DNA from: Labia minor
Lineage: Eukaryota > Arthropoda > Insecta > Dermaptera > Spongiphoridae
Direction of reading: 5' to 3'
DNA length: 64,000 nucleotides
Assembly (NCBI GenBank): GCA_963082975.1
Contig: OY720350.1
Location: forward strand, 17,826,910 to 17,890,909
Position numbers and translations under genes: made by a program. Shown here piece after piece: positions 1-64,000 of the stretch. The notes below the pieces were generated by a model. It was not told where the DNA came from. It searched no databases and saw only the letters and a program-made list of their open reading frames with translations. How positions within the stretch are numbered: the first letter of the stretch is position 1; each line of letters opens with the position of its first letter.

Positions 1-287
1 TTATTTATTAAGCCAATAGATATATTATATATTTTTATTTGTATTGTTTTTGAGCGAACCCAAAAGATTTATAGGCTAAAATTGAAATTTTTTTTATATT
101 GTTTATTTTTTGTTTCAAATTGATTTATTTGTTTGTTTATACGCATTTTGATGGTTACAGCATCATTAAAAGCTTCTCTTTTATAAATTCAAATATTAAA
201 AATATATATTAATAAATTTACTTCGTTATTTCGTGAAATTTAAATTGATTGGTATTGGATTAGACAATTATAAGAAGCGAGTGTGGC

Positions 288-505
288 TCAATTTACTTCC
301 GGTACAATTAACTATCAGTCAGATATGTAAACGATGCAATATTGAAGGGGACCCTCTCTGCCATTAATCACCTTTGATCGCCGAAGGCGACCATCAATCG
401 ATTGTGAACGCGTGAATCAACATAATCATAGTCCATCTTAAACGGATGCTGCTATCTCTATTTAAGTGGAATTCCTCGAGGGGTCTGTCTATTCAGTGAC
501 GCTAC
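288..505. other. less AT-rich single-copy island
   Basis: Unique sequence between AT-rich flanks with no long open frame. It contains a TCF/LEF-like CTTTGAT core next to a TAATCA homeodomain-like site (about 365-378) and a small hairpin CGCC-GAA-GGCG at 379-389. It could be a conserved regulatory element; only base composition and lack of repeat similarity support that here. Confidence 0.3.
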
Positions 506-642
506 CACATGTAAGATTATTATGAAATATAGATAGTAATATCAGGTAAAAAAAAATATAGAAAGACATTTATTCAATCTCTGCGATGTATCAATCAATT
601 TTTTTCGTTTATTTTTAAAATTAAAAAGAAAATATTATTAAA

Positions 643-844
643 GGGATTTTTATTAAAACACCACATATTTGCAAAATTAATTTATTTCTATAGTTAAATA
701 AATGTATAACGTTTCGACTGCTTATTCTGCAGTCGTTATCAAGTACCGTAAGCTTGTTCCGACTCAAGCGGACTGAAACATTGTATATTTATTTAACTAA
801 ATAAATAAATTACACAAATATGTGATGTTTTAATAAAAATCTCT
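643..844. mobile_element. palindromic MITE, family D copy 1
   Basis: The left end (GATTTTTATTAAAACACCAC) and the inverse of the right end match almost base for base, giving long terminal inverted repeats. The centre carries the motif CTGCTTATTCTGCAGTCGTT, shared with the copy at 17712. No coding capacity. No clear target duplication, so the superfamily is unknown. Confidence 0.7.
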
Positions 845-1102
845 AATAATTATAAATAGTACAAAAGTTTTAATAAATATTTTCGAACAATAAAATTATT
901 TTCAAAATTAATTTTTGATATGTTTTTCATTCTTTAAAAAAAAAGAAAGAAATTCAAGAAAAATATGATCGAAATTTTATAAAATTCACATATTATCAAA
1001 TTTTTTAATAAAAAATTAATAATATGACTAAATGATCGTTTTCACGTTATATAGCATTTTTATTCAATAAATTTTTAATGAAAACTAAAAGTTTTTTATT
1101 TT

Positions 1103-1712
1103 TACCGACCGACGATAGTATGAGGTATTGTATTCACACCAAATTTCACATGTGGAGATTTTTACATATCTCCACGAATCATGCATTTTCTTAACAGAAA
1201 AAAAGTTTTTTTAGCATGATGTCTGTCCGTCCTTATAGATGTGTACAGCTTGAACGGCTCAACGACTCAAAATTTAGTATACTTAGTTAATTAATTAATT
1301 TATGCATCAGTATGATGAATTGATCAACTTTTGGTGTATATCCGGAAACTGGAAGTGGTAGTATTACCGATCGACGAAAGGAAGGGAAGGGTTATTTTCA
1401 CACCAAATTTCACATGAGGACATTTTTTACATATCTGCACTTTGTATTGGTTTTATCCTCGGGAAAAATCATCTTCATTAGTTTTTTCTTAATTTAAAAT
1501 TATATGACGTCACCCAGCCCTTCATGATGTCACAACCGCGCTGGTTTATATAGGATTATAAATAAAATTAAATTAAAAATATTTATGATATACCTATATC
1601 TGTTTTTATTGCATTAATTGATATATTAAAATTATTTGAAATTGTTTCTGTAGCTGAAAATTAATTTATTTCAAACCGTCGGTCGGTTCTGTACCTCGCC
1701 ACAGGTCAACTT
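1103..1712 (+). mobile_element. family B HINE-like element, near full length
   Basis: Starts ACCGACCGACG after a T-run and ends AAACCGTCGGTCGG followed by a degenerate 3' stem-loop (CTGTA/CACAG). Family B contains two diverged direct copies of an internal block (TTCACACCAAATTTCACATG and downstream), both present here. The CCGT microsatellite is short in this copy. No open frame. Confidence 0.75.
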
Positions 1713-2624
1713 ATTTAAATTTATATTTTTCTATGTCTAGTTAATATATTTTGAAATATATGTATATTATATTATCTATTATTTATTTAAGATTTAAATT
1801 CATGGTGTGCCCTTTACTGCCAATTCAATATCATATGATTATTTATTTATTGTATTTATTGATAAAATAATATTTATAAAAGTTACCATACCATTACGTT
1901 TTGGTAATATGGCGCGATGCCGATACTCCAATTTAAATTAATGATAATAATAGTTATTATAATATTATTATAATATTAGTTACTTCTTTCTCTATTATAA
2001 TTATAATATAAAATAAAAACAAACAATCGCCTGTCATGGGATGTTTCCAAATCTTTAATAAAAATAAATATATAAAAATAAGTCATAAAGGCCTAAACTA
2101 ATACTATAGTTTAATTTAAAAAATACTAACAATTTATTGAAGATAATTTCTAAAAATTAAAATTAAAAAATAAACAAAATTTTTTTTTTTTACAATCGGT
2201 AGATTAACTACATATATATCATTCTATCACTTCAATATATCTATGAAAATTGATTATTATTATTCACTTTGATTTCAATCTCTACATTATATAATAGCAT
2301 CATATCAACCCCCATCAGAATTCGTACTGCAACATTTTGAATAGATCCTCACCCTCTCTCCACACCATAGAGGCATAGAGAATCTATCTACTGTAAATAT
2401 ATTTACCTACTTGTACTATCCATCGAGATAATATATATTACGTCTATCTCTATTAGGCTAAAAGCTTTAGGCTATTGAATATTATTTTAAATGAGTCCCT
2501 CGTGTTACAGTAATTAGCCAAATCAAATATAGTTATGGATAATTAGTTAAGAATTTAAAGCGTAATCATCGACGGATTTTCGATAGGGAGATTATTCTAG
2601 TATACTATCAAATTGAAAATATAC

Positions 2625-2664
<40 letters not shown>

Positions 2665-3900
2665 TTAATGAATTTTAATATTATTATGATGATGATTATT
2701 ACAAAAGAATGATTTTGTGAGATTAATAATACTTTATATAATAAAGTTAAAATATATATACATTTATTGGAAATTTTATGTTTGAATGAATTAATTGCTT
2801 TTAATACACATAAATAGGTAGAGAATTTATTTTATTATTATGCAATTATTATGATTGATATCTAATATAGAATGGAATATTTGAAAATTGAATTTGAATA
2901 TGAATTTATTTATTGCTAGCTCTATACAAAAAAACAAAACGAATTATAAACCAAACGTAAATTAAATAATTAAAAAAATTGTATTTATTCGTTTTTTTTG
3001 TGAAAATTAAAAGGAACATTTTTTAACTCTGATATTTTAAGCACATACTGCCACTATTAAACCAACTACTATATAATAATATATAGGACTATTGACACCA
3101 GAGACAATTTAGGGGAGTGGTTTCATACAATTTGTTTGTATTTGTTTTATTTGAATTAAATATAACGCAGGTAACAAACGAAATTTTTAAATGTCATACT
3201 TTGCGTAATATAAATTTTTATACCTTATATTTTATCGTTGAGTAAAATTAAATTTATTCAATAATTAAATTTTAATTAAATTAATTAAGTAAAGTGTTAA
3301 ATAAAGTAAAGCGTTAATGGGTTAAATTATCATTTACAAAATATTAACAGTAACTAAAAATCAATCAAGAGTTCCTGCTTGAGGAGAATTATTTTTTTAT
3401 TCTTTAAAATTTAAATTATAGAATTTGTTTTTAATTTTTTTTTTTTGTCTTTTTATATCTAATAATTTTAATTAAATAAAATTTAATTCTATTAAATATC
3501 ACTGATTGGGTTTTGTTCTCCTAGGTGTCACCACTTAACAAATATCCTATATCAACAATGAATTAAATAATAATTAATTTTGATCGAATGATTTTTATTA
3601 ATGATTATTAAATTATTGTATTGTCATTCAAAACAATCGTGTAACAATAGATGTTTATACAAATCTAGTATCTAAAGATTTAGATGGACATTAAATAATA
3701 TCTTAAAAATATTTATTATACCATAATTTCATTTCTAGTTAAATGAAAATATTGCTATAATAAATATTATAAAAGGAGACCTAACTTAAATTTAATAAAT
3801 AAATTTGTAGTTCATATAAAGTGTAAGTGTGCACGTAAATAAATTTATTTTATTATTTTTTTATTATTCGAATTAAATATATAATTCCATTATCCATTTT
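1713..3900. other. AT-rich stretch, no gene seen
   Basis: Very AT-rich with poly-A/T runs and an (AT)n microsatellite at 2633-2659. A slightly less AT-rich patch lies at about 2280-2480. No frame of 60 codons and no recognisable repeat family. Confidence 0.6.
2633..2659. repeat. (AT)n microsatellite
   Basis: Uninterrupted alternating A and T. Confidence 0.9.
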
Positions 3901-4327
3901 TACTATCTCGCCAGAGATAGTATTGTAATCACGAAAATTTTGATGTTGAGATTTTGATATTTTGAATCGTTTTGGACGTTCCTGAATCATTTTCACTAAG
4001 GCTGAGAAAAGTGTCTGTCTCTCTCTCTCTCTCTCTCTGTGTGTGTATGTGTATGTAGACAAGATTACGCAAAAACGGTTTGAACTAGAATCATGAAATT
4101 TGGTAGATGGGCATTATTCAAAATTCGTAGTTTAATTAATTTTTTAATACTGCAAATCTCACGCGCCAACACGTGCCATGGTGCCATCAATAAAAAGCCA
4201 AACATGCGCTGGTTTAATATTTATTATTTATAATTTATAATTAATTAAATTTAATTTAAATATAATATATTATGTTATTTAATCCAATTCAAATTGCGAG
4301 ATAGTCGAGTGGAGACACTCCAGCTTA
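3901..4327 (+). mobile_element. family A HINE-like element, internally deleted copy (A1a)
   Basis: Has both family A ends: the 5' hairpin ACTATCTC-GCCA-GAGATAGT and the 3' end GCGAGATAGTC plus stem-loop GAGTG-GAGA-CACTC. The microsatellite is here CT then GT repeats (about 4017-4056). Middle sequence is missing between about 4130 and 4140 compared with the copy at 59229. Its 3' end runs straight into a second, 5'-truncated copy. Confidence 0.85.
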
Positions 4328-4652
4328 TTTTTCCTCTAAAGTGACCGTAAAAATAAAGATATATGTTTGATAATTTTTCACATGATTAATAATTGTATAA
4401 AACTGCTATATATAGAATTTCAGCTTGATTGAATCGCTGAACTTACCAGAATTAATTATTTAACACTGCAAATCTCACGCGCCAACACGTGACATGGTGC
4501 CATCAACAAAGAGCCAAACATGCGCTGGTTTAATAAATATTATTTATTAATTTTAATTTATAATTTATAATTAATTTAATTTAATTTAAATATAATATAT
4601 TATGTTATTTAATCCAATTCAAATTGCGAGATAGTCGAGTGGAGACACTCTA
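4328..4652 (+). mobile_element. family A, 5'-truncated second unit (A1b)
   Basis: Begins at the internal T-run TTTTCCTCTAAAGTGACC of family A, immediately after the 3' end of A1a, and runs to an intact 3' stem-loop ending at 4650. The same kind of junction occurs in family B at 20133/20134. Confidence 0.85.
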
Positions 4653-4739
4653 GTATATATATTCTCTTATTTTACTAAAATAAATAAAAATAATTTTAAA
4701 ACAATTGGATGTTCAAAAAAGTAGCAAATACTATCTAAT

Positions 4740-5345
4740 CACTTTTAATTGTAAAAAATGGTGACATTCACAAGCGATTTCTCTGTTAACGATTCATTTG
4801 CTGGTATTAATTTTCTATTCCCAAGACAATAAGGCATATAAAATAGACAGACACCTGTGAAAAATTGTAGTCATCAATTTAATTCCCGTTTAATCATCGC
4901 ATCGTTAAAACGAAAAATGAATTAAAACACGCAAGCTTTGCCTGAATGGTTTACTGGATGGGTGGCGGATCGGAAAATAGGAGTCGATCACCCACCCAGA
5001 TTCGGGAGGTGTGTAATTGAAAAGGCTGCTCTCTCCTGGCCTTGTGTGTAATACTAGTGCTGAGAGAAAGGTTTTAATCGGAGTCGATAAATCCACATTG
5101 GAAGGGGCGGCGGAGGGGGTTAATTCGTCCCCGATGACAGGGTGGGTATGTGTCGTTATGCGAAGCCATTACTTGCAGCCCAAGTGCGGCTGGGTATAGC
5201 CCGGTGTCAATCAACTGTGAACATTGCTACGATCCACACTGTGCATTCATTAAAATTGAAAATCTACCCACACCCTCCCTTCATCCCTGTTCCACCTCAC
5301 CCCGGACACCCTCTTCAACTGACCGGGTGAAAAAGTGCGTGGATT
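4740..5345. other. less AT-rich single-copy island
   Basis: One of the largest such stretches. Three or four overlapping small frames (about 60-65 codons) occur on both strands, as expected by chance in less AT-rich DNA. None has a recognisable domain. A pyrimidine-rich run lies at about 5263-5320. Confidence 0.4.
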
Positions 5346-6110
5346 AAAGTGAACAAAACTGAATTAAATAGCATTTTTTTTTTATATCGCTAGTAAATTA
5401 ATATTATTATTGTTTTTTTATGCAAAAATTGAAAAAAATAAAAAAAAATATAGAGAAATCTAATAATAACAATACGTTTGAATTTTTTTAATGGATTTTA
5501 TTCAATTGAAAAAATATTTTACTTATTTATTATTATTTTTTTTTATTTGCTTGTTTTTTAATTTACAAATAGTAATTATGTTATATTTATTTTATATATT
5601 TATTTATTTAGTGACCTGAAAAAATGCACGTTGAATCCGATTAAGTTAAAAAAAACATCAGATTATTTAAAACATGTCTATTCAATTTGTACATTATTTC
5701 TTTTATAATCGCCTACGTAATATATGATTTTCATTTTGTATTATATATAATCTCCTTGTCCTAATTCATAAAATATTCAATTAGATAAAAAAGTTTATTT
5801 TTATTTTATTTAAATTTATAATATATAAAAAAATATAAATAATATATTTTTTCTTTTGTATTCTTTTTTATACTTAAGGCAATATAAATCTATAATAATA
5901 TGATAATATCTATTATTTATAAATATATTTCTTAAAAATAATTGAATGAGAGAGAATTCTTAAAGAACAAACAATGAATACCTCTCGTTTTTAAAATTCT
6001 TATATTTTGCTAGGCATATAATTATACAATTTTTTTTATTCTCTAGAGCTAGATTATCAAAAATATGGAAGATGTGTCTAATCGTTAGGTTGAACACTTT
6101 TTCAAATTTT
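5346..6110. other. AT-rich stretch, no gene seen
   Basis: Homopolymer-rich A/T sequence without a long frame, inverted repeat or known family. Confidence 0.6.
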
Positions 6111-6392
6111 TACTATCTCGCCGATAGTTTTTTCTCATTATTAAAAATTGTATAAAACTGCTATATATAGAATTTTAGCTTGATTGAATTGCTGAAAGTA
6201 CCAGAATTAATTTTTTAACACTGCAAATCACGCGCCAACACGTGACGTGGTGCCATCAACAAAGAGCCAAACATGCGCTGGTTTAATATTTATTATTTAT
6301 AATTTATAATTAATTAAATTTAATTTAAATATAATATATTATGTTATTTAATCCAATTCAAATTGTGAGATAGTCGAGTGGAGACACTACAG
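6111..6392 (+). mobile_element. family A, internally deleted copy (A2)
   Basis: The 5' start TACTATCTCGCC is joined after about 20 bases directly to the 3' half (AAAAATTGTATAAAACTGCT onward). The microsatellite and middle are lost. The 3' hairpin is kept except for its outermost base pair. Confidence 0.85.
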
Positions 6393-7134
6393 ATTTTTTT
6401 TTACTCCTTGGAATGCTTTTTTCTTATTTTTTTAATTTTATTTATTTAATTTTTTTATTAAATAAAAATATTACCTTTATAATCTAAATGCTGTCTATGT
6501 TAATTCCCGTTATTTAAGAAAAGCAAGTTATAACATAATTGATAAGTGAACGGTGAACGGTTTCAAAAGAACGAGTCTTCAAAAAAGAACCACTGTGTTG
6601 ATCTCTAGTTCTTATTAGTTATTTAGTAATATTTTAATTAAAGTCTTTTCCGATTATTTTTTGCAAATTTTACTTTTGATTTGTATTCTTAAGTTTTTAT
6701 TTTAATTATTATTCAATTTTTTAAATAATATTTTTTAAAATATTTAATAAGTGTTTAATTATGATTTTAAAATTTTAAACTATATAATTTCTCTTATTTT
6801 TCTGATTTTTTTAATTGTCAATAAATATTAATGCTTTCTGATTTAGTAAACATATATAATGGAGTGTTAAATAATTACTCGTATATTAATTTTATAGTTT
6901 ATTTATTGATTTCAAGCAATTTATTAATTACATTAATTTCATTTGTATTGAATAAATGAAAGTTAATGGCACATGTGCTCTTGCTATAGATTTATTTAAA
7001 TCCCTTTTAATTATTCAAAAACATCTATTGATATTTTATAAAGTAATGTTTATTTTTTTAACCTATTTATTAATAAATCACAATAGATTTGTAAATATTT
7101 CTAAATACGTTAAGGGATGGGTGAATACTTTTCA
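6393..7134. other. AT-rich stretch, no gene seen
   Basis: No repeat family seen. The 64-codon frame at 6956-7150 is low-complexity Ile/Leu/Phe-rich sequence of the sort AT-rich DNA gives by chance. Confidence 0.6.
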
Positions 7135-7500
7135 GTTCGTTGGTTCTTAGTCATCGTTGAGTTGACCAGCATGTCCCCCTAAAAGAGGATCCCAAAGCGA
7201 GGGTAGCCGATGACAGGCAGGACATCAGTGCACGTGTGAATAAACTTGTGCCTCAGAGTGTCATGGCGTGAGCTGACTAACCCTTAATGCACCCTTCGGA
7301 TTCCCTCCATCTCCATCAGGAATCCTCCACCCCCGCATTTCTATTCATTTCTCCTCTGGAACAATTTGACTGGAAAATCGGCCTTTGTCTCTCTCTTTAC
7401 AGTCTCGATAAAGAAATTATACCTATTAATTAAAGGTAGGGCTTTGAAGCCATTAACCAGATGAGATCTGTCTCCTTTGGTGAATGTAATTAATATCCAA
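7135..7500. other. less AT-rich single-copy island
   Basis: Unique, no long frame. Contains TGACAG (TALE-homeodomain-like) near 7211 and a CACGTG E-box near 7232. Confidence 0.3.
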
Positions 7501-7795
7501 ATAGCAATTACATACAAATAATGTCAACTTCCAAAAAAAAGAAAAAATTTTAAATTTAAACGAATTCTTTAAACTCTTCATTAACATGTTTACTTATTTC
7601 TCAATTAATAATTATTTAAGAAATTTTTAAACTCATTTTGGATAAATATGTGATTTTTAATAAATAAGAAAAACAAATATCTAAATTTCAAACCTCTATA
7701 AATTCAAATCTTTTAAAATTAAAGAATATTTTATTAATTAACATGAAACGTGAAGAAAAGGCTCTCATTTTGATATGAATATATTATAAATTATA

Positions 7796-8072
7796 GGAGG
7801 CAGCTTGCCAAGCGTGTAGCATAGCAATTTTCTACACAAGAAGTTGGCGTTCGATTCCAACTAAGAACAAATTTTTCTAATAAAATTAAATTTAACATCA
7901 GCTGCCTCCGGCTCCAGGAACTGTCAGTTCCTGGTTCTATACATGCGGAAGGCAACGGGAAACCACCGCATTAACAACAACAGAAAAATTATCATGGCTA
8001 GGCACCTTCTAAGGCTATCCTAGCAATGATAATAGCCAAACTCCGAAAGGGAGACGGCACCTTAAGAAGAAG
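7796..8072 (+). mobile_element. tRNA-derived SINE, family C copy 1
   Basis: The head holds an RNA polymerase III B-box-like sequence, GTTCGATTCC (about 7849-7858). A conserved body follows (GCAACGGGAAACCACCGC near 7953), then an AAGAAGAAG 3' tail. It is flanked by 15-bp target-site duplications, ATATTATAAATTATA (7781-7795) and ATATTATGAATTATA (8073-8087), with one mismatch. This shows LINE-driven insertion. The second copy is at 11086. The body sequence may be a known SINE core domain; I cannot name it with certainty. Confidence 0.85.
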
Positions 8073-8384
8073 ATATTATGAATTATATTTAGGATTTCCT
8101 TATAAATTTACTATATCGTATATTTAAATTATAATTTTATTTAATTATATATTATTTTAAAGATTAATTATTATAATTATATTCTATATTTTATCAAAGT
8201 TACTTTATGATTAAAATTATAATATAATTTTTATTAAAATATATACTAATCTAAGTATTTTCTATAAATTTACTATATAGTTTTTTTTATATTTCAAACC
8301 ACATAATCGATTAAATATTTTCTATAAACGGGATGATAACAAATAATTCGATCACTTTTCTTCATTAACTTTCACTTTATAGGT

Positions 8385-8605
8385 TTGTTAAAATTCCAAT
8401 TGAGGGTACTATTAATGATAGCGAAATAAGGGCGCTAATAAATAATATGATGTCGGCTATTCGATTAAAAGAAAACCCATCTACCCCTCGAAAACATGGA
8501 ACTCGATATTCGTCGAGGCGTCATTTTCATCAAGCAAGGGACCGAGACACAAACCATCTATTGGAGGGATTAATGGCGATTTAATTTCACTTCCCATCGC
8601 ATTTA
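8385..8605. other. less AT-rich single-copy island
   Basis: Unique sequence with CTCGA motifs in opposite orientation (near 8485 and 8513). No long frame. Confidence 0.25.
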
Positions 8606-9059
8606 GTAAAAGAAGCATTTTTTTTTTTTGATAATTATTTTATGATTAATGATTAATTATTATTAATGTTATTATAATTTTAAGACTAATGAAATGATTA
8701 CAATTACAAAAACCTTTAAAATTCTATTATAAAGGAAACAATTATGTTAACTAATAAAAATTTTAAAAATATTTTTAAAATCTAATAGAATAGTTACTCC
8801 TGTTTGTTCATACAAAGTAATTAATGAAAAAAATATTATTCTTAATTCTTATATTACAAAATTAAATTAAAAGTACTTTAAATGTAAAAAAACAACCTGT
8901 CATTAACTCTTTCAACTTTGCATTTAAAATCAATATTTTGACATATTTATTAAGAAAAATATATTAGTAATTATAATATTCATTTTTATATCTTTAACCA
9001 AACAGTTTCTAATGTTGACATTTTGGCTATTAAATCGAAAAAAGATTTCTAAGGTTTTT

Positions 9060-9200
9060 GAGAGAATAGGTATTGTAATAGAAAATGTAGGAAGGGATGT
9101 TAGAGATAAGAATAGGAGTTGGATGGGAGTTGCTCAGGATAGGGAAATTTGGAGAAATGTGGTTGCTACGGCTAAGAACTACTACGAGTTCTGTAGAACC
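9060..9200 (+). pseudogene. LINE reverse-transcriptase 3' terminal fragment
   Basis: The frame reads ENVGRDVRDKNRSWMGVAQD then REIWRNVVATAKN. This is the extreme C-terminus of the endonuclease/reverse-transcriptase polyprotein of a non-LTR element widespread in arthropods. The fragment at 25139-26035 is from the same family. Everything upstream is missing, as expected for 5' truncation, though no target duplication was identified. The clade (RTE-, Jockey- or CR1-like) is not settled. Confidence 0.7.
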
Positions 9201-9318
9201 ATAGAGATAGAAAGATAGAAAGGTATTGTAATCTCGATTCACTATCGGTATGGGTTTTTTCTCAGATCTCAACGTTTCAAGTTATTCTCATTAAAATAAA
9301 AGTGGTTTTCCCGTTAAC

Positions 9319-9357
<39 letters not shown>
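9319..9357. repeat. compound (AT)n(GT)n microsatellite
   Basis: About eleven AT units followed by about eight GT units. Confidence 0.9.
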
Positions 9358-9590
9358 ACTATGGGAAAATTTGGTAAACGAAAACAGTAAAACTGATTAA
9401 AACCAAATTTTACATTAAATTGTCATTTCATTACTAAAGACCTGCCTATATTTTTGCTTAAATACATTCATAAATAAATATAACAATAATAATAACAAAT
9501 ATAGAAAAGTTTACATAAAACAATTTATAGAGTATTTTATTTTATTTACCATGATTAACCAAGGCACACTCCGCCATTTTAAATAAACCC

Positions 9591-9692
9591 CATTGAAAAT
9601 GGCACTGTATGGCCGCCGAAATGTCGATATCTAAATCTCACAATTAAATGTAGAAATAATCTGGAAATAATTGCTCATAATAGATATATATT
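9591..9692. mobile_element. family G MITE, partial copy
   Basis: Matches the right half of the palindromic MITE at 28681-28877: ATTGAAAATGGCAC, CCGAAATGTCGA, then TGGAAATAATT. The left half is absent or too diverged to see. Confidence 0.55.
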
Positions 9693-9727
9693 TAGATGTT
9701 TTGTAAAATATTTGACATTGTGTTTTT

Positions 9728-10313
9728 TACCGACCGACAATAGTAAGGGAGGTATTGTTTTCACACCAATTTTCACATGTGGAGATTTTTACATATCTCC
9801 ACGAATCATGCATTTTGTTAACGGAAAAAAGTATTTTTAGCATGATGTCTGTTCGTCCGTCCTTCTGTCCGACACAACGGATTTTGATCAAATTCGGTTG
9901 TATATTTACTTAATGCATCAATATGATGAATTGATCTTTGGGTGTACATCCGGAAACCGGAAGTGGTAGTATTATCGATCAACGATAGAAAGGGAAGGGT
10001 TATTTTCACACCAATTTTCACATGAGGAGATTTTTTTACATATCTCCACGAATCATGGACTTTGCATTGGCTTTATCCTCAGGCAAAATCATCTTCATTG
10101 GTTTTTTCTTAATTTAAAATTATATGACGTCACAGCCAGCGCCTCCTTATATATTATAAATAAAATAAAATATAAAATATTTATGTTATATCCATATCTG
10201 TTTTTTATTGCATTAATAGATATATTAAAATTATTTGAAATTGTTTCTGTAGCTGGAAATTAATTTATTTCAAACCGTCGGTCTGTTCTGTGCCTGGCCA
10301 CATGTCAACTTAT
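9728..10313 (+). mobile_element. family B HINE-like element, full length
   Basis: Starts TACCGACCGAC after a T-run and carries a short GTCCGTCC region. Both internal direct blocks are present (TTCACACCAATTTTCACATG at about 9761 and 10003). Ends AAACCGTCGGTC and CTGTG-CCTGGC-CACAT, one mismatch from the hairpin consensus. The minus-strand 67-codon frame here is a by-product of the repeat. Confidence 0.85.
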
Positions 10314-10529
10314 TTTCATTTATTATTCTAAACTCTGATGCTTACGGATGTTTAAAATAATAAAAATAATGAATTATCAATGTCTAAATTATTAAATATA
10401 TAATTGATAAATATATATTCAGACTCTTTCTTAAAAAAAACTGTGTATAATTTTCAAATTTCAACTATGTTCAATTGAATTAAGTTGTCTGTTGTATCAA
10501 GCATTATATTATAAATTTATTGCCTTTAT

Positions 10530-10880
10530 TTTCACGTAAATGACCTTATTTTGTGACAGGGTGGAATATAATTAAGAGTGATGTGACAAAGAATAGTGAA
10601 AATGTGCCAAACCACCCCTCACACTGATCATTGGACTTCAGTAAGGATTTAAATCGTACTAAATTTGATTTAGCCCTTTCGAAAGTCGACTGGCCTGTTT
10701 GGCCAAATGACCCGGAAGGGCTTTGTCCAACCCTTGCTATAATTTAATAATCGGGATGACCTGTCCGAATAGGAGCAATGTCGCATGCTAATGGCTTCTC
10801 AATGGTGGAACCCCTTCAGGAGGAACTATGACGATACAATTCCGATTAAAGTGGTATTGGACCGCTCGTTCGAAATTTAA
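10530..10880. other. less AT-rich single-copy island
   Basis: Unique, no long frame. Contains the 10-bp palindrome TTTGGCCAAA at 10698-10707. Confidence 0.3.
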
Positions 10881-11085
10881 TTACATATTATTTAAGGGGA
10901 TTCCTTTCTATGATAATATATCAACAAATGAAATAATAATCTTCTTTTTTTAATATGGATACTCTTTGATGAATCATTAAACTCGTTCTTTATAAACAAT
11001 TGAAGACTTCTATCATATTTATTATAAAATATTAAATCTTTAGCACTTTAATCCAATTAATATATATATATATTCATGTAAATAT

Positions 11086-11364
11086 GAGGCAGCTGGCGGA
11101 GAGTGTAGCGTTGCAATTTTCTAAACAACAAGTCGCCTTTCGATTCCAACTAAGAACAAATTTTTCTAATAAAATTTAATTTAACATCAGCTGCTTCCGG
11201 CTACAGGAACTGAAAGTTCCTGGTTCTTTACATGAGAAAGGCAACGGGAAACCACCGCATTAACATATTCCCAAGAAAAATCTTAATGGCTGGGCAGCTT
11301 CTAAGGCTATCCTAGTTATGATGATAGTCAAATTCCGAAAGGGAGACGGCACCTTAAGAAGAAG
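11086..11364 (+). mobile_element. tRNA-derived SINE, family C copy 2
   Basis: Same layout as the copy at 7796: a B-box-like TTCGATTCC, the GCAACGGGAAACCACCGC body and an AAGAAGAAG tail. The target duplication ATATTCATGTAA is seen at 11070-11081 and again at 11365-11376. The two copies differ at many positions, so both are old. Confidence 0.85.
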
Positions 11365-11589
11365 ATATTCATGTAACATTTTTCATTATTAATATCATAA
11401 TATATAATATTCGTAATTAATTAGTATAGTAAAATAAAATATTTTATAAATATTATAAATAAATTAAATTAATATTTAAAATTTAAATTTATTCTATTTT
11501 TATGAACGACCAAAAATTATTATTTTTGAATTATTATTTGTTTATTCTATTGTATTATTTTTTTTAAAATCACTTTCATAATTGACTAG

Positions 11590-12030
11590 TTATGTTAGTG
11601 ATTGGTTTGTAGAATAGCAAATTTGAACGGAAGTTTGACCAACTGAAGTGAAATTAGGAATTAGGGTTAATTGTGTCTTTAGGGTTATAGAAAGACCCCC
11701 TTTTCCCTTAAGTAATTGGCAAGCGGTCGCTGCGGGGAACCCGAAACTTCAGAACAGGGGTAGTTCAATCGTCACCCCATACTCACTGTACTTTTTGGGG
11801 AACTTTTGACAGAGATGTGCTTGACAATATCAACAGGCCCCGAAGGCGTATGTGCATACATCCATCCATGCACGCGGATGGATTGCATTTATCCAAAGGG
11901 CTGGAAGATGCTCACAACACACGTGACCTCATTTTCTACACGCAAAATCAAAAACAAATATTCCTTCCTAGATGAAAGCGTATTTTTGGGGGGGGGGGGG
12001 GTGATATCTTTCCAATTGACTTGACTCTAT
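11590..12030. other. less AT-rich single-copy island with poly-G run
   Basis: Unique sequence. It has an inverted repeat TCCATCC-atgcacgc-GGATGGA at 11861-11882 and a run of 14 G at 11988-12001. A 72-codon frame at 11806-12024 ends in the Gly codons of the poly-G run and has no recognisable domain. Confidence 0.35.
11988..12001. repeat. poly-G run (14 G)
   Basis: Rare in such AT-rich DNA. It may be polymorphic or an assembly weak point. Confidence 0.85.
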
Positions 12031-13872
12031 ACAATTTAAATTCTATGATTCGACAATAATAATATAAATATCATTTGTCCCTTAAACGGATTTGAAAAGA
12101 ATACAAGGGAATGATTGTAAGAAAAAGATAAAAATAACTAAAAAAAAAATGAATCATCTTCAATTAATTATATTTTTTTTTATTAGTTTCTTGATAATAT
12201 ATGATGATTTCGATTTTATCTTTCACAAATACATCTCTTTATTTATTTTTTTATTTTATCTTTAAAAAAAAAAAATCAACGAAATTGGAATTCAAAAAAA
12301 AGAAAAAGGCATTGGAATAAATTCTTAATGTATCCATTTCAGTGTAAAGCAAGTAAAGAAAATATATTCTTAAAATTTCATTTCTGATTCCCTTCTCGTT
12401 TTCTTACTAGCAAGCAAGCAAATAAATTAGTATTATATTTTCAAGGAAGCTCTCTGGCATTTTTATTCGCATTCTGTTTTAATATATGTTTAACAAACGC
12501 CCCCTTGGCTATCTCTTCGTTGTCAGTGCCATTTATGATCTCCCAATAAATGTACACATATCTAAATCTACTATGCAAAGGAAAGAGATTCCCTCCAACC
12601 GTTCCAAGAGCTAATGGTTTATTCACTTGGATGATTTTTAAAACCTTTGAAAAATATATAATATTAAATCAAATAAGGGGAATTTCTTCCTATCCTTTCA
12701 TGTTTCAAATAAAAATCAAAATGTCATTTGTCTTTTTTTTTTACCTTGATTTATTTATTATTAATTAGCAAATAAAATAATTTAAAAAAAAAAAAAAAAT
12801 TTAAAAGTTAATTTAAAGAATCAAAAACTATTTATTTGAATGTAAAAACTGAAAATTACACCCACTAACTATGCATGCAATGTTAACCGTTATTCTGATT
12901 ACTGATCTAACTACTCGGAAAAAATGAAAATATGTCATTTCAAAAATGAAAGCTAGTTAGAATTTTTAAATAAAATTTATTTTTGAAAATTTGCAATCAT
13001 TTTAAACTCAAATTTATTATAATTTAGAGAAATTTCCATTTCTATTTCTTAATAAAACATATAATAAAAATGTATTTTGTAATTTAAATATATAACAGTT
13101 AAATAAATAATATTAAAATGACAAAAGTAGAAGATAAATACTAGCTCGTATATAGTAAAAATAAATAAATTGAGAGAGAGAGAGAGAAGAGATAGAGCAA
13201 AATAAATTGACAATTTTATTGAAATCAAAAATAAACTACTATTTTTGAATATCAAATATAACATTCATTTTTGATTTGAATTTATTAATTAAAAAGAAAA
13301 ATTATTTACAAATAATACAATAAATTAATTTAAAATATTATGATTATATATAAAAGTCCTAATGTATCATTGCGTAACCACATAAGTTGGCCACATGACA
13401 TTAGATGGCGTCTTTCGACTTGTCTTTCAAAAAAACAAAATTATTCTATAAATAATAATTTGATTTTTATGTGTTTTAAAAAAATGTTAATTGAAACTAG
13501 ATTTCGTATTGTATATATATTATATATATATATATGAATTTGTTGATAAATTAGTTCTTATTATTATATTTATCGATAATTTTTATTTTTCAATATTATG
13601 GATTAATATAAACTATTATATTATTATATTATATAAGTTTTATTTGTTATAAAATAAATAATATATTACTATAATTATTAAAATAAAATTTTTAATCAAA
13701 TATTAAATTATTGGATTTTTATTTAAATTATATATTTATATATAAACACAGGCAACAGCTCAAAGATTAGCGCAACCAACAAATGTCAATATTAAACATG
13801 AATTTATCGACAAAAGAGATCGTTTTTTTAATTTTTTAATATCCACGAGCAGAACAACTTCAAAACAAAAAT
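12031..13872. other. AT-rich stretch, no gene seen
   Basis: Small frames at 12441-12768, 13049-13264 and 13340-13537 are low-complexity and overlap on opposite strands. A GA microsatellite lies at about 13171-13187. No repeat family recognised. Confidence 0.55.
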
Positions 13873-14506
13873 AAGTTGACCTGTGGCCAGGTCCGAACCG
13901 ACCGACTGTTTGAAGTAAATTAATTTCCAGCTACAGAAACAATTTCAAACAATTTTAATATATCTATTAATGTAATAAAAAACAGATATGGATATAACAT
14001 AAATATTTTTAATTTTATTTTATTTATAATATATGTATATATTTATATGTAAGACCAGGTAACGTCATGAATGGCTGGATGACGTCATATAATTTTAAAT
14101 CAAGAAAAAACTAATAAATATGATTTTCCCGAGGATAAAACCAATACAAAGTGCATGATTCGTGGTGATATATAAAAAAATCTCCTCATGTGAAATTTGG
14201 TGTGAAAATAACCCTTCCCTTCCTATCGTCAATCGCTAATACTACCACTTCCGGTTCACGGATTTGCACCAAAAGTTGATCAATTCCTCCCACTGATGCA
14301 TTAAGTAAATATACCAAATTTCATCAAAATCGGTTGAGCCGTTCAGGATGTACACATCTATACGGACGGACAGACGGACGGACAGACATCATGCTAAAAA
14401 TACTTTTTTCTGTTTAGAAAATGCATGATTCGTGGAGATATGTAAAAATCTCCACATGTGAAATTTGGTGTGAAAACAATACCTCCCTTACTATCGTCGG
14501 TCGGTA
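13873..14506 (-). mobile_element. family B HINE-like element, full length
   Basis: Inverse orientation: begins AAGTTGACCTGTGGCCAGG (the family 3' end) and ends with CGTCGGTCGGTA, the inverse of the 5' end. A CGGA/CAGA microsatellite lies at about 14360-14389. The 3' stem-loop is degraded on one arm (GGAC instead of GTGC). Confidence 0.85.
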
Positions 14507-14597
14507 ATTAAAGAAAACTCCGCTCAAGGCAGATTACTAAAATAATGATCATTAGGTATACGAAAAATATTGTTTTCAAAGGACTATTTAATTAATT

Positions 14598-14668
14598 GCT
14601 ACAAACCATGATAAATTCATTTTAAACTGAAATTGCAAACACCGTTTGAAACAGGTTCAACTAGTATT
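14598..14668. repeat. dispersed repeat H, copy 1
   Basis: The block TTGCAAACACCGTTTG followed by CAGGTTCAACTAGTA recurs at about 21682-21752. Parent element unknown. Confidence 0.55.
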
Positions 14669-15109
14669 AAAATAATGTATATACTACAATATTCACTTGT
14701 ACGGTTCTATTTTTATATCATATTTTACTTTTATATAAAATATATATAATATATTACATAAAATCAATATATATATATATATATTCACACATGTATAGAA
14801 CAATAGAGATCAAGTGTTTAAAATTTAGCTTCATTTAATAAAATAAAAACCTATTGAATTCAAATAACATTATTTATTTATAGAATTAAAATAATTATTC
14901 ATGTTATCTTGTCAGAATAATTTAGTCATAATAACAAGTTTCTAGAATGGAATGTAAATTTCTGTTGATATGTTTCTGAAACATGTTGTATTCCGTTTAT
15001 TGTTATGACCAGTTTTAATTTGAATTCAGTAAAACGAATCCCCTCTTCTTTTTATTCCATTTGCTATGTACGTATGTCCTCTTTATATCGTTTAGAAATT
15101 AAGATTTAC

Positions 15110-15765
15110 TCGAACCATTAATATTGTCAAGCGATTCATTAATTATCTATCCATTTTTCTTAAGCACCCTTAAAAGGTTGAAAATAAACCGGGTTAATTT
15201 TCGAGGTAGATTCATTTGTCGAATTGTCAAAACATATGTCGAATTCGCAGCCATTGACACTTTCAAGCACACAAACCGACAACGGATTGTATTTTCGGGG
15301 GCGCAAAAAGGGTTATGAATGTGTGTGGATTGGTGTGCGTATGTTGATAGTTCCCACGAGCCTTGAGGGGTGTTCAACCCCCTCGAGTCGCCCCTAAAAG
15401 CCCGCAAATAAATATCCACCAGTGACTTAGCTTACGATAATTATTATGATAACAAATAATAATATCGACTGGCTGACTGATTGGCGGCCGTGGTAATTGC
15501 AAAAGGATCAGGCGCCTTTTTGTTATACGGCGTTTAATCGATTACGCAATCCTTTCAATTTTTCAAAAGGAAGGGAATGAGAAAAAAACCCGTTCGGGAA
15601 GAAATGCCCATGAATGTTGATTCGTGTATTGAAATTAATTCATCAAGAAAGTTTTTCACAAACCCTCTACGACACGCTTATTGCTTCCATCTCGTTTACT
15701 CGAGTTCTAGAGTGAAACTAATTCTTTTAGTTGTCTAATAGGGATAAGCGAAAAACTTGTTTGTA
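15110..15765. other. less AT-rich single-copy island
   Basis: One of the longer islands. Frames of 64 codons (+, 15124-15318) and 90 codons (-, 15147-15419) overlap on opposite strands, and neither shows a domain. I do not call a gene. Confidence 0.35.
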
Positions 15766-15870
15766 ATTAAACTATAAACTAGTTTTTATTTTTATTTTCT
15801 TGATGAAAAAGAAAAAAATTGAAAATTGTATTATATTTATTTTTATTCATTTTCATATTTATTAAAAATA

Positions 15871-16439
15871 TGTTGACCTGTGGCCAGGCACAGAACCGAC
15901 CGACGGTTTGAAATAAATTAATTTCCAGCTACTGAAACAATTTCAAATAATTTTAATATATCTATTAATGCAATAAAAAGCAGATAGGCATATAACATAA
16001 ATATTTTATATTTTATTTTATTTATAATATATAAGGAGGCGCTGGCTGTGAAGTCATGAAGATGATTTTTCCCAAGGATAAATAAAACCAATACAAAGTG
16101 CATGATTCGTGGAGATATGTAAATAATCTCCTCATGTGAAATTTGGTGTGAAAATAACCCTTCCTTTTCTATCGTTGATCGGTAATACTACCACTTCCGG
16201 TTTCCGGATATACACCAAAAGTTGATCAATTCATCATATTGATGCATTAAGTAAATATACTACCAAATTTTATCAAAATCTGTTGAGCCGTTCAAGCTGT
16301 ACACATCTATACGGACGGACAGACGGACGGACGGACAGACATCATGCTAAAAATACTTTTTTCTGTTAACAAGATGCATGATTCGTGGAGATATGTAAAG
16401 AATGTGTGAAAACACCTCCTTTACTATCATCGGTCGGTA
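15871..16439 (-). mobile_element. family B HINE-like element, full length
   Basis: Both ends present in inverse orientation. The terminal hairpin CTGTG-GCCAGG-CACAG is intact. Uninterrupted CGGA/CAGA repeats lie at about 16312-16340. Small deletions occur near 16050 and 16400. Confidence 0.85.
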
Positions 16440-17037
16440 AAAAGATATATTTTAAATCTATTTAAATAAAAAAAATAACATTTTAATTTCTTGCTAATTT
16501 CTACTCTATAAATCGGAAAGATATAATAATTTAACTTATAGTAGGTATAATAAATATTATTATTATTTTATAATTATTTAATTGATTATTTAAAAAATTA
16601 AAAATAGAAGTTGTTTTTTAATTTATTCTTGACCAATTAATCTAGCTAAATGATTATTAAAGTCAAAAGACCAAACCTTACCAAATTTAAGAATTTAATC
16701 AATAAAAATTATAAATTTTAAATAAAAAAATTTATTTGATTTCATTTATTTCATTTAATAAACATAAATAAAAGAATATTTAAAGAGATTTACATGAATT
16801 TAATAATTCCGTAGATAAATAAATTTAATTTTTAGATAATATTTTTGCGTATAATTATATCTATAGAGGTGTGTTAAGAATTTAATTATATAGTCCGAGA
16901 AATGCAATGTTTTTTTTTATGTATTTTTAATTACAGCTTATATTCATACTTTAATACATATATTATATCATAAAAATTTATTATTAATTAAAAATAATTC
17001 TTCTTCTGTTTTTTAATGTATGTTGAATTAAAATACC
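16440..17037. other. AT-rich stretch, no gene seen
   Basis: Poly-A/T-rich, no repeat family or frame recognised. Confidence 0.55.
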
Positions 17038-17300
17038 TTGAAGACAAATTATTTATGTTTAATTGCACAATTTATGCGGATCATTAATCATTTGCGCTGG
17101 ACAATTAGAAATGAAATTGAATTGCTTTACGATCGGAATCCCTGTAAAGTAGCCAGTCAGTCTGGAAAAAATGGGATTCCATTCAAGGTAAGTAATTACG
17201 CTATCATTGGTCCTGACTACCATTCTCAGCCGATGCTGGTTCCGCCCTGCGCCAGACTTGATCTATTGAAGCTCTTTATGACTGATTAATTTTTGCAAAT
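17038..17300 (+). other. island with a consensus splice donor
   Basis: Less AT-rich unique sequence with an 83-codon frame (17038-17289). Inside it, CAAG/GTAAGT (about 17185-17194) matches a 5' splice site. The frame has no recognisable domain and reads through the donor. A polypyrimidine tract and acceptor upstream are not convincing. Confidence 0.25.
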
Positions 17301-17711
17301 GGATTTGTTGAATTTTTTACACGTTCAGTAAAGGGATATAATTATTGATTTGAAAGAAAAAAAGTTTGGTTCTTTAATTAACCTCGAATTAGAAATAAAT
17401 ATTTTTAATAACAATCTATTATTATAAACCACAAAGATTTTTGAATAATAATAACTTTATCTGTAGGCACACTACACTTTGGAAACAATATTGATGTGTG
17501 TTAAATGAATATTCATAATTAATAAATTATAAAATATCTAAATATAATATTTATTAGGTAGTTTTATTTGGATTTTAATTACACTAAATAACTGTGATAT
17601 AATGGTATGATCGTCATTTAACTTTTAATTTTATTTAGTTTAATTCCTAGTTTTTGTTTAAGGAATAAAGTTTATTTATTAAAGCTTTTGTGGTTATTTT
17701 GATAATTATTA

Positions 17712-17962
17712 AGAGAATTTTTATTAAAAGAACACATTATTTGTATAAAATTATTTATTAAATTAAAATAATTGTACAACGTTTCAACTGCTTATTCTGC
17801 AGTCGTTTTCAAGTAACCGTACGCTTGCTCCGATTCAAGCGGACTGATGCATGTTGGGACACGTCACCTCTTATATAAGCAGTGAAAACGACTGCAGAAT
17901 AAGCAGTTGAAACGTTGTACAATTATTTTAATTTAATAAATAATTTTATACAAATAATGTGG
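17712..17962. mobile_element. palindromic MITE, family D copy 2, right end truncated
   Basis: The arms at 17733-17811 and 17883-17962 are inverse copies, nearly perfect over about 79 bp. They carry the same CTGCTTATTCTGCAGTCGTT core as the copy at 643. The outer left end (AGAGAATTTTTATTAAAAG) has no partner on the right, where the element stops against a mariner relic. Confidence 0.75.
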
Positions 17963-18200
17963 AATAAAGTTTAATTTGCGAAATGAATAGAAATGCTTTA
18001 TTCATAGTATGAACTATCACTAGTTACGCCTTTTATCCAAATTATGAATGGTCATCCAGAAAAATGATTTCTATTTTAAAGTGATCCTATAAGATCGTTT
18101 CAGGCTTATAAAAAAATGGTAGTTGGAAGGGGTTGAGTCTGGTGAGTATGGCGGGTGGAGCAAGAATTCCTATTTAAAAATTTATATCTCTAATTCAGTT
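17963..18200 (-). pseudogene. mariner transposase relic
   Basis: The minus strand reads LLHPPYSPDSTPSNYHFF near 18112-18165, followed by SLKRSYRITLK and then stop codons. This is the HPPYSPDLAPSDYHLF block around the third catalytic Asp of mariner (DD34D) transposases; that Asp is Asn here. Upstream ELEI-type sequence with stops fits the preceding 'ELGWE' block. The rest of the gene is not recognisable. It abuts the truncated right end of the MITE at 17712. Confidence 0.7.
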
Positions 18201-19035
18201 GGTGAGAATATAAGTGATCTAGATGTTCTTTTTCTTTCAAGATAAACACTTAAAACGTTTAAACTAAGGCACCAAAACATCTTGTTTTAGAATATCTAAG
18301 CATAGGGTTCCATAAGGAAACGACAAATTCAATTTCCTTTTCTGTTGAATAAACAAAAAAAAAGCAAACATATTATTTGGTTTCAAACTAGACATACATA
18401 AATACTACATACAACTCGAAATTGTTATCATAGTAATAAATTCACAAAAGGTTTTATCTTAAACTAATCCGTACTTCAAGCCCTATCCGTCGCAAAATTG
18501 AAAAATGAACCATTGGGACCCTTCGTTGAGTACGATCAATAAGAATATAATTATATATTTCTCAAATTAATATACTACTATATTTTAAAATAAATTAATT
18601 TTTATTCATGGAATCTATTTTATATACTGTTATACCTGTTCGTTTGAAAGATAATTAGTTTCTACCCTTTTGATTACACCAATATATTAATTGCACATTA
18701 AATGATTATTTAATTTTACTATTAGGTAAAAATTTTATATATTTTATACTTGAATTTAATTTATTTCAAATTTTCAAATAACTAATTAAATCGTTTTATA
18801 ATTTCTATTTTATTCATATATTATTATTAGATTATTACATTTTTTACTTTAAAAAACATATAAATTCTTAACGAATAAATATTTTTATAAAATTTTAAAT
18901 AAATATTGAAAAATACTATTGTTCAAATATCCAAAGAATGTTATTTTATTGACTTTTATCGAATAAGTAAAATATCAAATTTCTTATCAATTTTAATTAA
19001 ATATTTTTTCATCATTTTTCTTCAAAAATGTGAAA
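18200..19035. other. degenerate or AT-rich sequence, no gene seen
   Basis: 18200-18540 is less AT-rich and may include more of the decayed mariner, but I cannot align it by eye. The rest is AT-rich. Confidence 0.4.
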
Positions 19036-19430
19036 TGAAATTTAAGGGGATATTGTTATCCGTATGTGTTGTCTCGAGAGAGTAAAATGACACCCACATC
19101 AACTCCAACATGTGATAGGCAACGAAAAGATCGAGGGATGTTTTGTAAGAAAGAAAAACCAAAGAGAGAGAGAGAGAAAAAAAAATATAAATAAAAATCG
19201 GAAAACGTCAAGTAAAAGGACCAGTCGGATACAATTAGCGGCCAACCTGGACTTGGGTTAGTCGGGAAGCCTCAGATTGGTGGCGGTAATCGAATCCCGA
19301 GTTCTAACAAGTCCAGATATATATATATCTGTATAAAAGATATTGTGTTCAAATTGATGGATGGGGTAGGTAGAGAAAAAAAAAGAAACCCTCGCTTTAG
19401 TATGAAACTCCATCAAAAAAGTTTTTGTCG
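19036..19430. other. less AT-rich single-copy island
   Basis: Unique, no long frame. Contains a GA run at about 19163-19178. Confidence 0.3.
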
Positions 19431-19845
19431 AAAATTAATTTCATTGCATGGCTTCTTGTAATCAAAATCGTTTTATTAAACCTTTTAGGTTGGTGGTATT
19501 TACCTAACAATAAGGTTAAATAATTAGTATATAAATACATATTTTCATTAAAAAGTTTCTTTCTACTAACATTATTTACAATTTAACAAAATTATATTTA
19601 GATATATATATATTTTTTATATAATAAATAATGAAAACTTTATAATTAAATTATAATTATAAAATAAATATTTTCAAAATTCATGTAGAAAATTTCTAGT
19701 GATTAAAGGATAAGTTTGTGGCGTTTTTATTGAATTTCTATGTTCTATGAATATGAATTGTTTTAAATATATATTATATTTATTTTACAATAAGAATAAT
19801 TTCTATAAGTTATTTTAATTAATTTTAAATGACTGTTTTATTAAT

Positions 19846-20133
19846 AAGTTGACATGTGACCAGGCACAGAACCGACCGACGGTTTGAAATAAATTAATTT
19901 CCAGCTACAGAAACAATTTCAAATAATTTTAATATGCAATAAAAAAACAGATATGGATATAATATAAATATTTTTAATTTTATTTTAATATAATATATAA
20001 AGGGGCGCTAGCTGTGACGTCATGAAGGGCTGGGTGACGTCATATAATTTTAAATTAAGAAAAAACTATTGAAGATGATTTTTCTCGATGTTAAAACCAA
20101 TACAAAGTGCATGATTCGTAGAGATATGTAAAT
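19846..20133 (-). mobile_element. family B, 5'-truncated unit (B5)
   Basis: Has the family 3' end (inverse: AAGTTGACATGTGACCAGG) and about 285 bp inwards to the T-run next to the internal block TACATATCTC. There it is replaced by the 3' end of the next copy. The family 5' part does not reappear beyond 20767. Confidence 0.85.
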
Positions 20134-20767
20134 AAGTTGACCTGTGGCCAGGTCCGAACCGACCGACGGTTTGAAGTAAATTAATTTCCAGCTACAGAAA
20201 CAATTTCAAATAATTTTAATATATCTATTAATGTAATAAAAAACAGATATGGATACATAAATAATAAATATAAACATTTTTAATTTTATTTTATTTATAA
20301 TATATATGCAAGACCAGGCTGTGACGTCATGAATGGCTGGATGACGTCATATAATTTTAAATCAAGAAAAAACTAATAAATATGATTTTTCTCGAGGATA
20401 AAACCAATACAAAGTGCATGATTCGTGGTGATATATAAAAAAATCTCCTTTGGTGTGAAAATAACCCTTTCCTTCCTATCGTCGATCGCTAATACTACCA
20501 TTTCCGGTTTCCGGAATTGCACCAAAAGTTGATCAATTCATCCCACTGATGCATTAAGTAAATATACCAAATTTCATCAAAATCGGTTGAGCCGTTCAGG
20601 CTGTACACATCTATACGGACGGACAGACGGACAGACGGACGGACAGACATCATGCTAAAAATACTTTTTTCTGTTAAGAAAACGCATGATTCGTGGAGAT
20701 ATGTAAAAATCTCCACATGTGAATTTTGGTGTGAAAACAATACCTCCCTTACTATCGTCGGTCAGTA
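20134..20767 (-). mobile_element. family B HINE-like element, full length (B6)
   Basis: Complete copy in inverse orientation, with both internal blocks, a CGGA/CAGA microsatellite (about 20616-20648) and the 5' end at GTCGGTCAGTA. Its 3' end is fused to an internal T-run of the copy at 19846. Confidence 0.85.
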
Positions 20768-21159
20768 GAAATGAATATATATATATATAAACATTCAAAA
20801 AAGATTATCTTCAAGTAGATATCAACAATTTTAATAATTAATATTTATTCTAAAATAAACGCTTAATTATTTAATAAATTATACTTATATTTTAATGCAA
20901 TTATTCGTAATATATTCTAAATGAAGCCATTATTATTTTTATATTTCATTTAAAATTAATATTGAAAATTTGCATATTCAATAAATATATTAATGATATA
21001 ATAGAGTCCTTTAATCTTTTGTCTTTTATTTTCAATTTATCATCAATATATTGATAATTGATGTTTTTTTTTAATCATTTATTTCATTTTATTTTATTAT
21101 ATTTTTATAAATAGATTCGTGACATGGATAATAAATTTCCAATAGGATTTATATTAATT

Positions 21160-21450
21160 ACGCCCTAAAGATAAAACCATGCGTGGTTTATAGGAGAGAA
21201 TATATATTTCATTTTTGTATATGTTTTTCAACAAGATGACATGTTCTGTGCTTAAAAGATAAAAAGTTTTATCAGTTCAATGACCTAGGGAAAGTGGTGG
21301 CGATGGAAAAAAAAACAAATTGGAGGGATCTTTCTTCTATCTCTAATCTCTTCAACCCCCTCTTTACACTTCTTCCTAAAAACATTTTAAAAACTATTAA
21401 TTAGATGGGGAATTTAAAATTTAACAGACATCGTCCAACGTTGAAATGAT
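21160..21450. other. less AT-rich single-copy island
   Basis: Unique, no long frame. Purine- and pyrimidine-rich stretches near 21300-21380. Confidence 0.25.
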
Positions 21451-21681
21451 ATATATTTAGTTCAAGAATGAGATAAGGATGATCTTTACAATCATTAATT
21501 ATTATAGTGAATACTTTATAAGAAATGCTTGAATGTTTAAAGTTCAAGTTCAAAAAGAAAAAAAAATTAATTATATTCTTTGACAGATGAAATATAAATA
21601 ATTAAATAATTAATCAATTTGTCGGAAATATAAATCAAATAATATATTTTTCGTCGAGTGTAAGTATGTGATGTCTATAAC

Positions 21682-21752
21682 ATTATGAAGTTAGTTACAA
21701 ATTCAGTTTAAACTTAAATTGCAAACACCGTTTGCAACGGGTTCGTCTAGTA
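21682..21752. repeat. dispersed repeat H, copy 2
   Basis: Same block as 14598-14668: TTGCAAACACCGTTTGCAAC and GGTTCGTCTAGTA. Confidence 0.55.
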
Positions 21753-21995
21753 ACTAAATAATTCAACAATTAATGTATTTTGTTGATTGTGTTGAGTCTT
21801 TTCAAATTTTATTCAACAAAATAATAACTTTTGAAAGGAAACAAATTATAATTATATTTTTTTAAAAATTTTTATTTTTTTTTAATTTCTTTATATTTTT
21901 AAATTTTTTAAAAAAAATATTAAATGATAAATTTTTTCAATTTAAATATTCAATTCAATAATTTTATTTTTTTTTACGTTTACTCGACTTAGGAA

Positions 21996-22392
21996 GACAT
22001 AAAGTTTAAACCATAAAGTTTAAACCATAAAGTTCAAACCGAAAAGTCCAATTCTATTAGATCCAAAAATATTTTTAGAAAATCTATTATTTCTAGAACT
22101 ATTTAAACTATTTAAATTATCTATTTAAAATTATAAGAAGTTAAGGTATTACTTAAGTCATTTCAACACTTTTTCGGTTTGCAGTTTGGTTTATTTTCTT
22201 TTAGTGAAAAAATTTACAATATTTTAAGTCATTTCTCCACTTTTTCGAAAATACGTATGCATATATTAAAGCGATAGGCCATAACTTGCATACCGCTAAT
22301 GCCATATAAAATTAACTTTAAATGTTCTGAAATTTTGAATTAAATTTTTAAAATAAAATTATTTTGGACTTTTTGGTTTGGACTTTATGTCG
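21996..22392. mobile_element. MITE J with iterated 14-bp ends
   Basis: The left end is built of 14-bp units (AAAGTTTAAACCAT, AAAGTTTAAACCAT, AAAGTTCAAACCGA, AAAGTCCAA). The right end, read in reverse, is GACATAAAGTCCAAACCAAA then AAGTCCAAA. Inverted, iterated terminal units suggest transposase-binding sites of a non-autonomous DNA transposon. The exact outer limits and the superfamily are unclear. Confidence 0.5.
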
Positions 22393-22559
22393 TACAATCA
22401 GCCTTGGCCTTGTATATATTCTTTAATTCTAGTACATAGATTATCTCATAGTGATTTATTTTCTTTTAAAATTTAAATTTCATATATTAAATAATTATTA
22501 TTAAATTGCAATGACCAGATTGAATAATTTCATAGGTGTAAGTAATTTTACATTATACA

Positions 22560-22790
22560 ATCATTGATTCAAAAGTTTTGAGAAATCGTTTTTGTTCATT
22601 TCAGTAACACGGGTAATTTCGAAATGATGAATAAATAATTATTACCTACATCTACGTATGAAAAGGATGAATGTCGTTTTTCAAGAGGGCAATTGAACAT
22701 GAAAAGAGGCTGAATGAGGTAGATGGACTGTCCACTATCATTTATCCTTTTCAAAGAAAATCATCTCTTATTCATTATAAACATGTGTGA
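22560..22790. other. less AT-rich single-copy island
   Basis: Unique, no long frame. Confidence 0.25.
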
Positions 22791-22799
22791 GTATGTTAA

Positions 22800-24480
22800 A
22801 TAATAATACTATATAATTCGATTTGATAAAATTATTTTATTTTTATTTTTAACTTATTTAAATTGAACAAATTATTTATTAGGAACTTTATTAATTGTTT
22901 AATGAATAACGCATCAATAATTAAATCATATTTAGTAGTAATTTGGAAATTAAATGCATTTTTTTTACTTTGCATACAAATATGTTATTTTTAATTAGAT
23001 TTTAAATTTATATTCTCATAGGTATTTGAATATATATATTAAATGTGTGTTCATTTATCATGCATGAATTATAAAAGTGATTAAAAAATTGAAATCATTT
23101 TAAAAATAATAATATAAATTTGTATTCATTTTTTTATATATATATATATATATATAATTTCTTATATTATTTTTCATTGTTATAATTATATATTCGTAAA
23201 TCTACCATGAATATTAAAAATATAAATAATTGAATTATAAAAAAAAATTGCAAACATATCTGTACTGTATTTTATTGACCATTTTATTTTAAAAATCGAT
23301 TTGAATTGAAAAAAGAAATCCATAGTCTGATTTTATATCATTATATTATAACGTTTTTCTTAACTTCACTTGGCGTCTGTCTCTCTATCTCTGTGTCTGT
23401 CTGTTCGCTCTTTTGACAAATTGAAATCGATTTTTCATCGACTTTTTATTGGGATACACTTTTGAAAGTTTTTATAGATATTTCAATGGATCCCTAGAAT
23501 GTATAGAAGAAATATAATTGAATTATAATTAATTAATTGTAATTAATTAGCGATTAATTACTTTTAGTAACTAACTCCTTTTGTATTGCTCCGATTAATT
23601 TTTTTTCAACGGATTCTGAAACATAAATATTGATTTCAGGATAGATTTTCATCTTGAAATTATTTAAAAAAATTTTATAGCATAAAAATTAATGATTAAT
23701 TCTTATTAGTCAGTTGTATCACCAATGAGGAGGGGATTCTTCCCCTCAAATGGCATAGAGAAAAGATCTTTTTATATACGTACTACACTAAAAAACTTCA
23801 TTAACAAGTAACACTATTTCTTCTAATATAATCAACCATATTGGATTTGATTGATAATATGTAAATTTAATAAAAATTCTTTTAAATTTTGAAACATACT
23901 TTGATATAAGTATATATATACAGTGAAAAATAATAAAAGATTAATTTCTTAGCTCTTAAACTATCAATTTTATTGCACGATAAAAAAAATTGTCAGTTTA
24001 TCTGTTTAATAAAATTTTTATTATTACAAAAATTTGATTTGATTGATCATATAACTATATAAAACTAAATGCGCCCATCGTTTTTCGTTGAATATGAAGC
24101 AATTCATCCATAAACTTTGTCAGGCTTATAGAAAAATTATTTTATTCTTTTTAGTCCAAAACGTTATTTTATAAAAATTCTTTCTATTTATATTATTCAT
24201 ATATATATTTAAATAATTTTTTTTTCTTTGGTATGAGAGATCTCTAATCAGATATATACTCGCATGTTTATCATAGATCATAATTATTTATTGAAATTTA
24301 ATTATATATATATTAATCATATATTATTATATTTATAATTTAAATAAATCTGTTTTTTCTATTTGACATTAAGAATATAAATCTTGAATGACTAAATATT
24401 TTTTTAATGTATAAGATTTTTTTTCTATTAATGAAAAGATATTAACGAAATTTGTTTCTTACTTATGAATGAAATCGCAC
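22800..24480. other. AT-rich stretch, no gene seen
   Basis: Contains an AT microsatellite (about 23136-23156) and a TCTGTCTC-type run (about 23370-23405). No frame or family recognised. Confidence 0.55.
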
Positions 24481-24780
24481 AGGTGTTGTTTTCTTTATTT
24501 CTTCGTACAAGCCCATGTGTTGGTAGTTATCGGCCACTATCAGACCACCTGGGCTTTCCTTTCCCTCGCTTGATTACTATCTTGACATTTTTTTGAAGGT
24601 ATTTCACCTGGTAATATAGAACGGCACACAAAAGGGAATAGGAGGTGTGTTGGAGGAGTTATGGGGGAGGGGAGGCGAGAGTTACAACTGACCCCAGCAA
24701 AGGAACAAAAAAGCGTGCAGCACTCTTTTGTTATCAAACATCATTTTGAATGATAATCTAATTATGAAATTCACTTGGAA
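24481..24780. other. less AT-rich single-copy island
   Basis: A 65-codon minus-strand frame (24540-24737) has no recognisable domain. Otherwise unique. Confidence 0.3.
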
Positions 24781-25138
24781 TTTATTAATTACGCAAACAC
24801 GATTTTTCACGCCCGTGTCTAAATTATCCTTTTAAAATATTCATTAATTACTTTTAAATGACGCAATCGATTTTGACAAAGAAAAATACCTATCATTCAT
24901 TAGTGACTTGTATCAATTAAGAACACAAGTAAGCGTATTATCTACCTATAGCTTTATTAATCATATGAAGATATAGATAATTTCTTTTTTATTGAATGTT
25001 TGTATAGTGGCGAACATGTTTAAATAATGTTAAGAATAATATTAAGAATTACCAGCCTATATATATATATCTTCACAAACATATTTTTAATTATCTTTAA
25101 ATTTTACATAATAGAATAATATATCATCTATCTCTGTG

Positions 25139-26035
25139 GAGAGTTCTTGGTCACAGCAACCACATTCCTCCAAGTACCTCTTGAGCTACATCCATCCAAC
25201 TCCTATTTTCTCCCATCACTCTCAAGCCCCTTCCTACATTATCCACCCACCGCGTCCTAAACCAATATATTTTTCGCCATTCTTTTCTCTCCCATTCTAG
25301 CCACGTGCCCTGTCCGTCGGTGCCTCCTCGATTTTATAACCCTAACAATGTCTAAAGGTCATGTAATTCCTTATTATGCAGTCTCCGGTATTCCTCGGTG
25401 ACTTCATTTTTTTGATTTTTGATTTATAAATGCTATTCTCAAATACTCTAAATTTACTCTCGTCTCCCAGAGTCATTGACCAGGCCTCACAACCATATAA
25501 TACAACCGGAAAAATAATTTTTTGTACTGGGTGGCGCAGATGGATCGGGTTGTTTTAAACTACTTGTCAAACTGTCAATTTTAATGATATTGGATTGAAA
25601 TAAAGACCGACTTCAAGAATAAATCGCTCGAGAAGGAGGGCATTTGATGGATGTAATTTTTAAAAACTAACTTTACTAATTTTTTGTTAATAAACTTCCA
25701 TTGTAACTACACGTTTTGCACTTTATTTCAATCAAATATCTTTAAAATTACCATTTGACAAGTAGTTTAATCCCGATCCATCTGCGCCACCCTGAATATT
25801 TTAATTTTGATTCCCTTTGATAATAATTTTGAAGAGATAAGCCCCTTTTACTGTATGATAACAGGTGTTAGCCGATTGCAACCTCGATTTAAATTCTTCT
25901 CGAATACTATTATTCTTCGTGATTATAGAACCTAAGTATGTCAATTTTTCTCCATTTTCAAATTCTACATTTTGTATGTTAAGACTTTCTGTGTTAATAC
26001 TGTCCCTCTCTGTTACTAGGTATATTGTACATACA
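25139..26035 (-). pseudogene. LINE reverse-transcriptase C-terminal remnant, interrupted by a MITE
   Basis: The minus strand from about 26030 to 25795 reads ...FENGEKLTYLGSIITKNNSI..., REEFKSRLQSANTCYHTVKG. This is the tail of the reverse-transcriptase domain ('KYLGSVI...I..R...G...Y' region). After the MITE at 25527-25794 it continues as KLKIYKKL, then, in a shifted frame, PVVLYGCEAWSMTLGDESKF, and finally decayed 'HVARMGEKR...WVDNVR...NRSWMD' and 'TKNSP' pieces near 25145-25330. One base is missing before PVVLYGCEAW, and many stops follow. It is a dead non-LTR element of the family also seen at 9060. The clade is not settled. Confidence 0.8.
25527..25794. mobile_element. MITE nested in LINE, TA-type
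   Basis: The ends are inverse copies: CTGGGTGGCGCAGATGGATC at the left, and the reverse of the right end CAGGGTGGCGCAGATGGATC. The flanking LINE frame (..KLKI/YKKL..) closes up when the element and one TA are removed, so the target was TA. This fits the Tc1/mariner superfamily. Non-coding. Confidence 0.75.
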
Positions 26036-26459
26036 AGAATAATATTATATAATATTATTATTTAATAAATAAGAATATATATAAATTATAATAAAAATAT
26101 TGAGTTTAGATTACAAAACCATTAAAAAATATCTATGGGTGTTATGTTACGAAATCTTAATGGGGCAGTACCAAAATTGGTATTAAAATATTCGCACAGT
26201 AAAAACTCCGCAATTGAAGGAATTACTTCATATTGATATAAATATTTATTTCTTCTTTTGTTTATATTAACCACTCCATATGAATTTTTAAGACATAAAA
26301 TAAATAAATATAACAAAACAAACAAACAAACAATATTCTGATCTAATATATAAACAAATGCATTAATCTCATGGCATATGTTGCAATTACGTATCTCGAA
26401 AGTAATTAAAACCCTTTTTTTTATAAAATTTTTAATTTTTTTTTTCTTTTTTGTTAGAG

Positions 26460-26660
26460 TTTATGATTAATGTTGGCAATTAGGGTCGTGCAATGAGACA
26501 CATTGAATGAATATGGATGTGCCCGTCCACCCCACGCACAATGTGTAATTTACTACACTCCTTCAGAAACCTCTACTCAAGTTTGTTTACTAATCTTCTC
26601 CCTCTCCTATTTCTGCATACACTTCTAAATTAGGCTGGTATGTAAAGTAATTAGCAAACC
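26460..26660. other. less AT-rich single-copy island
   Basis: Unique, no long frame. Confidence 0.25.
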
Positions 26661-26799
26661 CTTATAAGTTCCTAATAATTCTTTTTAAATTAATTTTAAA
26701 ATTATAAAATTTTATTTATAATATATCAATAAAATGCAAATTTTAATTCTAATTGACCAAATTTCTATTTATCTATATAACCTGTATAAACAACTATAT

Positions 26800-27590
26800 A
26801 TATATATACGTTTAGGCTTCCGTGATAGTTTTTATTATGAAAAATTTTTAATATTAAACATCTGGGAATGCGCAAGCTTGCATTGCCAAAACGAACTTAA
26901 GTTCGGATTAATTTAAGTTATAAATAAGTTATAACAAAGTTAAAATGACGTCACTATAATAATACAATTAATAATAAACACTATTAATAATTATTATAGT
27001 AATAAATTATTATTATTAATTGAATAATAAATAAAAATATTAATAAAATTTTTTTGATGTTCACTGGTCGGCAGTCAGACACCAAATAACAAACTATTGC
27101 GATATTGCTTTATTTAAAATTTTTTTTATGTTCACTGGAATCGATGATTGTCACAAATAAATATAAATGACGGCATTTTAACTTTGGACGCCATTCTGAC
27201 TATGTTCCTGAAGTGATATCAAAAAATAAAAAACACTTTACATTAATACTTTTCGATACACTATTCGAATCTGAAATCAGAATTTAAAATTTCGCATTTT
27301 TAAATATTAAAAATTTCAACTTTGGACGCCATTTTGACCATGTTCCCGAGGGGGTATCAAAAAATGAAAGTCACTTTACACTAGTACTTTTCGATGCTCT
27401 TTCCGAATCTGAAATCAGAATTTCAAAATTTTGAGTTTGATGTCGGACAGAACGACAGACTGAACGATTTTATAAACTCACTTAAGTTCGTTGAAAATGA
27501 AAGAGAATTTTTTTTCTTGAAAATGTCACTAATGTCGACACCGAAACAACCGGGACTCAAATCTTATATAAACACGTAAAAATAACCATC
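26800..27590. repeat. uncharacterised repeat with internal duplication
   Basis: Two diverged direct copies of a roughly 110-bp block (ACTTTGGACGCCAT... to ...CTGAAATCAGAATTT) lie at about 27179-27285 and 27317-27424. AACTTAAGTTCG-like sequence occurs near 26892 and, inverted, near 27483. Probably a degenerate transposon, but its ends are not defined. Confidence 0.4.
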
Positions 27591-27660
27591 AAATAATTTT
27601 TCGAATATAAATATATACTATATATATATATTAATAGTTACTACTACTAGTGTTAATTTT

Positions 27661-27677
27661 TACCGACCGACGATAGT
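27661..27677 (+). mobile_element. family B 5' end stub
   Basis: Only TACCGACCGACGATAGT after a T-run, with no family B sequence beyond it. Confidence 0.5.
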
Positions 27678-27949
27678 TAATGTTAATAAATTAAATTAAT
27701 TAATTAATTTTAATAATTTATAAATGACCTTCAAGGATTAAAACTACAATTTATTATCATAATTAACAAAATGATTAAACTTAATTTTATCTTTTCATTA
27801 TATCTTATATACATTAAAAGTATAAGCTTCCCCCTTTCCCAACCTTATTTTTCAATCTTTAAATATATTGGGTGATTATACTTATATTTATCATATTAAA
27901 TATCCTCTACTATTATTTATCATTATTTTTTTATTACTATTTCTAGTGT

Positions 27950-28450
27950 CTATTAATAAGAAAGTGATTTCACCCACTCATCAGTCAAAGCTTTGTAAAT
28001 GTCCTGTCCATTGGATGCGGGTAGCCGAGTGGTCAGTTTCGTTTTCTCTTTTAGTGGCCACGTGAACAGCAAATACAGCGCAAAAACATACCCGTATGGA
28101 TAATACAACACACATACTTTAAGTATAATTTACCACCTCCTCCCCCCCTTTCATTTTTTATTTATTTCAAATGACCCTTGTGGATGTACAAGAGAACCCT
28201 CACTTGGCGGTTACTGAAATTCAATGCGGCTTGATGAGAGCGGAAGGATTGAAACCTATCAGACTGTCGATGGTCGATTTTCCGGTCAGTATATTAGCGC
28301 GTATTGTACTTCCGTATTAATCTGGCAAGGTTCAATAACTTACCGATGGCAAATGATGTAGCTAATTACTTGAGAAATATTAGTACAATAAAGGGATCAG
28401 TAACGATGAGAGGCTAATTAAGGCTTGTTTCATCATTATAATAGATCTAG
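27950..28450. other. less AT-rich single-copy island
   Basis: Unique. Includes CTAATTA and CTAATTAAGG homeodomain-like sites near 28360 and 28412. No long frame. Confidence 0.35.
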
Positions 28451-28680
28451 AAACCAAATTTTAGTAAATCCAACTTTATCTCTCTTGACTATATATATGA
28501 ACATTGTTCGTTCATATAAAAATACTAAAATATAATTTTACAATTTAATATTAATAGGAACGTAATACTACCAAAATTCATTTTTTCTTCTTATTCAAAA
28601 ACTGTGCTTAAATAATCTCATTTGATTCTATTTTAATTGTTACCAACGGAAAATCTATCCATTTTTCTATATTATATATA

Positions 28681-28877
28681 TTACTATAAGAAATTATTTC
28701 CGGGTTATTTTCATGTTTAATTGGAAGATTTAGGTCTCGACGTTTGTCCCAACCTCTTGGTTACAAAAATTACAAATAAATTTTATTGAAAATGGCACCA
28801 AAATGGGAACCGAAATGTCGAGACGCAAAACTCATAATTAAACGTAAAAATAACCCGGAAATAATTTCTTATAGTAA
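28681..28877. mobile_element. palindromic MITE, family G, full length
   Basis: Left TTACTATAAGAAATTATTTC then CGGGTTATTTT; the right end is its inverse over at least 40 bp with few mismatches. ATAT/TA-rich flanks fit a TA target. Partial copy at 9591. Confidence 0.75.
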
Positions 28878-28916
28878 TATATTTATGTGCCAATAATTAT
28901 GAAAATGGTCTAAGTC

Positions 28917-29130
28917 AGTGATTTTCAACCACTGAGCCGCGGCACTTTTGTGTGCCGCGAGATTTTCAAAATGTAAAGAGGCTCTTAAACATTTCCGACT
29001 TTTTTCAATTTTTTTCAATATGGTTTGAAAAAGAAAAATGTTTTTGGGATCAGGCTCTTAAACATTTTCGACTTTTTTTAAATTTTTTACAAGTTTTTTA
29101 AATCGTACACAGTGTGCCTCGGTAAAATTA
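28917..29130. mobile_element. hAT MITE, right end lost
   Basis: Starts CAGTGATTTTCAACCACTGA then GCCGCGGCAC, a typical hAT terminal repeat. The right end CACAGTGTGCCTCGGTAAAA should continue to a CACTG end but is cut by the family A copy at 29131. A 72-bp internal direct repeat starts at about 28979 and 29051. Confidence 0.65.
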
Positions 29131-29690
29131 GCTGGAGTGTCTCTACTCGACTATCTCGGAATTTGAATTGGATTAAATAACATAATATATTATAATAAAA
29201 TTAAATTTAATTAATTATAAATTATAAATTAAAATTAATAGATAATATTTATTAAACCAACGCATGTTTGGCTCTTTGTTGATGGCACCACGTCACGTGT
29301 TGGCGTGTGAGATTTGTAGTGTTAAAAAATTAATTCTGGTTCTTTCAGCGATTCAATCAAGCTGAAATTCTATATAAAGCAGTTTTATACAATTTTTAAT
29401 CATGAGAAAAACTATCAAACATATATCTTTATTTTTACGGTCACTTTAGAGGAAAAAAAATCAAAAAGTGGTAGGTAATGACCCTATTCCGGTTGAGCTA
29501 TATTTCTCAAAAGTTGATAAAAATTTTTTTTGATTTTTGAATTTTGAATAATGACCGTATACCAAATTTCATTCTTCAAGCTCAAACCGTATTTATACAC
29601 ACACACAGATATTTTTCTCAACCTTAGTGAGATTGATTCAGGAACCTTCAAAACGTATAAAAATATCAAAATCTGAATATGAAATTTTGT
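29131..29690 (-). mobile_element. family A HINE-like element, 5' end degraded (A3)
   Basis: The inverse 3' end GCTGGAGTGTCTCTACTCG (hairpin with one mismatch) is followed by a near-complete body. The microsatellite is reduced to CACACACACA. The last recognisable 5' sequence is near 29690, without the ACTATCTC hairpin. Confidence 0.8.
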
Positions 29691-29782
29691 GTGAATTTCA
29701 CATGATTATGGGTACATATATAGAAAAATGGATAGATATTCTATTGGTATCAATTAAAATTAATTATCATAACCAAAATGTT

Positions 29783-29842
29783 TCTCTTCAGATTTGCCGC
29801 CTCGGTCAAATGCCCAGTTTGCCGCCCTCTAGATAGGGCCCT
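29783..29842. mobile_element. possible hAT element end
   Basis: GATTTGCCGCCTCGGTC ... GCCGCCCTCTAGATAGGGCC then CTG, which read in reverse starts CAGGGCCC as hAT ends often do. No partner end found. Confidence 0.3.
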
Positions 29843-30199
29843 GATATTACCTATATACCTATATGTAGAAATTAATTTAATTATGTTAGTTGATAATAAT
29901 TTTAATCTTAGAATCTACAAAATGTATTTTTATTTAAATTAAATTTAATTAAAACCACATTTTTTTATTAAGTTATCAACAATAATTTATGTATTCCAAT
30001 ATTTAATGGTATTTGTATAAGCACTAGAATAACCAAATTAATTAATAGTAGAATACATTTGGTTTCAACAAATTAATTTATTTAATTGAAAATGATTTGT
30101 TAATTTGTGATCCAGAAGGACAAATTAACATTTTTATTTGAAAGAATTTCTACATAAAAATGAATTTAATCTTATCGATCTAACTGGATAATACCATTT

Positions 30200-30520
30200 C
30201 AAAATATCAATAAATTAAACTTGGAAATGGACAGTTTAACTGAGAAACTTGACAATAATAATAAAAAGCTGGATGAATAACAGATGGCACTTGTTGGAAT
30301 AGAGTGTACCTGGTTGAAGTATTCAATTTAGCACTCATCGTCCATGGTTATTTGTTCCAGTAAATTTATTCATTAGTATGATATATATGATAATAAACAG
30401 AGGTGTGTGTATTAACATAAGTGTGCATGTTTATACTCATGCATGATATTGCATACCGGAAAGAAAAATAAACAAACTTCCAATCTTCACGTACGTTCAT
30501 AATTAGAATAATGGGAAAAA
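30200..30520. other. less AT-rich single-copy island
   Basis: Unique, no long frame. Confidence 0.25.
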
Positions 30521-30792
30521 TATTTAGCTTTCAACTATTATATTTGAAAATATAGTTTTATAGTTTTGTCTTATACTTTTTTTTTATTTATTGGAGAAAA
30601 AATTAACGATTGATTGGTTGATGTATGGTTACATCCTATTGGAAAGAAAGGACATAAAAAAACTAAAGTAAAATAGGTGAGATGATCAATATTAAATTAT
30701 TAATGATTTTCTAGCTTATCACCACAAAAAAAAAAAGATTTTTATTTGAATTATCACCGAGAGAATAACAAAATTATTTATTAATCAAAAAT

Positions 30793-31410
30793 CTGGAGTG
30801 TCTCCACTCGACTATCTCGCAAATTTCAATTAGATTATTTAACATATATTATATTTAAATTAAATTTAATTAATTATAAATTATAAATTAATATTAATAA
30901 ATAATATTTATTAAACCAGCGCGTTTTTGGTCTTTTGATGGCACCACGTCTTGTGCTGGCGCGTGATTGCCAGTCAACGTGATAAAAAATTAATTACGAT
31001 ACTTTCATCGATTCAATCAAGCTGAAATTTTATATGTAGCAGTTTTATACAATTTTTAAGCATGTGAAAAACTATAAAACATATATCTTTATTTTTACGT
31101 TCAGTTTAGAGGAAAAAAAATCAAAACGTGGTATGTACTGACCCTCTTCCGGTTGAGTTACATTTCTCAAAAGTTAATAGAAAATTACGAATTCTGAATA
31201 ATGGTCGTGTACCAAATTTTCATCATTCTAGCTCAAACCGCTTTTGCGTAATCTTGTCTACATACACACACACACACACACAAAGAGAGAGAGACTGACA
31301 ATTTTCTTAACCTTAGTGAAAATGAATCAGGAACCTTCAAAACGTATAAAAACATCAAAATCTCGACATCGAAAATTTCTATGATCGCGAAACTATCTCT
31401 GACGTAGTAA
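30793..31410 (-). mobile_element. family A HINE-like element, full length (A4)
   Basis: Inverse 3' end CTGGAGTGTCTCCACTCGAC with an intact stem-loop. (CA)n microsatellite at about 31263-31281. The 5' hairpin is decayed to ACTATCTCTGACGTAGT. Confidence 0.85.
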
Positions 31411-32330
31411 ATATTGGATGTATTTTATGAGTTTTATCTTTTATTAATAATTTTAAATAAACATTTATATATATAATTCCTAAAATTTTTTCAAATTTAT
31501 TTCCAATATTGATTTCATTTTTAAATTAAATTTTTTTAATTAATATTAAATTCTACTTTCAGTATCAATATCTTCTGTTTTAATTGATTTTTTTATTTTT
31601 TAAATTTGTCCCTATATTTATATTCTAGTATTTTATTTAAAGGATAGGTAATTTCTAAATATTATTTCTCTTATATATATATATATATATAAAATAAAAT
31701 TTAATCCCACTTATTTGAAAATGTTCAATTAGCAATATTTTATATATATTTATTTAGTTGAAAATGAAAGAGAGAAAGAGAGAGAAGAATGGTTTATCCC
31801 TCCGGTCATATTCTCTTCAGTTTATTTTTTTTAATTTCCATATCTCATCTTGATAAAAAATTAAATTTTAATTAAATTACATCCATTATATGTAATCAAA
31901 TAATGTTTATTTTATTTTTTTTTATAGTAAAATTAAAAATCTGACTACTTTAGCTATCTAGTAGAGTATTTATCTAATATAAATTTTATCTCCTTCCCAT
32001 TCTTACTTTACTTTACTTAAAGATAAGTATCATATTTTATTAATTAATTAATAATTAACTTCTCTATGATAATATTTGTATATACATTCAATAGAAACCG
32101 TTTATAGTGAATCCGAAGGTTAATGAGCCCAATTAATATTCTTATTTGAATTTTTGAAAAAAAAAACTTCTAGTAAGCTTAATGAACATTATTAAATAAA
32201 TAAATAATTAAGTTATATATATATATATATTAAATAAAATGTAATAATAAATTTGTTATTATATAAAAAAAAAATATCTTCTAGAGCAGTTGGTAGTATC
32301 TACATTCTTAATATATAAAAATAATGAGAT
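31411..32330. other. AT-rich stretch, no gene seen
   Basis: AT microsatellites at about 31673-31690 and 32214-32231. No frame or family recognised. Confidence 0.55.
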
Positions 32331-32740
32331 TCATGTGTTGATTAGGAATACAAAGGGTTGGCAGACGACCAATATATATCTCAGTTGGTTATCTCAAGTT
32401 GCGATTACAGTTGTTAATTAAGCATCGGATTGCCGGTGGCGGTTTTAGTATGGCGGCTGTTTGACTGACAATTAGTCCGTTTCGGTTTCGAATTTGGCTT
32501 TAATTCACAACTGCGGGATGGCCGGCATCACCCGGGGGGCCCTCGCTGACGGATATTGTCTTGATCGAATTAACCCTTATTCGGGACGCCTAGGAGGGTA
32601 AGCCTGTCGTAAAGTTTTACGCGCAATCAGGGAATAACATATTTGCAATTATCGATGGGGATGACTCAAGCCGGGTGTCCAACAACAAGGGAATGCTTAA
32701 ATAAATTGGATTTCTGTTTTATTTCAAAAGGATTTAAGAG
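32331..32740. other. less AT-rich single-copy island
   Basis: Among the most GC-rich parts of the window (CCGGCATCACCCGGGGGGCC near 32523). No long frame on either strand. Confidence 0.35.
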
Positions 32741-32899
32741 ACGGGACCTTTTTTTAACATTCATAAAAAAAACAGAGAATACACAACAATATGTGTAGAT
32801 ATATATATATGTAGATTCTTACAAGGGAATTTTGTTTTATTTTCATTTTATTTCATTTTATCTTATATCGGGGGATAATATTAATAAATTAGTTTATAT

Positions 32900-33272
32900 C
32901 AGCGGCCGGTGAACTTTTTTATTCATTACCCCAAAATATTTTTGTGTAAGTTGATATTACCCCATGGTGAAAAGCAAAAAAAAACAAAACGAAATCGCCT
33001 CTTTTTAGCATCTTTCCTATTATAGCCCCCCCTCCATGATAATTTTGAAAAGAAAAAAAAACTAAAAATTGAATTTGCAAAAATACTAACAGTGCATCTT
33101 TCCTATTATAGCCCACCATGATAATTTTGAAAAGAAATAAATTACTAAAAATTGAATTTGCAAAAATACTATCAGGTTTATAAAATAGCCAATTAAACAT
33201 ATATACTTTTTACTCACAAAAGTTTCATTTTTACCCCATTTGGGGTAATTTACCCTGGTTCCCCGACCGATG
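32900..33272. mobile_element. hAT MITE, family E, with 8-bp target duplication
   Basis: Left terminal repeat CAGCGGCCGGTGAACTTTTT; the right end read in reverse is CATCGGTCGGGGAACC. The 8-bp duplication GTTTATAT lies at 32892-32899 and 33273-33280. Inside, a block of about 90 bp (CATCTTTCCTATTATAGCCC...) is duplicated at about 33008 and 33093. Non-coding; the 93-codon minus frame here is a by-product. Confidence 0.8.
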
Positions 33273-33741
33273 GTTTATATAGTCGCCTCTTTTTTACATC
33301 TTTCCTATTATAGCCCCCCATGATAATTTTGAAAAGAAAAAATTAATTTTTAAAAATTTAATTTGCAAAAATACTAACAGGTTTATAAAATAGCAAATTA
33401 AAAATATATACTTTTTACTCACAAAAGTTTCATTTTTACCCCCAAAAATTTCATTTTTATCCCATTTGGGGTAATTTACCCTGGTTCCCCGACCGATGGT
33501 TTATATAGTCGCCTCTTTTTTACATCTTTCCTATTATAGCCCCCCATGATAATTTTGAAAAGAAAAAAATAATTTTTAAAAATTTAATTTGCAAAAATAC
33601 TAACAGGTTTATAAAATAGCAAATTAAAAATATATACTTTTTACTCACAAAAGTTTCATTTATACACCCAAAAATTTCATTTTTACCCCATTTGGGGTAA
33701 TTTACCCTGGTTCCCCGACCTCTGGTATATATAATGGTAGT
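33273..33741. repeat. tandem amplification of the hAT MITE 3' part
   Basis: Two further units of the right-hand part of the family E MITE follow it directly. One starts AGTCGCCTC at 33281, the next at 33507 (period 226). Each ends with the right terminal repeat, the second as GACCTCTGG. The first unit boundary includes the target duplication GTTTATAT, so amplification took place after insertion. Confidence 0.75.
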
Positions 33742-34149
33742 ATATAATATTTGAAAATTGCCATTATAAAAATTTAAAATGTTTTATTCAATTGAATTGA
33801 AATTTGTAATTCGAATTTTTGGATTCACTATCTTTTATTATTATATATTATAATATTATATTATAATTATATTTTATATTATAATTTATAAAAATATAAT
33901 TTAATAATACTACTAAATTTCGATCGTGATTAAATTAATTTAATTAAAAAGTATATTTAAAATCATTGATTTTATACTATTTGAATTTTTTGAAAAAATT
34001 CACATATCTTATACAAGGAGTGTCTGATTTCATATGTGAGCGTTAGTAATACAGTTTCGGACCTGAGGCTGGCTTATTTCCATTCATAACAGAAAATAAT
34101 TAATAAATAATCCTAATGATAAGTACTTCCAAACATGAAAATAATTTCA

Positions 34150-34275
34150 TACTCTGGTTTCGTTTCTAATTCAATTTTATTTTCACTTCGCTTAGGATAT
34201 ATTGACTGGGCCGCAAAAATGTTCATCTCGAGCCGCATGCGGCTCGCGGGCCACGAGTTTGAAACCCGTCTTAGA
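34150..34275 (-). mobile_element. hAT element end fragment
   Basis: Read in reverse: GGGTTTCAAACTCGTGGCCC, GCGAGCCGCATGCGGCTCG. This is the classic terminal sequence of a Charlie-like hAT group. The outermost bases have mutated and the other end is not seen. Confidence 0.55.
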
Positions 34276-34489
34276 CTTAATATGTATAAATTATAATATA
34301 TTTCTTAAGAACTTAATAAGTCATTTGAAGAAAATAATAAGTCACTAGAGATTATGCTTTCCCTACCTCTTTACCCCCTCACATAAACAATTTTAAGTTT
34401 TTGTTGTTGTTGTTGTTCTTTTTTGAATGTTTGAATATTTGACTATATATTGGTAAATTTTCAAATAATTAACACGTAGCGTAAATGAA

Positions 34490-34960
34490 AAACTCATTAC
34501 TCCCTCTTCACCCATCTCATTGCTCATTCCCAAACAACCCAAACCCGGGTGGTCATTCCGGAATAAACGCATTAATTGATTCAATTACATCACATTAGTT
34601 CACCCAGTGAAAGAAATGAAAATTACCCGCTCGACTAAACCATCCAATCTATTCGACATGGAATATTATTAATGAATAGTACATTTTTACTAGCGTCCCC
34701 GAAATAAAAGTACTTGAAAAGATTGGATCCGTCTTGGCTGTTTAATGATCAATGATGGGGTGGGTGTGACCCTCCTCTGGTCAAATCCGCTATGCCATCG
34801 AGAAGCGGGTCTTATTAGCATAGGGTCACTGAACCTCCATCTTCCGCGATCCTCTAATTACGTCCCGGACACGTGACCGCCCCTTTGGAAATGGCGCACA
34901 TGGCTTATTCAAATTACCACCGACAATTTAACGAGGGAATTATTTAACTAACATTTATTT
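34490..34960. other. less AT-rich single-copy island
   Basis: Unique. A CACGTG E-box lies near 34870. No long frame apart from a 63-codon minus-strand frame without a domain. Confidence 0.3.
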
Positions 34961-35324
34961 TCTAGTTTCAATGAGACATTTGCGTTTTTTTTTCTACTAA
35001 ATATGAATTTATAATTTGCACTTTAGATAATCACCCGGTCAGATGACACTGATCATAAACTGGCTATTTTATGATAGTAATAGAACAAAAATTCCAGGTG
35101 GGAAATGCTTAATTAACATCATACAACTCAAGGATTAATATATTTAAAGAAAAATATAATTCATTAAATAAATATTTTTTAAATTTTTATTTATCCATAA
35201 ATTCATTATCATTATGTAATAAATATTAGTAAATTTATAATTTTTTTCTGATTGTGAATAAAATAATAATAATATAAAAAAAAAATTAATTAAATGCATT
35301 AACTTTTCAATATATATACATTTT

Positions 35325-35419
35325 TACTATCTCGCCAGAAAATTTTCGATGTTGAGATTTTGAAGTTTTTATACGTTTTGAAGTTTCCTGAATCATTTTC
35401 ACTAAGGTTAAGAAAAATG

Positions 35420-35451
<32 letters not shown>

Positions 35452-35920
35452 TGTATGTATGTGTGTATGTATGTTGACAAGATTACGCAAAAACGGTTTT
35501 TTGCTAGAAGAATGAAATTTGGCATACGGGCATTTTTTTTATTCAAAAGTTTTTCTTTTCTATCAACTGTAGGATCATTACCAACAACGTTTTGATTTTT
35601 TTTCCTCTAAAGTGGCCGTAAAAATAAAGATATATGTTTGATAATTTTTCACATGATTAAAAATTGTATAAAACTGCTATATATAGAATTTCAGCTTGAT
35701 TGAATCGCTGAAAGTACCAGAATTAATTTTTTAACACTGCAAATCTCACGCACCAACACGTGACGTGGTGCCATCAACAAAGAGCCAAACATGCGCTGGT
35801 TTAATAAATATTATTGATTAATTTTAATTTATAATTTAATTAATTTAATTTAATTTAAATTAATATATGTTATTTAATCCAATTCAAATTTGCGAGATAG
35901 TCGAGTGGAGACACTCCAGC
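35325..35920 (+). mobile_element. family A HINE-like element, near full length (A5)
   Basis: Starts TACTATCTCGCCAG; the second arm of the 5' hairpin is lost by a small deletion. CT/GT/GTAT microsatellite at 35420-35474. Ends TGCGAGATAGTC, GAGTG-GAGA-CACTC, CAGC. Small minus-strand frames over the microsatellite (His-Thr repeats) are not genes. Confidence 0.9.
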
Positions 35921-36590
35921 TAATTTTTATGAAAATTTCATCAAATTGGGATTGAAATTTTATAAGAGAGATAATTTTTTAATTTATAAAATTTCTATTC
36001 TATTTTATTCATTAAAATTTAATCATATTTTTTTTATATGTTTTTTAAATTTTGATAGGGAATTATTATTTATTTATTTATTCATTGAAAGTTTTTCCTT
36101 CCTCTAATTTTATCATATTTATCATTATACATATTTTTGCCTATATAAATACCGCTCATCTTTTGCATAATTACTAATGATAGCCAATTGGTTAATATCT
36201 TAATCTTAATTATCATTTATTTAGAATATAAATAACTAAAAAAAACTATTCTTTTCTGTTAAAACTACTTTCTATATATTTTTATAAATTATAATATACC
36301 AAACATTCATTTAATTAATTATAAGTTCAAAATAATTTTTTTCTATATATATTTAATTGAATTTTTTAAATTTAATTTGAATCTTTATAAATTATTTAGT
36401 AATTTTCTTCAAGGCAATTTAATATTATTAATATAAATAGCGAGGCTCACAATTTAATATTAAAAACGAGCTTTTTAAATTCTTAATTAATATTTCAAGA
36501 CTAATAAAACTAAAATTTTATACGTCAAATGACTAGTAGTCCTTTCGGCAAATATTCTTGACCGAAAAATGAATAAATCATTTCAATTAC
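35921..36590. other. AT-rich stretch, no gene seen
   Basis: No family or frame recognised. Confidence 0.5.
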
Positions 36591-36980
36591 AAAGTCTGAG
36601 GAATGTTAGCGACGTGATACGCATTGCTAATTCCCTCGTTATTTACAAGTGCTCTTTAATTTTAATAGAAGCGACCTAGGAATAATATAATATAATACTC
36701 ACACCCACCCGAGAGTATTACTCAGGGGTATTTTTAATAAAGCAGTCGGAAAATACATGGGCCTGGTGGACAAACCGCATACCACACCCCTAAATACATG
36801 CCACCCTCCTTCCATTCAACATCGAGCAAAGCACACACCTAGCATTAAATGCATGTACACACACTCACCCTGTTGCGTATTGTTCCAGATTTCAATTAAA
36901 GCCAGCTTAACCGATCACAGAGGGTGGGAGTGGATGGGATAAATTAACACCTATGGATCAAATACTCATCGAGCTATTTT
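36591..36980. other. less AT-rich single-copy island
   Basis: Unique. CA- and CC-rich around 36700-36870. A 61-codon frame without a domain. Confidence 0.3.
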
Positions 36981-37150
36981 CCTTTCAAATGTTTCCAATC
37001 ATAAAAACAAATAAAATCAGAATAATAATAATAAAACAAAAAACATGTCAATGTTACTTTGCGATATGTAAATTCTAATTAAAATAATTATCAAAGGAAA
37101 GAAATTAAAAAGTGATTATTAAATTTGGAGAATTTGTTAGATAATTTTTT

Positions 37151-37563
37151 TACCGACCGACGATAGGAAAGAAAGGTATTGTTTTTAGACCAAATTTCAT
37201 ATGTGGAGATTTTTACATACAATCATGTCTTTTGTTAACAGAAAAAAAGTATTTTTAGTATGATGTCTGTCCCATCGTCCGTCCATCTGTCCATTGTGAA
37301 TCCGTATAGACATGTAGAGCTTGAACGGGTTGATGGATTTTGATAAAATTTGATATATTTACTCAATATATCAGTAGCATGAAGCCATCAACTTTTGGTA
37401 TGTATCCGGAAACCGGAAATGGTAGTTTAAAAATTATTAATTTTATATTCATTGTCGGAAATTTTTTATTACATTGAACTAATTGGTGAAATAAAAATAT
37501 ATATATATAATGTTTTTAATTATTTTTAAATCATCGGTCGGTTCTGTGCTTGGTCACAGCTCA
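37151..37563 (+). mobile_element. family B, internally deleted copy
   Basis: Intact 5' half through the microsatellite to the ACCGGAAATGGTAG motif at about 37415, then only about 70 bp of unrelated AT-rich sequence before the 3' end ATCGGTCGGTTC and an intact hairpin CTGTG-CTTGGT-CACAG. Confidence 0.8.
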
Positions 37564-37789
37564 TTTGGTTTTTGTTTTTTTTTTGACAAAAAAATGACAA
37601 TATATTTTAATAAATAGAATAATCATTATTGTTTTATATACAAGTATTTTTAATTTATAAATAAATTAAATAAATTTTCTGTTGAATATTACATAAATAC
37701 AATTCTCGATTATTGATTATTTATAATAAAATATTCATTAATAAATCATTAATTAATCACATACATCTTCTTTTCATTTTTCACGTTTA

Positions 37790-38335
37790 ATTCCTTATTT
37801 ATTGAATTTTTAATCGGTGACGTTGATCAACACTGTCCCCATCTATTTTCATCAACCCTCTGCGAACGATATCATCCCTTCTTCGTCATTCATATGTTTG
37901 CAAGTATTTTTTTTTTTTATTTCGCAAGCAAGCAAGCGGGTTGCAGCTACCCTCACATTTTGCACGGGTCATTTGCATGGAGCTCGCCCCGATGCAATAA
38001 GTCAGGGCGATTGGGACAGAGGGTGGGGTATGTGTATAGGGTATAGTACTACGAGACAAACCCTTATAATTAATACATCTCTACGCGTGTGAGAAATAAA
38101 CCAAGTGAATGGATCAAATTCAAACGTGGATTTCTAATAACTGTAAATTAACCCTTAATCCCACCCTCCCTCCATCCCAACCGGGAAGTTACAGCGCTCT
38201 GGATTATTATACCTATTGTATAGAGTGGACATTGACGGAGGAATACGCAGGATAACGATGTCCTCCCCCTTTCGAAACGGCTGATGGCTATTGATGCGCA
38301 TTGATCACCCACCCACACCCCTACATACACACATA
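37790..38335. other. less AT-rich single-copy island
   Basis: Unique. Holds a 91-codon plus-strand frame (37817-38092) with no domain or codon pattern I recognise, and a 60-codon minus frame. Not called as genes. Confidence 0.35.
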
Positions 38336-38816
38336 TATATATATATACAAGGGTGAATTAAAAAATAAAACAAAATTAATGAATAGACCGAAAAAATGTT
38401 GACTAGAATAAATGGCACAAAATTACAGAGGTAAAAAAAAAGTTATTAAAGTATTCATTAAGTTTTAATTTTCATATGGAAATGAGAAAGTAATTTGTAA
38501 AATTATAATTGATTTGGATTCTATGAATAAATGAAAAATGAACATAATTAACATCAAATAAACACGATTTAAATATTAATTGTTCCATTATATATTAATT
38601 TATATAAATAGAGAATATTATCAATTAATAATTTCATTGTAATATACATATTACTATATATATTGCAATATCTCTTACATGACTGTACTCGAAAGTTCAT
38701 AGCTGCAAGAATAGTAATTTTTCCAACCTTTCCTTTTCCATCTTTTCCTAAAATATAATTTATATGTATTATTTGTCCAATCGTCATTCCCCATTAAGCG
38801 TTACATTTTAGTATTT

Positions 38817-39092
38817 CTACTATCTCACCAGAGATTTTTGTTTTTACACGTTTTGTAGGTTCCTGAGTCATTTTCACTAAGGTTGAAAAAATGTCTGTCT
38901 GTGTGTGTGTATGTATGTTTACAAGATTACACAAAAACGGTATTGATATTATTTAATTGCCTACTAGTTTTAATAAAATGTTATCAGTAAAAATTATCTT
39001 AAAAACCTTGGAATTTTAATTAATGTTCAAATATAGAAAAAAAGCTTGATTATCCCATTCAAATTTGCGAGATAGTCGAGTGGAGTCACTCC
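38817..39092 (+). mobile_element. family A, two ends around non-family filler (A6)
   Basis: The 5' third (TACTATCTCACCAG to ACACAAAAACGG, 38817-38940) and the last 40 bp (39050-39092, hairpin GAGTG-GAGT-CACTC) flank about 105 bp of sequence not seen in other copies. Confidence 0.7.
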
Positions 39093-39114
39093 AAATTTTT
39101 CTATTATAAAATTA

Positions 39115-39747
39115 GCTGGAGTATCTCCTCTCGACTATCTCGCAATTTGAATTGGATTAAATAACATATATTGTATTTAAATTAAATTTAGTTAATTATA
39201 AATTATAAATTAAAATTAATAAATAATATTAATTAAATCAGCGCATGTTTGGCTCTTTGTTGATGGCATCACGTCACGTGTTGGCGCGTGAGATATGAAA
39301 AAGTGTTAAAAATTTAATTCTGGTACTTTCAGCGATTCATTCAAGCTGAAATTCTATATATAGCAGTTTTATACAATTTTTAATCATGTGAAAAACTATC
39401 AAACATATTTCTTTATTTTTTTCGGTCAGTTTAGACTGTTTAGAGGAAAAAAAATGAAAACGTTGTAGGTAATGACCTTCTTCCGGATGAACTTCATTTC
39501 TCAAAAGTTGATAGAAAACTACGAATTTTGAATAATGCCCATATACCAAATTTCATTATTCTAGCTCAAACGCTCAAACCGTTTTTGCGTAATTTTGTCT
39601 ACATACATACACATATATACACACACACACAGACATTTTTCTCAACCTTAGTGAAAATGATTCAGGAACCTTCAAAACGTATAAAAACATCAAAATCTCG
39701 ACATCGAAAATTTTCATGATCGCAATACTATCTCTGGCGAGATAGTA
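39115..39747 (-). mobile_element. family A HINE-like element, full length (A7)
   Basis: Inverse orientation from GCTGGAGTATCTCCTCTCG (3' hairpin with two mismatches) to an intact 5' hairpin ACTATCTC-TGGC-GAGATAGT. It lies tail to tail with the copy at 38817, only about 20 bp apart. Confidence 0.88.
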
Positions 39748-39999
39748 ATGAACAATTAAAGAATTTTATATTTAATTTATAAAACATCCTTTATTAATTT
39801 CATGAATTATTTTATTTCTACAAATTTGATCATCTAATATTTAATATTTAATTTATTATTTCACTGATAGTTTAGCACTTAACAAAAGTCAAAGATGTTT
39901 TCCTGTTTTAGCTTGATTTTTTTTTAATCTGATCGTAAAGAAACCTTTGTTGTTGTTTTTATCCTTGGCATTACTTTAGATTCATTTTAATTTAAGTAT

Positions 40000-40660
40000 T
40001 TTCCTTTTCCACCCTCAACCACCCCCCAAGAACATTTAATTTTGTCACCGGGAGCTCCTCCCTAAATTAACCTCGTGATTGCTGGGGTGATTCTATTCAA
40101 AGACCAAAAAAATCGATTTCGCTATAAAAAGTTTTACTACTTGGAATTAAGTTTACAGTTTATTTCTAATCTGAGCGTCCAAAGATACGACCGCCATCCG
40201 TACAGGCCGCATCGGTTCTAAAGACCTGGGCCTTATTTAGATTCAAACTGCCCTCCTCTCCTCCACTACTGGTACCGTTTAAGAGCTTTCTCTGACTTAT
40301 CTAAGAAGTGAACAACCGAAACCACCTCCCACCCCCAACCCACTTAAGAAACCCGTAAATATTTACGATTGAAGCAGCGAATAGTGACATCACATAATGA
40401 AACAAGACCGTGACGTAATTTTCCCGGCGCTAAGCTCTTGGACAACCCTTTCAAATAGGATTTAGAGGGACCAAGTACAATAAGATGCCATTTGGTTGTT
40501 CATTTAAACGGTTATGGCTCCGTGAAGGTGTACAACTTCGGTAAGATCCTTTTACAAGCGTCGACAAATTACAAACTTGGATCGTTTACAACCATTCGAA
40601 AAATTACTTCTGGGATGAAAATTAATTGGAATATACAAAAGCGTTTTAGTTGGTTATTGG
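40000..40660. other. less AT-rich single-copy island
   Basis: One of the longest islands, with no frame of 60 codons on either strand. Confidence 0.35.
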
Positions 40661-41254
40661 ATTGGATATAATAAACATAAAATAAATAATTCAAAGTACT
40701 ATTGTGTATTAATTTATTTATAATAATTTTTAACAAACATAGATATATGAATTATAAATTAGCTTTTAGAATATAAATGCAAAATATATTATTTATAATA
40801 TAAGAGAAGACAGTTTTATATAATATATAATAATAATATACTAACCTAATATGATATTTACAACCAAAAAAAAAAAGAATTAAACAATTCTTATCTGTAA
40901 TAAAGGATCAAAATTTAATTTCCTTTATTTATAAAAATATATAATCACAAAATTAAACTAGTTTTAAACAGTGTATTTAAGAGTTTGGAGGGTAATTTAC
41001 TTACTTTTAAAAAAGGTAATTTACTTTAAATAAAATTAAACATTAATACCCAAATACATAATTAGAATTTTATTTTTACAAATCTAATTTAATTTTAAAA
41101 TGTTGAATTAATATAATAATAATAAAATAGAAAATATCAGTATTCTCTCACTGATAGTCAGATATGTCGGACAAATGGACAGACCGAGAACTCCGACACG
41201 GATTAAAAGTATTGATTCTTTAAAAACATTTATTATTTATAGTTTTCATTGGTA
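40661..41254. other. AT-rich stretch, no gene seen
   Basis: No family or frame recognised. Confidence 0.5.
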
Positions 41255-41523
41255 CAGTGATGTATTGGTAAAATAAGAAGTAAGGGAACGCCTAGTGGGA
41301 ACAAAAAAAAGGTCCTATTTTCAGCAAACTATTTTTTTCCATATAAGTTTTTTATTTCTTATTCTTACTATACAAAATATTAACGAACACAAAAAAAGAA
41401 ATTCTAACACTAACATTTAAGCTGGAGTTGTCGGGACATTAAAAATTCCTGGAACGCGTTCCGATTTTGAAAAAAAGGTAAGGGAACGTCGTTCCCCCGC
41501 GTTCCCCTCCCAATACACCACTG
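41255..41523. mobile_element. hAT-like MITE, family F copy 1
   Basis: Right end read in reverse: CAGTGGTGTATTGGGAGGGG, AACGCGGGGGAACG. Left end GATGTATTGGTAAAATAAGA. Flanks GGTACAGT and GATACAGT look like an 8-bp target duplication with one mismatch; the left CAGT of the element appears lost against the CAGT of the target. Confidence 0.65.
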
Positions 41524-42239
41524 GATACAGTGTCGTATTTTTAGGCGGCAATTTTAAACTTATAAATAAACAATATTTTTTATTATTGTGAAAATTTATC
41601 TTATAAAAGTAAAAAATCATTTTGATATTGTTTTTTTAAATTTTTAAATAAGATTGTTTTAAAATGTTTATAGATCGCAAAAAAAATATTATTAATTATT
41701 AATTAAAAACTACATTTCTAGAATATTTTAAAAATGACTAAAATGATTAGATTATGTTTAAATTCTAAAATTTAATTTATTGTAGAGAGATAGGAATGAT
41801 ACAATTTAATGTTTCTATATAGGAATCTTTATAGAAATAAAGAGAGAAAGAGAGAATAGCTAGTAATATGTGAATATATTAATGTATTTATATAATGATA
41901 TGTTTCTCATATTTGAAACAAACCTAAATTTAATCTGAATTTTAATGATGATATTTAACCAGAATAGAATGAAAAGGAATAAATTGAATTTCATGCTCGA
42001 TATATATAATTGAATCCTTCTCTCTAAATATTACACCTATTATATTTAGTAAAATAAATTATTAATATTATTAATAATCGCTCTCTCTCTCTCTTCATTA
42101 TAATAGACTAGAAATGTCTCGTATATGAATACATTCTATTACTCCAGGCTCATTGAAATATTATATAGAAATGTTCCTCTATTGTTATATCTAAAATAGA
42201 GTGAATTAATTTAGTTGTTAAAAACAAATTCATAGTGAC
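41524..42239. other. AT-rich stretch, no gene seen
   Basis: Short GA and CT runs (about 41840, 42082). No family recognised. Confidence 0.5.
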
Positions 42240-42800
42240 AAATAAATTAAATTGGCAAATTAGCACACAAATGGCTATGCAAATTTGCAATTTACTAATT
42301 AATTTTTGCGTAATGAAAGTGCCGCGAAAAGCAGCAAGAGCAATTATGTCAGTAATCTACAAAATGGAGAGGGAGAGGGACTGAAGAGACTATTCATCAG
42401 TGGTATGGGCTGATAGATTGGTGCAATTTGCATGTGCAATATTTGGTCGAATGGATTCGGGAGCCGCTTTGTCAAACTCGTGCTTGATTGGACCCGGGCA
42501 ATGTGTATTGTGTCTGTCTCTCGGACTGTCTGTCTGTCGGTCGGGAGGTTGTGCCCTGTGCAATGTGCAATGTGCAATGCTTGAGTTGTCCCAAGTTGAC
42601 CGATTGCATTTCACTTAGTCATCCAGGTTCCCTGGACCAAATACTTTCAAATCGATATGAATGTGTAAATACAATGCCATTCATTGCAAATGAGTAGTCG
42701 CTTATTCAAGCCAACATGAGAAATGAATATTCATCAATTCGGTCATTAATCTACACCTTTGATTGTAAATTAACGACATCCAATCACATTCGAATATTAA
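42240..42800. promoter_or_regulatory. island with octamer and homeodomain-like sites (putative enhancer)
   Basis: Contains ATGCAAAT at 42277-42284, its inverse ATTTGCAT at 42426-42433, a CTAATTAATT homeodomain-like site at about 42295, and a tandem run of GTGCAATGTGCAATGTGCAA near 42557. Four small frames overlap on both strands (42344-42697), so it is not coding. Regulatory function is inference from motif density. Confidence 0.35.
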
Positions 42801-43036
42801 ACTAATTGATTGATATAAAAATATAAAAATATAAATATGATCCATTTATTAATACTGATTTACTAAATAATTATTATATTATATGATTATAATTCTACAT
42901 TTTGACTTAATTTTGTTTTATTTGTTAATAAGTAAATATTTCTATAAACACACACACACACACATTCAATTTTATTAGAGTATTTATCTCTTTTCGTGTT
43001 TATGTAAATTTGATCTAAGTAAGTGGCCAAACATAT

Positions 43037-43639
43037 TACTATCTCACCAGAGATAGTATTGCCATCACGAAAATTTTCGATGTTGAGATTTTGATGTTTT
43101 TATACCTTTTGAAGGTTCCTTAATCATTTTCACTAAGGATGAGATAAATGTCTGTGTGTATGTGTGTATGTATGTAACCAAGATTGCGCAAAAACGGTTT
43201 GAGCTAGAATTATGAAATTTGGTACATGGGCATTATTCAAAATTCATAGTTTTCTATCAACTTTTGAGAAATGTAGCTCAACCGGAAGAGGGTCATTACC
43301 TACAATGTTTTGATTTGATTTTCCTCTAAAGTGACCGTAAAAATAAAGATATATGTTTGATATTTTTTCACATGATTAATAATTGTATAAAACTGCTATA
43401 TATAGAATTTCAGCTTGATTGATTCGCTGAAAGTACCAGAATTAATTTTTTAACACTGCAAATCTCACTCGCCAACACGTGACGTGGTGCCATCAACAAA
43501 GAGCCAAACATGCGCTGGTTTAATAAATATTATTGATTAATTTTAATTTATAATTTAATTAATTTAATTTAATTTAAATTAATATATGTTATTTAATCTA
43601 ATTCAAATTTGCGAGATAGTCGAGTGGAGACACTTCAGA
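43037..43639 (+). mobile_element. family A HINE-like element, full length (A8)
   Basis: 5' hairpin ACTATCTC-ACCA-GAGATAGT, GT/GTAT microsatellite at about 43151-43174, and 3' end with a one-mismatch hairpin (GAGTG/CACTT). Confidence 0.9.
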
Positions 43640-43703
43640 TTTTTTTTTATTATTTGTTTGTATTACATAATTTGATAAATTATTGTTCTTGGCACTTCAT
43701 TTT

Positions 43704-44205
43704 TACTATCTGGCTAGAGATAGTATTGCCATCACGAGATGTCGAGATTTTGATGTTTTTATACGTTTTGAAGGTCCCTGAGTCATTTTCACTAAGATTG
43801 AGAAAAATGTATGGGTATATGTAGACAAGATTACGCAAAAACGGTTTGAGCTAAAATAATGAAATTTGGAACACGAGCATTATTCAAAATTCGTAGTTTT
43901 CTATCAATTTTTGAGAAATGTAGCTCATCCTACCACATTGAACATTTTTGAACTGACCATAAAAATAAAGTTATATGTTTTTCACTTAATTAAAAATTTC
44001 ATAAAACTGGTATATATAGAATTTCAGCTTGATGAAAGTACCGGAATTAATTTTTTAACACGTTGACTGGCATCACGCGCCAAAGAAGCGTTGTTCTAAT
44101 AAATATTATTTATTAATTTAATTTATAATTTATTTTAAATATAATATAATATTATGTTATTTAACCCAATTCAGATTGCGAGATAGTCGAATGGAGACAT
44201 TCCAG
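43704..44205 (+). mobile_element. family A HINE-like element, diverged copy (A9)
   Basis: Starts TACTATCTGGCTAGAGATAG and ends GCGAGATAGTC, GAATG-GAGA-CATTC, CAG. The middle base pair of the 3' stem is A-T here instead of G-C: both arms changed, so pairing is kept. Very short microsatellite. Flanked by ATTTTT on both sides, a possible target match. Same orientation as the copy at 43037, 64 bp away. Confidence 0.85.
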
Positions 44206-44639
44206 ATTTTTATTATTAAATTAATTAATACTTTTATTTTAAATATTTTTAGGATTGTTTAATTAACTAATGTATAGATTGTTAGTTTGTCTCAATTATT
44301 CAATAGTTGTTATCTTTATTATCAATTATATTTATAAATAAATAAAATAAAATAAAAAATTATCTTTAAAATTTAAATTTTATTAATTCAACATTTTATC
44401 AATTTATCTAATTATATATCTATATAAATATATATACTTATAAATATGATTATATATTAATAAATAAATGATAACTTTTGATTTTCTAATCGGATTGATA
44501 AATGATACGAAACTGTAATTTCCACCAATCAATTTTCAAATCAGAGTTTCATTTAAAGAGATTAAAAATAAAGTGTTGTGAATTTATCCATAATTCCAAT
44601 CTTTCAATTTAAATAAAAATAAAAAAATAACAAAAAAAA

Positions 44640-45060
44640 AAAAATAGTAATACGTAAATGAAATCCTCGTTTATTGGTGTCTGTTTGAAAAGTGCATATT
44701 CCAATCGGGGAAGGTTTAATTGCAAATTTTGTCATTGCACACCCCTGAGGGCCACGCCAAGCCTGCTACAATGAATAATTGCATTGTTTTACTGAATAGC
44801 TTTCGTTCAAATTGAAATGATGGGAAATTATTTGCACATTGGTTGTTCGTCCTGGACTCTGATGGATTACTAGTCGAGCGGATCGACGGGTCATTGCATC
44901 AGTTGAAGCCGGACACCTGTGGCCTCCACTTTATGGCCGGGCCTCAATCAACCGAATCAGATGCGAAATCGAACAAAAATTGACATCAATCAACCAGACA
45001 GGATGCAAACAACAAATAATAGACTCGTTGCGAATCTTATCCACTCTCAATTTTGTTTTA
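44640..45060. other. less AT-rich single-copy island
   Basis: Unique, no long frame. Confidence 0.3.
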
Positions 45061-45297
45061 ATTAATGTTAAATTATTTTTATATTACAGCAACATTCAAA
45101 GAATAAATAAAATTTACTATTCTAAACACAATCATTAATTACTTAACTAATTATTTTAAAATTTCAATTAAATAAATAATCATTCATTTAGTGTTCAATT
45201 TGTTTTATATATTTTTGTTACATCAAAATATTTTTTTATAATTTTCTTTAATAGTGATCTCAATTTATTATACATATTATTGTAATACAGTGAACGT

Positions 45298-45622
45298 TCT
45301 ATATAAGCAACTCATTTGAACCAATTTCAATAAAAAAACTTCCTTATTGGAAAATTGGGGGAAAATTGTATTAAGAGCACAAAAATATTAATTAATTAAA
45401 TAATCAACAGAAACTAACAGAAATTCTAGTAACTATTCTAATTAACAGAAATTAACTTCAATACTTTCAGCACAAAACACAAACATATTCCAATATCATA
45501 ATTTTTGATAATTTGAGGTTATGTTGTTTTAAACAGCTGTTAACTCAAATATTTAGCTTTAAAAAAAATAAATTGCTTATAGTTGGACTAAAAAAAGTTG
45601 CTTGTATTAAGAGCGTTCGGTG
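45298..45622. mobile_element. pogo/Tc1-mariner-like MITE
   Basis: Left CAGTGAACGTTCTATATAAG; right end read in reverse CACCGAACGCTCTTAATACA. TA on both sides (45296-45297 and 45623-45624). Terminal repeat style and TA target fit the pogo branch of Tc1/mariner. Non-coding, 325 bp. Confidence 0.7.
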
Positions 45623-45889
45623 TATTATATTATTGTAATATTCTATGGCATTATACTCCAGAATCTATATTTAGATATACATATCTAAATCATGAAAAAG
45701 TTTTTTTTTTCAAAATTAATTATTGTACTTGAAACGTTGATAAGATTGATCAATGATTTAAAGAATAGAATATGTTCTATTTATTGAATATTTTAGCAGG
45801 TCGCCTGCTCTAGTGCTATTCATTATCAATCTCATATTATATTAATAAAATAGTACTTAAAAGATTCTTTTTTAATTCATAAGTATCCA

Positions 45890-46150
45890 AGGTGAATGAT
45901 ATTCAACTTGACAATAGTTAATGAGATCTCTCTCTCTCTCCCTTTCTCTTTCGCTCTAATTATGCTTTCACTAATTTGGACTTTAATCCGGGCCTCTGGG
46001 GCCCTTCAAACCACTTGAATGTTTCTAATCCTTTATTCTGTTTGCAGTTTCCTCTGGGAACGTCTCTGCTTCGTCAAGGAACATGAAGAATAGATATTTG
46101 CCTTATAGGAGGGGAATACAGGCGCAAATGTACAACACATAAAAGTAAGG
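45890..46150. other. less AT-rich single-copy island
   Basis: CT-rich run at about 45925-45955. A polypyrimidine tract ending TTTGCAG at 46046 resembles a splice acceptor, but no convincing exon follows. Confidence 0.3.
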
Positions 46151-46850
46151 AAAAAAAAATTAGTATATATAAATTTTCATCAATGCAATTACTCTTTTAA
46201 TCATGAATAAGAAGAAAATCTTTAGTAATTTTAAAAAAAAAAATTATTAAGGGTTATAAATTTATTTAATATTAATTTTTTTTTTAATTTTTGGAATTAA
46301 TTTTTAGAATTCTTAAAATTTTATATATTTAATATATTATTAATTTATTAATGTTATATATATAGAAATAAATACTTTTTAGAACAGTGGTTCTTAAACT
46401 GTGGTCCGCGGACCCCTGGGGGTCCGCGAAGCCTTTACTGGGGGTCCGCGGTCCTCGGAAAAAAATCATCGTAAAAATATATACATATATAAATATTTAA
46501 AGTTCATTGTTTAACTATATCCTCCTAGAGAATTACGGCTATAATTTAATACTATTAATAATACTATTTTATTTTATTAAATTGATAATTATGTCAATTA
46601 ATTTTTTGTGAATAAATAAACATATATAAAAAACTATATATAAAATTTGAATTTTCATCCATTCATTCATTTAAAATCATTTTTCGATTGTTCCTTTAAA
46701 ATAACCCCTCTTAGGGGCTCGGAAGGGGAGGCATATAAGGGAATTTTCTTTCACTTTGTTATTGGGGAAAACCAGGGGAGGGGACAGTCTTACCCGGAAA
46801 AACCCAAATTGTCAGCGTCCACTCTGGGGTTTTAAACAGTTTTAAAGCAA

Positions 46851-46960
46851 ATGTTAATTATAAGTTCATTTCTCAACGAGTTGTATCTTTAAATTATTTT
46901 TATTAATGTTAATTATAAGTTCATTTCTCAACGAGTTGTATCTTTAAATTATTTTTATTA
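46851..46960. repeat. 55-bp tandem duplication in the hAT 5' region
   Basis: Two identical or near-identical 55-bp units (ATGTTAATTATAAGTTCATT...) at 46851-46905 and 46906-46960. A second short duplication (AATAATATTTTAGAATCAAA...) lies at about 47147-47205. Confidence 0.85.
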
Positions 46961-47366
46961 ATTTAATTAATTATAATTAAATTATAGCTAATAATAGTTT
47001 ATTATAGCTAATAATTTTTTTTAATTTTTAGTGTAATTTGCATGATCATTATTTTATAAAAACACTAAACACATTTTGCAATTTCCCAGAAAGGCTGTTT
47101 TTGAGAGTAAGTATAAGTTAGTTTTATGAATAAAAAATATTTATTTTAATAATATTTTAGAATCAAATTACGAAATTAATAATATTTTAGAATCAAATTA
47201 CGAAATATATTTATTATATAAATTAATATTCATTTAAAATGATATTAAATCATTTATTTAAAATCATATTAAAACATAGCTAGTAAATAATAATTCGTTA
47301 TATTTATATTATATTTATATTATATTTATATTATTGTAGTTCAATGTTAATAAATTACTCCATAAA

Positions 47367-49226
47367 ATGGATCGTTGGCTACAAACTGGTTCAACACAGA
47401 AACGGAAAGAATCAGATGATGAGGCATCAACAGCAAACTCTACCAAGAAACGCAAAACTAGAAAATATTCGGATGATTATTTATCATTTGGATTTACTTA
47501 TATTTGCAACAATGATGTGGAAAGACCAGTCTGCGTTCTATGTCAGGAAAGTTTATCCAATGAAAGTATGAAACCTGCTAATCTCAGACGTCATTTACAA
47601 ACAAAGCACAGCGAGCATGTTAGTAAGTCTATCGAATTTTTTAAAATGAAAAAAGAAGAACTTAATTCAAGTCAGAAATTGATGGTAAAGACGGGATCTG
47701 GTGGTATGAGTAAGAAAGCAGTAATGGCATCATATGAAGTAGCTCTACTTATTGCTAAAGCAGGAAAGCCGCATAATATAGCAGAGCAATTAATTCTTCC
47801 TGCTACAAAAGTAATTACAAATATAATGTTAGGAACTAAAGCAGCAAACGATATAAATTTGATTTCATTATCAAATGATACGGTTAAGAATAGGATTGAA
47901 GACATGTCATGTAATATAAAAGAAGAATTAATATCGAGAGTGCGCAAAAGTCACTATTACTCATTACAATTGGATGAAAGTACTGATGTCACTAATAATG
48001 CCAATTTGTTAGCTTTCATTAGATATGAGTTTGAAAATCAAATACAAGAAGATGTATTGTTTTGTGATTCACTACCTTCACGAACGACAGCTAATGACAT
48101 ATTTAACAGTTTGAATAATTTTATAACCGAAAATGAAATAGAGTGGCCAAAATGTGTTGGAATTTGCACTGATGGTGCTCGTGCAATGTCAGGTACAAGA
48201 ACTGGATTGATTGCTCTTATTAAAAATGTTGCGCCTCAGGTTGTTTGGAATCATTGCTGCATTCACAGAGAATCATTAGCAGCCAAAAATATGTCACCAG
48301 ATTTGAAAAGAACATTAGACGAAGTAGTTAAAATTGTCAATTTCATTAAGGCTCGTCCACTTAATTCCAGAGTTTTTAAAATTTTGTGTGAGGAAATGGG
48401 TAGTCAACATACACATTTATTATTACATACAGATGTACGTTGGTTGTCCCGCGGGAAAGTACTCATTCGCCTTTTTGAGCTTCGAGATGAAATACGATTG
48501 TTTTTAATAGATGCGCATTTTGAACTGACCGAATGTTTCAATGATTTTATCTGGTTAGCTAAGGTGGCTTACTTGACTGATATTTTTACAAAATTGAACG
48601 AACTTAATTTGAGCCTGCAAGGTACTGTTGTAAATATATTTAAAGTTGAAGATAAAATAGAAGCAATGATTAAAAAAATCGACTTGTGGTCGAAACGCAT
48701 CCAGAACGGTGTATATGAGTCTTTTCCAACTCTCAATGATTTCATAGAAAGCTCCAGTGAAAAATTGCTTAATCAAACGCGTCAATTATTTGTTGAACAT
48801 TTAATTACTTTGAAAAGCAACTTCAGGAAGTATTTTTCTACTCCTGATCCTTGCAATAACTGGATCAGAGATCCATTTAATATGGAAATTACAAATACTA
48901 AACATTTATCTGCACCTGAACAAGATATTCTCGTGGAATTATCATGTGATACAACTTATAAACTAAAATTTAACAAAACTGAATTGAGCAACTTTTGGTT
49001 ACTTCTCAGGTCAGATTATCCTGCGCTTGCAAATAAAGCACTTCAACACTTGATTCCATTCTGCACAACATATTTATGCGAACAAGCTTTTTCGGTACTA
49101 TTTTATATTAAGTCTAAATATAGAAACAAATTAAATGTAGAGCCGGATCTTAGATTAAAAGTTTCCAATATTAAGCCAGATATTGAGATTCTTGTTTCAA
49201 GAAAACAACTGCATACATCTCATTAA
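47367..49226 (+). CDS. hAT-family transposase with BED zinc finger (ZBED5/FAM200-like)
   Basis: A single-exon 619-residue frame. It should cut the element at its terminal repeats and insert it at 8-bp targets, acting in the nucleus. The N-terminus is basic (KKRKTRK near 27-33, a likely nuclear signal). A BED-type zinc finger follows, with Cys56, Cys59, His76 and His81. The RNase-H-like core shows the three catalytic acids in hAT context: Asp203 (LQLDESTDVT), Asp269 (CTDGARAMSG) and Glu572 (LCEQAFSVL). It also has the CxxH motif (HCCIHRESL, Cys297/His300) and TDVRWLSRG (356-359). The C-terminal dimerisation block (FWLLLRSDYPALA, 543-555) and the KSKYRNKL tail are present. The length is usual for this group, and no frameshift or missing key residue is seen. 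The ATG at 47367 (AAAATGG) is the first in frame before the zinc finger; an ATG at 47344 is in another frame. Base use is less AT-rich than the flanks. A domesticated host gene is unlikely, because terminal repeats and target duplication are intact. Confidence 0.95.
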   Translation: MDRWLQTGSTQKRKESDDEASTANSTKKRKTRKYSDDYLSFGFTYICNNDVERPVCVLCQESLSNESMKPANLRRHLQTKHSEHVSKSIEFFKMKKEELNSSQKLMVKTGSGGMSKKAVMASYEVALLIAKAGKPHNIAEQLILPATKVITNIMLGTKAANDINLISLSNDTVKNRIEDMSCNIKEELISRVRKSHYYSLQLDESTDVTNNANLLAFIRYEFENQIQEDVLFCDSLPSRTTANDIFNSLNNFITENEIEWPKCVGICTDGARAMSGTRTGLIALIKNVAPQVVWNHCCIHRESLAAKNMSPDLKRTLDEVVKIVNFIKARPLNSRVFKILCEEMGSQHTHLLLHTDVRWLSRGKVLIRLFELRDEIRLFLIDAHFELTECFNDFIWLAKVAYLTDIFTKLNELNLSLQGTVVNIFKVEDKIEAMIKKIDLWSKRIQNGVYESFPTLNDFIESSSEKLLNQTRQLFVEHLITLKSNFRKYFSTPDPCNNWIRDPFNMEITNTKHLSAPEQDILVELSCDTTYKLKFNKTELSNFWLLLRSDYPALANKALQHLIPFCTTYLCEQAFSVLFYIKSKYRNKLNVEPDLRLKVSNIKPDIEILVSRKQLHTSH

Positions 49227-49261
49227 ATATGTAAGTTATATTTAATGAGATAGATGCAGTT
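49207..49261 (+). other. 24-bp hairpin across the transposase stop codon
   Basis: AACTGCATACATCTCATTAA... (49207-49230) and its inverse ending GATAGATGCAGTT (49238-49261) pair with two mismatches around the 7-nt loop GTAAGTT. The left arm codes the last residues and the stop. It could affect mRNA 3' processing or stability, or be a chance inverted duplication. Confidence 0.7.
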
Positions 49262-49612
49262 ATTTTTTAAAATATTTCTTATTTAATATTTTCTGAAAAA
49301 AATTATAAAATATTTATATGAATTTAATGTAAGTACCCATTATAATTTGTGAGATTTGTTGCTATGACAATGTTTGTATTTTCTTTCTTCAATATTATAA
49401 TTTCTAATAAAATGTGTTCTACAATATGCAAAAAAATCGTTATTCACCAATCACTGTTAGAAATATTCATCATATATCCTTGTCCTTATGAGATCGTAAG
49501 CCAGAAATTAATTAATAAAATGACGTAAAGTACCTAAAGTTGTGATGGGGGTCCGTCAAAAAAAATTTTTTCAAGTGGGGGTCCGTGGAGTACATAAGTT
49601 TAAGAACCTATG

Positions 49613-50040
49613 TTTTAGAAAATTAAATGTACAACAGGTAAAAGATAATATTTTATACATTTTTTTAAAAATTCTTAGATTTAGATGATTTATATTATTA
49701 TTAATTTCTATTTTAATTTATTAGTAAATACGGTAGGAACATCAAGTATATAATATTTAGAACATTTTAGACTCATTTATTCATTTTAGTTTTACTTTTA
49801 TCTAAAACCAAAAGGGATGATAATGGTTGAAATTAATAGAGATGATATAACATCTTAAAACTCATAATCATTAATTAATATTTAAAGGATATTATATATA
49901 TATATATATATAATATTAAATATTCGATTGCTACAAGCCATAAGATATTCATTATTTGAATTGGTTTTTCGAAAATTCTCTTTAAAGGCAAATTACCCAA
50001 AATGTTTGGTGCTTTTAAGGGTAAATTTTTTAGTTAAATT
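49613..50040. other. AT-rich stretch, no gene seen
   Basis: AT microsatellite at about 49893-49912; otherwise nothing recognised. Confidence 0.5.
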
Positions 50041-50480
50041 CTAATTGAATAAGATTTGCCCTTGGGAGTGAAAAAGAGAGTCTACGATAAATCCAGTATA
50101 AGGGTAGAATGCATGAAGGGGGGGGGGTAGGAGGTTGGATTCCGAACAACCCTTTCCTAATTAACACGTGGCTCTTCCGAGACCTCAGCTGCGTTCCATA
50201 ATCATAACCATGAAGACACCCTTGACGGTTGCCGGGATTAAAAGACTCGTCGAAATTTCATCCCAACTTGCAGATATATACATCTATAATATCTAGTATA
50301 TATTATACAACCTACATCCATTCAAGTTATTAAATTTAATCGGGGAGCCGTCGTATTTGGGATTACATGAAATTCAATAGCCTCGAGTGGGGGTCATATC
50401 TGTCCCGTAAATATCAAACTATGAATGCCACCACCCTCTCCTCAATGCACAATGATAGTAATTATACTATACATACACGT
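50041..50480. other. less AT-rich single-copy island
   Basis: Unique. Run of G near 50119 and CACGTG near 50165. No long frame. Confidence 0.3.
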
Positions 50481-50978
50481 TTTATGAAATACCAAGTTTT
50501 TCTAATAAATATTGAACTAATGTGACAAGCACAGGGGAAGATTTTCATAAAAGTGTTGATGCTATATAAATGCGGTATGTAAATATTACATAACACCTTT
50601 GTGGTTACTAGACATTGAAAAGTATTTTATAAGCACAAAAAAAAAATATTCTTTTAATAAACGAAGCGGTAGAATGAAATTAAATGATATTAAAAAGAGG
50701 AAGATAATCTTAGATATTAACATGTGAAATTAAAAATTAGATTTTTAATTAAATGTTTTAGCATCTAAGAATTTTGTACTTATAATTCAACTCTAAATGA
50801 AAAATAAAACAAGTTTTAATATTTTTTTATTAAATAGAATAATTTTTAATCAAAAATAAATTAATTATAGATTATCAAATAATTATTTATAATTTTAAAT
50901 GAAAATATATCAATGATCCATCCAAAAATCTACTTCATCCAAGTATAGGCTAAATATTTCTGCTATAATGTCAAGTGG

Positions 50979-51232
50979 TACCGATCGACGATAGTAAGGG
51001 AGGTATTGTTTTCACACCAAATTTCACATGTGGAGATTTTTACATATCACCACGAATCATGCATTTTGTATTAGTTTTATCATCGGGAAAAATCATCTTC
51101 ATTAGTTTTTTCTTAATTTAAAATTATATGACGTCACCCAGCCCTTCATGACGTTACAGCCAGCGCCTCCTTATATATTATAAAAAAATTAAATTAAAAA
51201 TATTTATGTTATATCCATATCTGTTTTTTTTT
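50979..51232 (+). mobile_element. family B copy collapsed between its internal repeats
   Basis: The 5' block (TACCGATCGACGATAGTAAG to CATGCATTTTGTATTAG) passes directly into the sequence that normally follows the second internal block (TTTTATCATCGGGAAAAATC). The microsatellite and middle are gone. The 3' quarter is missing after ATATCTGTTTTTT. Confidence 0.8.
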
Positions 51233-51639
51233 TTGTTTTAGTTACGTTTTTGATGATTTTAACAAATATAAATAAATAATTTGCAAATACTTAATCTAAT
51301 TTAATTTTTGTATTTTAGTTAATTATGAAGTATTTATTTATAATTGAATTTTAATTACCATTCTTATATTTATTTTGCAGATATTTCTAGCGCACCTTAA
51401 TGTGCCTCTATATGGGTTAAAACGGTCTTGCACAAAATATATTCACTTCAATTTAAGATAAAAAAAATGAATAAAAATGTCATTATTAATTAAATAATCA
51501 AAAGTCTTTCTTTGTATTTAAATTTTAAATGATTTATAAGTGTCAAATTATTATTTTTTTTCCTTCAAATTGTGTCAAATCAATATTTTTTCATTTTCTT
51601 TACATCTTAGAAAACGATAAATTATAATAAAAATGATTT

Positions 51640-52030
51640 ATTTAAATTGGCACTGTAATTAAATTTCCAATGAAGGGATGGACGAATTAGAATGCCTGGA
51701 AGCGGGGCTGGTTTCATTTTGAACTCTTTCTCGTTTCCCTATCCAGCTACCGTTTTTTTCTTCATTTCAAACAATCAATCCGAAAGCTTTTTAATTGTTA
51801 TTAATTATAATTCAATTTGGACCAAGATGGAGAGAGTGGGGGAGGGGATTAATTTGTACTAATTTAATAGTGATGTTCAGTTTAATGCATTTTAAATAAC
51901 ATCTTCTGGTTATTTTCTGGTAGGGTGTTGTTTTTTTCCCTTCTGTTCTATCGTGCTAAGGGCTAAGGGTTTCTTGTTTAAATTAAGTCTATAGTTGAAT
52001 CGATTAGAAAAGAGAAATTGGGAAAAGAAA
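51640..52030. other. less AT-rich single-copy island
   Basis: Unique, no long frame. Confidence 0.25.
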
Positions 52031-52220
52031 ACCAATTTGATTGCAAGATTTTATAATACTCTAATATGTGGAAAGGTCATATTCCTAATTTTCTGGATAG
52101 CAATATTTGACATTCTCCAAAGACCTTAATCTATTTTTTTCACATTCCTATATATATTATTCAAATTGATAATTATTTTATAAATTTAAATTTTTATATT
52201 CTTAATAAAAAAAACTTTCT

Positions 52221-52442
52221 TATAGATAGGTAAGAGTTGGTGCATGAGCTGACCCCCACCCTTGGCCAAGCAGTTCCCGTGCTTCCTCCCACCATTCCTA
52301 CAAAACCTCACCGAGCAACTTTGTTGCGCATAACAAATTTTTTATATTTTAGTTTGAGAGAGTAGAAGACTGTGGTGGAGGGGAATTCATTCTAGGATGG
52401 CCGCCACCCCTCACGCACCAACTCTTAGCTCCCGGACTATAG
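52221..52442. mobile_element. MITE K
   Basis: Left TAAGAGTTGGTGCATGAG and right CTCACGCACCAACTCTTA are inverse copies. The right end continues GCTCCCGGACTATAG, of which the left keeps only TATAG, so the left end has a small deletion. This GC-rich patch is therefore a transposon and not a conserved island. Confidence 0.6.
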
Positions 52443-52789
52443 GTATGTATTTTGATTAAAGGAGTAAATCACATTAAAAGAATTAGTCACATTTTCGAAA
52501 ACCTCCTATTGCTTTTATAAATAATTATTTAAATTTCTATAATTAATTTATATATGATTGAAAGTAATCCATTTTTTAAAAAAGTATTAAATATTTAAAT
52601 TGTAATATTTCGAGTCATGATTTTTTAGATTCTGCGTTTCAACTCAAATTATAGACAAATATAAATATTAAAACAGGGCAATAATATATTTTACTTTTAT
52701 ATTATAAGTTATAATATGTATAAAAAAAACATATCAAAAATAAATTGAAAGTCATTACTTTGTTTCATATTTTCGTTTGGGGTGAATTT

Positions 52790-53060
52790 CTGTCCTCCCT
52801 TAAATATTAATCAGGCAGAAAAGAAACTTATGCCTTATAAACAAAACCGAGGCCGACCAAGAAATGAACTCGATAATCGTATAAACGAAGATAGGGAATA
52901 TCATTCCCGTTCCTTTCCCTTCCCAAGTGGATTCAATACGTAATCCCCTCGAGGAATTGTCAACTAGTAACCCTTGTTCTTAGCTCGCAAATAACCCATC
53001 TTATTGAAAAGTACGATGAGATTAATTCACCTGCTGCTGGTTCAAACAAATAGAAAAAAA
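52790..53060. other. less AT-rich single-copy island
   Basis: Unique, no long frame. Confidence 0.25.
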
Positions 53061-53526
53061 ATCCCTTTGATCTTATAGTAAAAAAACAAAAACAAAAAAA
53101 AAGAAGCAAAACTGCGACTTCTGTATTCGCAAATAAAGGATCATTTGATTAAAGGTTAATTCAATTTGAGAATGACATTCAAGATGAATAAATTACACAT
53201 AAAAAAAAAACAAAAAAGAAAAAAAATCAGAAGGAAATGCGAATATTGAAATTCAAGTTTTCTTTTTGTCGTTTCATTATTCCTTTTTCATCTTTGTGAG
53301 TTTATATTATTAATTATATTTTATTTCGGTTAAACTATTTTCTTTTTTTCTGTATATTGGAAATGGTCATAATGAGTATTGTATGGAGACGCTTTTGTTA
53401 CTAATTCCCGAAATGGGAGGCATATTTTTTATATTTATTTATTTATTATATTTATTGAAGATAGTAAACTAAATTACCTTGTTCTCTTTTATAAAATGAT
53501 TTTAAACTAAAGTAAGGAAAAATGTT

Positions 53527-53756
53527 CAGAGGTGTATTGGTAAAATAAGAAGTAAAGGAACGCATAGTGGGAGCAAAAAAAGTCCTATTTTCAGCAAACT
53601 CTTTTCTTATTCTTACTATACAACACATAAAATAAAATCTAACAATAGATTTAAGTGGGAGATGTCGGGATATGATAAAGTCCTGGAATGCGTTCTGGTT
53701 CTTAAAAAAGGTAAGGGAACGTCGTTCCCCCGCGTTCCCCTCCCAATACACCACTG
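53527..53756. mobile_element. hAT-like MITE, family F copy 2
   Basis: Left CAGAGGTGTATTGGTAAAAT; right end read in reverse CAGTGGTGTATTGGGAGGGG. Perfect 8-bp target duplication AAAATGTT at 53519-53526 and 53757-53764, which places the family in hAT or a superfamily with the same target length. Same body as the copy at 41255. The 100-codon minus frame across it is a by-product. Confidence 0.8.
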
Positions 53757-54339
53757 AAAATGTTATCAGATTATCAGCACTCCGATAGATGCTTAAATAT
53801 AAAATTTGGCTATGATTGGTTTTACTATTTGTCCGTTATTTTGTCCATCAAGATTTCTATCGCACACACACACATACACATTCATAAACGGGAAAAACAC
53901 TTTTTGAAATCACAATGATTTGAAACGTGGAGATCTGTGAAAAAACACAAAATAAATCGGTATAATAAATATTTTATTTTACACTCAAAAAATTTCGAAA
54001 TTTTTTCAATTGAAAAGGAAATATTGTGGTGAAAATCCAATATAATCTTTGCAAATGTTTAAATAATATTAATTAATAGTTAAAATTACTTAAAATAAGA
54101 TAATATTCCTAAAAATGTCATAGGAAAATGTAGCCTAAACCTTATTAAAAGGAAAGCAAAAATCTTTCTTAAATAAATTAATAAATAAAAGTAGATAATA
54201 ATTTTTAGTACAAATTTTGTATTTATTTTATTATAAATAATTATCGGCACTCTAAGTGATTTATGTATATATATGTATATATGTATTTATGATCCATAAT
54301 AATTGCATTTTATTTAAAAATTGTTTTTAATATTCGCTT

Positions 54340-54930
54340 GTAATTGGATCCATTTATTCTTCTCGTCGGATAATATTTCATCGACATTAATTAGTCATCA
54401 AATGAATGCATTTCTTTTCCAGTTTATTAATCCGCATCCACCCATCTAAACATCAGTTGTCCATTTAAATAACATTTATTATACTATCGTAAAATAATCC
54501 TCAAGCAAGGAAATTATAGAGTTGAGATGGTACCTTGTTCTTTGAGTCCATTTCAATAGTTCATTGGGGTGAGGGTTACAGGGGCATCCCTAAGGAGCGA
54601 GGGGTGGTCCCGCCACGTGACTGCCCGGTTGCACGTGACCATAAAAAGTGAATCCAATGTTATAATAAAAAGCTGCACTTGGTTCCCAGGGCAAATGAGG
54701 CGCACGGGTCAAAACCTACCAAAATTGTATTAAGAAAAGAAACGGCCAACTTGCTAATTGGCTGAAATATTGATAAACAATTCCTAGATAAGCGTTCTTT
54801 TTTATAAATTGTAAGTTTGTATAGAAACATCCCGCTGGGATTTTCGTTTTGTGGTTATCTGTGTCGTGGGTGCTTTTATTGTACAATCACCCTCCATCGG
54901 CCTCCATTCACTTTTGTCAATGAATTCATT
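54340..54930. other. less AT-rich single-copy island
   Basis: Unique, no long frame. CACGTGAC occurs twice (about 54614 and 54632). Confidence 0.3.
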
Positions 54931-55293
54931 AAATTTATGTATTGACAATATTCTATCAATTGGAGGCTTATTCTTTATTTAGAATTTGAAAAGTTGGAAA
55001 ATTAATGAAATAAAGAATAAAATTTGAAATATGTGTAAATATAATTTTTCTCATAATTTTTTTTTATTTATTTATTTTTTTTTACTGTCCTCTTTATGAT
55101 GTTTAACCTACCCTTCAATATTATATTTTTGTATAATTAATATAGATTTTATCGGAAACTCAAAAAAAATAAAATAAAATACATATAGGTATATATATCA
55201 TTAAACATTTCAAAAACACAAAATAATCTTATGCATACGTTTAAACATCATAAAATAATTTAAAATTCTAAAAGGATTTTATAATTTGTTTTT

Positions 55294-55940
55294 TACTATC
55301 TCACCAGAGATAGTAATGCGATCACGAAAATTTTCGAATGTGAGATTTTGATGTTTTTATACGTTTTGAAGGTTCCTGAATCATTTTCACTAAGGTTGAG
55401 ATAAATGTCTGTGTGTATGTGTGTATGTATGTAACCAAGATTGCGCAAAAACGGTTTGAGCTAGAATTATGAAATTTGGTACATGGGCATTATTCAAAAT
55501 TCATAGTTTTCTATCAACTTTTGAGAAATGTAGCTCATGAGGGTCATTACCTACAATGTTTTGATTTATTTTCCTCTAAGAGTGACCGTAAAAATAAAGA
55601 TATATGTTTGATAATTTTTCACATGATTAAAAATTGTATAAAATTGCTATATATAGAATTTCAGCTTGATTGAATCGCTAGAATCATGAAATTTGGTATA
55701 CGGGCATTATTTAAAGTTTGTAGTTTTTTATCAACTTTTGAGAAATGTAGCTCAACCGGAAGAGGGTCATTACCTACAACGTTTTGATTTATTTTCCTCT
55801 AAGAGTGACCGTAAAAATAAAGATATATGTTTGATAATTTTTCACATGATTAAAAATTGTATAAAATTGCTATATATAGAATTTCAGCTTGATTGAATCG
55901 CTGAAAGTACCGAAATTAAATTTTTAACATTGCACTCCAG
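55294..55940 (+). mobile_element. family A with internal tandem duplication, 3' part deleted (A10)
   Basis: Intact 5' hairpin and GT/GTAT microsatellite (about 55409-55431). The block from the GAATTATGAAATTTGG motif to GATTGAATCGCT is present twice (about 55462-55678 and 55682-55902), joined at GCT. The AT-rich 3' part and the GCGAGATAGT repeat are missing, leaving only CACTCCAG at the end. Confidence 0.85.
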
Positions 55941-56441
55941 ATTTTTTGAAAATATTAAACATTGATATGAGAAAAATGAAAATGTTTAATTCTTAGTTAT
56001 CAAACTACGTGTATTTTTTTCAAATTTAATTATATTATTATTATTATTTATATATGCTTTTTTAAACATTTCCTCTACATTTTAAAGATTTAAAGTATGA
56101 GTGCAGTTTTATAACTTAGTAAATTTTTAATATAAAATCATATGATAAAAAAATATATTTTTTAAAAGAAATATTCATTAAGATCCAATTATATTTGTTC
56201 TTTTTTGATATGAAGTTGTTATTTTAAGTTATATATGTGTGATTCTAGTTTTTTAATATATACCTAATTATAAATATTCCAGAATAATATTAAATGTTAG
56301 TAAAAGTTTTAATGATAATGAGAGTTTCATATTTTCAAATAATTTTATTCCTACCATATATATTATATTTCTATTTTAATATTTAAATAATTAACTTATT
56401 TAATAAATAAAGTGCAAATATGTTTGGATGTACTCTATGCA

Positions 56442-56478
<37 letters not shown>

Positions 56479-57611
56479 CAATGCTCATTTACTAAACAAA
56501 AAAATTATAATATTTCACGTTGAGCAACCACAATCTGCTCTTCTGGTCTGATGATCGTTACAATTGTTCATTACTTAATAATAATAGTAATAATATATAC
56601 TATATTCGCCTGTCATGCGCAAGTACTTGGGGAGAGGGAGGTTAGCGCTTCCCTTACACTAACATATGGCACCAGATACTACTACCGTGTTCATTACCAT
56701 TTTTGATTACTATTTTTTCTTTACCGATAACATCGAAAGGGTTTTAATCGTTCAGAGGACATATTTTATATACAATTTATTTTTTTTAACTCTTTTGTTT
56801 ATTAATTGACAATGATTAAAAAAGTATTAGAAATTAATTAACCATTTTTGGTAGATAATTATAAATTTTTTATTTTTTTTTATTTTTTTATTTTTTTTTT
56901 TTCATTTTCAATTTCCCCTTCCCTCTGGTTGATCTATTTAAGTTATTAATTATTGCCCTTTTTCTTCTTCATCTTCCATGTTCCAAACAATTAACTCTGC
57001 ACAAGGAAAGATTTCGATGGTCGGAAATGCCTTTCAAGAAAAAATAAAAAAAAAATAATAATGAAAAGAAGAAGGAAAAAGAAAAGAGAAGAACCTGATG
57101 AATTATGCAAACTGCACTTGAGAAAGGTCGTCTTTTGTTTTATAACTTGAACACGAGATTCGCTTTTAAATTTAACTTTTACAGATATAATAGTAGTAAT
57201 TTAGTATATAATATTCGTATTATGAAATTACCAAGGATCATCATCATATAACTATTATATGTATATACATATATTTATATTTTAGGGAGGAGTAAAAAAA
57301 AATAAACGATTCATTAAAATGCAAACATTTTTCTAATCGATGTTAACTGAGCGTTTTTATAGGTTGTTTTTATATTTTTATTTTATTTTAAATTAACCAT
57401 TATTTAGTATATCTAATGACCTCACTAAAAAAAAATAATTTCATAAAAGTTTTAAAATATTTTTTATAGAAAATATTTATTAAATCGTAAACTAATAAGG
57501 AATTTTTATTTATTTTTTTTTTTAATTTTAGAGATAAAAAATAATATAAATATAGTTTTGATGATAACGATCGATTCTTTGGACAATTTGAAAAGAAATT
57601 TGTAGATATTT
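55941..57611. other. mostly AT-rich stretch, no gene seen
   Basis: AT microsatellite at about 56451-56478. A small less AT-rich patch at about 56530-56760 and a CTT-rich run at about 56900-56985. No frame or family recognised. Confidence 0.5.
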
Positions 57612-58651
57612 TGGTATTTGTTTACAAAAACGGAAGTTTCAGAGATTTGGATTTGGATTTCGCCAGAGATAGTATTGCGATCACGAAAATTTTCGATATC
57701 GAGATTTTGATGCTTTTATACATTTGGAAGGTTCCTGAGTCATTATCACTAAGGTTGAGAAAAATGTCTGTGTGCGTATGTATGTATGTGTGTATGTATG
57801 TAGTCAAGAACGGTTTGAGCTAGAATAATGAAATTTGGTACACGGCCATTATTCAAAATTCGTAGTTTTCTATCAACTTTTGAAAAGTGTAGCTCAACCG
57901 GAAGAGGGTCATTATCTACAACGTTTTGATTTTTTTTCCTCTAAAGTGACCGTAAAAATAAAGATATATGCTTGATAGTTTTTCACATGATTAAAAATTG
58001 TATAAAACTGCTATATATAGAATTTCAGCTTGATTGAATCGCTGAAAGTATCTGAATTAATTTTTTAACACTGCAAATCTCACGCGCCAACACGTGACGT
58101 GGTGTGATCAACAAAGAGCCAAACATCCGCTGGTTTAATAAATATTATTTATTAATTTTAATTTATAATTTATAATTAATTAAATTTAATTTAAATATAA
58201 TATATGTTATTTAATCCAATTCAAATTTCGAGATAGTCGAGTGGAGGCACTCCAGCTTATCTAATTCCAAAGTAACTTTCTTTATGGAATATTTATAGTT
58301 AGGAACGTTCAAATGACCAATTATTTAGTAATGTTTTATTAACTAATTCACTAGTTTTTCACTTATTCACTGATTGTTGGTCTTTTCGATTAGATTTAGA
58401 TATAGGAAAATTATTTAATTAATTATGTTTTTAAATTCCCTATATCTAAACCGAGCTGAAGAAACCTCCCCCCCTCCCGAAAATTAGTGAAGCTCTCTAC
58501 TGGCCAAATGAATAAAACATTATAAATATGGTAGCTAAACGTCAATGGATTTTTAAAAAAAGCTAATTTAAGTCATATGGAATTAAAAAAGGAATTTACT
58601 GGTAAAGTTTTATCCAAATCTCTGAAGCTTCCGTTTTGTAAACAATTACCA
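57612..58651. mobile_element. MITE M carrying a nested family A copy
   Basis: About 38-bp terminal inverted repeats: left TGGTATTTGTTTACAAAAAC, then GGAAGTTTCAGAGATTTGGAT; right end read in reverse TGGTAATTGTTTACAAAACG, then GAAGCTTCAGAGATTTGGAT. Family A sits directly inside the left repeat. No target duplication was recognised, so the superfamily is open. Confidence 0.65.
57655..58256 (+). mobile_element. family A HINE-like element (A11), nested
   Basis: Starts at CGCCAGAGATAGT with the first arm of the 5' hairpin lost. GTAT microsatellite at about 57767-57801. Complete 3' end with hairpin GAGTG-GAGG-CACTC (changed loop, intact stem). Confidence 0.88.
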
Positions 58652-58739
58652 CATGTTCTTATAACATTTAATGTAGTTATTTTTCTTAGAAATGTAAATT
58701 TGTATTTCCTATAAGATTAACTCTTTGTCTGACTTGTCT

Positions 58740-59060
58740 AGAAGATCTTCTTTCTCATGACTACTCATTTATCCTAATAGGCACGCTTGTGGTTGCGTGT
58801 GCCCTTCTTTTTCTATTATTTACACTTGGCATTCTATTTATTAGCACAATTGCCTTAGATTGACGCAGCATCTGGCCAATTGACTCATTGCGTCGTGGTG
58901 CCCTTTTACCGAGGTGGAGCACCGCCCCCGCTGGTCCCTCCAATGAGATCGGTTAATAGGTACCCATCGACTAATAAAGACGATTATTATACACAACAAC
59001 AACAATTAGAGTCATGCCTCTTTGTTTGTATGACCTCAACTAGTTCTTTGACTAAAAGTT
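58740..59060. other. less AT-rich single-copy island
   Basis: Unique. Two 60-codon frames overlap on opposite strands without a domain. Confidence 0.3.
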
Positions 59061-59170
59061 AATTATATAGTCTATTTCTATTTCTTATTCATTACATTAA
59101 ATTATGATGATATTCATGGAGTTGTAATATTTTTTTTTTCCAATAATTAAATTAAACAGTATAAAAATAT

Positions 59171-60025
59171 AGGGTAAATGTACCAGAAGTTGACCACTGT
59201 ACCAGCAATTGACCATTTGATAGATTTTTACTATCTCGCCAGAGATAGTATTGCGATCACGAAAATTTTCGATGTTGAGATTTTGATGTTTTTATACGTT
59301 TTGAAGGTTCCTGAATCATTTTCACTAAGGTTGAGAAAAATGTCTGTGTGTGTGTGTGTATGTGTGTATGTGTGTGTGTATGTGTGTGTGTATGTATGTA
59401 GGCAAGATTACGCAAAAACGGTTTGAGCTAGAATGATGAAATTTGGTACATGGACATTATTCAAAATTCATAGTTTTCTATCAACTTTTGAGAAATGTAG
59501 CTCAACCGGAAGAGGGTCATTACCTACAACGTTTTGATTTTTTTTCCTCTAAAGTGACCGTAAAAATAAAGATATATGTTTGATAATTTTTCACATGATT
59601 AAACATTGTATAAAACTGCTATATATAGAATTTCAGCTTGATTGATTCGCTGAAATTACCAGAATTAATTTTTTAACACTGCAAATCTCACGCGCCAACA
59701 CGTGACGTGGTGCCATCAACAAAAAGCCAAACATGCGCTGGTTTAATATTTATTATTTATTATTTATAATTTATAATTAATTAAATTTAATTTAGATATA
59801 ATATATTATGTTATTTAATCCAATTCAAATTGCGAGATAGTCGAGTGGAGACACTCCAGCTAATTTTATCAAAATAGGCTTTTTAATTTCAAATTAAGCA
59901 CGAGATATCGATAAATATCAAAAAAGGGCCTCTCCCAGATTGCTTAAACAATGAAACAGAGAAATTAAAAAGCTTATTTTGATAAAAAAATCTATCAAGT
60001 GGTCAACTACAGGTACGTTTGCCCT
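59171..60025. mobile_element. palindromic MITE L interrupted by a family A copy
   Basis: Left AGGGTAAATGTACC, right end read in reverse AGGGCAAACGTACC. Both arms continue through TTGACCA.TTGATAGATTTTT and TTTTATCAAAATA.GCTTTT, so the element was a near-complete palindrome of about 220 bp. In the left arm the family A copy at 59229 separates GATTTTTA from TTTTATC. The superfamily is not determined. Confidence 0.75.
59229..59860 (+). mobile_element. family A HINE-like element, best-preserved copy (A12), nested
   Basis: Full family layout: ACTATCTC-GCCA-GAGATAGT; CGAAAATTTTCG palindrome; GT/GTAT microsatellite (about 59345-59399); GATGAAATTTGG motif; ATATATAGAATTTCAGCTTG; CACGTGACGTGG; AT-rich block; GCGAGATAGTC; GAGTG-GAGA-CACTC; CAGC. 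The uninterrupted other arm of MITE L shows the target as a T-run followed by ATC. No coding capacity; an 82-codon frame across it is low-complexity. Confidence 0.92.
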
Positions 60026-60352
60026 AAATTATTGTTGGTAATTATTATTTATCATTTTTTCTCATTTATTTATAAAAATGTAATATTTACAACTTTCCTC
60101 TATGAGTAATTATATAATGAATATACAACAGCAATAATAATTAGAGTATAATAAATATACTATAGTTCATCATTTAGACAAATTCATAAACAACTTATTA
60201 TTAATAAATTATGAATTTTAATTAGTAATATAAGATTATAAAATATGAAAAATATTGAATAAACTATAAAAAATAATTAATTATTATTTTGATATCTTCA
60301 TAAATATATTTTATAAACATGTTAATTGCAAGTTTCTGATATCTTATTTCAG

Positions 60353-60400
60353 AACGTGTCTTATGAAAAAGAATGGAAACAACTCTTTCAAACCTGAATG
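60353..60400 (+). other. candidate 48-nt micro-exon
   Basis: Preceded by CTGATATCTTATTTCAG (pyrimidine-rich acceptor with a possible branch site) and followed by GTGAGT (donor). One frame is open through it: TCLMKKNGNNSFKPEW. It lies in otherwise unique sequence. If real, its gene extends outside the window. Chance splice-like sites are common, so confidence is low. Confidence 0.25.
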
Positions 60401-60786
60401 GTGAGTACAAAATATTTATTCGTCGTTTTATTCAGATTTTTTTAATCATTTCATTTAAATTATAATTCTGTGATTAATTCATTAAAATTTTAAATTAAAT
60501 TAAATTAAATAAGTATATTATGCTAATTTTATAATTTTCATACCATTCATATTTATTATATTATTCTTATATACGAGGTGTGTCTAAAAAGTACGGTGAA
60601 TGGTATGATGAAATCATAAAAAGAGAATGTTAATTGTAAATACTTTTATTAACCTTCAAAATATTCTCCACTAGCCACAACACACTTCTGACAAGGTTCG
60701 TAGGACGCTTGAAAACTGTTGGAGAAGTCTTGATGTGGAATCGTTCTCAGAGTAGCCGTCACAACGTTCAGGCCGGCAATCCACAA

Positions 60787-60916
60787 TCAGGACACCAGAA
60801 AACACTACTTACTGTGTCTTTGCTAATACCCAATTCTTCGGCTATTAATCTCAGAGTCAATCGCCGATCTTTTGTTAGCATCTCTCGTACACGTTCAGTG
60901 TTTTCTGATGTGCTGC
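60787..60916 (-). pseudogene. mariner transposase N-terminal helix-turn-helix fragment
   Basis: The minus strand of the loop reads VREMLTKDRRLTLRLIAEEL then GISKDTV, the second DNA-binding helix-turn-helix of mariner transposases. Downstream it jumps directly into the C-terminal arm. Confidence 0.8.
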
Positions 60917-61054
60917 TTGTGGATTGCCGGCCTGAACGTTGTGACGGCTACTCTGAGAACGATTCCACATCAAGACTTCTCCAACAGTTTTCAAGCGTCC
61001 TACGAACCTTGTCAGAAGTGTGTTGTGACTAGTGGAGAATATTTTGAAGGTTAA
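60917..61054 (+). pseudogene. mariner transposase C-terminal fragment
   Basis: Reads RTIPHQDFSNSFQASYEPCQ, KCVVTSGEYFEG, stop; the inverse copy is in the left arm. This is the typical end of a mariner transposase. No catalytic residues are present. Confidence 0.8.
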
Positions 61055-61429
61055 TAAAAGTATTTACAATTAACATTCTCTTTTTATGATTTCATCATAC
61101 CATTCACCGTACTTTTTAGACACACCTCGTATATATGTATGTATATAGAGAGAAAGAGAAAAAAAATTAATTAGATAAGCAATAAGTTTATATTTTATAA
61201 AATTGAAAAATGAAAAATTATTTTAGACAAAAAATGAATGTATATATCCAACATTAAATATATATCATATTTTGAATAATTTTTTTTTCTTGATAAAAAA
61301 ATAAAAATTTCCTAATTGGATATATTATAAAAGTAATAAAATTTATTAATATATGGTTATTTTTTTGATATGATGTGTTGGAATTTATTGTATTTATGGA
61401 AATAATCGTAACTATACCACGTGATCCGA

Positions 61430-62010
61430 TTGTATATATAATAATGTTTGTTGTTTATTAGCTGAATAAAAAATAATTATGAGATTTTGACATCTGGCAT
61501 TGACATGAATCATTGCAATTGTCGGTATAAAAATTTTTAAGATTGCAATTTATTTGCCTCTTAAAGCTATTCCATCTGCCATGAGGATGAAGGAGGGGAG
61601 TTGAGGAGGTGAGGGCTCGATCCCGGGGATTAGTAGAAAGTGGCCAATCTCCTCGCACAAAAGGATATGTAGTGTTTTTCTTTTATATTCTGGAGAAGAG
61701 AAATTTACATCGATTTTTAAACCCGAACCAGCTGAGGCTCACAGGGGTTGGCCTGGCCATCCCCGCGTTGGAAAGGGGAGATGGGGAGGGGGAGGAGGGG
61801 AGGGGTTGAGAAACCATATTCGCTCTACAATAAGGATGAAATTTACAATCTCAATAAGAAGACAAATCTCGAGGGGTGTGTCAACAGGGTGGCAAAAAGT
61901 TTTCAGCTACGGATTCGTGGCACACGTCATCCGCTCATCGGGTGGTCTTCTTCCAGCCTTTGTCACACTTTTCGGGGTGATTTTAATTGTTAGACAACCA
62001 TAAAGAAAAA
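61430..62010. other. less AT-rich single-copy island
   Basis: Several 65-81-codon frames overlap on both strands (61458-62003) without a recognisable domain. GA/GG-rich at about 61760-61808. Confidence 0.35.
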
Positions 62011-62559
62011 CCAAGTGATAAGATCAAATTTAATTTCATTATAATAGCGTGACAAACGGTTTACAAACGATTCCATTTAATAATCCAGATGTTTAAAAGC
62101 TTTTTCACATAAATTTTGGTTCCTGTAATATTTCACTTCCCTTTTAGCGAGATTTCTATCCAAGTATTACATTAAGGGGATTCGTATTTTTTAATATATG
62201 TTTTTACTTTTATAGGTGTTTGTTAGGAACCATTTGAATTTAAGTATATGGAATTCAATCATGTTTTTTTTTATTAAAAAATATATTTTTTGTAAAACAT
62301 ATTTTATATTAATAATAATAAAAAAGATAATATATAATATCGAGCTTTAGTTATTTTTATAGTATAGTATAATATATTGTTTTTCAATTAAACTTTAAGA
62401 GTTAGTTATGTTAATTTTCAGATATATCTAGTTATATAATAAATTTCTTAAATTTAAATATTTAAAAATGTAATCCAAAAGTTATTTTTCAAATAAAAAA
62501 AAATTGACTGATATGTTTGAATAATTTTAATTATTTAAATAGTATCATAATTTATAATT

Positions 62560-62900
62560 TATTTGGTATGTGGGAATTGAAATTGAGGTCAAGGGATGTT
62601 AGCGTCAAGGGTCTCCCACCCCCTTCTCCCGACAACCGATGCTTCAGTAGGGGCGGGATTAAGATATAATTTGGAATGAAAACTCCTGCAAGGGATTCGT
62701 TTTAGGTCTCTTCTCTTAGATTTTGTTTAGATTCGTGATGACTATGATGATAGAGTGTGTGTATTTGCCTATGTATATTTATTTGTAAATAAACCATTTT
62801 ATAGAAAAACCCAAACAAGAAGTCTTTCTGTTGCTATATCGAGATAATTTACCCTTAGACAACGATCCAACCTCTTCCACATCACTACATATATATAAAT
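62560..62900. other. less AT-rich single-copy island
   Basis: Unique, no long frame. Confidence 0.25.
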
Positions 62901-63420
62901 ATATATATTCCGTTGACCTTTATGTAAGTAAAATACTTGTATTTTAGGTAAAGTCTCCTTTTTGTGAATGAATCAAAAAATATGTATATTATTTTTAATT
63001 TTTTCTCTTACTTACAAAAACTCATACTTTATATAATTTGTTTTTCTTATTTTGTTATTAGGAAAATAATAATAATTTCTTCTAAATATATTGAAATACT
63101 GTAATATATTGCTATTTGTTTAGGAGTTTTCATGGCTTAAGGATTAATATAAAAAATCTTATCCATAATGTATTAGATAATTTATTTAATTCAAAAGATT
63201 TAGGGTGGAGATTTATTTTTTTTTAAATTTTTGATCTCCCACTCTTGTCTTTAACACTTGTTGGAGAAAATAACGAAATTGTTTTTATTTTTTAATTTAT
63301 TTATATTTTATTTAAGTGATAATTTTTAGTTTTCAATTAATAAAATAAAATAATATTTTTGTCTTATTTATGGGATTAATTAAATAGTATTTTTGGTTGT
63401 TCATTCAAGGGTCACTTAAA

Positions 63421-63424
<4 letters not shown>
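62901..63424. other. AT-rich stretch, no gene seen
   Basis: Nothing recognised. Confidence 0.5.

Positions 63425-63456
<32 letters not shown>
63425..63456. repeat. (AT)n microsatellite
   Basis: About sixteen AT units, the longest in the window. Confidence 0.9.
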
Positions 63457-63459
<3 letters not shown>

Positions 63460-63469
63460 TCATCTAAGA

Positions 63470-63960
63470 ACCAGCACTTTATTGGTTAACGATTAATTTG
63501 TTGTTGCCCTTATGTCAATGTTTAATCTGAACGATCACATTTCCAAAGGAGTTTGTTGATTTTCGAGGAGGCTTTTAAGTTGCAAGACAAGTGTCTTCTC
63601 GCTATTAATACCCCCGTGGGAGAAGCACTTTCTATTTATGGGAGCCCGCTTTGTCCTGGGTGATCCTCCAGGACCTCCTGGTCTTCGCTGAGTCCTGACA
63701 CGTTCCCACGCAAAAATAGAATCCCCTTCCTTCCCGGTTAATGCCCTTCGAGTAGGCTTTCCGATCGGAACCGCCCCACACTTTGGGTCACTTTTGAAAA
63801 GGAATTAACGTAAGCACCTTCGACTTCTCGGAATGGATCAGATAACACGAGGATAAAATGAAATCTACCCTTGAACAAGTCGAAAATACGAGAAACGATC
63901 GTTTTTAGAATTTTCAAACAAAATACAATTCAAGATCAATAAAAAAAAATGGATATTTCA
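63470..63960. other. less AT-rich single-copy island
   Basis: Unique. Among the most GC-rich stretches of the window (63600-63790) but with no frame of 60 codons. Confidence 0.35.
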
Positions 63961-64000
63961 ATTGAAAACATCCCTTTAGAAATGTAAGAAGAAATAAGAA

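Follow-up and report, generated by a model that had tools for sequence, protein, structure and literature searches.

The 64,000-nucleotide stretch of Labia minor DNA analyzed here (hereafter the window) contains a short repeat, family A, whose reference copy at 59229..59865 raises two questions: what kind of mobile element it is, and which element supplies the proteins that move it. A preliminary description of the window had interpreted it as a HINE/DINE-1-like element associated with Helentrons. A search of the genome (604 Mb, 71 contigs) supported this interpretation through a Helentron that has both family A ends and through the T-run target, and refined it in the position of the 3' end and in the gain of two T at the insertion site. 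We are highly confident that family A belongs to the non-autonomous Helentron-associated elements (HINEs) and that it joins the 5' head of an endonuclease-encoding rolling-circle transposon to the last 38 bp of that transposon.

Structure of the reference copy

Conservation was scored in 26 full-length copies, of which 22 came from 20 fetched places (a non-random choice from the listed matches) and four from the window; those at L009 and L010 have common flanks and are not independent of each other. The features of the reference copy are as follows.

59229..59865, plus strand: reference copy of HINE family A; the insertion adds a net 636 bp (ACTATC...CAGCTAA and two T of ambiguous placement)
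59230..59249, plus strand: 5' subterminal palindrome ACTATCTC-GCCA-GAGATAGT, from pattern search and folding; exact in 24 of 26 full copies
59230..59239, plus strand: 5' subterminal inverted repeat ACTATCTCGC; its inverse lies at 59832-59841
59341..59399, plus strand: GT/GTAT microsatellite
59823..59860, plus strand: terminal 38 bp, identical to the Helentron 3' end by sequence alignment
59832..59841, plus strand: 3' subterminal inverted repeat GCGAGATAGT; GAGATAGTCGAG is retained in 25 of 26 full copies
59843..59856, plus strand: 3' stem-loop GAGTG-GAGA-CACTC; exact in 23 of 26 full copies
59861..59865, plus strand: conserved TAATT extending the 3' end; TAA belongs to the element, and the Ts to the element or the target

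The 5' hairpin, the microsatellite and the short 3' stem-loop had all been named in the preliminary description and are present at these positions. The word GAGATAGT, which was said to recur inverted by the 3' end, is found again there at 59834-59841. The hairpin is stable for its composition (-7.5 kcal/mol for a 42-nt stretch with DNA parameters, z -3.66, none of 200 shuffles as good), and its pattern, allowing at most two mismatches, occurs seven times in the window versus zero in 100 shuffles. By folding energy the 3' stem-loop is unexceptional (z -1.41, 20 of 200 shuffles as good; 23 of 200 for a 36-nt stretch), and the 24-base 3' motif, with at most three mismatches, occurs 12 times in the window versus zero in 100 shuffles. 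An open-frame scan found the reference copy to be without coding capacity, as had been claimed for 59229-59860; the longest frame over it, 82 aa, begins outside the element and crosses the microsatellite. Exact patterns of the family A ends (25 and 29 bases) gave no matches in viral_contigs.

One point of the earlier picture had to be corrected. The element had been said to end 3-4 bases past the stem-loop; we place its 3' end a few bases farther out, at about 59863-59865, because TAATT follows CAGC in 21 of the 26 full-length copies and empty sites assign TAA (59861-59863) to the element.

Copies in the window

The earlier count of twelve copies or part copies in 64 kb was reproduced; an AT-rich match at 50829-50899 (E 5e-6) was left out of it. 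Besides the reference copy, they are:

3901..4653, plus strand: composite copy with two 3' ends
6129..6392, plus strand: part copy
29131..29694, minus strand: old copy
30793..31404, minus strand: old copy
35338..35920, plus strand: copy with a 5' end starting about 20 bp farther upstream
38831..39093, plus strand: internally deleted copy with a 5' end starting about 12 bp farther upstream
39115..39747, minus strand: full copy, 86% to the reference
43037..43638, plus strand: full copy, 89% to the reference
43704..44205, plus strand: old but full-length copy (71% to the reference), in series with the 43037 copy (65 bp downstream, same orientation)
55294..55934, plus strand: copy with 5' end and duplicated interior; its 3' part is unaligned, with CTCCAG directly after
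57657..58256, plus strand: copy, 88% to the reference

In the three older full copies of the window, conservation is higher over the terminal 25 and 38 bp than over the body, for example 92.0 and 89.5% versus 65.7%. Among young copies elsewhere in the genome, namely L017 and two of the three in L026, the 3' end is no better kept than the body.

Recent amplification and tandem copies

Across the genome, near-full copies at 98-100% identity number at least 41 (41 of the 50 listed matches). Copy numbers are lower bounds throughout, since 40 candidates each were scored out of 408 and of 554 first-look candidates. L001-L008 were excluded from the counts as wider cuts of places already in the window or in L009-L015. 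The maximal score over 632 bp was reached by at least four listed matches, including the window copy, and six copies of 640 bp share 99.5-100% mutual identity. These matches and identities therefore point to a recent amplification of the family.

Several copies adjoin one another. In L026, three copies lie head to tail, each 3' end joined to the next 5' end via a few bases, and in L023 and L019 a family A copy abuts another. Such tandems fit rolling-circle copying beyond the terminator, and they fit equally repeated insertion into T-runs beside an old copy.

Target site and element boundaries

At least five T precede ACTATC in 22 of the 26 full-length copies, versus 1.3% of plus-strand positions in the window; the exceptions are two window copies with two T and two tandem copies with three. 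Among the matches listed, three clean empty sites revealed insertion into a T-run that added two T net, the target being otherwise unchanged, in agreement with the T-run insertion proposed earlier. All three were counted by hand on the alignments. The reference copy has nine T in the filled site versus seven in the empty one; its control is the opposite inverted end of the MITE-like repeat that hosts it. At L025 ten T are found versus eight, some older comparison copies differing in the T-run and eight T being the commonest state among the matches listed, and at L024 seven T stand versus five bases (TCTTT); both of these insertions sit in another family A copy. Further empty-site candidates, belonging to the 39115 copy of the window and to L011, L017, L019, L022, and L023, were discarded as ambiguous, too diverged, or self-matches; among them, the L022 candidate (74% alike) would give a gain of one T.

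Comparison with empty sites, which the preliminary description had proposed for defining the ends, thus fixed TAA as part of the element and the net gain as two T. The two extra T are ambiguous: a TT target duplication and Ts owned by the element are indistinguishable. A similar ambiguity between duplication and element is given for HINEs in the available text of PMC4067079. Target-site duplications of fixed length, named earlier as evidence that would speak against a HINE, were not seen beyond these ambiguous two T at the three empty sites. As a separate observation, window positions 59169-60030 consist of the family A copy within one inverted end of the MITE-like repeat, whose ends start AGGGTAAATGTACC or similar.

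A Helentron carrying both ends of family A

A profile search of the genome with Pfam Helitron_like_N gave 104 matches. One of the elements found, on the minus strand of C1 from 47874778 to 47862612 (12,167 bp), is a Helentron with an open stop-to-stop frame of 2,181 residues. This frame contains DUF6570 (45.5 bits), Helitron_like_N (84.6 bits), and PIF1 (109.8 bits), so that Rep and helicase lie in one frame; we take PHEH and YVLKYVSK to be the HUH and two-Tyr motifs of Rep. A later part of the protein matches Exo_endo_phos_2 with 22.7 bits as a piece and 19.0 in the whole protein, below the Pfam cut-off of 27.4. The match is C-terminal to the helicase, which is the place expected for an AP-type endonuclease. 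The motifs YQNINSL, FAETL, GDFNIN, QIDIVLS, and CYHKP, presumably those of an AP-type endonuclease, occur there in order, and part of the region is matched in another Helentron family of this genome; the endonuclease piece gave no match in a search of solved structures. Among forward frames of 70 aa or longer, none was noticed that would encode RPA.

In a Rep/helicase tree of eight proteins, all from this genome, this protein and that of a second family (L068, about 51% identical) split from group III and from canonical-type Helitrons with support 1.000. Since the tree covers proteins of this genome only, the assignment to Helentrons is based on the endonuclease fusion and the element ends.

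The preliminary description had proposed looking for a Helentron coding element that shares the last 30-40 bp of family A. The C1 Helentron, with its open frame, is identical to family A in its last 38 bp (38/38) and 96.5% identical in its first 516 bp, and these shared ends stand in the same order and orientation, spanning 12,167 bp. Directly after the 516-bp head follows a second copy of a stretch equal to family A 307-543 (92.8%). Pieces of the partner at 77% protein identity or more were found at four loci. A decayed copy on C10 (37195384 to 37187935, about 7.45 kb) carries both ends around the same coding region, the 5' end over 275 bp at 80% and the 3' end over 44 bp at 91%. A further copy (copy 2) has the exact family A 3' end, with 241 bp that are 99.2% identical to the first Helentron, to the same last base. 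In total, the family A 3' end is present in 3/3 Helentron copies read on the 3' side, and the 5' end in 2/4 read on the 5' side (C1 and C10).

Family A is composed of about 540 bp of the Helentron 5' head, an AT-rich joint of about 50 bp, and the last 38 bp. It is best read as an internal-deletion derivative of the 12,167-bp Helentron, and judging from the common ends the C1 Helentron is likely to be its autonomous partner. Family A is well supported as a putatively new family of a known kind of element.

Portions of the Helentron outside its gene match other repeats of the window. One of these repeats (20238-20772, 13977-14507, 1093-1583, 9724-10206, and 16065-16443) corresponds to positions 1881-2446 of the Helentron, in which it is probably nested. 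Two further observations were made elsewhere. In L075 (1766-2362), a 3' fragment of the Helentron (11795-12131) passes into family A-like 5' sequence at the common word TTACTAT, as if by a template switch. In L071 (836-963), 128 bp are common with Helentron 813-936; short pieces of this sequence also occur in L059, L060, and L065, and it may be a nested Helitron derivative.

Alternative origins of family A

Short, non-coding elements with many near-identical copies and inverted words at both ends are also what a MITE of a cut-and-paste (DDE) transposon would look like, the inverted words then being its terminal inverted repeats. In family A, however, these words lie inside the termini at unequal distances, 1-3 bases at one end and about 22 at the other, and no constant target duplication accompanies them, except possibly TT. 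No DDE-encoding partner was noticed, and such a partner was set aside on finding both family A ends on the Rep/helicase Helentron, by which this reading is largely refuted, and we regard it as very improbable. Still more improbable is derivation from a canonical Helitron, which would have 5' TC, 3' CTRR, and insertion between A and T. Open-frame Helitrons of canonical type do exist in this genome and family A has a hairpin close to its 3' end, but it starts with ACTATC behind a T-run and finishes with GCTAA in front of Ts, which largely refutes this origin. Moreover, the canonical-type Helitrons aligned as candidate partners, groups I (L059, L060, and L065) and II (L061 and L062), have quite different ends: 3' ends were read in L059, L060, L061, and L062, and they resemble those of Helitrons, not that of family A. 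Pieces of family A near the L060 Helitron sit 0.1-0.8 kb past its 3' end and are neighbours, not its termini. In group III (L063, L064, and L067) no family A end was found in the stretches read, and L063 has no second frame of at least 200 aa.

A different possibility concerns the 5' link, which is based on two Helentron copies. The family A sequence that precedes the Helentron gene could be a separate HINE nested there, in which case the two elements would be connected by the last 38 bp only; family A would still be a HINE with the same 3' terminator, its 5' end differing from that of the Helentron. HINE copies are dense in the window, the C10 copy matches just 275 bp at 80%, and a family A 5' end is absent from the stretches read of two other copies: copy 2 has no family A in the 1.1 kb read on its 5' side, its Helentron match starting only from position 813, and the copy on C60 has no such end in the 5.5 kb read. 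Against this, two Helentron copies, C1 and C10, have the 5' terminus of family A ahead of the frame and in matching orientation, and both are without a family A 3' end between that terminus and the gene. A nested, 3'-truncated HINE in this place is conceivable once but less so twice, and we consider this explanation unlikely. Descent of family A from both ends of the Helentron is thus the reading adopted here.

Two groups of Rep-helicase elements in the same genome were observed alongside. The canonical-type Helitron family of L035-L041, L043, L059, and L060 has a 1,652-aa frame in at least five listed matches and one and the same score in at least seven; because the frame and the score recur, this family has probably been active in the recent past. 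Over 3.7 kb, L059 and L060 agree at 99.9%. The group III family (L054-L057, L063, and L064) has frames of 1,345-1,785 aa, and L064 is interrupted by a 4.6-kb stretch with identical direct repeats of 1,059 bp, likely an LTR retrotransposon.

A peptidase-like region in the partner

The C-terminus of the Helentron protein matches Peptidase_C48 with 19.9 bits, just below the cut-off of 20.7, and the C-terminal region matched SENP8 with an E-value of 0.004. In the alignment to SENP8, residues 2082-2138 contain GHW, FDSLN, and QQNNYDCG, which places motifs with H, D, Q, and C in order. The last ~140 residues are retained at 97% and 77% in two further Helentron copies; in two other Helentron families, L076 and L077, the portions read gave no sign of the region. 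Because the Pfam score lies just under the cut-off, we present the putative Ulp1/SENP-like region as a lead, and it may be the less ordinary part of the partner.

Helentrons with VTD or OTU deubiquitinases are described in the available text of PMC9741609. We see an even chance that the partner is a new Helentron variant, in which one frame of 2,181 residues would unite Rep, helicase, and endonuclease with a working deconjugating peptidase of Ulp1/SENP type, the third ubiquitin-family peptidase type to be taken up independently, beside OTU and VTD. No fusion of Ulp1/C48 with a Helentron was announced in the portion of the literature searched, most subscription journals lying outside it. If confirmed, the peptidase-like region would add weight to the view that a ubiquitin-type peptidase is of repeated benefit to Helentrons, as proposed for VTD and OTU in the accessible part of PMC9741609.

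Proposed mechanism and significance

In the model of Helitron and Helentron transposition, an HUH/Tyr protein nicks the DNA, a helicase drives strand displacement, and a hairpin at the 3' end stops the process. By analogy with these elements we infer the biochemical steps for family A, and also that this particular protein moves it; the observations that the steps would have to explain are the common ends, the domains (the endonuclease as a weak match), the T-run target, the two-T gain, the head-to-tail tandems, and the near-identical copies. The Helentron protein would nick the T-rich boundary, probably through its Rep (HUH) domain and possibly with the AP endonuclease. The helicase would then peel off one strand as it is copied, copying would halt at the 3' hairpin, and the displaced strand would be joined into a T-run without a staggered cut. 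Nicking of the target by the endonuclease is proposed in the available text of PMC4067079, which in 2014 also called for biochemical studies of how Helentrons transpose.

With an open-frame Helentron and at least dozens of near-identical short derivatives with exact ends, this single genome offers a matched pair. Its fresh copies and clean empty sites make it a useful test system, in which the gain of two T is a measurable prediction.

Comparison with known systems

The HINE/DINE-1 elements and Helentrons described in the available text of PMC4067079 resemble family A in several respects. Their subterminal inverted repeats begin within a few bases of the 5' end, a palindrome stands by the 3' end, some copies contain a microsatellite, and the targets are T-rich, with two or more T on either side and no target-site modification; HINE/DINE-1 elements are, like family A, deletion derivatives of elements encoding Rep, helicase, and endonuclease. 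On the other hand, mite HINEs have a subterminal repeat of 12-15 bp at 38-60 bp from the 3' end according to the same source, whereas that of family A measures 10 bp and lies about 22 bp from the 3' end. The partner differs from the Helentrons of PMC4067079, as far as the available text describes them, in that no RPA frame was noticed among its forward frames of at least 70 aa and in the putative Ulp1/SENP-like region within its transposase frame.

Among canonical-type Helitrons of the same genome (groups I and II), the helicase motifs, like PH-x-H and Y-x3-Y of Rep, can be aligned with those of the partner, but these elements have another 3' hairpin and a CTAA or CTAG-like end, and are without family A ends of their own. 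The VTD and OTU Helentrons in the accessible part of PMC9741609 are like the partner in having a cysteine peptidase alongside Rep, helicase, and AP endonuclease, if its C-terminal region is indeed one. This C-terminus weakly resembles Peptidase_C48 and SENP8, with the order H, D, Q, C, whereas VTDs, according to the same source, have an Asp-x-His motif.
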